DNA of 64,000 bases from contig SCUZ01000075.1 of assembly GCA_004322535.1 (NCBI GenBank), positions 1-64,000 of the forward strand, in the 5' to 3' direction. The DNA comes from Rugosibacter sp. (GTDB taxonomy: Bacteria > Pseudomonadota > Gammaproteobacteria > Burkholderiales > Rhodocyclaceae). Below are positions 1 to 64,000 of this stretch, piece after piece (position 1 is the stretch's first letter; every line of letters begins with the position of its first letter). A model generated the notes under the pieces. The model had not been told where the DNA came from. It made no database searches and saw nothing but the letters and a program-made list of their open reading frames with translations. A program made the position numbers and the translations under genes.

Positions 1-343
1 GAACCCGCGTCCGCAAACCTTCCACAGGCAGCCCTACATACTTAGTCTCGTTATTTGATTTAACGCGTTACCCGTCAACGGACAGACTGGCAACACGCGG
101 TCTGCTGATTTTTCGTGAGGTGCCGCGCAGCAAGGCACATCCTTAGCTCATATCAATGACACCACAGCCGGTTTGACCCGGCACCACCTATGAGCAGGTG
201 GCTGTGGCGCTCGCCGGTTTAAGCGGCGAGAGCGAAACGCTCGTCGTTGGCGTTTACTAGTTTCCGGCTGTATTTACGTGGTAACCCGGGCCACGGTATG
301 CACTGCTCTGCTTCTTGATCCACGTCGAAGCCATGTCGCCCCC
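1..343 (-). ncRNA. ssrA: tmRNA (transfer-messenger RNA), 3' end cut by window
   Basis: tmRNA rescues stalled ribosomes and tags the unfinished protein for proteolysis. Read on the minus strand, the 5' end begins GGGGGCGACATGG followed by TTCGACG, the usual tmRNA start. The tag reading frame lies at 219-251: resume codon GCC, then Ala-Asn-Asp-Glu-Arg-Phe-Ala-Leu-Ala-Ala and a TAA stop. ANDERFALAA is a typical betaproteobacterial tag. The sequence reaches the T-arm (GGACGCGGGTTC) at position 1, so about 20 nt of the acceptor end lie outside the window. It is a one-piece, not a permuted, tmRNA. It lies just downstream of gph on the same strand. Confidence 0.96.
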
Positions 344-402
344 AGTGGTTGTATTGCTGTGCGCTTCAGATGCGGCTAGAAGTGCGAATTGCAAGTGCCA
401 TT

Positions 403-1080
403 CTAGCGATTTGACAGGGCAATGCGTAAAATATCTTGGGGTGAGGTGACGATAATATCAGCACCCCAGGTAGCCATGGTCTTTGCATTGCCCGAATAGC
501 CCCACGTGGCGGCGACTGCTTTCATGCCGGCAGCGTGAGCCGCCAGAATGTCGCGTTCGTCGTCGCCGACATAGATGCAATATTCAGGCTGAATAGTTGC
601 CAGGCGTGCAGCCATGAGCAGGGGAGCCGGATGGGGTTTTGGGTGGGATGCGCTATCACCGGCTACCAGACAAATTGCCCGATGCTGCAAGCCAAGGCCA
701 TCAATCAGCGGGGCGGCAAAGCGCAGTGCTTTGTTGGTGACAATTCCCCAGGGAATATTCAGGTTATCCAGACGATCAAGGCACTCGGCGATACCATCAA
801 AAAGCCGGGTTTCGTTGTGAACATTTTTTTCGTACAGCGCAAGAAACTGTTTTTGTGTTGCAAGGTATGCAGGACTTTCCGGGCCGATATTCATGCCAGC
901 AAGAAGCAATCCCTTTGCACCGGCTGAAATGTGGGGGCGCAATTCAGTCAGCGGAAGCGGAGGCAAACCGTGTTCACAGCGCAGTTTGTTGAGCGCGCCT
1001 GCTAAATCGGGGGCGGTGTCGGCAAGGGTGCCATCAAGATCGAAAAAAATGGCAGGAATATTTGTTGTTGCTTCAGTCAT
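403..1080 (-). CDS. gph: phosphoglycolate phosphatase (HAD family)
   Basis: Dephosphorylates 2-phosphoglycolate, a by-product of DNA repair and of Rubisco oxygenation, in the cytosol. The 225-residue protein has the HAD motif I, FDLDGTLADT, near residue 13, with the nucleophile Asp and the acid/base Asp. Motif III (HPKPHPAP) and motif IV (YVGDDERDI) follow. I chose the ATG at 1080. A GTG four codons upstream is possible, but the GGA just before the ATG suits the later start. The start overlaps the ubiG stop by 8 nt, so the two are probably translationally coupled. ubiG-gph is a common betaproteobacterial pair. Among HAD enzymes, Gph is the best fit by context; close relatives include pyrophosphatase PpaX. 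Confidence 0.9.
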   Translation of the reverse strand: MTEATTNIPAIFFDLDGTLADTAPDLAGALNKLRCEHGLPPLPLTELRPHISAGAKGLLLAGMNIGPESPAYLATQKQFLALYEKNVHNETRLFDGIAECLDRLDNLNIPWGIVTNKALRFAAPLIDGLGLQHRAICLVAGDSASHPKPHPAPLLMAARLATIQPEYCIYVGDDERDILAAHAAGMKAVAATWGYSGNAKTMATWGADIIVTSPQDILRIALSNR

Positions 1081-1768
1081 TCCGTTGCGCACGTAATAGA
1101 TAGTTAACCTGGGTATCGTGTGTCAGGCTGCATTGTCCTGTGAACGGGTTGTAGTTCAAACCAACGATTTCCGTTACAGCCAGCCCTGCCTGGCGACAAT
1201 AGGTGGTTAGTTCGGAGGGTTTGATGAAATGGTTGTAGTCATGGGTGCCGCGCGGTAAAAGCTTGAGAACATACTCAGCACCTAGCACAGCAAGCAACCA
1301 TGCCTTGGGGTTGCGATTAAGGGTGGAAAAAAATACTTGTCCGCTAGGTTTTGCCAGATCAGCACAAGCTTGAACTACGCTCGCCGGGTTTGGAACATGC
1401 TCGAGCATTTCCAGACAGGTGACGGCGTCAAAGCTAGCAGGTGCTTGCATTGCCATTGCTTCAGCAGCGATGAGCTGGTAATCGACAGCTTGCCCGCTTT
1501 CAAGCAAATGGAGCTTGGCAACCGCTAGTGCTTTCTCGGCTAAATCAATCCCGGTGACTTTGGCCCCGAACGTTGCCATGCCTTCGCTGAGTAAACCGCC
1601 ACCACAGCCCACATCGAGTACCTGTTTGCCTTTTAGACTGATATGCCGTTCAATCCATTCAAGGCGAATAGGGTTGATGTCATGCAGAGGTTTGAATTCC
1701 GAACGGGGGTCCCACCAGCGGTGAGCTAGTTCGCCAAATTTCTTCAATTCAGCAGGGTCGGCATTCAT
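1073..1768 (-). CDS. ubiG: ubiquinone biosynthesis O-methyltransferase
   Basis: SAM-dependent enzyme catalysing both O-methylations of ubiquinone synthesis. The protein starts MNADPAELKKFGELAHRWWD, and HRWWDP plus FKPLHDINP are family signatures. The SAM-binding motif I, VLDVGCGGG, lies near residue 50, and CLEMLEHVP is motif II. Frame-compatible starts further upstream would run through the transcription terminator at 1802-1831, so I place the start at 1768; ATG 1780 is the alternative. Length 231 residues is normal for UbiG. Other ubiquinone genes (ubiA, ubiD) lie elsewhere in the window rather than in this operon. Confidence 0.95.
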   Translation of the reverse strand: MNADPAELKKFGELAHRWWDPRSEFKPLHDINPIRLEWIERHISLKGKQVLDVGCGGGLLSEGMATFGAKVTGIDLAEKALAVAKLHLLESGQAVDYQLIAAEAMAMQAPASFDAVTCLEMLEHVPNPASVVQACADLAKPSGQVFFSTLNRNPKAWLLAVLGAEYVLKLLPRGTHDYNHFIKPSELTTYCRQAGLAVTEIVGLNYNPFTGQCSLTHDTQVNYLLRAQRND

Positions 1769-1801
1769 TGATTGTTCCATTCCATTTGCTTTCAGGTTAA
1801 C

Positions 1802-1831
1802 AAAAAAAGCCCTGCCAGGCAGGGCTTTTTT
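1802..1831 (-). terminator. Rho-independent terminator of the OmpA-family gene
   Basis: GCCCTGCC and GGCAGGGC form an 8-bp stem around a single A, flanked by A/T runs on both sides. On the minus strand it ends in a U-tract immediately after the OmpA-family stop codon, and may also act on the plus strand. Confidence 0.88.
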
Positions 1832-1846
1832 AACTGACAGGAGCAA

Positions 1847-2518
1847 TTACTGAGCTTTAGTTCCGATGATTTCGATGTCAACGCGACGATCGGGCTGCAG
1901 GCAGGCAATTACTTTCTTGCTTTTTGGACCCTTGCAATCATCCGGCTTCGTGACGGGCTGTGTCTTACCCTTGCCTTCGGCAAAGACGCGGTTAGCATCG
2001 ACACTCTTACCTACCAGGTAAGTTTTGACGGCTGCAGCACGTTTTTCAGAGAGCTTCTGATTGTAGGCATCAGTGCCGAAACGGTCAGCGTGACCCGTAG
2101 CGATAATCACCTCCAGATTGATGCCCTTCATGTCCTCCACGAGTTTGTCCAGTTTGCCCTTGCCTTCGCTGCGCAGAATAGCCTTGTCAAAGTCGAACAG
2201 AGCATCAGCTGACAAAGTAACCTTTTGTGCGGCAGGTTTTGGTGCAGGGGCTGGAGCTGGGGCAGCGGCAGGCTCGACGGGAGCAGCGGCAACTTCTTTC
2301 TTTACCAGGTCCGGATCGCATTCCTCGATTGCCATGGCAGGTGTCCAGTAACCGGTACGCCAGCACAGGCCGGTTCCACTTTTGGCAACGTAGCCACGCT
2401 GGTCGATGACATAACCTACGGTTCCAGCAGTATCGATGCCTGGAGTTTGTGCAAAAGCGGCGGCAGATAAGCCGAGTAATGCGGCTAACAGCACGGAGTA
2501 TTTGGCATGAGTAATCAT
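1847..2518 (-). CDS. OmpA-family peptidoglycan-associated outer membrane protein
   Basis: Exported protein of 223 residues with a clear signal peptide (MITHAKYSVLLAALLGLSAA...AFAQ, cleavage near residue 24). A short N-terminal region with two cysteines (LCWRTGYW, EECDPD) is followed by a Pro/Ala linker (residues about 78-96) and a C-terminal OmpA domain. That domain carries FDFDKA, the peptidoglycan-binding TGHADRFG segment and NQKLSEKRAAAV. There is no full eight-stranded barrel, so it resembles Neisseria RmpM and other linker-type proteins that tether the outer membrane to the cell wall. AAGGAA lies 7 nt before the ATG. It has its own terminator and is probably strongly expressed. Confidence 0.88.
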   Translation of the reverse strand: MITHAKYSVLLAALLGLSAAAFAQTPGIDTAGTVGYVIDQRGYVAKSGTGLCWRTGYWTPAMAIEECDPDLVKKEVAAAPVEPAAAPAPAPAPKPAAQKVTLSADALFDFDKAILRSEGKGKLDKLVEDMKGINLEVIIATGHADRFGTDAYNQKLSEKRAAAVKTYLVGKSVDANRVFAEGKGKTQPVTKPDDCKGPKSKKVIACLQPDRRVDIEIIGTKAQ

Positions 2519-2594
2519 GGTGAGTTCCTTTATGTGGTTAATGGAATGGATGTGGCCAGTAAATGCGGCCAGTAATTAAAAGCAGGCTTAATTG

Positions 2595-3926
2595 TTAATA
2601 GGCTAAGCGATTATGCCATATGTTTGTGCGCGCTAATAGTTGCTGTATATCAATGTTTGATGGCAGGCCATTTTGCATCTGGAGTTTTCCCGCGACCCAA
2701 GTATGGGTAACGTTATCCCTTCCCGCAGTGTAGACAAGATGAGAGGCGGGGTCAAAGTAGGGTTGCAGCATCCAGTCATCGAGGCGGACGGCACAAAGGT
2801 CGGCTGCTTTGCCTGGAAGCAGAGACCCAATCTGCTGATCAAGCCCTAAAGCGCTAGCACCATTAAGCGTGGCTGCCCGTAGTGCCTGATGCGCCGTGAG
2901 TAGTGTTGCATCTTCATTCACCCCTTTAGCCAGCAGGGCTGATAGCCGCATTTCTTGAAAAATGTCGAGTCGATTATTAGATGCGGCGCTATCTGTGCCT
3001 AGCCCAAAGTTGATTCCTCGTTGATGTATGTCGTTTATGTTGGGAATGCCGCTGCCTAGCTTGAGGTTCGATGTGGGGCAAAAGGCAATGTGACAGCCTG
3101 TGAGGCTTAATTGATCAATTTCAGCGGCTTCGAGATGTACGGCGTGGACGGCGATGAATTGCGGCCCTAGCAGGCCGAGCGTGTGCAGCCTTTGCATAGG
3201 GCGAACCCCGTACTGTGTGATGCTTTCTGCAATCTCATGCCGGGTTTCGTGTAAATGGGTGTGGATCGGGATTTCCAGCTGGGCGGATAGCGTGGCGATT
3301 TTTTCGAAGGTTTTGTCGGAGACGGTGTAGGGTGCGTGTGGTGCGAGGCAAAAGCTTAATAGATGGTGGTCTTTGCACGCGTCACGCAAGGCCAGCCCTT
3401 TTGCGAGGTAGTCGTCTGCGTCTGCCGCGTAGTTGGTGGGGTGGTCCAGTACAACGAGACCTAGCGCTGCACGCATGCCGGATTGGCGCACGGCATCGGC
3501 TGCGTCTGCCGGGAAAAAGTACATGTCGTTAAAGGTTGTGATGCCGCCGCGCAGCATTTCAGCACAAGCGAGCAGCGTGCCTGTACGGACGAAATCAGCG
3601 CTGAGATGGCGGGCTTCGGCGGGCCAGATATGCTCAGAGAGCCAGGTATTTAATGGTAAATCGCCAGCGTAACCACGCAAAAGTGACATGGCGGCGTGGG
3701 TATGCAGGTTAACTAATCCTGGTAATAGTACATGGCCGGGTAGATCAAGTTCCTCACGCGGCGAATAAAGCTTTAACGCCTTCTCGCAAGGTAACAGGTC
3801 AACAATGCAGCCATCATTTATCGCCAGGGCGTGGTCGGACAATGTGACACCAGCGGGCTCAATCGGGATGATCCATTTTGGGTAAATCAGCAGGTCGATC
3901 GCTACTTGTGGATTTTCTGGGTTCAT
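2595..3926 (-). CDS. mtaD: S-adenosylhomocysteine / methylthioadenosine deaminase (amidohydrolase)
   Basis: Zinc-dependent amidohydrolase of the TRZ/ATZ family, 443 residues. The metal-binding HxH is in VNLHTHAAMSLLRGY. Further ligand motifs are HLHETRHE, AVHAVHLE and FGLGTDSAAS. The family deaminates MTA, SAH or related adenosine compounds in purine and methionine salvage; the exact substrate cannot be read from sequence. The ATG at 3926 is preferred over a TTG four codons upstream. It is divergent from gyrA, with a shared intergenic region of about 115 nt. A neighbouring ubiG, whose product releases SAH, fits a role in SAH turnover, which is an inference. Confidence 0.87.
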   Translation of the reverse strand: MNPENPQVAIDLLIYPKWIIPIEPAGVTLSDHALAINDGCIVDLLPCEKALKLYSPREELDLPGHVLLPGLVNLHTHAAMSLLRGYAGDLPLNTWLSEHIWPAEARHLSADFVRTGTLLACAEMLRGGITTFNDMYFFPADAADAVRQSGMRAALGLVVLDHPTNYAADADDYLAKGLALRDACKDHHLLSFCLAPHAPYTVSDKTFEKIATLSAQLEIPIHTHLHETRHEIAESITQYGVRPMQRLHTLGLLGPQFIAVHAVHLEAAEIDQLSLTGCHIAFCPTSNLKLGSGIPNINDIHQRGINFGLGTDSAASNNRLDIFQEMRLSALLAKGVNEDATLLTAHQALRAATLNGASALGLDQQIGSLLPGKAADLCAVRLDDWMLQPYFDPASHLVYTAGRDNVTHTWVAGKLQMQNGLPSNIDIQQLLARTNIWHNRLAY

Positions 3927-3981
3927 GTCTGAATTCAATCAGATTCAGGCCATTCAGACAACTGTTAGATTGGTCCATGCA

Positions 3982-3990
3982 TGCTAAAAT
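3982..3990 (+). promoter_or_regulatory. putative extended -10 promoter of gyrA
   Basis: TGCTAAAAT matches an extended -10 element (TGnTATAAT) about 52 nt before the gyrA start. No good -35 is visible 17 nt upstream, which is common when an extended -10 is present. Confidence 0.4.
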
Positions 3991-4041
3991 CGCCAGCTTT
4001 TACCGCTATCGCCTTGCCATTTATGGGTAAAGGCCGCCGAC

Positions 4042-6666
4042 ATGACTTCGTTCGCAAAAGAAACTTTACCCATCAGCCTGGAAGAGGAAATGCGTCACTC
4101 TTATCTCGATTACGCCATGAGCGTGATCGTGGGCCGGGCGCTTCCCGATGTGCGAGATGGTCTCAAGCCGGTGCATCGTCGTGTGTTGTTCGCCATGCAC
4201 GAGCTCTCCAACGACTGGAACAGGGCGTATAAGAAGTCGGCACGTATTGTCGGTGACGTGATTGGTAAATACCATCCGCACGGTGATACAGCTGTTTATG
4301 ACACGATCGTTCGCATGGCGCAGAATTTTTCACTGCGTTACATGCTGGTTGATGGGCAAGGTAACTTTGGTTCAGTGGACGGCGATAACGCAGCTGCCAT
4401 GCGGTACACCGAGATACGCATGGCGCGTATCGGCCACGAGTTGCTGATCGATATTGATAAGGAAACCGTTGATTTCGGTCCGAACTATGATGGCTCGGAG
4501 CAAGAGCCTCTGGTCATGCCTGCTCGAATTCCCAATCTGCTCATTAATGGTTCGTCAGGTATTGCTGTCGGTATGGCGACCAATATTCCGCCACACAATC
4601 TGAATGAGGTGGTTGAAGCCTGTTTGGCTTTGCTGGCGAATCCTGCGATGACGATTGAAGAATTGATTGCCGTCATACCAGCGCCGGATTTTCCCACTGC
4701 GGCTTTGATTTATGGCGTTTCCGGTGTGCGCGATGGTTACATGACGGGGCGTGGCCGGGTGATCATGCGTGCGCGCACCCACATTGAAGACATTGAGCGT
4801 AATGGTCGGCAGGCCATTATCGTTGATGAGCTACCTTACCAGGTTAACAAAAAGACGCTGCAGGAGAAAATCGCCGAACTGGTACATGAAAAGAAAATAG
4901 AAGGCATCGCGCACATTCAGGATGAGTCGGATAAGTCTGGCATGCGCTTGGTGATCGAGTTAAAGCGCGGTGAAGTGCCCGAAGTGATCCTCAATCATTT
5001 GTACAAGCAGACGCAGTTGCAAGATACGTTCGGCATGAATATGGTGGCTCTGGTTGATGGTCGGCCACGGTTGCTCAATCTGAAGGAAATGCTGGAGTGC
5101 TTTCTTAGCCACCGGCGTGAAGTGGTTACGCGGCGCACCGTGTTTGAGTTACGCAAGGCGCGCGAGCGCGGGCATATTCTTGAAGGTTTGGCCGTTGCCT
5201 TGTCGAATGTGGATGAAATCATCGCGCTCATTAAAGCGGCACAGACGCCAGTTGAAGCCAAGCGTGGCCTGATGGGCCGCATCTGGCGCTCTGAGCTGGT
5301 TGAGGGCATGCTGGAACGCACGTCCGCACAAGCTTCGCGGCCTGATGGCCTGGCGCCTGAATTTGGCATGTCGCTAGATGGTTATTTGTTGTCGGATGCG
5401 CAAGCGCAGGCGATCCTTGAACTGCGTCTGCAGCGCTTGACTGGCCTTGAGCAAGATAAAATTGTCAGCGAGTATCGCGAGGTGATGGCACAGATTCTGG
5501 ACTTGCTCGATATCCTGGCCCGCCCTGAGCGCATTACCGCCATCATTGGCGAAGAGCTGGCCGCGATCAAAGCGCAATATGGCGATGCCCGACGTTCAGA
5601 AATCGTCTTCGATACCGCAGATATCAGCCTGGAAGACTTGATTGTGCGCGAGGATATGGTTGTTACCCTATCGCATTCCGGCTATATCAAACGTCAACCG
5701 CTGGCCGATTACCGGGCGCAAAAGCGTGGTGGGCGCGGTAAGCAGGCGGCGGCGGTCAAGGATGACGATTTTGTGGATCGTTTGTTTGTCGCCAATACCC
5801 ACGATTACATTTTGTGTTTTTCCAGTCGTGGCCGCGTGTATTGGCTGAAGGTTTATGAGGCACCGGAAGGCACGCGTACGTCGCGTGGCAGACCTATCAT
5901 TAATCTGTTCCCGCTTGAAAAAGACGAGAAAATTACGGCTATTCTGCCGGTGAAAGAATTTGATGAGCAACATTTCATCTTTATGGCCACCGCCAGAGGC
6001 ACGGTCAAGAAAACGCCGCTAACCAGTTTTGCCAATCCTCGCAAGGCTGGCATTATCGCGGTGGGTCTGGATGAGGGGGATCATCTCATTGGGGTGTCTA
6101 TTACCAATGGGCGCTGCGATGTGATGCTGTTTTCTGACGCAGGCAAGGCCGTCCGGTTTGATGAAGAAGATGTCCGCCCGATGGGCCGCGAAGCACGTGG
6201 TGTGCGCGGCATGATGCTCGAAGACGGGCAGCGCGTGATATCGATGCTGGTCGCCGACAGTGAAGCGTGGTCAGTCTTGACGGCAACAGAAAACGGGTAT
6301 GGAAAACGCACGCCGATTGCCGAGTATACGCGCCATGGCCGTGGCACTAAAGGCATGATCGCCATTCAAACTTCAGAACGTAACGGACGCGTTGTTGCTG
6401 CCGTTCTGGCCGCCTTGGGTGAGACGCGTGAAGAGATCATGCTGATCTCTACCGGAGGTGTATTGATTCGTACACCGGTGAATGATATTCGCGCCATGGG
6501 ACGTTCAACCCAAGGCGTGACCTTGATTAATCTCGATGACGGAACCTATCTTGCCGGTCTTGAAAAAGTGGTAGAGACAGAGGGGCTAGATGAAGATATG
6601 GATGAGGGGCTGAGTGATGACGTGCTCTCCCCAGAGAATCCAGAAAAACCTGAGGCGGAGGCATAA
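4042..6666 (+). CDS. gyrA: DNA gyrase subunit A
   Basis: Breakage-reunion subunit of DNA gyrase, 874 residues. The active-site tyrosine is Tyr122 in AAMRYTEIR. The quinolone-determining stretch reads [17 protein letters not shown], numbered exactly as in E. coli, so position 83 is Thr where E. coli has Ser, and Asp87 is kept. The C-terminal pinwheel carries the GyrA-box-like QKRGGRGK near residue 558 and ends in an acidic tail ([11 protein letters not shown]). serC begins 8 nt after the stop, so gyrA probably leads the serine/aromatic operon. Confidence 0.98.
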
Positions 6667-6674
6667 GGATCAGC

Positions 6675-7769
6675 ATGGCACGACTATTCAACTTTAGCGC
6701 GGGCCCGGCGGCCTTGCCCGAGGCAGTCCTCAAGCAGGCAGCAGAAGAAATGCTGGACTGGCATGGCAGCGGTCAATCGGTCATGGAAATGAGCCACCGT
6801 GGCAAAGAGTACATGGGTATCCATGCGCAGGCAGAGGCTGATCTGCGTGAGCTGTTAGCTATACCAGCCAACTATAGGGTGCTGTTTTTGCAAGGGGGCG
6901 CCACGTTGCAGTTCGAGATGATTCCGATCAATCTGTTGCGCGGCAAGGCCAGTGCGGATTACGTGAACACCGGCGAATGGGCAAAAAAAGCCATCAAGGA
7001 AGCCAAGCGTTTTGGCCAGGTCAATGTAGTGGCTTCCAGCGAAGATGAAAATTTTTCCTATGCTCCCGTTTTGGCCAATTGGAAGCTTGACCCGAATGCC
7101 GCCTATGTGCACTACACCGCGAACGAAACCATTGGCGGCGTTGAGTTCCACTGGGTGCCGGATTTGTCGGTTTTGCCCGGCAATGTGCCATTGGTTTGCG
7201 ACATGTCTTCGAATATTCTTTCGCAGCCAGTCGATGTCAGTAAATATGGTCTTATCTATGCGGGCGCGCAAAAGAATATCGGCCCCGCCGGGCTCACGCT
7301 GGTGATTGTGCGTGATGACCTGATTGGCCAAGGCGTGCCGCAGCCACAAACCATGCTTGACTATAAGACGCATGCGGACAACGACTCCATGTACAACACA
7401 CCACCTACTTATGGTATTTACATTGCCGGCTTGGTGTTCCAATGGCTCAAGCGGCAGGGTGGTTTGACGGCGATGCAGAAAGTCAATGCCGAGAAAGCCG
7501 GCATGCTTTATGACTATCTTGATCGCAGTTCGTTTTACAGCAATCCGGTCCGTATTGAAGACCGATCACTGATGAACGTCCCCTTCACATTGAAAGATGC
7601 TGCGCTGGATGACGCCTTTATCAAGGGCGCACAAGCTCAGGGCATGATTCAATTGAAAGGACACCGCTCAGTGGGTGGAATGCGCGCTTCCATTTACAAC
7701 GCCATGCCGATTGAAGGCGTTAAAAAACTGGTCGCCTACATGGAAGAATTTGCAATCGCTCACGGGTGA
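6675..7769 (+). CDS. serC: phosphoserine aminotransferase
   Basis: PLP enzyme converting 3-phosphohydroxypyruvate to phosphoserine; it also serves pyridoxine synthesis. 364 residues, the usual length. It opens with the family signature FNFSAGPAALPEAVL. The PLP lysine lies in YAGAQKNIGPAGLT. AAGGA stands 7 nt before the ATG. The stop is 4 nt before the serA-type start, and both enzymes act in consecutive steps of serine synthesis. Confidence 0.97.
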   Translation: MARLFNFSAGPAALPEAVLKQAAEEMLDWHGSGQSVMEMSHRGKEYMGIHAQAEADLRELLAIPANYRVLFLQGGATLQFEMIPINLLRGKASADYVNTGEWAKKAIKEAKRFGQVNVVASSEDENFSYAPVLANWKLDPNAAYVHYTANETIGGVEFHWVPDLSVLPGNVPLVCDMSSNILSQPVDVSKYGLIYAGAQKNIGPAGLTLVIVRDDLIGQGVPQPQTMLDYKTHADNDSMYNTPPTYGIYIAGLVFQWLKRQGGLTAMQKVNAEKAGMLYDYLDRSSFYSNPVRIEDRSLMNVPFTLKDAALDDAFIKGAQAQGMIQLKGHRSVGGMRASIYNAMPIEGVKKLVAYMEEFAIAHG

Positions 7770-7773
7770 TGTA

Positions 7774-8967
7774 ATGGCTGACCCCTACAGAATTCTGCTA
7801 CTGAACCAGATTTCTGCCTCAGGCCTCAAGTGCCTGCCGGAAGCTCGCTATCTTGCGGGCAAGGATATCAATGCGCCAGATGCGATTCTTGTGCGCTCTG
7901 CGAATATGCATGCCATGACGATTCCTCTCAGCGTAAGGGCGGTTGGTCGTGCAGGTGCAGGCACCAACAACATCCCGGTCAAGCTGTTGAGTTCGCGCGG
8001 AGTGCCGGTATTTAACGCGCCGGGCGCAAATGCCAATGCCGTAAAAGAACTGGTTATCGCAGGAATGCTTCTTGCGGCAAGAAATTTATCTGAAGCACTC
8101 CAGTTTGTTGCCATGCTTGATCCGGCTGATCCTGATATGGAAAGCAAGGTGGAGGATGGCAAGAAGCTGTACTCAGGCTTTGAGTTAGCTGGGCAGACAT
8201 TGGGCATCATTGGTCTGGGCAAGGTGGGTTGCCTGGTAGCCGACGTCGCAATAAAACTGGGTATGCATGTGCTGGGGTTCGATCCGGAAATTACCGTGGA
8301 TGCTGCATGGAGCCTGCCTGCTCGGGTAAAAAAAGCGAATAGCGTTGCCGAGGTGCTACGGCAGGCAAATTTTGTCACTTTGCATGTTCCCTTGGTCGAA
8401 GCCACGAATCATCTGATCAATTCAGGCAATATCGGTAGCATGAGGCAAGGTGCAGTACTTCTTAATTTTTCTCGTGCGGGTATTGTTGATGAAGCCGCTG
8501 TTGTTGCTGCGTTGAAAGAAAAAAAGCTGGGGCATTACGTGTGTGATTTTCCGTCAGTTGTTGTCAATAAAAGCCCGGGAATTATTGCTCTACCGCATTT
8601 GGGAGCTTCAACACGTGAGGCTGAAGAAAATTGCGCCGTGATGGTGATTAATCAGTTAGCAGATTTTCTTGAACATGGCAATGTGATCAATGCGGTGAAT
8701 TTTCCCAACGTCAGCATGCCGCGTGAATCGAGCGACCGGATTGCGATTGCCAATGCCAATGTGCCGAATATGGTGGGGCAGATTTCAACGGCGCTGGCAG
8801 AGGCTAGGTTGAATATTCATAATATGGTAAATAAATCACGCGGCGAAATGGCATACACCTTGGTGGATGTGGATAGCAGGGTCAAGCCCCGCGTGATTGA
8901 TGCCATCCGCAAAATTGAAGGCGTGCTTGATGTACGGTATTTGCCATTGGAGGGCATGCATGACTGA
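7774..8967 (+). CDS. serA: D-3-phosphoglycerate dehydrogenase, short form with ACT domain
   Basis: First step of serine synthesis, oxidising 3-phosphoglycerate. The 397-residue protein has the NAD-binding GLGKVG (IIGLGKVGCLVAD) near residue 147, the catalytic Arg in NFSRAGIVDE and the catalytic His in PHLGAST. A C-terminal ACT domain (about residues 320-395) suggests serine feedback. The region normally holding the catalytic Glu reads HYVCDFPS, as in the short YVTDFP-type relatives. I chose the ATG at 7774, 4 nt after the serC stop. The 3' end overlaps pheA by 8 nt. Confidence 0.92.
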   Translation: MADPYRILLLNQISASGLKCLPEARYLAGKDINAPDAILVRSANMHAMTIPLSVRAVGRAGAGTNNIPVKLLSSRGVPVFNAPGANANAVKELVIAGMLLAARNLSEALQFVAMLDPADPDMESKVEDGKKLYSGFELAGQTLGIIGLGKVGCLVADVAIKLGMHVLGFDPEITVDAAWSLPARVKKANSVAEVLRQANFVTLHVPLVEATNHLINSGNIGSMRQGAVLLNFSRAGIVDEAAVVAALKEKKLGHYVCDFPSVVVNKSPGIIALPHLGASTREAEENCAVMVINQLADFLEHGNVINAVNFPNVSMPRESSDRIAIANANVPNMVGQISTALAEARLNIHNMVNKSRGEMAYTLVDVDSRVKPRVIDAIRKIEGVLDVRYLPLEGMHD

Positions 8968-10039
8968 TGCAGAGCAGGAATTAAAGAAGCTGCGCGAAGG
9001 GATTGATGCGCTGGATGCTGATTTGTTGCGCCTTATTAACGAGCGCGCCAAAATTGCCCAGCGCATAGGCAAACTCAAACAGGGGGCGATTTATCGGCCA
9101 GAACGCGAAGCCCAGGTTTTGCGTCGTGTGGCTGAAGCCAATTCCGGCCCGCTCCCGGCCTTTGCAGCCCAGCATATTGTGCGTGAAGTGATGTCTGCGT
9201 GCCTGGCGCTGGAGCAGCCGCTGACTATTGCCTATCTTGGCCCGGCAGGTACTTATTCAGAAGCTGCAGCGATCAAGCATTTTGGTGCTGCGCCGACGTT
9301 TTTACCTTGCCCCTCGATTGACGAAATTTTCCGTGCTGTGCAAGCCGGTACCGCACACTATGGCGTCGTGCCCGCGGAAAACTCAACGGAAGGGGCGATT
9401 GCGCGCACGCTGGATTTGTTGCTTGCTTCCCCTTTAATGATTTGCGGTGAAGTTAATTTACCGATTCATCACCAATTAATGGGCCATGTTGATTTGCAGT
9501 CGGCAACGCATGTGTATTCCCATGCCCAGTCACTGGCGCAATGTCATGAGTGGTTGAATCATCATCTGCCTGCAGTCGCGCGCGTTGCGGTTGTCAGTAA
9601 TGCCGAGGCAGCTCGGCTTGCCACACAACAAAAAAATGCACTAGCTATCGCCGGGGAGAAGGCTGCGGAGTTATATGCGCTACCTGTTCTTGCAACTAAT
9701 ATTGAGGATGACCCCAGCAATACGACGCGCTTTGTTGTCATTGCAGAACATGATGCCGGGCCGTCAGGAAATGACCGAACCTCGCTCATCTGTTCGGCAA
9801 AAAATCAACCCGGTGCGGTGTATCACCTATTGGCGCCGCTGGCAGAACAAGGGGTTTCAATGACGCGCTTTGAGTCGCGCCCGGCACGCAGCTGGGGGGG
9901 CAAACGTTGGGAGTATGTCTTTTACCTTGATATTGATGGCCATCAACAAGACGCAGCGGTGGCTCAAGCCCTTGAGGCGCTTGAACATCGGGCTGATTTC
10001 GTTAAACGGCTGGGCTCCTACCCTAAAGCTGCTTATTAG
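8960..10039 (+). CDS. pheA: bifunctional chorismate mutase / prephenate dehydratase (P-protein)
   Basis: Makes phenylpyruvate from chorismate in two steps. 359 residues: an AroQ chorismate mutase domain (about 1-85, LREGIDALDADLLRLINERA), a prephenate dehydratase domain (about 90-270, YLGPAGTYSEAAA and the substrate-binding NTTRFVVI), and an ACT domain (about 280-355) with the ESRP motif (FESRPAR) for phenylalanine feedback. The start at 8960 has GGAGGG close upstream and lies inside the end of serA, so the two are coupled. Confidence 0.97.
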   Translation: MTDAEQELKKLREGIDALDADLLRLINERAKIAQRIGKLKQGAIYRPEREAQVLRRVAEANSGPLPAFAAQHIVREVMSACLALEQPLTIAYLGPAGTYSEAAAIKHFGAAPTFLPCPSIDEIFRAVQAGTAHYGVVPAENSTEGAIARTLDLLLASPLMICGEVNLPIHHQLMGHVDLQSATHVYSHAQSLAQCHEWLNHHLPAVARVAVVSNAEAARLATQQKNALAIAGEKAAELYALPVLATNIEDDPSNTTRFVVIAEHDAGPSGNDRTSLICSAKNQPGAVYHLLAPLAEQGVSMTRFESRPARSWGGKRWEYVFYLDIDGHQQDAAVAQALEALEHRADFVKRLGSYPKAAY

Positions 10040-10069
10040 TCTTCCATTAGCTTTTTTGAGATTTCAATC

Positions 10070-11164
10070 ATGAACACTGCTTCACACGCGCTGCCTTATA
10101 TCCGCAGCATTTCACCTTATCTTCCGGGCAAACCAATTACCCAGTTGTCGCGTGAAATGGGTATTTCGCCGGAAAAAATCATCAAGCTGGCTTCTAATGA
10201 GAATCCGCTGGGTATGAGCCCGTTGGCACAGCGGGCAATCGAGGCGGCGCTGGCCGGTGCCGAGCGCTATCCGGATCAGTTCGAGTTGATTGCGGCGCTG
10301 GCTGAGCGTCATGGTGTGGCGGCGGAGCAGATTGTGCTGGGCAATGGCTCGAATGATCTGCTTGACCTGGTGGCGCGGGCTTTCCTTTCTGCCGGACGTT
10401 CCAGCGTGGTGGCAGAATATGCGTTTGCCATTTATGCGCTGGTCACGGAGATAACTGGCGCCGAGACGATCATTGCATCGGCACGTCATTACGGCCATGA
10501 CCCAGCGACGATGCTGGCTGCCATTCGCCCGGATACGCGCGTGCTGTGGATCGCGAATCCAAATAATCCAACCGGCACGTTTTTGCCGCATGCCGAATTG
10601 CGCGCGTTGATCGAACGCATTCCACCGCATGTAGTGGTGGTGCTTGACGAGGCTTACACTGAATATCTGCCGCCGGCCGAGCGGGTGGATAGCATTGCCT
10701 GGATCATGGATTTCCCGAATCTGGTGGTAACCCGCACTTTCTCCAAAATCTACGGACTGGCCGGTTTGCGCGTCGGTTATGCGGTGGCGCAGGCTGGGGT
10801 GGCTGATCTGATGAATCGTGTGCGTCAGCCATTCAATGTCGGCAATCTCGGTTTGGCTGCTGCACTGGCTGCGCTGGACGATCATCTGTTTCTTGCTGAA
10901 AGCTACACGCTCAATCGTCAGGGCATGGAGCAGCTCATCAGTGGGGTGAAGCGTCTTGGTCTGGAACATATTCCATCGCATGGCAATTTTATTACGGTTG
11001 CCGTGGCCGACGGTGCGGCAATCAATCAGCGTCTGCTCAAGCAAGGCGTGATTGTGCGCCCCCTGGGTGGCTATGGCATGCCCAATCATTTGCGGGTAAC
11101 CATAGGGCGCGAAGCGGAAAACCAGCGCTTTCTTTTGACGCTTGAAAAAGCCTTATCCACATGA
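10070..11164 (+). CDS. hisC: histidinol-phosphate / aromatic aminotransferase (HisC family)
   Basis: Class I PLP aminotransferase of 364 residues. SNENPLG near residue 41, NPNNPTGT and the PLP lysine in RTFSKIYGLAGLRVGY are HisC signatures. It lies between pheA and tyrA, with its stop overlapping tyrA as ATGA. No other histidine gene is nearby. From this I infer that its main job may be transaminating phenylpyruvate, hydroxyphenylpyruvate or prephenate rather than imidazole-acetol phosphate. Sequence alone does not separate the two roles. Confidence 0.92.
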   Translation: MNTASHALPYIRSISPYLPGKPITQLSREMGISPEKIIKLASNENPLGMSPLAQRAIEAALAGAERYPDQFELIAALAERHGVAAEQIVLGNGSNDLLDLVARAFLSAGRSSVVAEYAFAIYALVTEITGAETIIASARHYGHDPATMLAAIRPDTRVLWIANPNNPTGTFLPHAELRALIERIPPHVVVVLDEAYTEYLPPAERVDSIAWIMDFPNLVVTRTFSKIYGLAGLRVGYAVAQAGVADLMNRVRQPFNVGNLGLAAALAALDDHLFLAESYTLNRQGMEQLISGVKRLGLEHIPSHGNFITVAVADGAAINQRLLKQGVIVRPLGGYGMPNHLRVTIGREAENQRFLLTLEKALST

Positions 11165-12042
11165 AATTGGGCAAAGTTGTCGTCTGTGGTGTGGGCCTCA
11201 TTGGTGGCTCATTTGCATTGGCACTTAAAGCGGCTGGCGTGGTCACTGAAGTCGTCGGTATGGGGCGTACACAAGCTGCCTTGGTCGAAGCACAGCAGCG
11301 TGGCGCTATTGATACCATTGCTCATGATTGGGCAGATGCATTGGCTGGTGCAGATCTTGTTTTTCTGGCGGTGCCGGTTGGGCAAGTCGCCTCAGTTTTG
11401 GCATCGATGGCGCCCTGTTTGTCATCGACAACAGTTATTACCGATGGTGGCAGTACCAAGGCGGATGTGGTGACAGCCGCGCGCCAAGCGCTTGGCGCGC
11501 GGTGCGTGCAGTTTGTGCCGGGCCACCCGATTGCCGGTGCAGAAAAAAGCGGTGTGGCAGCGGCCACGGCGGATCTTTTTCATCAAAAACGTGTCGTGTT
11601 GACGCCGCTGGCAGAAAACGCCGAGGAACACATCACCCTGGTTACACGTGTATGGCGGGCCTGTGGTGCAGAGGTTTCCCGGCTGGATGCGGAAGATCAT
11701 GATCGGATATTCGCCGCTGTGAGTCATTTGCCGCACTTTTTGGCGTTCGTCCTGGTGCATGAATTTGCCCAGCGCGCCGACTCTGATCAGTTGTTTGGTT
11801 TTGCCGCCGGCGGCTTTCGTGATTTCACCCGCATTGCCAGCAGCCATCCCGAGATGTGGCGCGATATCTGTTTGGCCAATCGATCAGCCCTTCTAACTGA
11901 ACTCGATGCCTACATGGTGGAATTAATGCGCGCCCGTGTGTTGTTGGCCGGAGCGGATGCCGAAGGTTTGCAGGCCATGTTCGACACCGCCCGCACGCGG
12001 CGGGATGCGTGGCTCGATAGTCTCACCCCCCCGGGAGAATGA
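11161..12042 (+). CDS. tyrA: prephenate dehydrogenase
   Basis: NAD(P)-dependent oxidative decarboxylation of prephenate (or arogenate) towards tyrosine. 293 residues with an N-terminal Rossmann motif [16 protein letters not shown] and the substrate motif [11 protein letters not shown]. It has no fused chorismate mutase, consistent with the mutase being in pheA. It starts in a 4-nt ATGA overlap with hisC and ends overlapping or touching the aroA start. Confidence 0.96.
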
Positions 12043-13982
12043 TGGACACGCTAGTCTTGCCGCCATTGCGCACGGCATCTGGCTGTGTCCGTCTGCCGGG
12101 CTCAAAAAGCATTTCCAACCGCATGTTGCTGTTGGCTGCGCTGGCTGAAGGCGCGACGGAAATTCGTGACTTGCTGATGGCCGATGACACGCAGGTGATG
12201 TTGGCCGCGCTGAAAAAACTCGGTGTTGGCATGACGGCGATTGATGATCGTACATGGCGAATCGAAGGCTGTGGCGGTGCATTTCCGGTAAAAGCAGCTG
12301 ATCTTTTCATGGGCAATGCCGGTACCGCGATTCGCCCGCTGACTGCAGCGCTGGCCTTGTCCGGCGGGCATTATCGCTTGAGTGGTGTGCCGCGCATGCA
12401 TGAGCGCCCGATCGGCGATCTGGTGGATGGCTTGCGCCAGGTCGGCGCGGATGTGCGCTATACCGGCGAGGCCGGTTTTCCGCCACTGGAAGTTTTCCCC
12501 GCGACGATTCAACTGGGGCAACCCATTCGCTTGCGCGGCGATGTGTCCTCGCAGTTTCTCAGCGCCTTGTTGATGGCTTTGCCACTCGGCGGCCAGGCAG
12601 CGGTGATTGAAATTACTACGGAGTTGATTTCTCAACCCTATGTCGAGATCACGCTCAATCTCATGGCACGCTTTGGCGTGAAGGTGCAACGTGAAGGCTG
12701 GCAGCGTTTTATCATTCCCGCCGGGCAGCGCTATCGCAGTCCCGGCGTTTTACATGTTGAAGGCGATGCGTCTTCTGCATCCTATTTTCTTGCGGCGGGA
12801 TTGCTTGGCGGCGGGCCGGTGCGCGTGGAAGGCGTTGCTAAAAACAGCATTCAGGGCGATGTTCAATTTGCCTATGCGCTGGAATCTCTTGGTGCGCAAA
12901 TCGTGTGGGGCGAGAATTATATTGAGGCCAGGGCAGGATCAAAGGCGACAGAAAAAATCAAGGCGTTCGATCTTGATCTGAACCACATTCCCGATGCCGC
13001 CATGACGCTGGCCGTGTGTGCATTATTTGCCGAGGGTCGTTGCGTGCTGCGCAATATTGGCTCCTGGCGGGTGAAAGAAACTGATCGTATCGCCGCAATG
13101 GCAATTGAATTGCGCAAATTCGGTGCTGTCATCGAGGAAGGGAGCGATTGGATCGCCGTCTCACCAGCGCCGAGTTTTCGTCGTGACGTGGTGGTGGATA
13201 CCTATGATGATCATCGCATGGCAATGTGCTTTTCGTTGGTGGCGTTAGCAGGTGTGCCTGTGGTGATTAACGATCCGGATTGCGTGCGCAAAACATTTCC
13301 GGATTACTTTGCCGCGCTGGCCGAGATTTCGGCACCTGTCATTGCCATTGATGGTCCCTCGGCTTCTGGCAAAGGGACAGTCGCGTCGTTAGTCGCGGCA
13401 AAGCTGGGCTATCACTATCTGGATAGCGGCGCACTGTATCGGCTCACTGCATTGGCGGCGGTTCGTGCAGGCGTTGCGCTGGATGATGCACCCAGGGTGG
13501 CGGCGTTGGCGGCTACCTTGCCTGCACGCTTTGAAAACGGATATGTTTTCCTGAATGCAGACGATGTTACCGATGCGATTCGTACCGAAGAAGCCTCTGC
13601 AGGCGCCTCGCGCGTGGCAGCCATTGCCGAGGTTCGCGCGGCTTTATTGGCGCGTCAGCGAGCATGGCGACGCTTCCCGGGATTGGTGGCGGATGGGCGC
13701 GATATGGGCTCGGTGGTCTTCCCGTCAGCCACTGTCAAGGTGTTCCTGACAGCCTCAGCCGAGGCACGGGCAGAAAGGCGTTATAAACAGTTGATCGCAA
13801 AGGGCTTAGCTGCTAATATGTTCGGCCTTTTGCAGGATTTGCAAATACGGGATGAACGCGACGCTCAGCGGAGCGAAGCGCCTCTTCGTCAATGTAAAGA
13901 TGCTCACTTGGTTGATACCACCCAGATGGGGATTGCAGAAGCGGTCGATGCAGTGATGGCGGTGGTTACAGAAAGCTTGTGA
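12042..13982 (+). CDS. aroA-cmk: fused 3-phosphoshikimate 1-carboxyvinyltransferase / cytidylate kinase
   Basis: One continuous frame of 646 residues encodes two enzymes. Residues 1 to about 430 are EPSP synthase of the shikimate pathway: [31 protein letters not shown] and DDHRMAMCF are visible. Residues about 434-646 are CMP kinase, with the P-loop [10 protein letters not shown], a short-chain core and the RDMGSVVFP motif. No stop or new start separates them. Such fusions are known in betaproteobacteria. The second ATG of ATGATG is preferred, because GGGAG is too close to the first. Downstream of cmk comes rpsA, as in many proteobacteria. Confidence 0.95.
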
Positions 13983-14095
13983 AAAGTTTGTGACTAAGAT
14001 GTCAGATATGCTGTGCAGGCCTTGTTTTAGAGTGTTTTAGTTTTATCCCGCGTGCTGGCAAGACTAACCGTTGAGCCAGCGAAGAGAAACCAACC

Positions 14096-14111
14096 TGTCA
14101 CGTGAGTGACA
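14096..14111 (+). promoter_or_regulatory. 6-bp inverted repeat in the rpsA leader
   Basis: TGTCAC and GTGACA flank a GTGA loop, 24 nt before the rpsA start and 10 nt before its AAGG. It could fold in the mRNA or be an operator. rpsA is known to be autoregulated in E. coli, but no specific link is shown here. Confidence 0.4.
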
Positions 14112-14135
14112 AAAACCTGTAAGGTACCAAGCCTA

Positions 14136-15842
14136 ATGTCAACTACTGCTATTGCCGAAAATTCATCCATGGAAAGCTTTGCCGCATTATTTGAGGAAAG
14201 CCTCCAGCGTCAGGAAATGCGCGCCGGTGAAGTGATTACGGCCGAAGTGATTCGTCTGGATCAAAATTTTGTCATCGTTAACGCCGGCCTCAAATCGGAA
14301 AGCGCGATTGCTATTGAAGAGTTTCAAAACGAACGTGGCGAGCTTGAAGTCGCTCCGGGCGATTTTGTTCAAGTGGCTATTGAAATGCTTGAAGACGGCT
14401 ACGGCGCGACGCGTTTATCGCGCGAAAAAGCCAAGCGCATTTCTGCCTGGAATGATCTCGACAAAGCAATGATCGACGGTACGTTGGTCAAGGGTTTTGT
14501 CAGCGGTAAAGTCAAAGGTGGCCTCACGGTCATGGTGAATGGCATTCGTGCCTTTTTGCCGGGTTCGCTGGTAGATACCCGCCCCGTTAAAGACACCACG
14601 CCTTTTGAAGGCAAAGAATTCGAATTCAAAGTCATCAAGCTCGATCGCAAGCGTAACAACGTGGTGGTTTCCCGCCGTGCGGTGATGGAAGCAACCATGG
14701 GTGAAGACCGTCAACAACTGCTGGAAGTGCTCAAGGAAGGCACGATCATCAAGGGCATCGTCAAGAACATCACGGACTACGGTGCGTTTGTGGACCTCGG
14801 CGGGATTGATGGTCTGCTGCACATTACCGACCTGGCTTGGCGTCGCGTGCGCCACCCGAGCGAAGTGATCAATGTCGGTGATGAAGTCACCGCCAAGGTG
14901 CTCAAGTTTGACCAAGAAAAAAATCGTGTAAGCCTGGGCATGAAGCAATTGGGTGAAGATCCATGGGTGGGCATCGCACGGCGTTACCCCGCTGGAACGC
15001 GTCTGTTTGGTAATGTCACCAATCTGACTGACTACGGCGCGTTTGTTGAAATCGAACAGGGCATCGAAGGCTTGGTGCACGTTTCAGAAATGGACTGGAC
15101 CAACAAGAATATTCATCCGACCAAGGTTGTCCAATTGGGCGATGAAGTTGAAGTCATGATTCTTGAAATTGATGAAGAGCGTCGCCGCATCTCATTGGGC
15201 ATGAAGCAGTGCATTCCCAACCCATGGGAGGATTTTGAGATGAATCACAAGAAGGGCGATAAAGTCAAAGGCCTGATCAAGTCGATCACTGATTTTGGCG
15301 TGTTTATCGGTCTGCCCGGCGGTATTGATGGTTTGATCCATCTCTCCGACCTATCCTGGTCGACGCCTGGTGAAGAAGCCAAGCAAAATTTCAAGAAGGG
15401 TGATGAGCTCGAGGCATTGGTGCTGGCTATTGATGTTGAAAAAGAGCGTATTTCTCTGGGCGTTAAACAGCTTGATGGCGATCCATTCACCAGCTTCGTA
15501 GCGACTCACGACAAGAGCAGCATGGTGACTGGCCCGGTGAAAAGTGTTGATGCACGCGGTGCGGTGATTGATCTGGGTGATGATGTCGAAGGCTATCTGC
15601 GGGTGTCCGAGTTTTCGCGTGAGCGGACAGAAGACATGACACAGCATCTGAAAGTAGGCGATGTGGTAGAGGCAATGATCATTAACGTGGATCGCAAAAC
15701 GCGTTCTATCAATCTATCCATCAAGGCCAAGGATCAGGCTGAGCAGTCTTCTGCAATTCAGAAGCTGGCTTCAGAGAGTGCAGGTAATGCTGGCACGACG
15801 AGCTTGGGTGCTTTGCTTAAAGCCAAGCTCAAGCAGCAATAA
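14136..15842 (+). CDS. rpsA: 30S ribosomal protein S1
   Basis: mRNA-binding ribosomal protein with six S1/OB repeats over 568 residues. Repeat cores such as [35 protein letters not shown] and [18 protein letters not shown] are easily seen. The conserved start [22 protein letters not shown] follows a short variable N-terminus. ATG 14136 is chosen; an in-frame GTG at 14106 lies within the leader inverted repeat region. ihfB follows 12 nt after the stop. Confidence 0.97.
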
Positions 15843-15854
15843 TTCGCTGCCATC

Positions 15855-16148
15855 ATGACTAAATCGGAACTTATCAACCGGTTGGCAGAGCGTTTTCCGC
15901 AATTAGGGGCGAAAGATGCCGATTACGCGGTAAAAGTCTTGCTCGATGCGCTCTCTGCGGCCCTGGTCAGTGGAGACCGCATTGAAGTCCGTGGGTTTGG
16001 TAGTTTTTCATTGAACTATCGCCCGCCACGGATTGGTCGTAACCCTAAATCGGGTGAGAAGGTTAACGTGCCTGAAAAGTACGTACCCCACTTCAAAGCC
16101 GGTAAAGAGTTGCGGGAGCGGGTTGATCTTGGGCTAACAAAGCCGTGA
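15855..16148 (+). CDS. ihfB: integration host factor subunit beta
   Basis: DNA-bending HU/IHF family protein, 97 residues. The signature [22 protein letters not shown] holds the beta-arm with the DNA-intercalating Pro. The rpsA-ihfB order identifies it as the beta subunit rather than HU. A strong terminator follows 20 nt after the stop. Confidence 0.96.
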
Positions 16149-16168
16149 ATGTCACAGTAACGTTGTAT

Positions 16169-16202
16169 AAAAGCGGTACCTGCTACTAGGTGCCGCTTTT
16201 TT
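16169..16202 (+). terminator. Rho-independent terminator after ihfB
   Basis: AAGCGGTACC pairs with GGTGCCGCTT (one G-T pair) around an 8-nt loop, followed by six T. It closes the rpsA-ihfB unit. Confidence 0.85.
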
Positions 16203-16234
16203 CATTCTGCTGCTTGCATACTGCCTGACTGATT

Positions 16235-16471
16235 ATGATGCCGACTTTATTCCGATTTTTCCTGTGGGTGATTCGCGCCCTCCTTTTTTTTGCTCTGCTG
16301 GGTTTGGCGATCAAAAATAGCGGCACGATGCTGCTGCGGTTTTTTTTTGGTCAAGAATGGACAGCGCCTATTTCGCTCGTCATTCTGACTGTTTTTACAC
16401 TCGGTGTCGCTGTCGGATTAACTGCGGCGATCAGCTTCTCGCGCCGCCGCAAGGCTAAAGACAATGCGTGA
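16235..16471 (+). CDS. lapA: LapA-family inner membrane protein
   Basis: Small inner membrane protein of 78 residues with two hydrophobic helices (about residues 10-28 and 44-64) and a basic C-terminal tail (SRRRKAK). The family partners LapB in controlling lipopolysaccharide synthesis through LpxC turnover in E. coli. The next gene is lapB, 31 nt on, and heptose genes follow, so the envelope role fits. ATGATG leaves two possible starts. Confidence 0.85.
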   Translation: MMPTLFRFFLWVIRALLFFALLGLAIKNSGTMLLRFFFGQEWTAPISLVILTVFTLGVAVGLTAAISFSRRRKAKDNA

Positions 16472-16502
16472 ATGCTTAAGCGCGTAAGCGCCAAATAAAA
16501 CA

Positions 16503-17705
16503 ATGGAAATTGAGCTTTGGTGGTTACTCGCAATACCCGGATTTTTTGTGCTCGGCTGGATTGCTGCGCGTATTGATATCAAGCAGCTGGTCAATGAGTC
16601 ACGGGCTTTGCCCCACTCTTACTTCAAAGGGCTGAATTTTCTTCTCAACGAACAACCCGACCAAGCGATCGAAGCCTTTATCGAAGCGGCACGGGTTGAT
16701 CCGGAAACAATTGAACTGCACTTTACGTTAGGCAGTTTGTTCCGCCGCCGTGGCGAGACGGATCGCGCCATTCGCATGCATCAGCATCTGATTGATCGCG
16801 ATGCGCTGGACCCGGCACAGAGATTACATGCACTATCTGAACTTGGGCAGGATTATCTCAAAGCGGGTTTGCTGGATCGTGCCGAAGAAATTTTTCTCAA
16901 GTTGCGCGGCACAGAGCGCGATGAAGACGCCCTTAAAAATTTGCTGGAAATTTATCAGCAAGAAAAAGAATGGAAGAAAGCCATTGAAATCGCCGAAGCC
17001 TTGCCTAACCATGCGGATCATCTGTGGCAAAAGGCTGTTGCAGAGTTTCACTGTGAAATGGCTGCCAATGCCTTGTTGAGCGGGCAGGTGGATGAAGCCC
17101 GGGAGCTTCTACAGACTGCGCTGACGCGTAACCGGAAATGTGTTCGTGCACTTTTGTTGCTAGGCGATTGCGAAGTAAAAGTCGGTGCTGGCGACATGCC
17201 GCAAAGTCGGTACTCCTGGGGTGCGGCGATTGACTATTGGAAACGCATTGAGCAATACAATCCGATGTATGTCGGGCTGGTGGCTGACCGCTTGATGACA
17301 GCGTACACCCAGTTGGGGCGCAAGGCCGAGGGTGTTGAATTGCTGCGTGCCTGGCAAGAGCGTCACCCCTCGCTTGATTTACTCGACGTTGTCTTGCGAG
17401 TTGAAATTGAAGAAGGTCATATTGAAGCGGCTTATCAGCTTGCGCGCGATGAGCTGCGCCGCAATCCTACTTTGCTTGGGCTGGAAAAATTTCTTGAAGC
17501 GCAGGTGCTGGTTTCGTCCGAAGCCCGTCGCCCTGATCTGGAGCTGGTCAAGCACTTGATTCATAACCACACACGGCGAGTCGCACGCTATCGTTGCGAT
17601 GCCTGTGGTTTTAAAGCGCGCCAGTTTTATTGGCGCTGCCCAGGCTGCGGTGGGTGGGAAACTTACCCACCCAAGCGCACAGAAGAATTTGATATCACGA
17701 TCTAG
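16503..17705 (+). CDS. lapB: LPS assembly protein LapB (TPR and zinc ribbon)
   Basis: Membrane-anchored regulator of LPS synthesis, 400 residues. An N-terminal helix (about 4-22, WWLLAIPGFFVLGWIAA) is followed by many TPR units (about 38-360) and a C-terminal rubredoxin-like metal site, YRCDACGF...WRCPGCGGW (two CxxC pairs). A copy of the window's dispersed 24-bp repeat lies inside the gene at 17177-17202 and is read as VKVGAGDMP. pyrF, often the next gene, is absent here; rfaE1 follows. Confidence 0.93.
   Translation: MEIELWWLLAIPGFFVLGWIAARIDIKQLVNESRALPHSYFKGLNFLLNEQPDQAIEAFIEAARVDPETIELHFTLGSLFRRRGETDRAIRMHQHLIDRDALDPAQRLHALSELGQDYLKAGLLDRAEEIFLKLRGTERDEDALKNLLEIYQQEKEWKKAIEIAEALPNHADHLWQKAVAEFHCEMAANALLSGQVDEARELLQTALTRNRKCVRALLLLGDCEVKVGAGDMPQSRYSWGAAIDYWKRIEQYNPMYVGLVADRLMTAYTQLGRKAEGVELLRAWQERHPSLDLLDVVLRVEIEEGHIEAAYQLARDELRRNPTLLGLEKFLEAQVLVSSEARRPDLELVKHLIHNHTRRVARYRCDACGFKARQFYWRCPGCGGWETYPPKRTEEFDITI
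17177..17202 (+). repeat. dispersed 24-bp repeat, copy 1 (in lapB)
   Basis: AAAAGTCGGTGCTGG followed by CGACATGCCGC; sense strand, read in frame as K-V-G-A-G-D. A weaker relative (AAAGTCGGTACT) begins at 17203. Confidence 0.7.
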
Positions 17706-17719
17706 CGTATAGAACTCCT

Positions 17720-17788
17720 ATGAAAATCCGCAATCATTCGCAAATCGATCATGCGCAAAAGTTTATCCCTATTCAGGGCTGCTTATGA
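17720..17788 (+). other. possible 22-codon leader reading frame before rfaE1
   Basis: An ATG at 17720 opens a 22-codon frame (MKIRNHSQIDHAQKF and so on) whose TGA overlaps the rfaE1 ATG as ATGA. No clear ribosome binding site precedes it. It may be chance or a translational-coupling leader. Confidence 0.2.
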
Positions 17789-18726
17789 ATACCTCATTAC
17801 CTGATACCGCTGCTGCACGCGTGCTCATTGTGGGCGATGTCATGCTCGACCGTTACTGGTTTGGCGAGGTATCGCGCATTTCGCCTGAGGCGCCTGTGCC
17901 TGTCGTGAAAATCGAAAAAGTCGAAGAGCGGCCCGGTGGCGCGGCTAACGTGGCGAGGAATTGTGCAGCATTGGGAGCCAGGGTTTTTTTGCTCTCAGTC
18001 GTAGGTGCCGATGAGGCGGGAAAAACGCTGGCGCAATTGATGTCTGATGCGAACATCGAATCCAGTTTGCATGAAGATGCCGGGCTGAATACCACCGTCA
18101 AGCTACGCGTGATTGGGCGGCAACAACAGCTCTTGCGCATTGATTTTGAAAACACGCCGGATCACGAAGTGCTGCGCGCGAAGCTGGCTGATTTCAGCGC
18201 ACGGCTTGCAGATTGCGACGTCGTGATTTTGTCTGACTACGGTAAAGGCGGCTTGACACACATCACTGAAATGATACAGCGCGCAAAGGATGCGGGCAAG
18301 CCCGTGCTGGTCGACCCCAAAGGTGAAGACTACGCGCGCTATGCAGGCGCCACTTTGCTCACGCCCAATCGTGCAGAGCTGCGTGAAGTTACCGGCAAAT
18401 GGCAAAACGAAGCCGAGCTTGTCGCCAAAGCGCAGCAGTTGCGTGAATCGCTTGATCTAACCGCCTTGCTGGTCACACGTAGCGAAGAAGGCATGACCTT
18501 GTTTTCAGCAGATGGCGTGCGCAACGAAGCCGCTGTTGCGCGTGAAGTTTATGATGTCAGCGGTGCGGGTGATACCGTAATCGCTACGCTGGCCGTGATG
18601 CTGGCTAGTGGCTTGCCGCTTGACCAGGCGCTGTTCCTGGCTAATCGCGCCGCGGGCGTGGTAGTCGGTAAATTGGGCACGGCAACGTGTTCACTGGATG
18701 AATTAAAACAAAGCGCTTTGCTTTAG
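17785..18726 (+). CDS. rfaE1: D-glycero-beta-D-manno-heptose-7-phosphate kinase
   Basis: PfkB/ribokinase-family kinase that phosphorylates heptose-7-phosphate for LPS inner core. 313 residues matching the first domain of E. coli HldE; the adenylyltransferase domain is absent. Motifs: GDVMLDRYWFGEVSRISPEAPVP at the start, GGAANVARN for sugar binding and DVSGAGDTVIATLA with the catalytic Asp. hldD follows 34 nt after the stop, giving two steps of ADP-heptose synthesis side by side. The partner rfaE2 is not in the window. Confidence 0.94.
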   Translation: MNTSLPDTAAARVLIVGDVMLDRYWFGEVSRISPEAPVPVVKIEKVEERPGGAANVARNCAALGARVFLLSVVGADEAGKTLAQLMSDANIESSLHEDAGLNTTVKLRVIGRQQQLLRIDFENTPDHEVLRAKLADFSARLADCDVVILSDYGKGGLTHITEMIQRAKDAGKPVLVDPKGEDYARYAGATLLTPNRAELREVTGKWQNEAELVAKAQQLRESLDLTALLVTRSEEGMTLFSADGVRNEAAVAREVYDVSGAGDTVIATLAVMLASGLPLDQALFLANRAAGVVVGKLGTATCSLDELKQSALL

Positions 18727-18760
18727 AAGTAGCACACTAACCAAACCATAGAGGTTGCTT

Positions 18761-19759
18761 ATGTATTACATCGTAACTGGTGCATGTGGATTTATCGGAT
18801 CTAATCTTGTCAAAGCGCTCAATGAACGTGGCATCACCGAGATTATTGCCGTCGATAACCTTGCTCAAGCAGATAAATTCGGCAATCTCGCTGATTGCGA
18901 CATTGCCGACTATCTTGATCAGCAAGAGTTTATCGATATGGTCACGCATGGTCATTTTGATGGGCATCTTGAAGCGGTTTTGCATCAAGGTGCTTGTTCA
19001 GACACAATGGAAACCGATGGTCGCTACATGATGGCCAATAATTATCGCTACTCGTTGTCTTTGCTGAATCACTGCCAAGAGCAGGAAGTGCCCTTTCTCT
19101 ATGCCTCTTCCGCCTCTGTCTATGGTGGTGGCAATGTCTTTCGTGAGCAACGTGAGTTTGAAGCGCCATTGAATGTTTACGGGTATTCAAAATTTCTGTT
19201 CGATCAAGTCGTGCGCCGCCGACTAGGGTCGCATGCGGCCAGCACCGACGCGCAAATTACCGGCTTTCGTTATTTCAATGTGTATGGCCCGCGCGAGCAA
19301 CATAAAGGGCGTATGGCCTCGGTGGCTTTTCATCACGTCAATCAATACCGCAGCCAGGGCAAAGTCAAACTGTTTGAAGGTTTTGATGGCTATGGCAATG
19401 GCGAGCAGAAACGCGATTTTGTGTATGTGGCCGATGTCGTCAAGGTCAACATGGCGTTTCTTGAAAGTGGTGTTTCCGGCATTTACAACCTGGGTACCGG
19501 GCGCGCGCAAAGCTTCAATGAGCTCGCGGTGGCGACAGTTAATGCCTGCCGCAGCTCAGATGGATTGCCCGCTTTGCCGCTGGCTGAGCTGGTCGCGCAA
19601 GGTGCCATTGAATACATTGTCTTTCCTGAGGCCTTAAAGGGTAAATACCAAAGCTTTACCGAGGCGGATCTCACACAGCTACGCCATGCAGGCTACAAAA
19701 ATGAATTTGTCTCGGTAACTGACGGCGTGGCTGATTACATTCGCTGCCTGAGTCAGTGA
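18761..19759 (+). CDS. hldD: ADP-L-glycero-D-manno-heptose 6-epimerase
   Basis: Last step of ADP-heptose synthesis. Short-chain dehydrogenase fold of 332 residues: NADP-binding [10 protein letters not shown] at residues 6-15 and the [10 protein letters not shown] active-site Tyr/Lys near residue 141. GAGG lies 6-9 nt before ATG 18761, which is preferred to a TTG two codons upstream. The stop overlaps the cysM GTG start. Confidence 0.96.
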
Positions 19760-20682
19760 GTAATCTGAAAGCATCCCCCATGACCTGGAAAACACTGGAA
19801 GATTTTGTTGGCAATACCCCGCTGGTTCAGCTCAAGCGTTTGCCTGGAGCAGAAAATGCTCAACGCAGCAATGTGATTCTGGTCAAGCTGGAAGGCAATA
19901 ACCCTGCTGGGTCAGTTAAAGATCGGCCCGCGCTCTCCATGATTTTACATGCTGAAGCGCGGGGCGAAATCAAGCCGGGCGACACGCTGATTGAAGCCAC
20001 TTCAGGCAACACCGGCATTGCCTTGGCCATGGCCGCCGCGATGCGGGGTTATCGCATGGTGCTCATCATGCCCGAGAATCAAAGCATTGAGCGGCGCCAG
20101 ACCATGAAAGCCTTTGGTGCTGAACTCATTCTGACACCCAAAGCCGGCGGCATGGAATCTGCGCGTGATCTCGCCGAAGAAATGGTACGCGCCGGTCGGG
20201 GCCGTGTGCTGGATCAATTCGCCAATGTCGATAATCCCCAGTCGCACTTTGAGGGTACCGGGCCAGAAATCTGGCGCGATACAGAAGGACGCATCACACA
20301 TTTTGTCTCCAGCATGGGTACCACCGGCACCATCATGGGCTGCTCGCGTTTTTTGAAAGCGCAAAATCCAGCCGTTCGCATTATCGGCTGCCAGCCCGAA
20401 GAAGGATCGCAAATTCCCGGCATTCGTAAATGGCCCCAGGCTTATCTGCCCAAAATTTTTGATGCCAGCCGTGTCGATCAAGTTGAAAACGTCAGCCAGG
20501 CAGAAGCCGAAAACATGACGCGGCGCCTGGCGTGTGAAGAAGGCATCTTTGCGGGCATTTCTTCCGGCGGTGGCGTGCATGTTGCCTTGCGCATTGCGGC
20601 TACCGTTGAAAATGCTGTCATCGTCAGCATCATCTGCGACCGGGGCGACCGCTATTTATCTACCGGTGTTTTCCCGGCTTGA
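19756..20682 (+). CDS. cysM: cysteine synthase B (O-acetylserine sulfhydrylase)
   Basis: PLP enzyme making cysteine from O-acetylserine (or S-sulfocysteine from thiosulfate). 308 residues from a GTG that overlaps the hldD stop; ATG 19780 (300 residues) is also plausible because [18 protein letters not shown] is where homologues begin. PLP lysine in [12 protein letters not shown], the phosphate-binding [11 protein letters not shown], and [13 protein letters not shown] at the end are CysM signatures. Confidence 0.95.
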
Positions 20683-20738
20683 GCTTTTGCATCACTGGAT
20701 GAAAAACCGGTTTGATTTTTCTCGGCTAGCGGGTGGCC

Positions 20739-20763
20739 AAAAAGCCGGTTCTGGTGATACGGC
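20739..20763 (+). repeat. dispersed 24-bp repeat, copy 2 (cysM-ubiA gap)
   Basis: AAAAAGCCGGTTCTGG then TGATACGGC; two mismatches to the consensus in the first half. It lies 31 nt before ubiA. Confidence 0.7.
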
Positions 20764-20793
20764 AAGCTGCCCTCTTCATGGCGTGATTCGTCC

Positions 20794-21681
20794 ATGAATT
20801 ACACAGCGCTCATCGAAAAACTAAACACGTACGAAAAGCTGATGCGGCTGGATAAACCCATCGGCATCCTGCTTTTGCTTTGGCCGACACTGTGGGCCTT
20901 GTGGATTGCCACTCATGGCCAGCCGCCTCTACTCCTGGTCTGGATTTTTACACTGGGCACGCTCTTGATGCGCTCGGCTGGTTGCGTGATTAACGATTGG
21001 GCCGACCGTGATTTTGACCCGCATGTGGCGCGCACGAAAGACCGGCCGTTGGCCGCGGGCCGTGTCTCACCGCGTGAGGCCCTGGTGTTGGCGGCGGCGC
21101 TCATGCTGTGCGCCGGGCTGTTGATTCTGCCGATCTGGCAAGACATCTGGCCACTTGCGCTGGTGGCCGTATTTCTTGCGGCAAGCTATCCCTTCACCAA
21201 ACGTTTTTTTGCCATCCCGCAAGCCTATCTCGGCATCGCCTTCGGCTTTGGCATCCCGATGGCATTCGCCGCAGTGATGGGGCATGTCCCGCCCTTTGGA
21301 TGGGCGATACTGGGCGCGAATATTTTTTGGGCAGTGGCGTATGACACGGAATATGCCATGGTTGACCGCGAGGATGATCTCAGAATTGGTATCAAGACAG
21401 CAGCGATCACCTTCGGCTCGTTTGATGTGGCAGCGGTGATGATCTGTTATGTCATGACCTTGCTCATCCTCGCCATGGTGGGCGAAGCGCTCGGTTTTGG
21501 TCTGCTGTATCAGTCAGGCCTCGCCGTGGCAGCGCTGATAGCCATCTATCATTTTTTTCTCATTCGTGACCGCGACCGCATGCAGTGTTTCAAGGCATTT
21601 CGCCACAACAACTGGTTTGGCGCGGCGATATTCGCGGGGCTGGTGGCTGAACTCAATCTGCAACCGTTGCTCCATCCGTGA
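20794..21681 (+). CDS. ubiA: 4-hydroxybenzoate octaprenyltransferase
   Basis: Integral membrane prenyltransferase of ubiquinone synthesis, 295 residues with about eight or nine hydrophobic helices. The two Asp-rich motifs are NDWADRDFD (near residue 67) and [12 protein letters not shown] (near residue 184), which bind the prenyl diphosphate via magnesium. It is separated from cysM by a 111-nt gap that contains a repeat copy. Confidence 0.96.
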
Positions 21682-21746
21682 TGAAACTACCGCAGTAATC
21701 GACGATGGTTTGGCGGGTTTTGCGTAGACGAGATGCTGGATTGCGA

Positions 21747-21759
21747 AGCGCCGACTTTT
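21747..21759 (-). repeat. partial copy of dispersed repeat (copy 3)
   Basis: Only the first 13 bases (AAAAGTCGGCGCT on the minus strand) match; the rest has diverged. It lies in the ubiA to DUF2238 gap. Confidence 0.45.
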
Positions 21760-21808
21760 CCGAGTGGCCAGCGAGAGGACAGTCCTCGCGTGTGACTAGT
21801 CAATAAAA

Positions 21809-22432
21809 TCAAGTAACAGCAGGAGTTTTGAGCTGGCGCATTTGGCGATCGTGCACACGCGAGAGAAAAAGCAAAGCCATGACCGCGCCAATGAGCGCCA
21901 GGAACATGTCGGATTGCGTATCCCACGGGTCGCCCTGCGTGCCGAGGAACTGATCTGCTCCTTGCCCGATGACCAGCGCCACCCACCATTCAATGAGCTC
22001 ATACGTCGCGCTGATCGCCAGCACAATGCAGACGATAATAAAAGCCAGCATTTTCCCGCCACGCACAAACGCGCCGCGCAGCAAAATTTCACGCGCCACC
22101 ATGGCAGGCACAAGGCCCTGAAAGAAGTGGCCAATCTTGTCGTAGGGGTTGCGGCTCAGGCCAAAAAAATCCTGCAACTGAAATCCCAGCGGCACTTGCG
22201 CATAGGTATAAGCACCACCGATCATGAGCACTAGCGCATGCGCGAAGATCAGCGCATAGAGCAGATTGGTGAGTGGAAAGCGATGGTAGGTCGCCCACAG
22301 AATCGGCAGTGCAATCATCACCGGCAAAACCTCCAAAAACCACGTCGCCCGGTCATGCGGGTTAAAGCCGGACAGGGCGAGGAGCGCGATGAGAATGAAG
22401 GAGGTGAGGATTAGGGTGGTGGTGCGGGACAT
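21809..22432 (-). CDS. DUF2238 (YjdF-like) inner membrane protein
   Basis: Polytopic membrane protein of 207 residues with about six helices. YDKIGHFFQGLVPAMVARE, ATYELIEWW and GTQGDPWDTQSDM are conserved segments of the DUF2238 family. Those conserved charged residues suggest an active centre in the membrane, but no function is established. It is convergent with ubiA. Confidence 0.82.
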   Translation of the reverse strand: MSRTTTLILTSFILIALLALSGFNPHDRATWFLEVLPVMIALPILWATYHRFPLTNLLYALIFAHALVLMIGGAYTYAQVPLGFQLQDFFGLSRNPYDKIGHFFQGLVPAMVAREILLRGAFVRGGKMLAFIIVCIVLAISATYELIEWWVALVIGQGADQFLGTQGDPWDTQSDMFLALIGAVMALLFLSRVHDRQMRQLKTPAVT

Positions 22433-22519
22433 GGTTGGGTGGCTAGTACCAGAAATTAGATTCGGAGATTTTTCGGCTTTCCTAGTTTGCTGAGATCAGC
22501 TATTCAATCATTGGCGAGT

Positions 22520-23135
22520 TTATTCTTCAGTCTTAGTAGTTGTTGGCCGTTGTATGTAGAGTCGATAACCACCCATAGACTCTGGTCCGCCTTTCATTAC
22601 CCAAGCTCGCAGTTTTAACAGAGGGACAAGTCGTAACCAAAGAGCATTTTCTGCGTCACGTTCACGTGTACTGCCAGTTTTGTGAGACATTTCAATTGCT
22701 TTTTTGGGAAGGGGATATTTACCTTTCCACTCTACATACGGAGAAAGCCTCGAGAGCACTGTTAATTCGGCAGTTGTCAGCTCTAAACTTTGGCATTCTG
22801 GGCGTCCCGCGAGTTCCTCAAGTCTGTGGGTGTAGCGCTCACGTGGCAAAGGTGGGTCCAATTTTTCTTCAAGTCTTACGAGAGTTATATAGCCTTTGAG
22901 GAGGTTCTCGAAGGCTAGTCCAAGCAAGAAGATGGTATTCAGCAAAGAATGCGCTGCCGCATTCATCTTCGAGTGCTGGAAACGTCTTCCAATCAAATCG
23001 TTGTGATGCACTGCGAAGACTTAGTGCCTGGAGTAACCAGCCCCCCGGACTTTGCTGAGCAGCTATGAAGTGTCGTTCCATTAACACTCCATCCATGGTG
23101 ATGGCTTTTTTGAGGATGCCAAAAGACTGAGGCAT
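22520..23135 (-). pseudogene. HEPN-like protein, apparently frameshifted
   Basis: Two overlapping minus-strand frames look like parts of one protein. The upstream frame starts at 23135 (MPQSFGILKKAITMDG) and carries LRSASQRFDWKTFPALE. The other, ending at 22520 and open from GTG 23011, continues with NAAAHSLLNTIFLLGLAFENLLKG and LSPYVEWKGKYPLPKKA. The helical AFENLLKG segment and the W-G-K-Y-P motif recall HEPN-type proteins, but the RxxxxH nuclease motif is not obvious. A single frameshift near 22970-22990 would join the two. Alternatively only the 163-residue frame 22520-23011 is real. Base composition is more AT-rich than the neighbours, suggesting transfer. Confidence 0.42.
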
Positions 23136-23339
23136 TCACAGGGTAATGGGCTAGCATCATGTCCGAATGAAAAATTGACTCAAGTCCAACTGTTTTGACG
23201 CATAAAGAGTGCAGATTCAAAGTGCATAGATAACTTTGCTCTCTGCCTGTTACAAGGTGAGTCTATCAGTCAAAATTAATTCAGTGATGAGGAATAGGTG
23301 CTTAAGAGAGCCACTTTTACGCTGGGATTTCGTTATTAC

Positions 23340-23364
23340 GCCGTCTCACCAATGCCGACTTTTT
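23340..23364 (-). repeat. dispersed 24-bp repeat, copy 4 (downstream of dinB)
   Basis: On the minus strand AAAAAGTCGGCATTGG then TGAGACGGC. It lies 31 nt past the dinB stop. Confidence 0.75.
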
Positions 23365-23394
23365 GACTGTTCATCGTTTTGTCGTACCGCGCTA

Positions 23395-24540
23395 TCAAGC
23401 CAACGGCAATTGCCCTTGTGTTGCGATGTCCTCCTGTGGGGTAGTGAGGCTACCAACACGCACGCCGATGAGGCGCAAGCGTTGTTCCAGCGGCACGCGG
23501 CGCAGGCATTCGCCGGCGGCGCGGCGGATGGTTTGGGCGTTGGCGGTGGCCTCAGGCAGGGTCACATCGCGGGTGATGGTGGAAAAATCGGCATAGCGCA
23601 GCTTGATGCCGATGGTGCGGCCGACATAGCCCTTTTTGTTCAAGTCGTCCGCCACGCGATTGCATAGCGCGGTAAAAATTTCGCCCAGCTGGGCTTTGTC
23701 GTCGCGCGGGTGCAGGTCGCGCTCAAAGGTGGTTTCGCGGCTGGTGGATTTGGGTTCGCGGTGGGTCACGATCTCTCTGTTGTCCCGCCCGTGCGCAGCT
23801 TCCAGTAGCCAGTGGCCATAGCTGCGGCCAAAATGCTGCTGCAAGAAAATCGGCTCGGCGCGGGCGAGCTCGCCAATGGTCTGAATGCCTAGCGCGGCGA
23901 GCTTTTCACCCGCGCGCGGGCCGATGCCGTTGATCTTTCTCGCCGGCAGGGGCCACAACTGCGAGGCGACGTCGTCCATGGTGAGGAGCGTGATGCCATC
24001 GGGTTTATCCAGGTCAGAGCAGATTTTCGCGAGCAATTTGTTGGGGGCTACACCCACCGAGCAGGTCAGCCTCGTGGCTTTGTTCACCGCGGTTTTGATG
24101 CGGTGCACGAGCGCGAGGGTATTACTCTCTGTGTCGCTATCCAGGTCGGTGAGGTCGATATAAATCTCGTCTATGCCATGGTCTTCAAACTGCGGGGTGA
24201 TGCTCGCCACTGCCGCTTTAAAGCGTTGCGAGGCCTGACGATAGGCGTCGAAACTGGCGGGCAGCAAAATCGCATTGGGCGCGAGCCGCGCGGCTTGCAT
24301 CACGCCCATGCCAGAATGGATGCCCAAGGCACGGCCTTCATAAGTGGCGGTGGTGAGTACGCCACGGCCGGTGTACTCGCCCAAGCGCATGAATTGCCAG
24401 CTGCCGTTAGCCTGACGCGTGGGCTGCGGCACAGAGCGTCCGCCCACGGCGACGGGCAGGCCGCTTAGCTCGGGGTAGGTGAGCAACTCGACAGAGGCAA
24501 AAAATGCATCCATGTCGAGGTGGGCAATGCGACGCTGCAT
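23395..24540 (-). CDS. dinB: DNA polymerase IV
   Basis: Y-family translesion polymerase, 381 residues. Catalytic motifs HLDMDAFFASVE (start) and DEIYIDLTD are present, then SVGVAPNKLLAKICSDLDKPDG and the HhH region INGIGPRAGEKLAALGI. Compared with E. coli DinB there is an insertion of about 20 residues after AVGG (RSVPQPTRQANGSWQFMRL), seen in a betaproteobacterial subfamily. It lies 9 nt after bioF and is probably cotranscribed with it. Confidence 0.94.
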   Translation of the reverse strand: MQRRIAHLDMDAFFASVELLTYPELSGLPVAVGGRSVPQPTRQANGSWQFMRLGEYTGRGVLTTATYEGRALGIHSGMGVMQAARLAPNAILLPASFDAYRQASQRFKAAVASITPQFEDHGIDEIYIDLTDLDSDTESNTLALVHRIKTAVNKATRLTCSVGVAPNKLLAKICSDLDKPDGITLLTMDDVASQLWPLPARKINGIGPRAGEKLAALGIQTIGELARAEPIFLQQHFGRSYGHWLLEAAHGRDNREIVTHREPKSTSRETTFERDLHPRDDKAQLGEIFTALCNRVADDLNKKGYVGRTIGIKLRYADFSTITRDVTLPEATANAQTIRRAAGECLRRVPLEQRLRLIGVRVGSLTTPQEDIATQGQLPLA

Positions 24541-24549
24541 GACAAATGG

Positions 24550-25722
24550 CTAGGCTTGGAGCACGTTCACGGCATCGAGCAGCTGTGCGAAAGCCGCATC
24601 GGGCAATGCGGAGGAGAGCGAAAAACGTAATCGGCACCCGCCCGCTGGCACGGTAGGCGGACGCATGGCAACGGCCAGTACGCCGCGATCTTCAAGCCGC
24701 TGTTGTGCCGCCAGTGCAGCAGTTTCGCTGCCCAGCACGGCAGGAATGATTTGCGTGGTAGATTGAAGCGTATCTATGCCCAACGCAGCAAGACGATCGC
24801 GCAAGGCATCGCCACGTTGCGCGAGCAGGGCGCGTTCGGCGTCCAGATGCGGCATCAATTCCAGTGCCGCTTGCACCGCGCCACACGCTGCAGGTGGTGG
24901 GGCGGTTGAATAGATGATGCCCGTGCAGCGATTGACCAAATAGTCGATCAGTGCCTGCGAGCCTGCGATGTAAGCCCCGGCCGCACCAAAGGCTTTGCCC
25001 AGCGTGCCCATGATGACAGTCGATGGATTACTGTCGTGTAAACCATAGGCCAGCCCGCGCCCCTGAGGGCCGAGCACGCCGCTGGCATGCGCTTCATCGA
25101 GATACAGCACCGCGCCGTGGCGTGTGGCGAGTGCGTTGAGCACCGTGACATCGGCGCGGTCGCCATCCATGCTGAAGACAGATTCGGTGACGATGAATGC
25201 CGGGCGGCCCCGGGCGTGTTGCGTGAGCAATTCGTCAAGATGGGCTACGTCGTTGTGGCGAAACTGAATTTGCTTCACTCCCGCCGCGCGACAGCCGGCA
25301 TGCAGGCTGGAGTGATTGAGCACATCGGTAAACACCAGGGCTTCACGTCCGCCAGCCAGTTTGAATAAAGCGGGTAAAACGGTGGCATTGGCCTGGAATC
25401 CGGAATTGAAAATCAGCGCCGCCTGGGTGCCTTTGAATGCGGCAAGCCGCGCTTCCAAGGCGATCATTTCTTCAAGCGTGCCGGTGACCAGGCGGGACGC
25501 CCTAGCGCCTGCGCCAAAGCGCTGCACCCATTCAATGGCACGCGACTTTAATACCGGATGTTGTGCGAGGCCGAGGTAGTCGTTGGATGACGCATCAATC
25601 AACTGGCGGCCATCGGCCATGACCAAGCGTGCGCCAGGAATGGCAATCTGCCGCAGGCGACGCCGTCGTTGTGTTGCGTCGAGCGTGGTTAGCGCTTCGT
25701 CGAGTGTTTGTTCAAGCCACAT
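24550..25722 (-). CDS. bioF: 8-amino-7-oxononanoate synthase
   Basis: PLP enzyme condensing pimeloyl-ACP and alanine in biotin synthesis. 390 residues. DASSNDYLGLAQHP near residue 42, LDEAHASGVLGPQG, and the PLP lysine in GTLGKAFGAAGAY are family signatures. No other bio gene is adjacent; dinB follows on the same strand, and ubiD is divergent. Confidence 0.94.
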   Translation of the reverse strand: MWLEQTLDEALTTLDATQRRRRLRQIAIPGARLVMADGRQLIDASSNDYLGLAQHPVLKSRAIEWVQRFGAGARASRLVTGTLEEMIALEARLAAFKGTQAALIFNSGFQANATVLPALFKLAGGREALVFTDVLNHSSLHAGCRAAGVKQIQFRHNDVAHLDELLTQHARGRPAFIVTESVFSMDGDRADVTVLNALATRHGAVLYLDEAHASGVLGPQGRGLAYGLHDSNPSTVIMGTLGKAFGAAGAYIAGSQALIDYLVNRCTGIIYSTAPPPAACGAVQAALELMPHLDAERALLAQRGDALRDRLAALGIDTLQSTTQIIPAVLGSETAALAAQQRLEDRGVLAVAMRPPTVPAGGCRLRFSLSSALPDAAFAQLLDAVNVLQA

Positions 25723-25872
25723 GGCGTGTCTGAGGGGTCATGGATGATGGGAAACTCATGGTGCGTAAAATTGTTGGGTAGGTAGGCGCGTATTGTGCCT
25801 TGGTTTTGATCTGCAAAGCACGCCTATCTGCCAGCTACAATGGCATATTGCATGGGTATTAAGGCACACCGA

Positions 25873-27342
25873 ATGAAGTATCACGATTTGCGCGACTTTT
25901 TGCAGCAGCTCGAAGCCATGGGTGAACTCAAACGCATCGCTGTTGCGGTCGATCCGCATCTGGAAATGACCGAGATTGCCGACCGCGTGTTGCGCGCAGA
26001 CGGCCCGGCGCTGCTGTTTGAAAATCCCACAGGACACTCCATTCCCGTATTGGCAAATCTTTTTGGGACGCCGCAGCGTGTTGCCTTGGGTATGGGGCAG
26101 ACCGGTGACTGGAAAAAATCCCTGCGCGAAGTGGGCCAGTTATTGGCGATGCTAAAAGAGCCAGAGCCACCGCACGGGATCAAGGATGCCTGGGACAAAC
26201 TGCCGCTGTTAAAGCAAGTATTCAACATGCGGCCGAAGGTGATTACTTCTGCGCCTTGCCAGGAGATTGTCTGGGAAGGGCGGGACGTTGTCCTGTCCCG
26301 TTTGCCGATACAAACCTGCTGGCCAGGCGATGCGGGCCCCTTGATTACTTGGGGGCTGACGGTGACGCGCGGGCCACAAAAAAAACGGCAAAATCTGGGC
26401 ATTTATCGGCAACAAGTGATTGCACCGAACAAGGTGATCATGCGCTGGCTGGCACATCGTGGCGGCGCGCTGGATTATCAGGATCATTGCGCGGCGTGCC
26501 CAGGCGCGCCGTTTCCTGTAGCCGTCGTGCTGGGGTGTGATCCGGCGACGATTTTGGGTGCGGTAACGCCGGTACCGGATGCCTTGTCTGAATATCAATT
26601 CGCGGGCTTGTTGCGGGGTAGCAAAACAGAGCTGGTGAAATGCATCGGTTCGGATTTACACGTGCCCGCGCGCGCCGAGATTATTCTGGAAGGTGTGATT
26701 CATCCGGGCGAGACGGCGGTAGAAGGGCCATTTGGCGACCACACCGGGTATTACAACGAACAGTCCGAGTTCCCCGTGTTCACCATTGAGCGCATCACCA
26801 TGCGGCGAGATCCGATCTACCACTCAACCTACACCGGCAAGCCACCGGATGAACCGGCCATGCTGGGCGTGGCGTTAAATGAAGTGTTTGTGCCGCTGTT
26901 GCAAAAGCAGTATCCGGAGATCGTGGATTTCTACCTGCCGCCAGAAGGTTGCTCGTATCGGCTGGCGGTGGTATCGATCAAAAAGCAATATCCAGGGCAT
27001 GCCAAACGGGTCATGTTCGGCATCTGGAGTTTTCTGCGTCAGTTCATGTATACCAAATTTATCATCGTGACCGATGACGACGTGGATGTACGCGATTGGA
27101 AAGAAGTGGTTTGGGCCGTGACCACGCGCGTGGATGCGGCGCGTGATACGCTGATCGCTGAAAATACGCCTATTGATTATCTCGATTTTGCCTCGCCGAT
27201 CGCAGGATTGGGCAGCAAGATGGGGATTGATGCTACCAACAAATGGCCGGGCGAGACGGCACGCGAATGGGGGCGACCGATTGAGATGGATGCCACCGTC
27301 AAGCGACGGATTGATTTACTTTGGGGAGAGCTGGGACTATGA
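25873..27342 (+). CDS. ubiD: 4-hydroxy-3-polyprenylbenzoate decarboxylase
   Basis: Prenylated-FMN decarboxylase of ubiquinone synthesis, 489 residues. Starts [21 protein letters not shown]; visible family segments include [21 protein letters not shown], and the E-x-P type region [12 protein letters not shown] is 8 nt before ATG 25873, which is preferred over the frame's upstream start. The following membrane protein gene begins in an ATGA overlap. Confidence 0.95.
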
Positions 27343-27755
27343 GTAACGACATTGAAGTAATTGCAAATCGTGACAGCCAGTTGGATGGCCCGCGTGCCTG
27401 GGCGCATGTGATGTATGGGCTGCATGCAGTGTCGGCGTTGTCGGGCATCTTGACTTCGGCCACGGTGGTAGGCGCGTTTGTGTTTGGCTGGCCGTCGATT
27501 ATTGCCATCACCATTAATTACCTTACGCGGGAACAAGTGCGAGGCACTTGGCTGGAAACGCATTGGCGCTGGCAGTTACGCAGCTTTTGGTTTGCTGCAT
27601 TATGGCTGTTGATTGCCGGGTTGCTGTTCATCACCTTGATCGGGATTCCGGCAGCTATATTGGCCATCATCGGCACGGGCGTGTGGGTGCTCTATCGAGT
27701 TATCCGCGGCTGGATGGCGTTGCTGGATCGCCGCGCCATGCCGTTGCCGGATTAA
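27339..27755 (+). CDS. DUF4870-like small membrane protein
   Basis: 138 residues with three to four hydrophobic helices (about 25-55, 80-105 and 105-125). [23 protein letters not shown] followed by a long hydrophobic stretch resembles DUF4870-type proteins, in which a charged REKVRGT loop links helices. Function is unknown. It starts in an ATGA overlap with ubiD, so it is translationally coupled to it. Confidence 0.72.
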
Positions 27756-27778
27756 ACCTCACCGCGAATTGATGTTGA

Positions 27779-28570
27779 TCAGGGGGTGCTAAACAGGTAC
27801 GCATCCATTGCCAGTGCACCCAGGGTCATGCCGCGATGCACGACTTCAAATGACGCGTTCTCGTCTGCTGCGCCCAGCGCAACGTAGACCGGCAGCAGGT
27901 GATCGTCGGTTGGGTGCACGCGCACGGCATGCGGGGCTTGCCGTCGGTAATCAAATAGCGCGGGCAGATCGCGATGGTTTAGCGCGTCAACAAACCAATT
28001 GCAAAATTCGCCGATGTGGGGCAACGCCATGCCCTCGGGGGCATCCCGCACCATGTCGCGCAGATTATGCGTGATGGCGCCGGAGGCCATGATCAGTACG
28101 CCGTCTTCGCGTAACGAGGCGAGTTGCCGACCGAGATTAAAGTGAGCCTCGGGTGTGACGTTGGGTTGAATCGCGAATTGCACGACGGGAATATCTGCCT
28201 GCGGATACATGTAACGCAAGGGCACCCAGGCGCCGTGGTCCAGTCCACGATCCACATCAATGGCGATGCCGGGAATGAGTTGGGATATTTTTTTTGCCAG
28301 ATCTGGCGCGCCGGGGGGGGTGTATTGAATTTCATACATTGGGGCGGGAAACCCATAAAAGTCGTGAATGGTTTCCGGGTGTTTGGCGGCACTCACTGCA
28401 GGCGTGTGAGTCATCCAGTGGGCTGAAACGGAAAGTATCGCGCGCGGGCGCGGCAGCCGTGCAGCGAGTCGCGCCCAGGCGGGCCCCGTGCTGCCCGGCT
28501 CGATAGACATCATGGGTGAGCCGTGTGAGATAAATAATGTAGGAAGCGGAATAGTAGCGGTAGGCGACAT
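27779..28570 (-). CDS. LigB-type extradiol dioxygenase (4,5-DOPA dioxygenase family)
   Basis: Class III extradiol dioxygenase of 263 residues. LPTLFISHGSPMMSIEP at the start carries a zinc/iron His; SAHWMTHTP, LDHGAWVPLRYMYP and the late HPTDDHLLP provide the other conserved His residues. E. coli YgiD of this family acts on DOPA in vitro; the natural substrate is unknown. ATG 28570 is where homologues begin; an ATG at 28636 would add 22 residues and abut a repeat copy. It is convergent with the DUF4870-like gene. Confidence 0.86.
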   Translation of the reverse strand: MSPTATIPLPTLFISHGSPMMSIEPGSTGPAWARLAARLPRPRAILSVSAHWMTHTPAVSAAKHPETIHDFYGFPAPMYEIQYTPPGAPDLAKKISQLIPGIAIDVDRGLDHGAWVPLRYMYPQADIPVVQFAIQPNVTPEAHFNLGRQLASLREDGVLIMASGAITHNLRDMVRDAPEGMALPHIGEFCNWFVDALNHRDLPALFDYRRQAPHAVRVHPTDDHLLPVYVALGAADENASFEVVHRGMTLGALAMDAYLFSTP

Positions 28571-28641
28571 GGGGTGTCTTTCGTGAACAATATCTTTGGT
28601 TATGGTAACTGGCGCTGAAGAATTTTCAAAATTCATTCTTT

Positions 28642-28665
28642 AAAAGTCGGCGCTGGCAATACGGC
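28642..28665 (+). repeat. dispersed 24-bp repeat, copy 5
   Basis: AAAAGTCGGCGCTGG then CAATACGGC; it lies in the gap between the dioxygenase gene and the GNAT gene. Confidence 0.78.
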
Positions 28666-28700
28666 GGCAATAGGAGAGTTCATGCAACGGCAAATCAAGC

Positions 28701-29243
28701 TTAGTGCCTATTCAGCCAGAGTACACCACGTTTTAAGCAATGATCTTCAGGATGGGTTGATAACTTAAACCCCAAACGGGAAACAAAGTTCAGCATGCGC
28801 GTATTGTCCGCAAGAAAGTCACCTGTCATGCACAAGAAGCCTTGCTCCTTTGCCGCAGCAATGAGCCGAGTCATCAGGTGGTGGCCGATTCCCTGGCTTT
28901 GCCATTCATCGGCCACTACGATGGCAAACTCGCAGGCTCCCAGTGTTTTTTCTGCAGGGTTCGCGGCGTAGCGGCAAACACCGATTTCTTCCCCTGTTTC
29001 CTTTAGCAGGGCAATGAAGGCCATCGTGTGGTGGTAATCGATATGTGTGAAGTGGTGCAGTTGTGCTGAGGAGAGTTCATTGAGTGTGCACATGAAGCGT
29101 CGATAGCGAGTTTCAGGCGACAAATTTTTGATGAACGCCTGTTCGCGCTCAATGTCTTCTGGCAGGATGGGTCGTGAGGTGACCCAGACGCCATTATTGG
29201 TTTTGAAGCTTGATTGCAAAAGATGCGCTGGGCAATCGCGCAC
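28701..29243 (-). CDS. GNAT-family N-acetyltransferase
   Basis: 180 residues with one GNAT domain: acetyl-CoA-binding EWQSQGIGHHLMTRLIAAAKEQG near residues 112-134 and ADNTRMLNFVSRLGF at the end. The N-terminal ETRYRRFMCTL is typical of acetyltransferase domains found in protein lysine acetyltransferases such as Pat. The substrate is unknown. It starts with GTG, overlapping the stop of the upstream cyclase by one base. In some bacteria Pat-type enzymes are controlled by cAMP, so coupling to a cyclase gene is suggestive only. Confidence 0.82.
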   Translation of the reverse strand: MRDCPAHLLQSSFKTNNGVWVTSRPILPEDIEREQAFIKNLSPETRYRRFMCTLNELSSAQLHHFTHIDYHHTMAFIALLKETGEEIGVCRYAANPAEKTLGACEFAIVVADEWQSQGIGHHLMTRLIAAAKEQGFLCMTGDFLADNTRMLNFVSRLGFKLSTHPEDHCLKRGVLWLNRH

Positions 29244-30634
29244 TAGATGCTTTCCTTGATTACTCGTTCGCCGGGGTATTCAGCGATGCGTTCGACAGTA
29301 CGTCCGTTCAGGTGATGCGCAAAGTGACGATCGGTATTGAGAACATGATTGATCAGCCAGTCTGTCAGCATGTTTTTGACCCGAAAACCCAGGTAAATAT
29401 GATCTGCGCCATCGTTCTCTATTTCGGCTTGGAGTTCCTTGAGGTAATCGAAAAACCGCAGGTGTTGCCGCGTGTGTAGCTCAAGAAACGGGTAGCTTTT
29501 GTCTTGCATCATTTGTTCTTGCAGTAAAAAAGCTTGTGTGGCGGCTGTACGTATTTGCGTCAATAGTGGCGATATCAGCGCCGATTTTTCTGCGTGAAAA
29601 GTGCACGTTTGGATAGCGTGGGTAAGACTGTTTATGTCATTGAACAAGCCTCGGTGTGCGGCATCCAGCGTGGTGATACCCAAGGCGTATTCGTCATGCC
29701 ACGTAAAGCCTGTTTCTTTGGCAGGTATGTTCGTCTGGTTAGGTAATTGCATGGCAGCTGCGCAGCGAAGCAGGTAAGCGCGAGCAGCACTATCGTCTGG
29801 AACATCGGCAAGACAGCGCGAAAAATGTGCATGGGCCGCAGAAAAACTGTCCAGGTGATAGTGCGCCAGCGCTTGCTGGAATATGCCCAGTGTGTTTTTC
29901 TTGGCAACGCGTAGCGCCGGGGGATCGGCATCAACGACCTCATAAACGGATTGGTTGTCATGCTTGCCGCGTACGTGTGTGCGATCGAGAAAACGCAGCG
30001 ACCAGGGCTTGGTATTCTCAAGGCTGCTCAGGGTGTATTCGCTGATCAAAATCGGCACTTCGTATTCTTTGGTCAGACGTTCCAGCCGCGAGGCGAGATT
30101 TACTGCGTCGCCAATCACGGTGCCATCCATGCGGCCCTCGCCGCCGACCGTGCCAAGGATGACGATGCCGGTATTGATGCCGACGCCAATCTTGATGGGT
30201 TGGTAACCGGCACGTTCCCGGCCGGCGTTGTATTCGTCAAGCTTGGCCAGCATGGCAAGACTGCAGCGCAGGGCATCGTCCGGCGAGTTGGGAAAGAGCG
30301 CCATGATGGCATCCCCGATATATTTGTCGATGATGCCGCCATGCGCGGTAATGACGGGTTCCATTTGCACCAGGTAGGAATTGAGGAAATTGAAATTTTC
30401 CTGTGGGCTCATGCTCTCGGATAGCGAGGTGAAATCGCGAATATCGGAAAACAGAATTGTCATGGATCGCTCAACCTGCTGGCCGAGTTGTACCGTACGA
30501 ATGTCATCTACGCCAAGTAGTTGGAGAAAGCTCTTGGGCACAAAGCGGCTGTAGGCCGCTTCGGTTTCGGTTAGTTGTTCGGTTTCCGTTTGTGCGGAGT
30601 TTGGCGAGTGACTGGTGCGTGGCAGAGTTGTCAT
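29243..30634 (-). CDS. class III adenylate cyclase fused to a degenerate hemerythrin domain
   Basis: 463-residue soluble protein with three parts. Residues about 52-235 are a class III nucleotide cyclase: metal Asp64 (LFSDIRDFTS) and Asp108 (KYIGDAIMALF), Lys104 and Asp177 (pattern of ATP specificity), Asn180 and Arg184 (NLASRLE). Residues about 245-295 look like one or two TPR helices. Residues about 308-440 resemble bacteriohemerythrin, with His327 (TTLDAAHRGLF), His387 and His391 (HTRQH), His430 and Asp435 (NHVLNTD). The usual HFxxEE helix reads AFLLQEQMM, so the His54- and Glu58-equivalent ligands are Ala368 and Gln372. The domain may sense oxygen, NO or iron, or may have lost metal binding; this is inference. 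It is followed by a coupled GNAT gene and preceded by tesA. Confidence 0.88.
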   Translation of the reverse strand: MTTLPRTSHSPNSAQTETEQLTETEAAYSRFVPKSFLQLLGVDDIRTVQLGQQVERSMTILFSDIRDFTSLSESMSPQENFNFLNSYLVQMEPVITAHGGIIDKYIGDAIMALFPNSPDDALRCSLAMLAKLDEYNAGRERAGYQPIKIGVGINTGIVILGTVGGEGRMDGTVIGDAVNLASRLERLTKEYEVPILISEYTLSSLENTKPWSLRFLDRTHVRGKHDNQSVYEVVDADPPALRVAKKNTLGIFQQALAHYHLDSFSAAHAHFSRCLADVPDDSAARAYLLRCAAAMQLPNQTNIPAKETGFTWHDEYALGITTLDAAHRGLFNDINSLTHAIQTCTFHAEKSALISPLLTQIRTAATQAFLLQEQMMQDKSYPFLELHTRQHLRFFDYLKELQAEIENDGADHIYLGFRVKNMLTDWLINHVLNTDRHFAHHLNGRTVERIAEYPGERVIKESI

Positions 30635-31299
30635 GATTTTTTTGCGGGCGTCAATTCAAGCAAGGGGAGCAAGGGCTTCCAAATGTGATCCAGTATTTTC
30701 GGTTGTGCTTTGGCGGTTGGATGCAAGCCGTCGGCCTGAAAGGCCTGGCTATCTGTGGCAATGGGCTCGAGCAGAAAAGGTATCAAACTGATTTTTTCGC
30801 GTTTGGCCAAGCGGCGAAAGACGGCTTCAAAGTGCTGCGTATAGTCGCTGCCATAGTTGGGTGGCAGGCGCATGCCGACGAGCAGGACGCGCGCTTGGTG
30901 TTGTTTGGTCATCTTTATCATCATGGCAAGATTGTCCTGCATTGCCGAGACTGGCAAGCCGCGTAGCCCGTCGTTGGCACCCAGGGCGAGGATGACGATG
31001 GCGGGGTGTGCTTGCTCTAATGCTGCGGCGAAGCGGGCGTTCCCGCCGGCTGTGGTTTCACCGCTGATGCTGGCATTGAGGACAACATAGGGTTTTCTGT
31101 CCTGCTTCAGCCGTTCGCCAAGCAAGGCCGGCCAGCTTTCGCTGACGGCGATGCCGTAGCCGGCAGACAGGCTGTCGCCAAAGACGAGAATGGTGTGCGG
31201 GGCGACTGCAGCAATTGCAGCAAGTTGTGTAGCATGCGCGCTTAAGGCGGCAACCAGGCTGATCAGCAACAGGATGAAAAAGGAAAAACGCTTGAACAT
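30631..31299 (-). CDS. tesA: periplasmic acyl-CoA thioesterase / arylesterase (SGNH hydrolase)
   Basis: Lysophospholipase L1-like esterase, 222 residues with a signal peptide (MFKRFSFFILLLISLVAALSA, cleaved near AHA). SGNH blocks: ILVFGDSLSAGYG (Ser), the Gly in ISGETTAGG, GANDGLRG (Asn) and DGLHPTA (Asp/His). ATG 31299 is chosen because it begins the signal peptide. Its start codon overlaps that of the divergent ABC ATPase, sharing the bases CATG. tesA divergent from ybbA is also the E. coli arrangement. Confidence 0.93.
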   Translation of the reverse strand: MFKRFSFFILLLISLVAALSAHATQLAAIAAVAPHTILVFGDSLSAGYGIAVSESWPALLGERLKQDRKPYVVLNASISGETTAGGNARFAAALEQAHPAIVILALGANDGLRGLPVSAMQDNLAMMIKMTKQHQARVLLVGMRLPPNYGSDYTQHFEAVFRRLAKREKISLIPFLLEPIATDSQAFQADGLHPTAKAQPKILDHIWKPLLPLLELTPAKKS

Positions 31300-31972
31300 G
31301 AAAACTCCAGTGATTGAAGTACGGGCTTTGAACAAAACGGTACCCAGTGGTGAGGGCATATTGTCGATTCTGCATGATATTTCGTTTGCCGTGAGCGCGG
31401 GCGAAGCGGTGGCCATCGTGGGCGCATCGGGTTCGGGTAAATCAACCTTGCTCGGCTTGATGGCAGGTCTTGATGTTCCAACCGCAGGCAGCGTACGTTT
31501 GCTGGGTGAAGACCTCGGGCCATTGGATGAAGATGCGCGTGCTGCGTTGCGCGGGCGGACGCTGGGTTTTGTGTTCCAGTCGTTTCAATTGCTGCCTGCG
31601 CTGACGGCGCTGGAAAATGTCATGCTGCCGCTGGAGCTGGCAGGGCAGGGCGAGGCACGCCCAATGGCGCAAGCGATGCTTGCACGCGTCGGTTTGGGCG
31701 CACGTCTGACGCATTATCCGAAACATCTATCGGGCGGCGAGCAGCAGCGGGTGGCATTGGCGCGGGCTTTCGCCCTGCGGCCGCAATTACTATTGGCCGA
31801 TGAGCCGACGGGAAATCTGGATGCCGCCACGGGGGCGCAGATTATTGATCTGATGTTTGCCATGAATGCCGAAGCGGGGACTACATTGATTCTGGTCACG
31901 CATGACAACCAATTGGCAGACCGCTGTGGCCGCACGTTGCGGCTTGCCGAGGGGCGCTTGGTTGGTGCTTAG
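31298..31972 (+). CDS. ybbA: ABC transporter ATP-binding protein, YbbA/LolD type
   Basis: ABC ATPase of 224 residues. Walker A GASGSGKSTLL, signature LSGGEQQRVALARAF, Walker B LLLADEPTGNLD and the switch His in LVTHD are all intact, so it should hydrolyse ATP. Sequence and the divergent tesA match E. coli YbbA. In E. coli a large permease gene (ybbP) follows; here the next gene is convergent hpnE, so the ATPase has no adjacent permease. ATG 31298 is chosen; ATG 31274 is possible. Confidence 0.87.
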   Translation: MKTPVIEVRALNKTVPSGEGILSILHDISFAVSAGEAVAIVGASGSGKSTLLGLMAGLDVPTAGSVRLLGEDLGPLDEDARAALRGRTLGFVFQSFQLLPALTALENVMLPLELAGQGEARPMAQAMLARVGLGARLTHYPKHLSGGEQQRVALARAFALRPQLLLADEPTGNLDAATGAQIIDLMFAMNAEAGTTLILVTHDNQLADRCGRTLRLAEGRLVGA

Positions 31973-31997
31973 TTACCACTTAGTTGTCATTTGTTTG

Positions 31998-33266
31998 CTA
32001 CCTGGTAGCCGCTGAATCAAGTATTGATCTGGCGGCGCTGACACCGCTGCGCACCGCACCTTCGATAGTTGCGGGATAGTCGCTGGCGACATAGTCCCCC
32101 GCCAGGCATAAACCTGGCAGCGCGGTTTGCGTGGCAGGACGGCGTAAATTCGGCGTGCAGGCGAACGTGGCGCGTTTTTCGGTAATGGTTTGGGTGCGCA
32201 ATGGAGCAGGCAGGTGCGGAACGATTCGCGCAATTTCGGCGTGAATGCGACTTTCCCGTTCTGCCATCGACAAATCCAGATGCCGACCGTGCGCGCTGAT
32301 GACTGCTGCGATCAACCCCGCTTGTCCGCAAAGCTGGCCGCGATCGAACAGCCATTGTGCTGTGCCATCGGCCACGCCCAGCATGGGTTGCGGCAGGCGG
32401 ACGCTGGCCGGGTAGGTGAGATAGCTGGTGACAATGGGTTCCCATGCAAAGTGTTCCACTTCCGCTTGCAGTTCGGGCACCAGCGCAGCGAGGTGATAGG
32501 CGGCAACCGCCAGCACGACGTGGGCAAACGGCCCTTGGCCATTGATGCGCCAGCCCTGGTCGGTGCGTTGCAAATCGGTAACGCGCTGGCCGCGACGGAT
32601 GACGCTGCCGCATTGCGTGATGAATTTTGCCGCAGGTTCGGGAAACAGTGCCGATAAATCAATTTGCGGCAGCAGCAAATCGCTGGCCTCGCGTGAGGCG
32701 GCAAGGCTGTCTCTGAGGACATTCGCCAGAACTTGGGCCGAGGCATTTTTGGCGGGCGTATTCAATGCAGCGACGCACAAGGGTTCCCATAAAAGTCGGC
32801 GCTGGCGAGGCGGCGTTTTATTGTTTTCCAGCCACGTTGTGACGGAAACGTCAGGCGTAATGCGAAACTGCCGACGTTGCAGGCGGCGCATGAGACGGAT
32901 GGCCGCCCATTTTTCGTGCCAGTCAAGACCTGTGGCGAGCAACAGGGCGGCCAGCATATGCAAGGGTGCGGGCAGGCGCGGTGCGACGAGGCGCATCTCG
33001 CCGGGGAATTCAAGATGCAGGGCTGAGCGCTTGAGCAGGTGCTGCGGGTCGGCGCCGACAATGCGCATCAGGCGCAGGGTTTCGCTGTAGGCACCGAGCA
33101 GGATGTGCTGGCCGTTGTCGACAGTGAATCCATCCATTTCTACGGCGCGGGCGCGGCCGCCAAGGCTGCGAGAAGCTTCAAAAACTTCTACTGATTGCCC
33201 GTTGCGAACCAGTTCGACCGCTGCTGCGAGACCGGCATAACCGGCGCCAATGACGGCAATGCTCAT
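31998..33266 (-). CDS. hpnE: hydroxysqualene dehydroxylase
   Basis: FAD-dependent enzyme for the last step from hydroxysqualene to squalene. 422 residues with an N-terminal dinucleotide motif VIGAGYAGLAAAVELVRNG and EASRSLGGRA, and a C-terminal FAD segment GLCLAGDYVASDYPATIEGAVRSG. The start overlaps the hpnD stop as ATGA. A copy of the dispersed repeat lies inside at 32791-32814 on the opposite strand. Confidence 0.94.
   Translation of the reverse strand: MSIAVIGAGYAGLAAAVELVRNGQSVEVFEASRSLGGRARAVEMDGFTVDNGQHILLGAYSETLRLMRIVGADPQHLLKRSALHLEFPGEMRLVAPRLPAPLHMLAALLLATGLDWHEKWAAIRLMRRLQRRQFRITPDVSVTTWLENNKTPPRQRRLLWEPLCVAALNTPAKNASAQVLANVLRDSLAASREASDLLLPQIDLSALFPEPAAKFITQCGSVIRRGQRVTDLQRTDQGWRINGQGPFAHVVLAVAAYHLAALVPELQAEVEHFAWEPIVTSYLTYPASVRLPQPMLGVADGTAQWLFDRGQLCGQAGLIAAVISAHGRHLDLSMAERESRIHAEIARIVPHLPAPLRTQTITEKRATFACTPNLRRPATQTALPGLCLAGDYVASDYPATIEGAVRSGVSAARSILDSAATR
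32791..32814 (+). repeat. dispersed 24-bp repeat, copy 6 (in hpnE, antisense)
   Basis: AAAAGTCGGCGCTGG then CGAGGCGGC on the plus strand; the gene is on the minus strand, where it is read as PPRQRRLL. Confidence 0.75.
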
Positions 33267-34096
33267 GCGGTGATCCAGGTTTTGCCAGCCAGCCATAATT
33301 TGCGCAACGGCGTGAGCGAGATGCGTTGATGCAGCACATGGGAACCATCGCGCGCGATTTCCACAAGCAAGGTGCGATAAATGGCGGCCATGGCCAGCCC
33401 GGCGCGTTGTGCTTTGCGGTCAGCGGCGGGAAGCTGGGCCAGAGCTTGATCGTAAGTGGCCTGTGCGCGGTCGATCTGGAATGCCATGAGGCGCTGAAAA
33501 TTAGGCGTGTACCTCGCCTGAAGAATGTCGGTTTCTGTCACGTCAAAGCGGGCGAGGTCTTCTTGCGGTAGGTAAATGCGGCCGCGTCGCGCGTCTTCGC
33601 CGACATCGCGGATGATGTTGGTGAGCTGAAAGGCGAGGCCCAGATCATGTGCGTATTTCAGCGTGCGGCGATCCGTGTAGCCAAAAATCTCCGCCGCGAG
33701 CAGGCCGACAATGCTGGCGACGCGGTAACAGTACAAATGCAGCGCGCGAAAATCGGGGTAGCGCACGGCATCGATGTCCATTTCCATGCCGTCAATGATT
33801 TCCAGCAGCTGTTCTTGCGGCAGGGAAAATCTTCTCAGCGCAGTCGCCAGTGCCTGTGTGACCGGATGGCTGGGGTTGCCTGCGTAGAGGTGCGCAATCT
33901 CGGTGCGCCACCAGGCAAGTTTGGTGCGCGCCAGATGTGGGTCGGGACATTCATCGACAACATCGTCGACTTCTCGACAAAAAGCATACAAGGCAGTAAT
34001 CGCCTGACGTCGTAAGGGTTCCAGAAAAACAAAGCTGTAATAAAAAGAAGATCCGCTGGCGGCGGCGCGTTGCTGGCAGTAATCGTCGGGGGTCAT
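33263..34096 (-). CDS. hpnD: presqualene diphosphate synthase
   Basis: Trans-isoprenyl diphosphate synthase fold, 277 residues, joining two farnesyl diphosphates. The first Asp-rich motif is REVDDVVDE near residue 41 and the second is NIIRDVGEDARRGRIYLP. Overlaps hpnC upstream and hpnE downstream by ATGA, so the three are one coupled unit. Confidence 0.94.
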   Translation of the reverse strand: MTPDDYCQQRAAASGSSFYYSFVFLEPLRRQAITALYAFCREVDDVVDECPDPHLARTKLAWWRTEIAHLYAGNPSHPVTQALATALRRFSLPQEQLLEIIDGMEMDIDAVRYPDFRALHLYCYRVASIVGLLAAEIFGYTDRRTLKYAHDLGLAFQLTNIIRDVGEDARRGRIYLPQEDLARFDVTETDILQARYTPNFQRLMAFQIDRAQATYDQALAQLPAADRKAQRAGLAMAAIYRTLLVEIARDGSHVLHQRISLTPLRKLWLAGKTWITA

Positions 34097-34926
34097 GGCT
34101 GAAAGAGTGCGCGCCAGCCGATCAATGGCCAGTCAAGCGTTTGGAGTTGAGGGCGGTGATTGAATACATCATAGTCAACTGCTTCGATTTTTTCCAGAAT
34201 GCGCAGCCCGCTAGCGATGATGGTGCGAATTTCCAGCCCGATGCGGCCGGGTAGCCTGCGTCCGAGCGGTGCGCCTTGTTGCATCAAGGTGCGGGCGTGG
34301 CCGACCTGAAAGCGCATCAGCGCGCAAAAGTCGGTGCTGGTAATACGCCTCAGGATATCGTTTTCGCTGACATTGAAGCGCGCCATGTCCTCGGCAGGCA
34401 GGTAAATGCGGCCTTCTTGCCCTTTGTGGCTATCAATGCCGACATCTTGCCAATGGTTGATGAGTTGCAAGGCCGAACAAATGGCGTCGGAGCAGATGGC
34501 ATTCTCTTCGGTCGCCGCAGCGAAAAGGTGCAGCAATATTCGCCCCACCGGATTCGCCGAGCGACGGCAATAATCGAGGAGTTCAGAATAGCTGGCATAA
34601 CGATTGCATGATATATCCTGAATGAAGGCATTCAGCAGATCGTGAAACAGGGACAGCGGCAGCTTGTAATGGGCAATGATGGGGCGCAGCCGCAGGAAAA
34701 TCGGATGGGTTGTTGGCCGCTCTTCCGTAATGGCATTCAGCTCGCGCTGGTAACCGCGCAGCAGGGCTAAGCGTTCATCGGCGGTGAGATCGCCTTCATC
34801 GGCGAAATCGTCTGCGCTGCGGGCGAAGGCATAGATGGCGGCAATGGGTTCGCGCAGGTGCCTGGGCAGCAAAAGGGAGGCGACAGGAAAATTTTCGTAG
34901 TGTTTATTGTGGTCTTCGGACGCCAT
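34093..34926 (-). CDS. hpnC: hydroxysqualene synthase
   Basis: Converts presqualene diphosphate to hydroxysqualene; 277 residues of the squalene/phytoene synthase fold. Asp-rich motifs ARSADDFADEGD (near residue 35) and NHWQDVGIDSHKGQEGRIYLP are visible. First gene of hpnCDE. The product squalene normally feeds hopanoid synthesis, but squalene-hopene cyclase (shc) is not in this window. A repeat copy lies inside at 34326-34349. Confidence 0.94.
   Translation of the reverse strand: MASEDHNKHYENFPVASLLLPRHLREPIAAIYAFARSADDFADEGDLTADERLALLRGYQRELNAITEERPTTHPIFLRLRPIIAHYKLPLSLFHDLLNAFIQDISCNRYASYSELLDYCRRSANPVGRILLHLFAAATEENAICSDAICSALQLINHWQDVGIDSHKGQEGRIYLPAEDMARFNVSENDILRRITSTDFCALMRFQVGHARTLMQQGAPLGRRLPGRIGLEIRTIIASGLRILEKIEAVDYDVFNHRPQLQTLDWPLIGWRALFQP
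34326..34349 (+). repeat. dispersed 24-bp repeat, copy 7 (in hpnC, antisense)
   Basis: AAAAGTCGGTGCTGG then TAATACGCC; the gene on the other strand reads it as ITSTDF. Confidence 0.7.
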
Positions 34927-35053
34927 AATGTGTCGAAGTATAGGCGGGAGGTGAGAAAGAATTGATTAAAGCAGGTAAAATCGCCCGTTCATTATGTATT
35001 GTCTGACTTGCTTTTGGCGTGTAATGCTAGCCACAGGTCATTCGGCACGTAAT

Positions 35054-35138
35054 GCCCAGGTGGCGGAATTGGTAGACGCACCAGATTTAGGTTCTGGCGC
35101 CGCGAGGCGTGGGGGTTCGAGTCCCTTCCTGGGCACCA
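35054..35138 (+). tRNA. tRNA-Leu (anticodon UAG)
   Basis: 85 nt with a 7-bp acceptor (GCCCAGG/CCTGGGC), a long variable arm typical of class II tRNA, encoded CCA, and the anticodon stem CCAGA/TCTGG around loop TTTAGGT giving UAG. Confidence 0.96.
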
Positions 35139-35242
35139 TAGATGCATGTGATGGATATTGAGCAGCAAGCCACCAGGGTTGCCTGCAATAAATGCTGATT
35201 CAGTGCAGATTCACTTGGCTTCACAAATTTGACGGATAAAAA

Positions 35243-36580
35243 ATGACGGATATGACAACGGCAGATACGCAAACAGACACAACAACTACTCCTGTGGTAA
35301 ATCCACTTGAGCGGCGAATTGATATTTCAATATCGCTAGCTGAGATTGAAGGCGAGATTAGCGCGCGTCTTAAAAATATCGCACGTACGGTCAAGATGCC
35401 GGGTTTTCGCCCAGGCAAGGTGCCTATGAGCATGGTTGCGCAAAATTATGGCGGTCAAGCGCGTAGTGAGATAATCGGGCAGGCTGCTGAAGCAGCTTTA
35501 GAGGCGAAGCTCAAAGAGCAAAACCTGCGCATGGCCGGTTATCCGAACATTCAGCCGGTAGCCGATGCGGGCGAAGGAAAGCTTGGCTTTACGGCAACTT
35601 TTGAGGTGTATCCCGAAATAACTCTGGGGGATATTTCCGGGCAGAGCATTGAACGGCCAGCACTTGTTGTGACGGATGCTGAAGTGGATCAAACCTTGGA
35701 TGTGCTACGCAAGCAGCGTGTGAGCTATAGCGAAACTGCTCGTCCGGCACAGAAAGATGATCGTGTGGTGATTGATTTTGTTGGCCGCAAAGAGGGCGTT
35801 GAGTTTTCTGGTGGCAAGGCTGATGACCATTCCGTGGTTGTTGGCGCTGGCACTATGCTGCCTGACTTCGAACAGGCAATCGAAGGTGTCAAGTCAGGTG
35901 ATAAAAAAACGTTTGACGTTAAATTCCCCGACGATTACCAAGCCAAAGATCTGGCCGGTAGCACAGTCCAGTTTGATATTTTGGTCAAAAAAGTTGAAGT
36001 GGCCCAATTGCCTGAACTGGATGCTGAATTTGCCAAATCACTGGGTTCGGCTGATGGTGATGTGGCGGCTATGCGTGCTGAAGTGCGCGCTAATCTTGAG
36101 CGCGAAGTGTATAAGCGTCTGGAAGCCAAAACCAAGCAGCAAGTGATGGATGCCTTATTGGCGGTGAATCCGCTGGATGTGCCTAAAGCTTTGGTCGAGG
36201 CAGAATCCAAACAAATGGCAGATACGGCGTTGCGTGATATGGAATCGCGTGGCATGAACGTGAAAGGTTTTCCGATTGAGCCGGCATGGTTTACCGACAA
36301 GGCAATGCGCCGCGTCAAGTTGGGCTTGTTGTTGACCGAAGTGGTTAAAACTAACAATCTGTATGCCAAGCCGGAGCAGGTACGTGCCGTGGTGGATGAG
36401 TTTTCTGCCTCATTTGAGGATCCAAAAGAGGTTGTGCGTTGGTACTATTCCCAACCGCAACGCCTGGCCGAGGCAGAAGCGTTGGCCGTTGAGGCGAATG
36501 TTGTGCAATGGGTTTTAAGCAACGTGAAGGTCAGTGAAAAATCAGTAGCTTTCGATGAATTAATGGGTAACGCAGCATGA
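35243..36580 (+). CDS. tig: trigger factor
   Basis: Ribosome-bound chaperone and peptidyl-prolyl isomerase, 445 residues. The ribosome-docking signature GFRPGKVP lies near residue 54 and the FKBP domain spans about 165-250 ([17 protein letters not shown]). The C-terminal chaperone arms follow. Its TGA overlaps a possible upstream clpP ATG. The tig-clpP-clpX-lon order is the classical quality-control cluster. Confidence 0.96.
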
Positions 36581-36597
36581 TCGTTTCAGGAGGTTCT

Positions 36598-37254
36598 ATG
36601 TACGGTGCAAAATACACGAGTGGTGTCGATGCTTCGATGAATGACACTCAGGCTTTGGGTCTTGTGCCCATGGTGATTGAGACCAGTGGCCGCGGTGAAC
36701 GTGCGTACGATATTTACTCGCGTTTGTTGCGTGAGCGCGTGATTTTTCTGGTTGGACCGGTGAATGATTCAACGGCTAACTTGATTGTTGCACAGCTACT
36801 TTTTCTTGAATCTGAAAATCCTGATAAAGACATCTTTTTCTACATCAACTCCCCCGGCGGCTCTGTGTCTGCGGGCATGGCGATTTATGACACCATGCAA
36901 TTCATCAAGCCGAATGTATCGACGCTGTGCATTGGTCAAGCGGCAAGCATGGGAGCATTTCTGTTAACAGCGGGCGAAAAAGGCAAGCGGTATTGTTTGC
37001 CTAACTCGCGCGTGATGATTCACCAGCCTTTGGGTGGATTTCAGGGCCAGGCATCGGATATCGAGATTCATGCCAAGGAAATCCTGTTCCTCAAGCAAAA
37101 GCTGAATAACATGCTGGCAATGCATACTGGCCAGTCCATAGAGCGTATTGAGCGGGATACGGATCGCGATAACTTTCTTTCTGCCGATGCAGCGGTTGAG
37201 TATGGCTTGGTTGATAAAGTGCTGACGAGCCGTGCCGAGGTTGTTGCTGCCTGA
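36598..37254 (+). CDS. clpP: ATP-dependent Clp protease proteolytic subunit
   Basis: Serine protease subunit forming a 14-mer barrel; 218 residues. Catalytic triad Ser117 (GQAASMGAF), His142 (MIHQPLGG) and Asp191 (ERDTDRDNF). An AGGAGG sits 5 nt before ATG 36598, which decides the start over the ATG at 36577 that overlaps the tig stop. clpX follows after 23 nt. Confidence 0.97.
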
Positions 37255-37277
37255 ATCTATTGACGGAGACGACGATT

Positions 37278-38543
37278 GTGGAAAAGAAAACGGCTGGCGG
37301 TGAAAAACTTTTATATTGCTCATTTTGTGGCAAGAGTCAGCACGAAGTAAAAAAACTGATCGCAGGCCCGTCCGTTTTTATTTGCGATGAGTGTATTGAT
37401 CTGTGCAACGACATTGTTCGTGATGAGATTGCGGGCATGGATGCAGAAAAAGAGAACGGTGGACTGCCTACTCCGAAAGAAATACGTCATATGCTTGATC
37501 AGTATGTGATCGGGCAGGATGATGCGAAAAAAATTCTTGCTGTTGCTGTTTATAACCATTACAAACGCATTCGCCATAAAGAAACTGGAAGCGATGGCGT
37601 AGAGCTGGCAAAAAGCAACATCCTGCTCATCGGCCCTACGGGTTCTGGCAAAACCTTACTGGCGCAGACGCTTGCCCGCATGCTGAATGTACCATTTGTG
37701 ATGGCCGATGCGACAACGTTGACCGAGGCGGGTTATGTTGGCGAAGACGTCGAAAATATCATCCAGAAATTGCTGCAAAACTGCGATCATGATGTCGAAA
37801 AGGCTCAGCAGGGCATAATCTACATTGATGAAATTGACAAAATCTCGCGCAAGGCCGACAACCCTTCGATTACTCGTGATGTGTCGGGTGAAGGCGTGCA
37901 ACAGGCATTGCTCAAGCTAATCGAAGGCACAGTTGCCAGTATTCCCCCGCAAGGCGGACGGAAACATCCGAATCAGGATTTTGTGCAAATTGATACAACA
38001 AACATATTGTTCTTTTGCGGTGGAGCGTTCGACGGCCTGGATAAAGTCATCCGTAGCCGTTCCGAAAAGGGTGGCATAGGGTTTGGTGCGGAAGTGAAAA
38101 GCCGTGATGCAAGCAATGTTTCTGATGTTCTAAAGCAGGTTGAGCCAGAAGATTTGATTAAGTTTGGATTGATCCCTGAATTAATTGGCCGTTTGCCTGT
38201 ATTAGCGACTTTGCGCGAGTTGGATGAAGTTGCTTTGGTTGAGATTTTGATTGAACCAAAAAATGCTTTGGTTAAACAATATCAAAAGCTTTTTTCCATG
38301 GAGGGTGTGGAGTTAGAAATTCGTCCTTCCGCATTGCAGGCGATTGCCAGAAAAGCGCTAAAACGCAAAACTGGTGCCCGTGGTTTGCGCTCTATTCTGG
38401 AAAATGTACTGCTCGACACCATGTACGAACTACCGACAATGGAGAATGCAACTAAAGTGGTCGTTGATGAAACAACGATAGAAAACGGTGCCCAGCCGTT
38501 GATAATCTACGCGGATCAACCAAAAGTATCGGGTTCAAACTGA
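37278..38543 (+). CDS. clpX: ATP-dependent Clp protease ATP-binding subunit ClpX
   Basis: AAA+ unfoldase that feeds ClpP and recognises the ssrA tag encoded at the window start. 421 residues: N-terminal zinc domain CSFC...CDEC, Walker [13 protein letters not shown], Walker [11 protein letters not shown], and the ClpP-binding loop near IGFGAEV. I prefer GTG 37278, which has GGAG 9 nt upstream; a TTG at 37260 would add six residues. Confidence 0.96.
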
Positions 38544-38586
38544 TCTGTTTGGTGTATCAAAAGTAAACTATTGCTTACTTCCGCAT

Positions 38587-38614
38587 CTTGAATTTCTTTC
38601 ATATCGCCCCAAAT
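38587..38614 (+). promoter_or_regulatory. sigma-32 (heat-shock) type promoter of lon
   Basis: CTTGAA, a 14-nt spacer, then CCCCAAAT. This matches the known RpoH consensus (CTTGAAA, 13-15 nt, CCCCATNT) closely and lies 36 nt before the lon start, so lon can be induced apart from clpPX. Confidence 0.75.
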
Positions 38615-38649
38615 AGGGAGGTGTGATTCATAACTTAAAGGACACGATG

Positions 38650-41064
38650 ATGTCTGATCTGACTGCTTCTTCTGTGGAAAAGCAAACTATTCCACTGCTA
38701 CCTTTGCGCGATGTGGTAGTTTTTCCGCATATGGTGATACCGCTGTTTGTTGGGCGGCCAAAATCTATAACTGCACTTGAAACTGCCATGGAGGGAGGGA
38801 AGAGTATCCTTTTGGTGGCACAAAAACATGCAGCCAAGGATGAGCCTGCACCTGAGGATATGTACGAAATCGGGTGCGTTGCCAACATTCTGCAGATGCT
38901 GAAGCTCCCTGATGGAACCGTTAAAGTATTGGTCGAAGGTGTTGAGCGGGCGCGAGTTTTAACTGTGGAAGATAAAGGCGATTTATTTACCGCTGAAATT
39001 ACAGTCATTACTGGCGAAGATGTTGCAAGCCATGAAGTTGAAGCCATGCGCCGTACTGTGCTTGCCCAGTTCGATCAATACGTCAAGCTTAATAAAAAAA
39101 TCCCTCCTGAGGTGCTGACTTCGTTGGCTGGGATTGATGAAGGAGGGCGTCTGGCAGATACTATTGCGGCCCATTTGCCTTTGAAACTCGAACAAAAGCA
39201 AGAGGTTCTCGAAGCTATTGGCGTTGCAGATCGTCTGGAGAGGCTTCTTGGGCAACTAGAAACCGAGTTGGATATTCTGCAAGTGGAAAAGCGGATTCGT
39301 GGTCGCGTCAAGCGACAGATGGAGAAGAGTCAGCGTGAATACTATTTGAATGAGCAGGCTAAGGCGATTCAGAAAGAGCTCGGTGAAGGTGAAGAAGGTG
39401 CTGACATTGAAGAACTGGAAAAGAAAATAAAGGCAATTGGCATGAGCAAGGAAGGCCTGCTCAAAGCGACAACCGAATTGAAAAAACTCAAGCTCATGTC
39501 GCCGATGTCGGCCGAAGCTTCAGTTGTCAGAAACTATATTGAAACTTTAGTTGGGCTACCTTGGCGTAAAAAGTCACGTATCAGCAAAAACCTTTCTTCA
39601 GCCAAGAAATTGTTGGATAAAGATCATTACGGTCTTGAAAAAGTCAAAGAACGCATTGTTGAGTATTTGGCTGTCCAGCAACGGGTAGATAAAATTAAAG
39701 CGCCTATTTTGTGCCTCGTGGGGCCGCCTGGCGTGGGTAAAACATCGCTGGGGCAATCGATTGCCAAGGCGACTAATCGCAAGTTTGTGCGTATGGCGCT
39801 AGGGGGCGTGCGTGATGAAGCTGAAATTCGTGGGCATAGACGTACCTACATTGGCTCAATGCCGGGCAAGATTTTGCAGAATATGGCCAAAGTAGGTGTC
39901 AAGAACCCATTATTTTTGCTCGACGAAGTCGATAAAATGGGACAGGATTTTCGTGGAGACCCTTCTTCAGCGTTGCTTGAGGTATTAGATCCAGAACAGA
40001 ACCACACGTTTGAAGATCACTATATTGAAGTCGACTTTGATCTGTCCGACGTGATGTTTGTCGCAACAGCCAATACACTCAATATCCCGAATGCTTTGCT
40101 GGATCGTATGGAGGTGATTCGGCTGTCTGGCTATACCGAAGACGAGAAAGTAAGCATTGCCATGCGTTACCTGTTGTCAAAGCAGATCAAAAACAACGGT
40201 ATCAAGCCAACAGAAATGGTGGTTACCGAAGATGCTGTCCGCGATATTGTGCGTTATTACACACGTGAGGCGGGGGTTCGTTCTTTGGAGCGCGAAATAT
40301 CCAAAATTTGCCGAAAAGTTGTGAAATCGTTAGTTATGAAGCCACGTAAAAATAAAATTGTGGTGAATGCTAAAAATCTCGATAAATTTCTTGGAGTGCG
40401 TCCATACAGTTTTGGTATGGCAGAGAAAGAAAATCAGGTGGGACAGGTTACTGGTCTGGCTTGGACAGAGGTGGGTGGCGAGTTACTCACCATAGAATCG
40501 ATAGTTTTGCCGGGTAAAGGTAAAACTATGACAACAGGCACGCTTGGTGATGTGATGCAGGAATCGATTCAAGCGGCGCTTTCTGTTGTTAGAAAGCGTA
40601 GCAAACAGTTGGGGATCCCAGAAGATTTCTATCAGAAGAGTGATCTTCATATTCATATGCCTGAAGGTGCTACGCCGAAAGACGGGCCAAGTGCTGGTGC
40701 GGCAATTTGTACTGCCTTGGTTTCCTCTCTAACAGGTATTCCTGTTCGCGCTGATGTGGCAATGACTGGAGAAATTACCCTGCGTGGCGAAATTTTGCCT
40801 ATTGGTGGCCTGAAGGAGAAATTGCTCGCTGCGGTGCGTGGAGGAATACGCTTGGCTTTAATTCCTGAAGAAAATGTTAAAGATTTAGCCGAAATTCCTG
40901 ACACCATCAAAAATCGTATTGAAATTCAGCCAGTAAGATGGATCGATAAGGTTCTTGAGTTAGCTCTAGAAAGGGTGCCTGAACCATTGCCAGACTCACC
41001 CATAGTGCCCGCAGAAACTGTCCCCATTGTAGAAGTTGGAGCAAATACCGTTTTGACGCACTGA
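38650..41064 (+). CDS. lon: ATP-dependent protease Lon
   Basis: 804-residue AAA+ protease. The N-terminal substrate domain (PLLPLRDVVVFPHMVIPLFVG) is followed by a coiled-coil and the ATPase with Walker A GPPGVGKTSLGQ and Walker B LFLLDEVDKM. The C-terminal protease has the Ser in PKDGPSAGAAI and the catalytic Lys in IGGLKEKLLAA. AAGGA is 7 nt before the second ATG of ATGATG (38650). In E. coli hupB and ppiD follow; here tRNA-Val and an inserted element come first. Confidence 0.97.
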   Translation: MSDLTASSVEKQTIPLLPLRDVVVFPHMVIPLFVGRPKSITALETAMEGGKSILLVAQKHAAKDEPAPEDMYEIGCVANILQMLKLPDGTVKVLVEGVERARVLTVEDKGDLFTAEITVITGEDVASHEVEAMRRTVLAQFDQYVKLNKKIPPEVLTSLAGIDEGGRLADTIAAHLPLKLEQKQEVLEAIGVADRLERLLGQLETELDILQVEKRIRGRVKRQMEKSQREYYLNEQAKAIQKELGEGEEGADIEELEKKIKAIGMSKEGLLKATTELKKLKLMSPMSAEASVVRNYIETLVGLPWRKKSRISKNLSSAKKLLDKDHYGLEKVKERIVEYLAVQQRVDKIKAPILCLVGPPGVGKTSLGQSIAKATNRKFVRMALGGVRDEAEIRGHRRTYIGSMPGKILQNMAKVGVKNPLFLLDEVDKMGQDFRGDPSSALLEVLDPEQNHTFEDHYIEVDFDLSDVMFVATANTLNIPNALLDRMEVIRLSGYTEDEKVSIAMRYLLSKQIKNNGIKPTEMVVTEDAVRDIVRYYTREAGVRSLEREISKICRKVVKSLVMKPRKNKIVVNAKNLDKFLGVRPYSFGMAEKENQVGQVTGLAWTEVGGELLTIESIVLPGKGKTMTTGTLGDVMQESIQAALSVVRKRSKQLGIPEDFYQKSDLHIHMPEGATPKDGPSAGAAICTALVSSLTGIPVRADVAMTGEITLRGEILPIGGLKEKLLAAVRGGIRLALIPEENVKDLAEIPDTIKNRIEIQPVRWIDKVLELALERVPEPLPDSPIVPAETVPIVEVGANTVLTH

Positions 41065-41124
41065 TTGTCAGTGTAAAATGGTAGAATCTTTGCCTGATTC
41101 ATAGCAAGTAGCTGTTGTTATAGT

Positions 41125-41197
41125 GGGTGCTTAGCTCAGTTGGTAGAGCGTCGCCCTTACAAGGCGAATGTCGGCGGTTCGAACCCGTCAGCACCCA
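41125..41197 (+). tRNA. tRNA-Val (anticodon UAC), integration site
   Basis: Acceptor GGGTGCT/AGCACCC, anticodon stem TCGCC/GGCGA with loop CTTACAA giving UAC. After the discriminator A the sequence is CCG, not CCA, so the encoded CCA end has been altered by the integrated element; CCA must be completed by the nucleotidyltransferase. An integrase gene follows 165 nt on. Confidence 0.93.
41176..41195 (+). repeat. attL core in tRNA-Val 3' end
   Basis: GGTTCGAACCCGTCAGCACC, the T-arm and acceptor end of the tRNA. It recurs with one mismatch at 44176-44195, about 3.0 kb away in the same orientation. Confidence 0.85.
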
Positions 41198-41225
41198 CCG
41201 GTTTATAGTCCAAAGTAGTCCAAAG

Positions 41226-41267
41226 AAGGCCGGAAATCCTAGTAGTAGCAAGGTTTCTGGCCTTTTT
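41226..41267 (+). terminator. terminator between tRNA-Val and int
   Basis: AAGGCCGGAAATCC and GGTTTCTGGCCTT form an imperfect stem followed by a T-run. It would stop tRNA-Val transcription before int and was brought in by the element. Confidence 0.72.
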
Positions 41268-41304
41268 TACATCCAGGGTAGTCCGATTCGGGGTATTGCA
41301 ATCC

Positions 41305-41363
41305 GACGGTAAATGACGGTAACCTTGACGGTAGTTAGTTACCGTCAACAGGAGTTACCGTCA
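41305..41363 (+). promoter_or_regulatory. operator-like array of five GACGGTAA/TTACCGTC boxes before int
   Basis: GACGGTA occurs in direct orientation at 41305, 41315 and 41326, and inverted (TTACCGTC) at 41339 and 41355. The last box overlaps the spacing between the int ribosome binding site (GGAG) and its ATG at 41363. Likely binding sites for AlpA or for the integrase arm domain. Confidence 0.6.
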
Positions 41364-42577
41364 TGGCGCTTACCGATACAGCGATTAGAAACGCAAAGCC
41401 GCAAGTTAAATCCATCAAGCTATCCGATGCCGATGGCCTCTATTTGCTACTTAATCCGAACCGTTCCAAATGGTGGCGGCTTGATTACCGCTTTGAAGGC
41501 AAACGCAAAACGCTCTCGATGGGGGTCTACCCTGATGTGTCGCTCAAACTGGCGCGTGAGAGGTGCAGAGAGGCTCGATCACTTTTGGCTGTTGGCACTG
41601 ATCCAGGAGAGCAGCGCAAAGCCGAGAGACAAGCTAAATCCGAAGCAGGAAGCAATACATTTGAAGCTCTAGCCCGCGAATGGATGGCGACACGCGGCAA
41701 AGAATGGACTGAAAGCTACGCCAGCAAAACCAAATCCGCTTTAGAACGTAATGCTTTTCCCGCCATTGGCAGGAAGCCAATCACTGAAATTACAGCTCCT
41801 GATGTTCTTGCCATGCTGAGAGCAATTGAGAGTCGCGGTATTGTGGATATGGCGCATCGCATTCAACAACATTGCGGCGCAATTTTTCGTTATGCCATTG
41901 CAACGGGGCGGGCGATAAATGATCCAGTACCCAGTCTAAAAGGTGCGTTATCGACTGTCAGACAGGAACACTATGCTGCCTTGACTGATCCCATCGAGTT
42001 TGCCCAGCTGCTGCGCGATATTGAAGGTTACCGAGGCGAGGCAACAACAAAGGCTGCCATGCAACTATTGGCGCTCACTTTTCAGCGTACCAAAGAAGTT
42101 CGGTTTGCCGAATGGGCGCAGTTTGACCTGGAAGCGGGACTCTGGCGTATTCCTGCCGAGATTATGAAAATGCGCGAGGCGCATATCGTGCCGCTCTCTA
42201 CGCAAGCTATCAAAGTTCTTAACCGCATGCAGGCAATCACGGGCGGGGGGCGGCTAGTTCTTCCGTCGTCGACAAGCCGTGAGCGCCCTATTAGCGAAAA
42301 TACCGTGGTTTATGCATTGGCGCGAATGGGCTATAAAGGACGTATGACCGGACATGGTTTTCGGTCTGTCGCATCAACCTTGTTAAATGAACAAGGCTTT
42401 CGTTCTGACCTTATCGAACGCCAGTTAGCCCATTCGGAAAAGAATTCAGTACGAGCTGCATACAACCGCGCAGAGTATCTACCTGAACGCAAAAAGATGA
42501 TGCAGGAATGGGCCAACTATCTTGACAAACTCAAGGTCGGTGCCGAAGTAATATCGTTACGCAGCCAAGCAACTTAA
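41363..42577 (+). CDS. int: tyrosine-type site-specific integrase (P4-like, DUF4102 N-terminus)
   Basis: 404 residues. An N-terminal arm-binding domain of the DUF4102 type (residues about 1-90, LTDTAIRNAKP...KTLSMGVYPDVSLKLAR) is followed by a core-binding domain and the catalytic domain. Catalytic residues are Arg242 (TFQRTKEV), His331 and Arg334 (HGFR), His357 (LAHSEKNSVRAAYN) and Tyr367. All are present, so it should be active. GGAG lies 8 nt before ATG 41363. Confidence 0.95.
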   Translation: MALTDTAIRNAKPQVKSIKLSDADGLYLLLNPNRSKWWRLDYRFEGKRKTLSMGVYPDVSLKLARERCREARSLLAVGTDPGEQRKAERQAKSEAGSNTFEALAREWMATRGKEWTESYASKTKSALERNAFPAIGRKPITEITAPDVLAMLRAIESRGIVDMAHRIQQHCGAIFRYAIATGRAINDPVPSLKGALSTVRQEHYAALTDPIEFAQLLRDIEGYRGEATTKAAMQLLALTFQRTKEVRFAEWAQFDLEAGLWRIPAEIMKMREAHIVPLSTQAIKVLNRMQAITGGGRLVLPSSTSRERPISENTVVYALARMGYKGRMTGHGFRSVASTLLNEQGFRSDLIERQLAHSEKNSVRAAYNRAEYLPERKKMMQEWANYLDKLKVGAEVISLRSQAT

Positions 42578-42581
42578 GCGG

Positions 42582-42899
42582 CTAGATATCATTATTTAGA
42601 AATGTCACTGTAGTGCGTGAAAATCTGTCTTGGTAGTACAGCATTATCTCGACTTTGCTATTCGGCCATCTCCACCTCCAGATTCTCCGTTCCTCATTTG
42701 CAAATGAAGCGGGGCCGTACACTTTCAATAGTGCTGATTTTAGTAGCTCAAGATTTGGCTGACCATCAAACCACGCGCTACCACTGTAGAACCTCTGATA
42801 GGTATCCAATATGACTGGGAGGACATCGAAGAACTGGTGTTCTTCCGCCAACAAGAGATCGTACCTCGCACGCTCGAAGAAGCTCTGAAACTGTGCCAT
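42582..42899 (-). CDS. unknown protein, sole non-mobility gene of the element
   Basis: 105 residues from ATG 42899 (136 if the GTG at 42992 is used). It begins MAQFQSFFERARYDLLLAEEHQFFD and ends with an aromatic and beta-rich stretch (WRWRWPNSKVEIMLYY...TVTFLNNDI). I recognise no family. It is convergent with int (4-nt gap) and divergent from rep. As the only gene without an integration or replication role it may be cargo, for example defence or host interference; that is a guess from position. Confidence 0.6.
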   Translation of the reverse strand: MAQFQSFFERARYDLLLAEEHQFFDVLPVILDTYQRFYSGSAWFDGQPNLELLKSALLKVYGPASFANEERRIWRWRWPNSKVEIMLYYQDRFSRTTVTFLNNDI

Positions 42900-42978
42900 G
42901 AAGACTTTTTCTTTCCGCCTCGATACGTTCGACTGAGAGGGAAGGTGGTCATGAACCTGTTCTCGGAGGAAGACGACA

Positions 42979-43833
42979 ATGTCTGACTCCACGGATCAAG
43001 CATCCCAATTAACGAAATCGGGCGTGCAAGTAGCTCCGCCCGCCCCACGCGCGCAGCGCGGGGCCGGACGGGGCGGCGCAGCCGCCTATAGACTTGACAA
43101 AAGGACATATCTCGACAAAGAACAGGGAAGATATAAGATCATTCTGAGAGACTATGGCGGCGGTTTATGCGAAGTCGGCTGGTCATTCGTCCCCAACCTC
43201 TTACCCACTAAAGCAGGTCGGGGAAATTCGGAACAACGACAGCAGCACGAAGACCGTGCCGTGCGTCGCGCCCGTTCCCGGTTGCGCCAGTTAATCCTCT
43301 CGGCGCAAGCTGACCATCTGCTGACCCTGACCTATCGGGAGAACGTCACCGACTACAAGCAAGCCAGCAATGACTTGAGTGCGTTTATTCGCCTTGTCAG
43401 GACATATCTGCCCAAGTGGGTGTTTATCACCGTCCCGGAGCGGCAGAAGCGCGGGGCATGGCATTGGCATCTGGCCGTAGTCGGACGGCAAGACGTTGAT
43501 CTCCTGCGCCGCTGCTGGCGGCATGTCGTGGATGAAGGCAATATCGACGTGCAAAAACCCAGGCGCGGCAAGAATCGGCGCCTGGGCATTGTGGCTTATT
43601 TATCCAAGTACCTGGCCAAGGGATTCGCCGAGAACGACCGAGAACTGAATGGCCATCGCTACCGCGCCTCGCTTGGCATTCAAGTGCCAGGCGAACTCGT
43701 TGAAATTCCCGAACACTTGCGCGGGGAAGTTTCCGCGTATGTATTGGCTCAATTGCGTGAACGGGCGGGACATGTCGGTTTCGTTTGGGTCGATACCCAC
43801 ATCATGGCGGGCTGGGCCTGCTCTTGGGGGTAA
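42979..43833 (+). CDS. HUH-endonuclease rolling-circle replication initiator
   Basis: 284 residues. Motif 1 LLTLTYREN (residues 114-122), the metal-binding HUH motif HWH at 162-164 (GAWHWHLAVVG), and a two-tyrosine motif Tyr207-x3-Tyr211 in AYLSKYLAKG. YxxKYxxK is the arrangement of the phiX174 A / P2 A type replication proteins. The N-terminal 36 residues are Pro/Ala/Gly-rich and probably disordered. GGAGGA lies about 10 nt before the ATG. It should nick an origin on the excised circle; the hairpin at 44093-44129 is one candidate site. Confidence 0.85.
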   Translation: MSDSTDQASQLTKSGVQVAPPAPRAQRGAGRGGAAAYRLDKRTYLDKEQGRYKIILRDYGGGLCEVGWSFVPNLLPTKAGRGNSEQRQQHEDRAVRRARSRLRQLILSAQADHLLTLTYRENVTDYKQASNDLSAFIRLVRTYLPKWVFITVPERQKRGAWHWHLAVVGRQDVDLLRRCWRHVVDEGNIDVQKPRRGKNRRLGIVAYLSKYLAKGFAENDRELNGHRYRASLGIQVPGELVEIPEHLRGEVSAYVLAQLRERAGHVGFVWVDTHIMAGWACSWG

Positions 43834-43836
43834 GCC

Positions 43837-44070
43837 ATGTATTCACTACCTGAAACGGGCTACCTACGCCTTCCACAGATCATCGGCAACGCAAAAGTTA
43901 ATCCGCCGATTCCGGCGCTGATTCCTGTCAGCAAATCGACTTGGTGGGCGGGGGTTAAGTCGGGGCGCTATCCGCAGCCGGTGCGAACGCTCGGAGTGCG
44001 TATTACAGCATGGCGGGTTGAGGATATTCGCAGCCTGATACAATGTGCCGCCTGGCATAATCAAGCCTGA
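43837..44070 (+). CDS. alpA: AlpA-family transcriptional regulator / excisionase
   Basis: 77 residues, 3 nt after rep. GYLRLPQIIG, then PPIPALIPVSKSTWWAGVKSG and a helix ending AWRVEDIRSLI form the winged helix-turn-helix of AlpA proteins, which control integrase expression and excision in P4-like elements. A GGGTAAG overlapping the rep stop acts as ribosome binding site. Likely binds the GACGGTAA boxes before int, which is an inference. Confidence 0.88.
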   Translation: MYSLPETGYLRLPQIIGNAKVNPPIPALIPVSKSTWWAGVKSGRYPQPVRTLGVRITAWRVEDIRSLIQCAAWHNQA

Positions 44071-44092
44071 TGTGATGTAAAATTATCGACAG

Positions 44093-44129
44093 TACAGTTA
44101 TCTTGCCAGTAACTTTGGCGGTAACTGTA
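44093..44129 (+). repeat. inverted repeat near the right end of the element
   Basis: TACAGTTA and TAACTGTA enclose a second pair GCCA/TGGC, so the stretch can fold into a bulged hairpin. It includes GGCGGTAAC, one base off the int-side boxes. Candidate Rep nick site, arm site or operator. Confidence 0.5.
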
Positions 44130-44175
44130 AAGTTCGAATTCTTTAATTTGTGTGTACAAGGGTGTTACGGGCTAT

Positions 44176-44195
44176 GGTTCTAACCCGTCAGCACC
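44176..44195 (+). repeat. attR core
   Basis: GGTTCTAACCCGTCAGCACC, 19 of 20 identical to attL, followed by ATAG instead of CACC. Marks the right boundary of the element. Confidence 0.85.
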
Positions 44196-44202
44196 ATAGA
44201 AT

Positions 44203-44230
44203 AAAGGCGAACTGAAGTTCGCCTTTTTTT
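44203..44230 (+). terminator. original tRNA-Val terminator, now displaced
   Basis: GGCGAACT and AGTTCGCC around a GA loop, with A- and T-runs. It lies right after attR, so before integration it would have ended the tRNA-Val transcript. Confidence 0.85.
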
Positions 44231-44248
44231 CATCCGGGGTTTCCAGAT

Positions 44249-46144
44249 ATGCTTGATAGCGTCCGTAACAACAAAAGAATTGTTCAGGGGTTTCTTGTTC
44301 TAATAACAATCCCATTTGCGCTCTGGGGGGTTGAGTCTTACATTCAAAATAGTGTAAGCGGGGATGAGGTAGCTACAGTGGGTAAGGTTAAAATTTCCCA
44401 GCAAGAATTTGTTTCTGCATTGAACCAACAGCAGGAACGCTTGCGTGTTCGATCCGGCGGTAACTTTGACTCTGCATTGTTTGATACGCCGCAAGTCCGT
44501 CGGCAGTTGCTGGAATCCCTGATTACCAGGAAGCTATTAACGCAGCAAGTAAGAAAAGCTCAGCTTACCGTGAGCGATGGGGCGCTAGTAAACGCTATCG
44601 CGAGCATCCCTGAGTTTCAGGAAAATAATCAATTTTCCAAGAGCAGCTACGAAACTGCTCTCTCATCGCAGGGCCTAAATAAAGAGCTGTTTGAAGCGCG
44701 CATGAGGCAGGACCTTGCAGTGCAACAGCTTGTTTTGCCAATTGCCGCAGCAAGTATTCCTGGCGTTACGCCGACAGGTCGTTGGTTGTCGATAAAGCTA
44801 GAGCAGCGTGACGTTGTTGAGGCTCAGGTCCCGTCCGCCGACTATATTAATCAAGTGAAATTGTCCACTGATGCAGTAAAGAAATATTATGCTGAGCATG
44901 CCAAGGAATTTGAGCTACCGGAGCAAGTTCGTGCAGAGTTTTTAGTACTGAGTACGAATGCGTTGTTGACGCAACTATCCGTTAGTGAGGAAGAAGTCAG
45001 GGCTCGTTACACCGCAGATATTAATCGTTATAAAGAAACTGAATCACGTCGGGCAAGCCATATTCTGATCGCCGTGGCTAAAAATGCGCCTACGGCTGAA
45101 GTCACGAGTGCTAAGGCTAAAGCAGAGGATTTGCTGGCTAAGCTCAGTAAAACCCCTGGCAGTTTTGCGGCGTTAGCCAAAGAATATTCTAAAGACACTC
45201 AATCAGCAGACAAAGGCGGGGATTTGGGCTGGTTTGGCCGTGGCCTGATGACAAAACCATTTGAAGATGCCGTGTTTGAATTGAAAGAGGGGGCTACATC
45301 TCGCGCAATTCGCACAGACTTTGGGTTTCATATTATTCGCGTTACCGGTGTAAAGCCGGAACATGTTAAGTCTTTTGATGAAGTAAAACTTACCATTGCT
45401 GATGAACTCAAGCGCGAATTAGGCGCTAAGCGATATGCTGAAGCAGCAGAACCATTCGGTAATTTGGTCTATGAACAGCCAGATAGCTTGACTCCCGCGG
45501 CAGAAAAATGGAAGCTGCCGATTCAGCAGACAGGTTGGCTTTCAAAATCAGATAAGTTGCCTTTCCCGCTAAATAATAAAAAGTTGGCTGATGCTTTGTT
45601 TGGTGAGGATGCAGTTAAGAAAAAGCACAACACCGAAGCCGTGGAAGTTTCTCCCGGTACGCTTGTTGCGGCACGAGTGCTGGAATATAAATCCGCTGCT
45701 TTGCAAGATTTTGCTGCTGTTAAAGAAAAGATTGAAAATGAGTTGATCCATGAAGCGGCACTTAAGTTAGCCATAAAAGATGGTGAAGACAAATTGTCCC
45801 GCTTGATGAAAGGCGAAGCGGTCGATATGAAATGGTCAACGTCGAAGACTTTGAGTCAGAGCAATGCACATGATCTTCCCTCACAGGCTTTGCAAGCGAT
45901 TTTCAAGGCAAGAGCCGATAAGTTACCGGCTTATGTTGGCCTTACTTCACACAATAATGGCTATGTTGTCTATCGTATTACCGCATTAAAAACTGCTAGA
46001 CCAAGTCAAGAGGATTCGGAGAGTCATAAGCTTTTAGAGCGTTATGATCAGTCAGTGACCGAAGAGGAAGTCGCTGCGTGGATGGGGACTTTAAGAGAAC
46101 AATTTCCAGTAGAAATTAAAAAGTCGGCGCTGGAGAAACGCTAA
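44249..46144 (+). CDS. ppiD: periplasmic folding chaperone / peptidyl-prolyl isomerase
   Basis: 631 residues, anchored by one N-terminal membrane helix (residues about 10-30, RIVQGFLVLITIPFALWGV) with the rest in the periplasm. A SurA-like N-domain (about 35-180) is followed by a parvulin domain (about 265-360; SRRASHILIAV, GGDLGWFGRG, FGFHIIRVTG) and a C-domain. Helps outer membrane protein folding near the translocon. The last codons coincide with a copy of the dispersed repeat, read KKSALEKR, giving this protein its C-terminus. Confidence 0.93.
   Translation: MLDSVRNNKRIVQGFLVLITIPFALWGVESYIQNSVSGDEVATVGKVKISQQEFVSALNQQQERLRVRSGGNFDSALFDTPQVRRQLLESLITRKLLTQQVRKAQLTVSDGALVNAIASIPEFQENNQFSKSSYETALSSQGLNKELFEARMRQDLAVQQLVLPIAAASIPGVTPTGRWLSIKLEQRDVVEAQVPSADYINQVKLSTDAVKKYYAEHAKEFELPEQVRAEFLVLSTNALLTQLSVSEEEVRARYTADINRYKETESRRASHILIAVAKNAPTAEVTSAKAKAEDLLAKLSKTPGSFAALAKEYSKDTQSADKGGDLGWFGRGLMTKPFEDAVFELKEGATSRAIRTDFGFHIIRVTGVKPEHVKSFDEVKLTIADELKRELGAKRYAEAAEPFGNLVYEQPDSLTPAAEKWKLPIQQTGWLSKSDKLPFPLNNKKLADALFGEDAVKKKHNTEAVEVSPGTLVAARVLEYKSAALQDFAAVKEKIENELIHEAALKLAIKDGEDKLSRLMKGEAVDMKWSTSKTLSQSNAHDLPSQALQAIFKARADKLPAYVGLTSHNNGYVVYRITALKTARPSQEDSESHKLLERYDQSVTEEEVAAWMGTLREQFPVEIKKSALEKR
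46118..46141 (+). repeat. dispersed 24-bp repeat, copy 8 (ppiD 3' end)
   Basis: AAAAAGTCGGCGCTGG then AGAAACGC; it runs into the ppiD stop codon. Confidence 0.7.
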
Positions 46145-46186
46145 CCTCATGGCTCCAAGGATTAGCTCATATAATTCTCTTAAGCG

Positions 46187-47932
46187 ATGATTATTGATCC
46201 AACGCCTGAGCTGATAGCAAAAATTATAATGACTGGTTTTAACAAGCACTATAGCTTGTTTCGTGAATGTTCATCAGGAGCAAAACAGCGCTTTGAAGAA
46301 ATGCGCTGGATTGATGGGCAGCAAGCAATTAAGGATCGTATTCAGTTTTACGATGATCGTGTAAGTGAAACGACAGCGCAATTGTGTGATGAGTTTAATG
46401 CTGAGGGTTTGGCAGAGAACATCTGGCAGCAAACCAAACTGAATTACATCGGATTTTTATCTGAACATCGGCAACCTGAGTTGGCTGAGACTTTTTTTAA
46501 CTCGGTATGTTGTCGGATTTTGCATCGAACTTATTTTCATAACGATTATATTTTCGTGCGTCCGGCTGTGGCTACAGAGTATATCGAATCAAATCCGCCA
46601 ACTTATCGATGCTATTACCCCACGCAGATTAATTTAAAAACCTCTATTAGAAAAATATTCCTTGATTTTTTGTGGGCTAAAGAGTTTGAGGATATTGATC
46701 GCGATGTAGATTTTATTTTGCGCACTTTTATGCAGCATTTGATTCGCCTGCCTAAGCAAGAGGCTAATTTTCAGATTCAAGTATTAGGTTCTGCTTTTTA
46801 TAGGAATAAGGCGACTTACGTTATTGGTAAAGTAATCAATGGTGGCATGGAATATCCATTTGCTTTACCCATACTGCATGCGTCAAGCGGTAAGATTTAC
46901 ATAGATACGATTATTTTGGATGCATGGCGAATTAGTTTGCTATTTTCTCTCTCGCGAGCATATTTCATGGTGGATATGGAAGTGCCTTCCGCCTATGTTC
47001 AGTTTCTGCGTACGATTATGACGAATAAGTCTCGGTCTGAGCTATACACTATGCTTGGGTTAGGGAAGCAGGGGAAAACGATGTTTTATCGTGACCTTGT
47101 CTATCATCTGCATCATTCAGCGGACCAGTTTATTATTGCGCCAGGTATTCGAGGTTTGGTCATGATGGTATTTACTTTGCCATCCTACCCATATGTTTTT
47201 AAAATCATCAAAGACGTCTTTGGTAGTTCAAAAGAGGTTGACCATGAAACCGTCCGCAGAAAATACCAGTTGGTAAAGCAGGTTGATCGAGTGGGGCGCA
47301 TGGCGGATACGCTTGAGTTTTCACATGTGGCTTTGCCTCGAAAAAGATTCTCGCCAGAATTGATTGATGCTTTGCATGAGTCTGCTCCGTCTTTAATTGA
47401 GGAGGATGGCGACAACTTGGTGATTAAGCATGCCTATATTGAACGGCGCATGCAGCCGCTTAATTTATTTCTTGAGGAAATGACTAGGGCTGGTGACGAC
47501 GAACAAATAGAGCATGCTGTGGTCGAATATGGCAATGCGATCCGTGAGTTGGCTATAGCTAATATTTTTCCCGGTGACATGTTGTGGAAGAATTTTGGAA
47601 TCACTCGGTATGGTCGAGTTGTTTTCTACGATTATGATGAAATTGAATATATGACAGACTGCAAGTTTCGTCGTATTCCTCATCCCCCTGACTTTGAAGC
47701 GGAAATGGCTGGCAAGAGCTGGTATTCGGCAGCAAAAAATGATGTTTTCCCTGAAGAATTTGCTACCTTTTTATTGACATCTGAAAAAATTCGAGCAGTT
47801 TTTATGCGACATCATAAAGACATTCTTGAACCTGGTTTTTGGCAGGCTACGCAGGAAGATATTCGCCAAGGCGTAGTGAGAGATTTTTTCCCTTATCCAA
47901 AATCATTACGATTTTGTAATCGCTTTTCGTGA
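46187..47932 (+). CDS. aceK: isocitrate dehydrogenase kinase/phosphatase
   Basis: Bifunctional regulator that phosphorylates isocitrate dehydrogenase, directing carbon to the glyoxylate shunt. 581 residues, near the usual length. The N-terminal regulatory half carries [11 protein letters not shown]; the kinase half holds the ATP-loop region [24 protein letters not shown], then [27 protein letters not shown] with the catalytic loop. No aceA/aceB lies near. It implies growth on acetate or C2 compounds. Confidence 0.96.
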
Positions 47933-47957
47933 TCTGTGCGATGGTCGATTTCAGTGC

Positions 47958-48533
47958 ATGAGCCGTCTTATTCTTTTTAATAAGCCCTATGGCGTGTTAA
48001 CTCAGTTTACAGACCCGAGCGGACGTCCGACGCTTGCTAACTTTATAAAAACACCACATGTTTATGCCGCCGGGCGCTTGGATTCGGATTCAGAAGGACT
48101 TGTCTTACTGACAGATGATGGCAGCTTGCAAGCAAGAATTGCGCATCCTCGGTATAAGCTGCTCAAGGTTTATTGGGCCCAGGTAGAAGGCATTCCGAAG
48201 GAGGCTGATTTAGAGCCTTTAAGGAGAGGGATAGACTTGGGCGACTTTATCACTCAACCTGCGAAAATAAACTTGATTGACGAGCCGTCGAATTTATGGG
48301 AGCGGCACCCACCTATTCGCTATCGGTCAAACATTCCGACTTCATGGTTAAAAATTGTAATAATTGAGGGAAAAAATCGGCAAGTCCGGCGCATGACAGC
48401 AAAAATTGGATTCCCGACACTGAGGCTTGTTCGCTGGGCAGTGGGGGAGTGGACGCTAGAAGGGCTACCACCAGAGAGTTGGCGCGAAATTACAGTTACG
48501 CGTCAACCTGATATTAATCCATGCGTTATATGA
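47958..48533 (+). CDS. rluE: 23S rRNA pseudouridine synthase RluE-type
   Basis: RsuA/RluB/E/F family enzyme of 191 residues without an S4 domain, as in RluE, which makes pseudouridine 2457. Active-site [19 protein letters not shown] near residue 37 holds the catalytic Asp; [21 protein letters not shown] is the second signature. Starts 25 nt after aceK. Confidence 0.92.
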
Positions 48534-48595
48534 TAGGACACTCCAGGAAATCGGCAGTTGTCAGACCTACCCTTAAATAATCGAAAGGATTTACC

Positions 48596-48832
48596 ATGAA
48601 CAAACTGATCGCTACTCTGGTTGCAGGTTTTATTGCTACTTCCGCTTTTGCTGCTGCTGAAAAAGCCGCTCCTGCCGCTCCTGCCGCTCCAGCAACCGCT
48701 GCTACTCCTGCTACCGCCGCTACTCCTGCGGCCGCTCCTGCTGAAAAAGCTCCTGTTATGAAAGCCAAGAAGAAGCACCACCGTAAGGCCAAGAAGGCAG
48801 CTGCTCCCGCTGCGGCTACTGAAGCCAAGTAA
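48596..48832 (+). CDS. small exported Ala/Pro-rich, Lys-tailed protein
   Basis: 78 residues. A signal peptide (MNKLIATLVAGFIATSAFA, cleavage near residue 19) precedes a low-complexity chain of Ala-Pro and Ala-Thr repeats and a basic block (KAKKKHHRKAKKA). AAAGGA lies 6 nt before the ATG and a strong terminator follows, so it is its own unit and probably well expressed. Similar acid-shock or histone-like exported peptides exist, but I assign no function. Confidence 0.8.
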   Translation: MNKLIATLVAGFIATSAFAAAEKAAPAAPAAPATAATPATAATPAAAPAEKAPVMKAKKKHHRKAKKAAAPAAATEAK

Positions 48833-48847
48833 TTTTGCTTTAATGAT

Positions 48848-48874
48848 AAAACGGCGGGTTATCCCGCCGTTTTT
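48848..48874 (+). terminator. Rho-independent terminator of the Ala/Pro-rich gene
   Basis: ACGGCGGG and CCCGCCGT around TTAT, flanked by A- and T-runs. Confidence 0.92.
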
Positions 48875-48927
48875 ATTTGTGTCTTTTGTAATCGCTACCG
48901 TATGAGATATTCTTTTAAGGATGTGTT

Positions 48928-49386
48928 ATGGGAAGTCGGATATTAACGCTGCTCAGTGGTGCATTGGCGATAGCATTTTTTACAGCATCTGTGGATGCAG
49001 AGTCGAATATACCCCAGCCTGTCAATTTATTTGCGGGCATGCACCATGTTGAAGCGGAGCTTGCCGCAACACTTGATAGCCGAACTTCTGGTCTGATGCA
49101 CCGAAAATCCATGCCTACGCAGCATGGGATGTTGTTTGTATTTCCAGTGTCTGCAAAACACTGTATGTGGATGAAGAATACTTATCTTCCACTTTCGGTC
49201 GCCTTTTTAAATGAGCAGGGCGCTATTATCAATGTCGAGGAAATGGAACCGCAGACTGAGAACAACCACTGTGCTTTGAAGCCAGCGCGTTATGCTTTGG
49301 AGATGAATGCAGGTTGGTTTAAGAATCGAGGCTTGGAATCCGGTTCCAAGATAGTTGGGGTTAGTAAGCTAACCGCTAGCTATTAA
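48928..49386 (+). CDS. DUF192 family exported protein
   Basis: 152 residues with a signal peptide (cleavage near ...TASVDA, residue 24). DUF192 signatures: SGLMHRKSMPTQHGMLFVF, MWMKNTYLPLSVAFL and ALEMNAGWF. The family is widespread, periplasmic and of unknown function. AAGGA lies 7 nt before the ATG. Confidence 0.86.
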   Translation: MGSRILTLLSGALAIAFFTASVDAESNIPQPVNLFAGMHHVEAELAATLDSRTSGLMHRKSMPTQHGMLFVFPVSAKHCMWMKNTYLPLSVAFLNEQGAIINVEEMEPQTENNHCALKPARYALEMNAGWFKNRGLESGSKIVGVSKLTASY

Positions 49387-49506
49387 TTCATCACATCTCG
49401 CTAAACCACATTGAGTCTGAGTCGGATGATACCTAATGGTAAGAAGGTAAGCGTTGCTTTGATTTCCTCACTTTAAATTACTTAGCCCGTGAATAATAAA
49501 AAAGCC

Positions 49507-49534
49507 AAAAAAAAGCTGCCTTAAGGCAGCTTTT
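49507..49534 (-). terminator. terminator of rpsT
   Basis: AAGCTGCC and GGCAGCTT around TTAA; on the minus strand it ends in a run of eight U, about 40 nt after the rpsT stop. Confidence 0.9.
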
Positions 49535-49573
49535 GAACAGTTATTCGACTTTTTTGATTCTGTATGAAATGAT

Positions 49574-49834
49574 TTACAGTGCTTTAATCGCAGCAGACAA
49601 ACGACTTTTTTGGCGGGCAACAAGGTTCTTGTGGACAATTTTTTTGTCGGCGATCGAGTCTATGATTTTTTGTGACTCAACAAAAACAGCCTGTGCACCA
49701 GCTTTGTCGCCCGTTGCGATTGCTTTACGTACTTTTTTGATGGCAGTACGCAATGACGAGCGTTGATCCATATTATGGATGCGTTGATTAGCAGATTGGC
49801 GTGCGCGCTTGCGAGCTTGTACTGTGTTGGCCAT
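49574..49834 (-). CDS. rpsT: 30S ribosomal protein S20
   Basis: 86-residue, highly basic helical protein, [21 protein letters not shown] at the start and [10 protein letters not shown] at the end, as in all S20 proteins. It has its own promoter and terminator and is monocistronic. Confidence 0.97.
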
Positions 49835-49873
49835 AATGATTATCTAATAAGGTAAAAACATGAGAAAGAAATC

Positions 49874-49902
49874 ATTATAAAAGATTCTCTTACTCGATGC
49901 AA
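49874..49902 (-). promoter_or_regulatory. sigma-70 promoter of rpsT
   Basis: On the minus strand, TTGCAT (49902-49897), 17 nt, then TATAAT (49879-49874), 40 nt before the rpsT start. Confidence 0.82.
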
Positions 49903-49987
49903 GGTTAAATCGGGTTAAAGAAGTGATGCGGTGAATAGGATTTAGTGCTTTTTGCCATGATCGATTGGTCGAATTGTTTTATAAGGT

Positions 49988-51337
49988 TTAGGGCTGGCTT
50001 TGAGAGTCTTCAAACGAGCATGCTGTCAGTACTTTTGCTGTTATGTGGCCTGTTGCCAGTTCAACCGCGATTTGGTTTCCTGAGTGTAGCGTGCCGGCAT
50101 GGCTTACTACCGTGCCCTGCGCGTTACGGACAATGGCGAATCCACGTGCTAACGTATTGCGGGGATTAAGATGCTCCAGAGCTTTGGAAAGAGGATGCAG
50201 TGCGCTATGCTTTTGTAAAAAAAACCTATTTTTTGCAGCGTTTAAACGCTGCTCAAGCAACGCCAGTTGTCCTTGGCGGCTTTCTATACGCGGGGCGAGG
50301 TGGTTAAAATGCATTTGAATGCGGTTAATACGTTCGTGATGTCTGTGCAGATAGCCTGCCAGTGCAGCATTTAGTTTGGAACCGAGTAATTGCACCTGAT
50401 CTTGCCGACGCTTTATAGTATTGGCTGGGTGTGTCAGGCGAAGTGTCATATGGTCAAGTCGTTGCTGATCACGTGACAGGCGATACTGTATTGCGTTGTT
50501 GAGCTTTTGACGCAGGTCAATAATTTTTTGTGGCATGTCATGCCAGTGTTGTGTTGCTAGCTCAGCTGCTGCGGTAGGTGTTGGTGCACGTAAATCGGCA
50601 ACAAAATCAGCAATTGTGGTATCCGTTTCGTGGCCAACACCGCTGATAATTGGTAAGGTGCTGCTAGCAATAGCGTAGGCGACAATTTCTTCATTGAATG
50701 CCCATAAATCTTCGATGCTTCCGCCGCCACGGACTAGCAGTAAAAGGTCGCACCCATTGTGCCGTGTTGCGGAGGCAATTGCTTGAGCAATACCACTGGC
50801 CGCCATTTCACCTTGTACCAGGGTTGGGTAGATGGTGATGGTCAAATGGGGTGCACGACGGTTGAGTGAGGATAAAACATCGTGTAAAGCGGCAGCATGG
50901 AGGGAACTGATAATCCCGATTCGACTGGGTAGGCGCGGTAGAGGTTTTTTTCTCTCGACTGCGAACAAACCTTCCATTTCAAGCTTTTGTTTCAGGCGTG
51001 AGAATTCCTCAAAAAGCCGCCCCAAGCCTGCGCGGCGAATCGCCTCAATGTTTAACTGAAAATCACCACGCGGTTCATAAAGTGATACTAGCGCCCGTGC
51101 TTCAACCTGTTGTCCATTTTCCAGACGCCAAGGCACTATTTGCGCACGTGTGCGAAACATAATGCAGCGTGCCTGGGCTGTAGCGTCCTTCAGTGTGAAA
51201 TAAACATGTCCCGACGCTGCGCGCAGCAGGTTTGAAATTTCGCCGGTTACCCAAAGCAGAGGAAATGCTTGCTCTAATGTTTGGCGGGTGAGGTGGTTCA
51301 ATTCACTAATACTTATCACTGAAGGAGGTATAGTCAT
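49988..51337 (-). CDS. xseA: exodeoxyribonuclease VII large subunit
   Basis: 449 residues. N-terminal OB fold (ELNHLTRQTLEQAFPLLWVTGEISN) binds single-stranded DNA; the catalytic part includes GGGSIEDLWAFNEE and SGVGHETDTTIADFVADLRAPTPTAAAE; a long coiled-coil C-terminus follows. xseB is not adjacent. Confidence 0.95.
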   Translation of the reverse strand: MTIPPSVISISELNHLTRQTLEQAFPLLWVTGEISNLLRAASGHVYFTLKDATAQARCIMFRTRAQIVPWRLENGQQVEARALVSLYEPRGDFQLNIEAIRRAGLGRLFEEFSRLKQKLEMEGLFAVERKKPLPRLPSRIGIISSLHAAALHDVLSSLNRRAPHLTITIYPTLVQGEMAASGIAQAIASATRHNGCDLLLLVRGGGSIEDLWAFNEEIVAYAIASSTLPIISGVGHETDTTIADFVADLRAPTPTAAAELATQHWHDMPQKIIDLRQKLNNAIQYRLSRDQQRLDHMTLRLTHPANTIKRRQDQVQLLGSKLNAALAGYLHRHHERINRIQMHFNHLAPRIESRQGQLALLEQRLNAAKNRFFLQKHSALHPLSKALEHLNPRNTLARGFAIVRNAQGTVVSHAGTLHSGNQIAVELATGHITAKVLTACSFEDSQSQP

Positions 51338-51463
51338 GCGTAGGGCCTGTTTTTCAAAAGGATGAATACTAAACCATCAACGATCATTGACGTAGCTGTT
51401 TGAATTTTATCCGGCCAAAAGAATTACCTTTATTTAAAGTGAGTTAGATTAAACATTGCGCTG

Positions 51464-51498
51464 TTTTCCACGGAATTATCCACAGAATTTGGGGATAA
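51464..51498 (+). promoter_or_regulatory. cluster of three DnaA-box-like sites upstream of exbB
   Basis: TTATCCACA at 51476-51484 is a perfect DnaA box. TTTTCCACG (51464-51472) lies 3 nt upstream in the same direction, and TGGGGATAA (51490-51498, reverse TTATCCCCA) lies 5 nt downstream in the opposite direction. They sit in the 259-nt gap between divergent xseA and exbB, which otherwise shows nothing I recognise. Confidence 0.6.
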
Positions 51499-51596
51499 CC
51501 CAGGGACTTTTCTGCAGGACTCGTCCTGACTGTGTTGCTGAAGTGAGCCGTTCCGGCTAAAGTGCGGCTTTCGTTGTTCACTGGGAGTTTGTCCAC

Positions 51597-52202
51597 GTGT
51601 TTGCAATTATTCAAGCGGCTGGATGGCCTATATGGCCATTGTTATTTGCTTCCGTTATTGCGGTTGCATTGATTATTGAGCGCGCAATGGTTTTGCGTCG
51701 TGTGAAAGTATTACCCTCAGGCGTTCTGCAAGGCGTTATCGCAGAATATCGGCAGAGTGGTGTAAGTGAAACATTGATCGCCAAGGTAGAAAATAACTCC
51801 CCTTTAGGCCGCGTACTTGCTTCAGGGATACGTAATGCTAAAAGCTCGCGCGAAGTGATGAAAGAGGCTATTGAAGAGTCAGGCCGTGCGGTGGCGTATG
51901 ACCTTGAGCGTTATCTGACAACGCTGGGGACGATTGCGACGATTGCTCCGCTGATGGGTCTTTTCGGTACGGTCATAGGCATGATCGAAATCTTTGGTTC
52001 ACCTACGGCATCGGGTAATAACCCGCAGGCCCTTGCTCACGGGATTTCTGTTGCACTCTATAACACAGGGTTTGGTCTGGTTATTGCGATTCCGAGCATG
52101 ATTGCCTATCGTCATTTTCGAGCACTGGTAGATGGATTTTTGGTTGAAATGGAACAAGAAGCCATTAAGCTGGTTGAAATGATTCATGGCGATCGTAGCT
52201 AG
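51597..52202 (+). CDS. exbB: ExbB/TolQ family proton channel protein
   Basis: 201 residues, three membrane helices (about 10-28, 110-132 and 150-172). APLMGLFGTVIGMIEIF and AHGISVALYNTGFGLVIAIPSMI are MotA/TolQ/ExbB signatures. It uses the proton gradient to energise outer membrane transport or envelope upkeep. Starts with GTG; GGGAG lies about 11 nt upstream. exbD follows. In front of lpxK, so possibly cotranscribed with lipid A genes. Confidence 0.92.
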   Translation: MFAIIQAAGWPIWPLLFASVIAVALIIERAMVLRRVKVLPSGVLQGVIAEYRQSGVSETLIAKVENNSPLGRVLASGIRNAKSSREVMKEAIEESGRAVAYDLERYLTTLGTIATIAPLMGLFGTVIGMIEIFGSPTASGNNPQALAHGISVALYNTGFGLVIAIPSMIAYRHFRALVDGFLVEMEQEAIKLVEMIHGDRS

Positions 52203-52211
52203 GAGTCTGAG

Positions 52212-52631
52212 ATGAACTTTCAGCGCAGTCGGCAACGTGAGATGCCGGAAATAAATCTTATTGCAATGATCGACGTATTGTTGGTGATTTTGATTTTTGT
52301 CATGACTACCACTACCTACTCAAAGTTTTCCGGCCTTGAAATCAATCTGCCAACGGCTGATGTACAGCAAAACAAAGAGCAGCCTGATGAAATTAATGTC
52401 GTCATCACGGCAGCAGGTGAGACGATGATCAATAAGGTACCTGTTGTAGAGCGTGATGTAGCTAGCCTGCAGCAGGCATTGCAGCGCGCCACTTCCCCTG
52501 GGAAAGAGCCTGTAGTGATTATCAATGCAGATGCCAAGGCCATGCATCAAACGGTGATTGATGTGATGCAGGCCGCCCAATCTGCTGGGCTTTCGCATAT
52601 TTCCTTTGCTACCCAGCAAGCCCAGCGCTGA
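52212..52631 (+). CDS. exbD: ExbD/TolR family transport protein
   Basis: 139 residues with one N-terminal membrane helix (about 17-37). PEINLIAMIDVLLVILIFVM has the conserved membrane Asp that carries protons in ExbD. Partner of the preceding exbB. Its 3' end overlaps the lpxK start by 26 nt. Confidence 0.93.
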   Translation: MNFQRSRQREMPEINLIAMIDVLLVILIFVMTTTTYSKFSGLEINLPTADVQQNKEQPDEINVVITAAGETMINKVPVVERDVASLQQALQRATSPGKEPVVIINADAKAMHQTVIDVMQAAQSAGLSHISFATQQAQR

Positions 52632-53679
52632 ATCGGTAGGCAGCCCTGCTTTCTGGCAGCATCGCGGCCTGTTTTCCTATTTTCTGTATCCTGTATCGCT
52701 GATTTTCGCAGCCGTTACTGCGTCACGTTTGCTGTTTTATCGTGTGGGTTTTTTGTCGATACAGCGCGTGTCGGTGCCTGTCATTGTGATTGGTAATCTG
52801 ACCGTTGGTGGTACAGGTAAAACACCTCTCATTCTGCATGTGGCGAGCTTGTTGCGTGAACGAGGCATGCATCCCGGGATCGTGAGTCGCGGCTATCGCG
52901 GGTCGGCAAAAAGTGTGCTTGAAGTGACTACCGATAGTGATCCGCTGGTTGTAGGAGATGAGCCGCTATTGCTCGCACAGCGCAGCCTGAGCCCGCTATT
53001 TATTGGTCGTGATCGTGTGCGTGCAGCGCAAGCTTTGCTGTCTCGATACCCCGCCTGTGATGTGATTCTGTCTGACGATGGTTTGCAGCATTATCGTTTG
53101 GCGCGCGATGTCGAAATTGCGGTTTTCGATCAGCGAGGCATGATGAATGGCTGGCAGCTTCCTGCCGGCCCGTTACGTGAGCCAATCAGTCGATTGCGGC
53201 AGGTGGATGCCGTGGTTTTTAATAGGGTCGCGACACCCCATGTAGAGTTTCCAGGGGTGGATTCAACATTTCGCGCCGTATCACCAGTGCCGACTTTTGG
53301 ACGCCCTGTCTTTACTATGCATCTTCAAGGGCTGAGCTTTTATCGTCTTGGTCAAAAGCAAACAACCTGTCGCGCCGAAGACTTTCTGGGTAAGCAGTTA
53401 CATGCCGTTGCAGGCATAGGCTCGCCCCAGCGTTTTTTTGATCATTTACAGGCGATGGGCGTGGTATTTGAGCCCCATCCATTTGCTGACCATCATGACT
53501 ATCACCGCGAAGAACTGAATTTTTTTGGGGATGCGATTCTGACCACAGAGAAGGATGCCGTAAAATTTACCGGACTTAATTTGGCTTTGCCTGTTTGGGT
53601 ACTCCCCGTGACCGCAAACGTGAGCCCTGATCTTGTGGCTTTTATTTTGGAGAAAATCAATGGATGCCCGTCTACTTGA
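52606..53679 (+). CDS. lpxK: tetraacyldisaccharide 4'-kinase
   Basis: Inner-membrane kinase of lipid A synthesis, 357 residues. [19 protein letters not shown] is the N-terminal membrane helix; the P-loop is [16 protein letters not shown], followed by [10 protein letters not shown] and [14 protein letters not shown]. The only start before the conserved helix is TTG 52606, so a TTG start overlapping exbD is likely. A repeat copy lies inside at 53275-53298. The 3' end overlaps the trm112-like gene by 20 nt. Confidence 0.93.
53275..53298 (-). repeat. dispersed 24-bp repeat, copy 9 (in lpxK, antisense)
   Basis: On the minus strand AAAAGTCGGCACTGG then TGATACGGC; the gene reads it as AVSPVPTF. Confidence 0.78.
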
Positions 53680-53836
53680 AATACTTGTTTGCCCTATTTG
53701 CAAGAGCCCATTGGATTATCGTAAAGCGGCATCCGAATTGGTGTGTAAAGGGTGCAAGTTGGCTTTTTCGATTAAAGATGATATTCCCGTGATGCTGGAA
53801 GAAGCGGCGCGCAAAATCACGGCTGAAGAACTCTGA
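53660..53836 (+). CDS. Trm112-family zinc-ribbon protein (YcaR-like)
   Basis: 58 residues. [16 protein letters not shown] and [10 protein letters not shown] give the Cys pairs of the Trm112/YcaR family. It lies between lpxK and kdsB, as in many proteobacteria; the function is not settled. The TGA overlaps the kdsB ATG. Confidence 0.9.
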
Positions 53837-54615
53837 TGCGCTTGCGCGTGCCTTTTCGGGTAGTGATTCCGGCACGCTGGGCGTCGACCCGTTTGCCCGG
53901 CAAGCCATTAGCGGATATCGCCGGAAAACCGATGGTGGTGCGTGTGGCTGAGGCAGCTGTAAAAAGTGGCGCTATGGAAATATGCATTGCAACTGATGAT
54001 GAGCGAGTAATGCACGCCGTTTTAGCGCATGGTTTTGATGTTATCATGACCCGTGTTGATCATGCCTCAGGAACTGATCGGTTGGCTGAAGTGGCTAAGC
54101 TGAAGCGCTGGGATGGCGAAGCGATTGTTGTTAATGTGCAAGGCGATGAGCCCTTGATTAATCCTGCGTTGATTGCCCGTGTTGCGAGTGCCTTAGCAGA
54201 TGACGCACAAGCATCTATCGCCACTGCCGCGCATCCTTTGAGCGAGTTGGCTGAATTTTTAAATCCGAATGTAGTTAAAGTCGTTGTTGATGGACAAGGT
54301 CGGGCACTGTACTTTTCGCGCGCGCCTATTCCTTGGCCACGGGATGCTTTTGCAACAAACCCGTGTGCCTTCCCTCCTGGGCTGCCGGTCCGTCGCCATA
54401 TCGGTTTATATGCCTACCGCACGGCTTTTTTGCGGCAATACAGCCAACTGTCGCCAAACGTGCTCGAGCAGTGGGAGTCTCTTGAACAATTGCGTGCGCT
54501 GGCAAATGGATTTGTTATTCGTGTTGTCGATTGTCTTGATGCGCCAGCATCGGGCGTCGATACGCCGGAAGATTTGGCGCGTGTCAGGCAGGCGTTTGAC
54601 CATACTGTGAATTGA
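53836..54615 (+). CDS. kdsB: 3-deoxy-manno-octulosonate cytidylyltransferase
   Basis: Activates KDO as CMP-KDO for LPS, 259 residues. [24 protein letters not shown] at the start binds [14 protein letters not shown] and RHIGLYAYR are KdsB signatures. It starts in a TGATG overlap with the trm112-like gene, giving a lipid A/KDO block. Confidence 0.96.
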
Positions 54616-54680
54616 CGGTATCTTCGCGCGGATAGAAAAATGCTTAAAAAATATTTTCAATACAATTTTCCGGAGTTTGA

Positions 54681-55340
<660 letters not shown>

Positions 55341-55350
55341 GTTTTCTACC

Positions 55351-56610
55351 ATGGTTATTAAAAACGCTTTTTATGCACAGTCGGGGGGCGTTACCGCCGT
55401 CATTAATGCTTCTGCTTGTGCCGTCATTGAGACAGCACGCGCACATCCCGATCGTATTGGTAATGTGCTGGCCGGGCGCGATGGCATCATTGGTGCGTTG
55501 ACGGAGGATTTGATCGATACCTCGCTAGAATCCGCTATCGACATCGCACGCTTGCGCCATACGCCGGGTGGCGCATTTGGTTCGTGTCGCTATAAGCTCA
55601 AAAGCCTGGAGCAGAGTCGGCGTGAATTTGAGCGATTGATTGAGGTCTTTCGCGCTCATGACATTGGTTATTTTTTTTACAATGGCGGTGGTGACTCAGC
55701 GGATACCTGTCTCAAAGTATCCCAGCTTTCAGCTGCCCTTGGTTTTCCATTGCAAGCCATTCATATTCCTAAAACCGTTGATAACGATTTACCACTGACT
55801 GACACCTGTCCTGGTTTTGGTTCGGTGGCGAAATATGTTGCAACCTCCATGCGCGAGGCCGGACTTGATGTTGCCTCAATGGCAAGAACATCAACCAAGG
55901 TATTCGTGTTTGAAGTCATGGGCCGCCATGCTGGATGGATAACTGCTGCATGTGCCTTGGCCGCCAGGAATGAAGGTGAAGCACCCCATTTGTTGCTGCT
56001 GCCGGAAGTTTTGTTTGATGAAACACGGTTCTTGGCTCGCGTCAAAGAATGTGTTGAGCGTTATGGTTACTGCGCCATTGCCGTGTCGGAGGGGTTGCTC
56101 GGGCCGGATGGCAAGCTGCTAGCTGGAGCGGGCACTACCGATGCCTTTGGACATGCGCAGCTGGGGGGTATCGGGCCGCAGATCGCGCAACTGGTTAAAG
56201 AGCAGCTTGGCTATAAATTTCACTGGGCTGTTGCCGATTACCTGCAGCGGGCTGCGCGGCATATTGCCTCGAAAACGGATGTCGAACAGGCGTATGCAGT
56301 TGGCAAGGCGGCAGTTGATATGGCCCTTGCCGGCAAGAACGCCGTGATGCCGGCGATCCGTCGTCTGGCAGATCATCCTTATCGCTGGGACATCGTCGAG
56401 GCTCCGCTTGATCAAGTCGCAAATGTTGAACGAAAGATGCCAGCGGAGTTCATAACTGCCGATGGTTTTGGTATTACAGATGCAGCTCGTCGTTATCTTG
56501 CGCCACTCATTACGGGAGAAGATATACCCCCTTTTCGCGAGGGTTTGCCGGATTATGTGAGACTGCAGAATGTAAGTGTGGCAAGAAAACTGGAGAGCTT
56601 TTCGATTTAA
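55351..56610 (+). CDS. pfp: pyrophosphate-dependent 6-phosphofructokinase
   Basis: 419 residues of the PFK family. The motif PKTVDND (residues 140-146) has Lys where ATP enzymes have Gly (PGTIDND), a mark of PPi use. The nucleotide-site motif reads NGGGDSADT (111-119), so the position after GGD is Ser rather than the Gly of ATP enzymes. GRHAGWITAACALAA follows. The reaction is reversible. It lies 24 nt before a proton-pumping pyrophosphatase gene, another PPi enzyme. Confidence 0.9.
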   Translation: MVIKNAFYAQSGGVTAVINASACAVIETARAHPDRIGNVLAGRDGIIGALTEDLIDTSLESAIDIARLRHTPGGAFGSCRYKLKSLEQSRREFERLIEVFRAHDIGYFFYNGGGDSADTCLKVSQLSAALGFPLQAIHIPKTVDNDLPLTDTCPGFGSVAKYVATSMREAGLDVASMARTSTKVFVFEVMGRHAGWITAACALAARNEGEAPHLLLLPEVLFDETRFLARVKECVERYGYCAIAVSEGLLGPDGKLLAGAGTTDAFGHAQLGGIGPQIAQLVKEQLGYKFHWAVADYLQRAARHIASKTDVEQAYAVGKAAVDMALAGKNAVMPAIRRLADHPYRWDIVEAPLDQVANVERKMPAEFITADGFGITDAARRYLAPLITGEDIPPFREGLPDYVRLQNVSVARKLESFSI

Positions 56611-56634
56611 CTTAATAACCACAGGAGAGAGAGT

Positions 56635-58722
56635 ATGTCGTCAGGACTGATGTTTGCATTGATCTGCGCTGTATTGGCTATTGTTTATGGTGCTATCTCA
56701 AGTCGCTGGGTATTAGCGCAATCCGCTGGTAACGATCGAATGCGCGAAATTGCAGCCGCCATTCAGGAGGGCGCGCAAGCTTATCTGAATCGACAATACA
56801 CGACCATCGGTGCGGTGGGTGTCATTCTCGCTGTTGTTATCTGGTTTGCTCTCGGCTGGCATACGTCGGTCGGATTTATCATCGGTGCGGTGTTGTCAGG
56901 TGCCGCTGGCTACATTGGCATGAATGTTTCCGTGCGGGCAAATGTGCGTACGGCAGAGGCGGCACGCGTCGGCCTTAATGAGGCACTGAATGTCGCATTT
57001 CGTGGCGGTGCAATTACAGGGATGCTGGTTGTCGGTTTGGGTTTGCTGGGGGTTACGGGCTACTACGTTCTACTTAAAACCCTGGGCGGAACAACTGCCA
57101 CCTTGGAGAGCATTGTGCATCCGCTGGTAGGCCTTGGGTTTGGCTCTTCGCTGATTTCCATTTTTGCACGGCTGGGTGGTGGCATTTTTACCAAAGGCGC
57201 TGATGTGGGCGCTGATTTGGTTGGTAAAGTCGAAGCGGGTATTCCGGAAGATGATCCGCGCAATCCTGCGGTGATTGCTGACAACGTCGGCGATAACGTC
57301 GGTGATTGCGCTGGTATGGCAGCTGACCTTTTCGAGACCTATGCGGTCACGATCGTGGCGACGATGCTGTTAGGCGCCTTGTTGTTCAAATCTTCTGATT
57401 TAATGGCTGAAGCGGCGATATCGTATCCGCTGGTGCTGGGGGGCTTTTCCATTATTGCTTCCATTGTTGGGGCCATGTTTGTCAAAACCTCCCCCGGCGG
57501 AAAAATCATGAACGCGCTTTACAGAGGCTTGATGGTTGCCGGTGGCATGGCATTGATCGCTTTTTATCCGCTGACAACCTGGCTGATTGATGACCATCTG
57601 CTTGATGCCGTGCTTGGTATCAGCGGCGGATCACAAATGCGGCTGTATGGCGCATCAATCGTTGGTTTGGCACTGACCGGGTTGATGGTCTATATCACCG
57701 AGTACTATACCGGGACTGAATTCAAGCCAGTGCGGCACATTGCTGAAGCTTCAACCACGGGGCATGGCACGAACATTATTGCTGGCCTTGGGGTGTCCAT
57801 GAAATCCACCGCCTGGCCTGTGTTGTCAGTGTGCGCCGCGATCTGGGCTTCTTATACCTTGGGCGGGCTCTATGGCATTGCCATTGCAGCGGTATCCATG
57901 TTGTCGATGGCGGGCATCATCGTTGCACTGGATGCGTATGGACCGATCACGGATAACGCAGGCGGCATTGCCGAAATGGCTGATTTGCCTGCTTCAGTGC
58001 GCGGCATTACTGATCCTCTGGATGCTGTTGGCAATACAACAAAGGCAGTCACCAAGGGCTATGCCATTGGTTCAGCAGGACTGGCGGCGCTGGTGTTGTT
58101 TGCCGACTTTACACACGGCCTGCAGGCGATGGGCAAGAGTTTCGCTTTTGACCTGTCAGATCCTGCGGTGATTATCGGTCTCTTTATCGGTGGCTTGATT
58201 CCTTACCTTTTTGGGGCCATGGCGATGGAAGCGGTGGGTCGCTCAGCGGGTGCGGTCGTTGTTGAAGTAAGGCGCCAGTTTCGCGACATCAAGGGGATCA
58301 TGGAAGGCACGGCCAAGCCAGAATATGGCACATGCGTTGATATGCTGACTAAAGCTGCAATCAAGGAAATGATGATTCCTTCGTTACTCCCTGTTTTAGT
58401 GCCGGTGGTGACAGCCTTTGGTATGAATGCGCTAATGGGCCCTGGAGCAGGCGTGCGGGCACTCGGTGGTGTGTTGATGGGTACCATCGTGACTGGTATT
58501 TTTGTTGCGATTTCCATGACCACGGGTGGTGGCGCTTGGGATAATGCCAAAAAATATATTGAAGATGGTCACTTTGGCGGCAAAGGGTCAGAAGCCCACA
58601 AGGCAGCCGTGACAGGTGATACCGTTGGCGATCCCTATAAAGATACGGCGGGTCCGGCAGTTAATCCGCTGATCAAGATCATTAATATCGTGGCACTCTT
58701 GATTGTGCCACTGGTAGCCTAA
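56635..58722 (+). CDS. hppA: K+-independent H+-translocating pyrophosphatase
   Basis: 695 residues, about 16 membrane helices. Substrate motif [19 protein letters not shown] and [18 protein letters not shown] bind magnesium-PPi. The decisive segment [10 protein letters not shown] has Lys (residue 470), which marks K+-independent proton pumps; K+-dependent ones have Ala. It pumps protons out using PPi. GGAGAGA lies 7 nt before the ATG. Confidence 0.95.
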
Positions 58723-58740
58723 TTATTTGTGATGACTAGA

Positions 58741-58770
58741 AAACAGGCAGCCCGCAGGTTGCCTGTTTTC
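58741..58770 (+). terminator. Rho-independent terminator after hppA
   Basis: AAACAGGCA and TGCCTGTTT around a 10-nt loop with a short T-run. Confidence 0.85.
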
Positions 58771-58790
58771 ATTTGCTGAGCTGACTCATT

Positions 58791-59321
58791 ATGAGTACGA
58801 TCGACTCCATTTCGAATCTCGATTATCTCGGTGATGCGACACCATTCATTGGCCGCATCCATGAAATCATCGTGTCTATTCAGATGTTCGATGATTTTAA
58901 TAGTGCAGAAATCGCTGAGTTTTCCCGCTATATGCGTTGCTACCACGCACCGCAAGGCAGTGAAATCATTTGCGAGGGAGAGGCGGGCGATTTCATGCTG
59001 TTAATTCTCGAAGGCAATGTTGAAGTTGTGAAAAAAGATGTGCGGGGGCAACCACAAGTGCTCAGCATTGCCGACCCCGGTAAAATTCTGGGTGAAATGT
59101 CACTGATTGATGGCGAGCCACGTTTTGCCAGTTGCGTGTCGCTTACTCCGGTGGACTTTGCCGTGCTTGATCGGCAAAGCTTGTCGCGCCTGATTGCTGA
59201 AGAGCCTGCCCTGGGTATCAAGCTGCTGATGGAGTTATTGATTCTGCTGAATCAGCGGTTGCGCAGTGCCAGTGGGCAACTATTGGATTGTTTGGAAGCA
59301 CGACGTTCGCGGATTCGATAA
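58791..59321 (+). CDS. stand-alone cyclic nucleotide-binding protein
   Basis: 176 residues with one cNMP-binding domain (about 35-150). The phosphate-binding cassette GEMSLIDGEPRFAS at 101-114 has Glu102 and Arg111, the residues that hold the cyclic nucleotide. No helix-turn-helix follows; the C-terminus is a helix ending in Arg/Ser. So it is not a Crp-type DNA binder and must act through a partner. A class III cyclase is encoded at 29243-30634, but a link is inference. Confidence 0.88.
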   Translation: MSTIDSISNLDYLGDATPFIGRIHEIIVSIQMFDDFNSAEIAEFSRYMRCYHAPQGSEIICEGEAGDFMLLILEGNVEVVKKDVRGQPQVLSIADPGKILGEMSLIDGEPRFASCVSLTPVDFAVLDRQSLSRLIAEEPALGIKLLMELLILLNQRLRSASGQLLDCLEARRSRIR

Positions 59322-59351
59322 GCATTCACCGTCAGTATTGCCTGAACGAAT

Positions 59352-59376
59352 AAAAAGTCAGCGCCGGTGATACGGC
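59352..59376 (+). repeat. dispersed 24-bp repeat, copy 10
   Basis: AAAAAGTCAGCGCCGG then TGATACGGC; 31 nt after the stop of the cyclic-nucleotide-binding gene. Confidence 0.75.
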
Positions 59377-59528
59377 ATCTGACGAAAAAATCGTCTGTTT
59401 ACACGCCTGCAATATCTGGATGACTAAATTTTTTGAAAACTTTCGCATTTTCCCATTGATGACGAAGGTGCTTTCAAGGATAATGCGAACCTCTGTAAGC
59501 CCAACTTGTTGCAACGGGTGAAGTCCTG

Positions 59529-59613
59529 GCCGGGATGGCGGAATTGGTAGACGCAGCGGACTCAAAATCCGCCGCCGCAAGGTGTAGGAGTTCGACTCTC
59601 CTTCCCGGCACCA
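59529..59613 (+). tRNA. tRNA-Leu (anticodon CAA)
   Basis: 85 nt class II tRNA. Acceptor GCCGGGA/TCCCGGC, anticodon stem GCGGA/TCCGC with loop CTCAAAA giving CAA, CCA encoded. Confidence 0.96.
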
Positions 59614-59732
59614 TGAAAAAGAAGGCATTGATAGCGCAATCCGTCAAGTCTTTCAAAACAGCGGGTTATCAGTGACTTTTAAATGCCCGATGAAATAAAT
59701 TGAACTGCTAGCCGTGATTAATTACACTGTGA

Positions 59733-59778
59733 TGCACATAATCTGCACACGGTACTGCACATCTACGTCGCCTGCACA
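59733..59778 (+). promoter_or_regulatory. four TGCACA direct repeats upstream of the carA promoter
   Basis: TGCACA begins at 59733, 59744, 59756 and 59773 (spacings 11, 12 and 17 nt), three of them preceded by C. They end 40 nt before the -35. They are in the 312-nt gap between tRNA-Leu and carA. Candidate regulator sites. Confidence 0.4.
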
Positions 59779-59817
59779 AACCCCGGCATTTAATTGATCA
59801 GTTTTGACTAATCAGGT

Positions 59818-59846
59818 TTGCCTTGACGGGGGTTGAACGCTATAAT
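59818..59846 (+). promoter_or_regulatory. sigma-70 promoter of carAB
   Basis: TTGCCT (59818-59823), 17 nt, TATAAT (59841-59846). The carA start is 80 nt downstream. The 5' leader has no clear attenuator hairpin. Confidence 0.7.
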
Positions 59847-59925
59847 CTGCAGGTTTGCCAAATACCATGTGAAACAATCAGGTGTTTGGTTCCATCTATC
59901 GCAAGCCTTGATTCAGGAGCCTACC

Positions 59926-61083
59926 GTGCCTCATTTTCCGCCCGCCCTTCTCGCTTTGGCCGACGGAACAGTATTTAGGGGTAAAGCCATTGGCGCCAGC
60001 GGCAAAAGTGTTGGTGAAGTGGTGTTCAACACAGCACTCACCGGCTATCAGGAAATCCTGACTGATCCCTCTTATGCGCATCAAATTGTGACGCTAACCT
60101 ACCCGCACATCGGAAGTTACGGTGTGAATCATGAGGATGGTGAATCAGGTCGAATTTTTGCGGCGGGCCTGGTGATTCGTGATTTGCCTTTGTTGGCTTC
60201 AAATTTCCGTAGTGAGCGAACCTTAGACACCTATTTGCGTGCCGAAAATATCGTCGGAATTGCCGATATCGATACCCGCAAGCTCACACGCTTGTTGCGC
60301 GAAAAAGGCGCTCAGGCGGGTTGCCTGATGGCAGGCGAAGTATTAAATGAAGATGACGCGATTCAGCAAGCCCGCGCCTTTCCTGGTCTTGCCGGCATGG
60401 ATCTGGCAAAAGTGGTGACAACGGCAAAGCCTTACCCTTGGGGTGAGGGTGAATGGTCGTTAGGAAACGGCTTTACACCGCAAGCTACACCTCTGTTTCA
60501 TGTGGTCGCTTATGATTTCGGTATCAAGCGGAACATCCTGCGCATGCTGGCCGCACGTGGTTGTCAGCTTACCGTCGTGCCAGCGCAGACTCCTGCCGCC
60601 GCCGTACTGGCGATGCATCCGGATGGTGTATTTTTATCCAATGGTCCTGGCGACCCGGAACCCTGTGATTACGCGGTTGCCGCGATTCGCGAATTTCTTG
60701 ACCAGCGTTTGCCGACCTTCGGCATCTGTTTGGGACATCAACTGATGGCGCTGGCCGCCGGGGCTAAAACGCAAAAAATGAAGTTTGGTCATCATGGTGC
60801 CAATCACCCTGTTAAAGATCTTGAGTCAGGCCGGGTGTTGATTACCAGTCAAAATCACGGGTTCATGGTGGATGAGGCTACTTTGCCGACGGAGGTAAAC
60901 GTTACACATGTTTCATTATTTGACGGCAGCCTGCAAGGCATGAAGTGGTCTGATCGGCCCGCCTTTTGTTTTCAGGGGCACCCCGAAGCCAGCCCCGGGC
61001 CGCATGATGTGGGGTATCTCTTTGATCGTTTCATTTCCTTGATGGTTGAATATAACAAGACGCAAAAAACGCACCATGCCTAA
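59926..61083 (+). CDS. carA: carbamoyl-phosphate synthase small (glutaminase) subunit
   Basis: 385 residues. Releases ammonia from glutamine for CarB. The class I amidotransferase triad is Cys in [12 protein letters not shown], and His/Glu in FQGHPEAS. I chose GTG 59926, with GGAG 7 nt upstream; frames starting further upstream would overlap the promoter. Overlaps carB by 8 nt. Confidence 0.95.
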
Positions 61084-64000
61084 GCGCACCGACATTAAAA
61101 GCATTCTCATCATTGGCGCGGGTCCGATCATCATTGGTCAGGCTTGCGAGTTCGACTATTCCGGAGCGCAAGCGTGCAAAGCATTGCGTGAAGAGGGTTA
61201 TCGTGTCATCCTCGTGAATTCCAATCCTGCCACGATCATGACTGACCCGGGTATGGCTGATGTGACCTACATCGAGCCGATTACCTGGCGCGTGCTGGAA
61301 AACATCATCGAAAAAGAGCGGCCTGATGCCGTATTGCCCACCATGGGCGGACAAACGGCGTTGAACTGCGCGTTGGATCTGGCAAAGCATGGCGTCCTTG
61401 AAAAATATGGCGTCGAAATGATAGGTGCTTCACGCGAGGCTATCGATAAAGCTGAAGATCGCGAAAAGTTCAAGCGCGCCATGACCAAAATTGGTTTGGG
61501 TTCGGCGCGATCAGGTATTGCGCACAGCATGGAAGAGGCGCAGCAAGTGCAGGGCGCCATGGGCTTTCCGACCATTATTCGTCCTTCATTCACCATGGGC
61601 GGCTCGGGCGGTGGTATTGCTTACAACCAGGAAGAGTTTGTTGAAATCTGCAAGCGCGGACTGGAAGCCTCGCCCACCAAGGAGCTACTGATTGAAGAGT
61701 CGCTCCTGGGTTGGAAAGAGTATGAGATGGAAGTGGTACGGGATTGCAAGGATAACTGCATCATCATTTGCTCCATTGAAAACCTTGACCCGATGGGCGT
61801 ACATACGGGCGACTCCATTACCGTGGCGCCGGCGCAGACGCTGACTGATCGTGAATATCAGCTCATGCGTAACGCCAGTATTGCGGTGCTGCGCGAGATT
61901 GGCGTGGATACGGGCGGCTCGAACGTGCAGTTTGCGGTGAATCCGAAAAATGGGCAGATGGTGGTGATTGAGATGAATCCACGCGTGTCGCGCTCATCTG
62001 CCCTGGCGTCAAAAGCCACGGGTTTTCCGATTGCGAAAATTGCCGCCAAACTGGCTGTTGGTTACACCTTGGACGAGCTGAAAAACGACATCACCGGTGG
62101 TGCAACCCCGGCTTCGTTTGAGCCAGCGATTGATTATGTAGTCACCAAAATTCCGCGCTTTGCATTCGAAAAATTCCCGCAAGCGAACGACCGGCTCACC
62201 ACACAGATGAAATCCGTGGGCGAAGTGATGGCCATTGGACGCACCTTTCAGGAGTCCATGCAAAAGGCATTGCGCGGCTTGGAAGTCGGCGTGTACGGCT
62301 TTGATGAAATCGAGGCTACGCGCGAAGAAATCAATCACGAGCTGGCTAACCCCGGCCCACAGCGTATCTGGTACGTGGCACAGGCTTTCCGCGAAGGTTA
62401 TTCGCAAGATGAAGTTTTTGCGTTAAGCAAGATTGACCCCTGGTTCCTGGCGCAGATTGAAGATGTTGTAAATACGGAGTCATGGCTTAGCGCACAACGT
62501 TTGACTGATTTGGATGCATCAGCATTACGCAGCTTGAAGCGGCAAGGTTTTTCTGATCGTCGCATCGGCTTGAAAGTCGGCGCTGGCGAGACGGCGATCC
62601 GTGAGCGTCGGCATGCCATGGGCATTCGTCCCGTCTATAAGCGGGTGGATACGTGCGCGGCGGAATTCTCTACGGCTACAGCCTACATGTATTCCACGTA
62701 TGAAGAGGAATGCGAAGCGCAGCCGACATCACGGCGCAAGATCATGGTGCTGGGCGGCGGGCCGAATCGAATTGGTCAGGGTATCGAGTTCGATTACTGT
62801 TGTGTGCATGCCGTGTTGGCGATGCGCGAAGATGGTTATGAGACCATCATGATCAATTGCAATCCGGAAACCGTGTCGACAGACTATGACACTTCTGATC
62901 GGTTGTATTTCGAATCGCTGACGCTGGAAGATATTCTTGAAATCGTGCATATTGAGCAACCCGAAGGGGTCATTGTGCAGTTTGGCGGGCAGACGCCACT
63001 GAAGCGTGCCCGGGAACTGGAAGCCAACGGCGTGCCCATTATCGGCACCAGCCCGGACATGATTGATGCGGCTGAAGATCGCGAGCGTTTTCAACAATTG
63101 CTGCATGAACTGGGATTGAGGCAGCCGCCGAATCGCACGGCGCGCACTGAAGCGGATGCCCTGCGATTGGCTGAAGAAATTGGCTATCCGCTGGTGGTTC
63201 GCCCATCGTATGTGCTTGGCGGACGGGCCATGGAAATTGTCCATGAGCAAAAAGATCTTGAGCGCTACATGCGCGATGCCATCAAGGTATCAAACGATTC
63301 ACCCGTGCTGCTCGATCGATTTCTGAATGATGCGATCGAGGTGGATGTTGATGCCCTGTGTGATGGCAAGCAGGTCATTATTGGCGGCATCATGGAGCAT
63401 ATCGAACAAGCCGGTGTGCACTCGGGTGATTCGGCGTGTTCCTTGCCGCCTTTCTCGCTTTCCAAAGAGATTCAGGATGAGTTGCGTCGGCAAACCGAAA
63501 TCATGGCATTCGGGCTGAATGTCGTCGGGTTGATGAATGTGCAATTCGCCATTCAAGGACAGGGCAGTGATGCCGTGGTGTATGTGCTGGAAGTCAATCC
63601 ACGTGCTTCACGCACGGTGCCTTTTGTTTCCAAGGCGACGAGCCTGCCGCTTGCCAAAATTGCTGCGCGGTGCATGGCGGGCCGCAGTTTGGCTGAGCAG
63701 GGCGTAACGCACGAGATTATTCCACCTTATTTCTCGGTGAAGGAAGCCGTTTTCCCCTTTATCAAGTTTCCCGGTGTGGATAGTATTTTGGGCCCAGAAA
63801 TGAAATCGACAGGCGAAGTCATGGGCGTAGGCCGCACGTTTGGCGAAGCATTTGTTAAATCGCAGTTGGCTGCGGGAACGCGCTTGCCTAAATCAGGTAG
63901 AGTATTTATCAGCGTTAAGGCGGCAGATAAGATCAAGGCTGTGGATGTCGCCGCGCAATTGCACGAACTGGGTTTTGTATTGACAGCGACCAAAGGAACG
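61076..64000 (+). CDS. carB: carbamoyl-phosphate synthase large subunit (3' end outside window)
   Basis: 975 codons are present, with no stop before the window end; the family is about 1070 residues. [22 protein letters not shown] opens the first ATP-grasp half; the second half starts near [20 protein letters not shown] (residue about 558). Between them the oligomerisation domain contains a copy of the dispersed repeat (62572-62595), read as [10 protein letters not shown] where relatives have a differing helix. The missing part is the end of the allosteric domain. Makes carbamoyl phosphate for arginine and pyrimidines. Confidence 0.96.
62572..62595 (+). repeat. dispersed 24-bp repeat, copy 11 (in carB)
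   Basis: GAAAGTCGGCGCTGG then CGAGACGGC, sense strand and in frame. One base from consensus at the 5' end. Confidence 0.75.

Follow-up and report, generated by a model that had tools for sequence, protein, structure and literature searches.

A probable minimal integrating rolling-circle plasmid at a tRNA-Val gene of Rugosibacter, with relatives in other betaproteobacteria

Between a tRNA-Val gene and ppiD, the window (the whole 64,000-nucleotide stretch of Rugosibacter sp. DNA analyzed here) carries a 3.0-kb insertion that is best read as a minimal integrating rolling-circle plasmid, or mini integrative element, with a probability of about 0.78. An earlier reading of the sequence alone had described a minimal integrative element that encodes an integrase and an HUH Rep of its own but no capsid, relaxase or conjugation proteins. 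The analysis supports that description, and Pfam and PHROGs scans of the element gave no match to a primase, a capsid or terminase protein, or a packaging function. The same reading placed the element near the lower size limit; 3 kb is no record, as Thaumarchaeota contain a cryptic integrated element of 2.6 kb (PMC6563490). The features are listed in Table 1.

Table 1. Features of the element and its insertion site, in window coordinates.
Feature	Position	Strand	Basis or remark
tRNA-Val(TAC), integration target	41125..41199	+	ARAGORN; Rfam RF00005
Left att core, within tRNA 3' end	41176..41195	+	GGTTCGAACCCGTCAGCACC; empty sites in G001, G002, G006, G008
P4-type tyrosine integrase, 404 aa	41363..42577	+	Pfam PF13356, PF22022, PF00589; phrog_1 1.9e-69
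Orphan ORF, 136 aa, convergent with int	42582..42992	-	ORF list
HUH rolling-circle replication initiator (Rep), 284 aa	42979..43833	+	PF23343 1.9e-15; phrog_3419 1.9e-53
GC-rich hairpin GGCGGC-GCA-GCCGCC, part of putative double-strand origin, in rep 5' coding region	43072..43086	+	
Putative nick region; predicted nick CTTG^A between 43096 and 43097	43090..43110	+	AGACTTGACAAAAGGACATAT
AlpA-like small HTH protein, 77 aa, probable excisionase/regulator	43837..44070	+	PF05930 E=0.078, below cut-off
Right att core	44176..44195	+	GGTTCTAACCCGTCAGCACC; one mismatch to left core, G to T

The element is bounded by a 20-bp repeat of the tRNA-Val 3' end, identical at 19 of 20 positions, in keeping with the imperfect repeat noted earlier. 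Its core has only two matches in the 64 kb at up to three mismatches, against 0.02 expected by chance, and equivalent att points lie exactly 3,000 bp apart. In four congeners (G001, G002, G006 and G008) the order Lon-tRNAVal-ppiD is uninterrupted, with the homologue of position 41199 directly joined to that of position 44176. The repeat, the spacing and these uninterrupted sites establish the insert and its ends as real: the element has entered the tRNA-Val gene at its 3' end through a 20-bp site.

The genes int, rep and alpA of the window copy are all full length and intact. The integrase matches Arm-DNA-bind_3 (7.7e-27) and Phage_integrase (3e-21), is 41-43% identical to the integrases of two related elements, L056 and L057, and is of the P4 type proposed from the sequence alone. 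The AlpA assignment of the 77-aa protein is tentative. It shares 25% identity over 52 aa with the AlpA of L056 (5e-6 in a two-sequence search), itself a PF05930 protein (5.7e-13), and its gene is placed where true AlpA genes sit in L056 and L057. The 136-aa ORF has no relative in Pfam, PHROGs, NCBIfam, the genus or 399 genomes of the order; it is possibly cargo, or may not be a gene. This minus-strand ORF is the unknown gene of the earlier reading.

Rep features belong to the two-tyrosine (phiX174/pC194-like) HUH group, which includes an HUH motif, paired tyrosines and an HUH fold. H162-W-H164 (HWH) and Y207-xxK-Y211-xxK, with its paired tyrosines, are invariant in 13 aligned Reps and the family models match, in agreement with the HWH and YxxxY motifs of the earlier call of a phiX/P2 A-type Rep. 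The predicted fold agrees with HUH nickases, with SIRV1 ORF119 as the top match (Z 8.8), while scores below this fall in a range common among unrelated ferredoxin-like folds. Since most fold scores are not discriminating, it is chiefly the family models and motifs that carry the assignment. No relative turned up among PDB sequences searched with a profile of the aligned Reps, and the HUH proteins come from fold comparison only. A RepSA-family initiator was rejected (PF20199 at 18 bits, E=0.0017, against a cut-off of 34). AlphaFold predicts residues 1-48 to be disordered (pLDDT <50), and a dN/dS of about 0.13 against relatives indicates strong purifying selection. Plasmids and phages hold only distant matches to Rep, at <60% identity and covering <60% of the protein.

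A search of 84,980 species genomes recovered 14 full-length Rep relatives, nearly all from betaproteobacterial MAGs. They lie in similar mini-elements, with Xis/AlpA and integrase genes adjoining tRNA 3' ends. The carriers are all known from genome assemblies, mostly MAGs. Most relatives (about a dozen) have the order Rep-Xis-Int and read into a tRNA-Met, -Arg, -His or -Phe gene, and two, from Nitrotoga and Gallionellaceae, have the same tRNA-IntP4-cargo-Rep-AlpA layout as the window element. The four-gene order, which the sequence-only reading suggested seeking at other tRNA genes, was found at tRNA-Ser and tRNA-Thr in L056 and L057, which additionally have a U gene and cargo; no trace of the U gene was found in the window element. 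L056 also carries a candidate defence pair, PDC-M71. Relatives with both ends visible span about 3.7-6.6 kb, with att repeats of 45-66 bp. A class-wide profile search, thinly sampled at 369 genomes and with a loose first pass, added no full-length relative. Integrase types are interleaved on the Rep tree: the betaproteobacterial family keeps Rep and a motif embedded in its gene, and swaps integrase/excisionase modules and cargo.

The window insertion is not recent, because decayed copies occupy this site in congeners: a scar of about 0.6 kb in G004, and a broken int and truncated rep in G007. Element right ends are also present in G003 and G005. The element could alternatively be what is left of a larger island after decay, vertically inherited and no longer able to excise, although this is the less likely reading. 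In its favor are the age of the insertion, the mismatch in attR, the diverged AlpA-like protein and the absence of the U gene that is common among relatives. Against it, all three genes (int, rep and alpA) have their full length, purifying selection acts strongly on Rep, and the relatives are almost equally small (3.7-6.6 kb), which gives no indication of a much larger parent. Synonymous differences between G000 and G001 amount to 25% in Rep and 81% in lon; Rep has spread horizontally, with an exchange involving G001 that postdates the separation of the species, which also speaks against simple vertical descent. The sequence-only reading named decay from a larger island as one outcome that would undo it; this holds for the copies in G004 and G007, which are remnants, but not for the intact genes of the window copy. 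With its one substitution in attR and decayed counterparts at the same site, the window copy may nevertheless be stationary.

The embedded motif lies in the disordered 5' end of rep, where a GC hairpin and AGACTTGA[C/A]AANAGGACA[T/C]AT are fixed at synonymous sites. Synonymous-codon identity is 0.84-0.95 over residues 31-46, compared with about 0.4 elsewhere in rep, and reaches 0.95 in the nick region against 0.36 expected. Because this freeze falls in a stretch predicted to be disordered, the constraint appears to act on DNA and not on protein. Origins of the phiX174/pC194 type have CTTGA beside a GC stem. The frozen motif and hairpin are accordingly read as a putative rolling-circle origin nicked at CTTG^A, a position placed by likeness to that type; the nick site of pSAM2 has been assigned to the pC194 family (PMC3218068). 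The motif is single copy in its own genome at up to two mismatches and, at up to one, occurs in only 4 of the 399 genomes searched in the order, all of them carriers. That the stretch is instead a regulatory or protein-level signal, such as a repressor site, an antisense RNA target or a binding peptide, is unlikely: nicking is so far only predicted and the hairpin, found in most Rep relatives, is imperfect or missing in L052, L053, L054 and L055, yet the freeze affects synonymous sites within a disordered region and CTTGA adjoins a GC stem.

Among known systems, the element is comparable to streptococcal IMEs that use RCR-initiator-type relaxases and to the cores of actinomycete AICEs. Like the former (Rel_PF01719, Rel_PHA00330, MobT; PMC5357655), it is small, has no T4SS, belongs to a family that swaps modules, and combines a compact RCR-type protein with a tyrosine integrase and an excisionase, the last of these being weakly matched in the window copy. 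It differs in its PF23343/phrog_3419 Rep, its betaproteobacterial hosts, its lack of a TcpA coupling gene, its putative mobilization, and the position of int, at the end opposite alpA. AICEs of the pSAM2 group (PMC3218068) share tRNA integration, a two-tyrosine HUH rolling-circle initiator and, in the sister elements, the rep-xis-int order. The present elements are 3-6.6 kb, are not actinobacterial, have a Rep that is not RepSA, and lack an FtsK-like Tra; Pfam and PHROGs scans found no FtsK/SpoIIIE-type Tra among the element's ORFs. Thaumarchaeal cryptic integrated elements (2.6-98 kb; PMC6563490) also include very small elements with an integrase, and one encodes an RCR initiator, but they are archaeal and their proteins are unrelated.

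The sequence-only reading had suggested that the element could be a satellite. As a phage satellite, its Int and AlpA would answer a helper phage and Rep concatemers would be packaged, or an inovirus would package the displaced single strand. This is improbable, even though PICMIs, the minimalist phage satellites of Vibrionaceae, also pack Int, AlpA and one replication gene into a few kb without capsid genes, excise through AlpA and have their concatemers packaged (PMC10803314). The defence pair in L056 would also suit a satellite. Here, however, an HUH Rep replaces the primase or P4 alpha-type replication gene, the sites are tRNA genes and not fis, the PICMI helper has no known counterpart, and the element has no packaging gene. 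Beyond the family, the Rep proteins nearest to these belong to inoviruses (L012 and L013 with Zot-like genes; MW202882), and inoviruses with a phrog_3419-like Rep have a homologous core of roughly 33-52% identity over the catalytic domain. The Rep N-terminus and embedded origin motif are not common to both, and the element has its own P4 integrase and AlpA and no Zot, coat or secretin genes. An inovirus or inovirus satellite was rejected, since Zot (PF05707) is absent from the element and all five carriers tested (G000, G001, G138, G166 and G256) and no shared origin turned up: the proposed search for a helper phage or inovirus with the same origin found the motif nowhere outside carriers in IMG/VR, the genus or the 399 genomes.

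For an integrating rolling-circle plasmid, the AlpA-like protein would steer the integrase toward excision of a 3.0-kb circle, which Rep would nick at CTTG^A by the hairpin within its own gene (about 43096/43097). The host replisome would displace a single strand and Rep would reclose it, giving multicopy circles or concatemers, followed by reintegration. Transfer functions would, as the sequence-only reading plausibly held, have to be borrowed from a helper. Most likely this would be a conjugative apparatus resident in the same cell, for which Rep would serve as relaxase, as in the streptococcal IMEs, while phage packaging of rolling-circle concatemers would be an alternative route. Two VirB4/TrbE homologues occur in the element's own genome and none in the other four carriers tested.

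A literature search, with most subscription journals outside its reach, found no description of this proteobacterial family, which does not in itself prove novelty. The chances are about even that these are an undescribed family of betaproteobacterial mini-elements in which one HUH Rep, with the origin inside its own gene, serves both replication and transfer, the latter by acting as relaxase or by making concatemers, and in which the surrounding integrase, excisionase and cargo modules are exchanged. Transfer machinery is not apparent in most genomic islands at tRNA genes, and their mode of movement is an open question. With this family the question comes down to two or three genes plus a delimited origin of about 40 bp, so that excision, replication and helper dependence become separately testable. 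According to a review of IMEs, no proteobacterial IME with its own canonical relaxase is known, and RCR-type relaxases are found mainly in Firmicutes (PMC5704250). The element family would be a counterpart in Proteobacteria.

The 2.57-Mb betaproteobacterial genome that contains the window (G000) has a 3.0-kb insert placed between lon/tRNA-Val(TAC) and ppiD. Because tRNA-Val is joined directly to the ppiD leader in four congeners (G001, G002, G006 and G008), the insertion and its ends are proved to be real. A search of the window for the att core returned just the two sites bounding the insert, against 0.02 expected. The int, rep and alpA-like reading frames are all open in G000. A bona fide AlpA occupies the position of the alpA-like gene in two relatives, L056 (5.7e-13) and L057 (3.7e-15), and the former can be aligned to the window product over 52 aa.

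Rep belongs to the HUH rolling-circle initiators, and its HWH and YxxKYxxK motifs are invariant in the 13 Reps compared. Its AlphaFold model (pLDDT 78, pTM 0.73) best matches SIRV1 ORF119 among solved structures (Z 8.8); next come nuclease domains of parvoviruses, AAV and geminiviruses, intermixed with unrelated ferredoxin-like folds; the best viral-model matches are ORF2/G2P-type replication proteins.

The rep gene also appears to house an origin. Thirteen Reps, with 51-87% identity to that of the window, were compared for the codons they use at identical residues; agreement was 0.84-0.95 at residues 31-46 versus 0.3-0.6 over most of rep (~0.35 expected). This stretch lies within a region modeled as disordered (residues 1-48, pLDDT <50), and codons and model together indicate that selection here targets the DNA. 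It contains a GC hairpin, imperfect or absent in L052-L055, and a putative nick motif. The motif occurs once in G000 at up to two mismatches. At up to one, 4 of 399 genomes searched in the order have it, always within a full-length rep of the family; it was not found in IMG/VR. The frozen motif, which has CTTGA next to a GC stem, resembles double-strand origins of the phiX174/pC194 type and is a putative origin of this kind. The pSAM2 nick site has been assigned to the pC194 family (PMC3218068).

Features of the window element and of related loci (window coordinates unless a locus is named; sizes of repeat-bounded elements in parentheses)
Feature	Position or locus	Description
Left att core	41176-41195	GGTTCGAACCCGTCAGCACC; within tRNA-Val
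Right att core	44176-44195	GGTTCTAACCCGTCAGCACC; other boundary of insert
int		404 aa; P4-type integrase
Fourth ORF		minus strand; 136 aa; orphan
rep		284 aa; PF23343 and phrog_3419 matches
alpA-like gene	3' of rep	77 aa; AlpA-like at E=0.078 and no better
GC hairpin	43072-43086	GGCGGC-GCA-GCCGCC; within rep, frozen stretch
Putative nick motif	43090-43110	AGACTTGA[C/A]AANAGGACA[T/C]AT; 3' of hairpin
Predicted nick	between 43096/43097	
Layout A, tRNA-Met	L047 (5.8 kb), L048 (6.6 kb), L049	
Layout A, tRNA-Arg	L052 (5.1 kb), L059, L060 (6.1 kb), G256/L034 (5.8 kb)	
Layout A, tRNA-His	L053, L054 (3.7 kb)	
Layout A, tRNA-Phe	L055	att repeat at 1-29
Layout B, tRNA-Ser	L056	Nitrotoga; cargo at 2382-5052
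Layout B, tRNA-Thr	L057	Gallionellaceae
Rep-HTH-Int cassette	L058 5804-7969	Elusimicrobia-binned contig
GDT1-type cation antiporter gene	L011 8195-8875	G007
HUH Rep; tyrosine integrase	L015 (G000:C20) 316-1449; 4339-5484	near contig start
VirB4/TrbE homologues	G000:C94 15894-16508; G000:C48 18708-19328	

A Rep-alignment scan of 84,980 species genomes recovered 14 full-length relatives. Betaproteobacterial MAGs account for 13 of them; the other is on a contig labelled Elusimicrobia, reflecting either cross-phylum transfer or misbinning. In the commonest arrangement, Layout A ([variable gene]-Rep-HTH excisionase-integrase), the integrase gene runs up to the 3' end of a tRNA gene; some members, such as L054, showed no excisionase ORF. 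Near-perfect repeats of 45-66 bp bound six of these elements. The L055 contig starts exactly within a tRNA-Phe-derived att repeat, where excised or alternative forms of the element would be expected to interrupt an assembly. Layout B (tRNA-IntP4-cargo-[U]-Rep-AlpA, U being a gene common in relatives' elements) is the window's type and recurs in L056 and L057, where a search for an att repeat found none. Both layouts interleave on the Rep tree with full support, the window Rep pairing with L047 and L056 with L060; the recombination module has therefore been exchanged more than once while Rep was conserved. Cargo differs between members: L056 has PDC-M71A/B, a kinase and a TPR protein that form a candidate anti-phage pair, L057 encodes an alpha/beta-hydrolase-like protein, and the product in L048 resembles dCTP deaminase.

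Several known systems share parts of this design. PICMIs, minimalist phage satellites of Vibrionaceae, have Int and AlpA in common with the window element; a primase and a fis site are PICMI features (PMC10803314). Streptococcal IMEs with RCR-initiator-like relaxases are arranged rep-xis-int, like the sister elements (PMC5357655), but membership is rejected, as their Rep family differs, TcpA is missing here and mobilization of the window element is putative. AICEs share that order too (PMC3218068), and are rejected because the window element has neither Tra nor RepSA. None of the papers available to a literature search described the betaproteobacterial family, which may tentatively be called new.

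The window copy is no recent arrival, since G004 and G007 hold same-site remnants and the G003 and G005 contigs stop within the right end of an element. G004 retains a scar of roughly 0.6 kb with the int start, alpA end and attR; the decayed G007 copy has a broken int and a truncated rep, with a GDT1-type transporter gene between the two. Window Rep evolves at a dN/dS of ~0.13 relative to its relatives. The G000 and G001 Reps are 90% identical in DNA, and because their synonymous differences amount to 25% versus 81% for lon, Rep was transferred between these species after they split. The G001 rep is housed in another element, with a different integrase and a tRNA-Met site.

Elsewhere in G000 there is another HUH Rep gene, whose 377-aa product is only distantly related (33% identical). 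An anti-sigma/HATPase-like ORF comes next and, after a further 3 kb, a tyrosine integrase; the locus may be another integrated element. G213, a genome of the same order, has five related inovirus-type Reps at five places on contig C1.

Integrase and the AlpA-like factor would excise a 3.0-kb circle, Rep would nick the embedded origin to start rolling-circle replication, as motifs, fold and frozen origin suggest, and the circle would reintegrate at the tRNA, to which the site itself attests. Two VirB4/TrbE homologues in G000 are possible conjugative helpers; none was found in four other carrier genomes, and Zot in 0 of 5 carriers. Rep exchange and host spread show that cell-to-cell transfer has occurred within the family, and the vehicle may be either a helper's conjugative apparatus, for which Rep would serve as relaxase, or a phage that packages concatemers.
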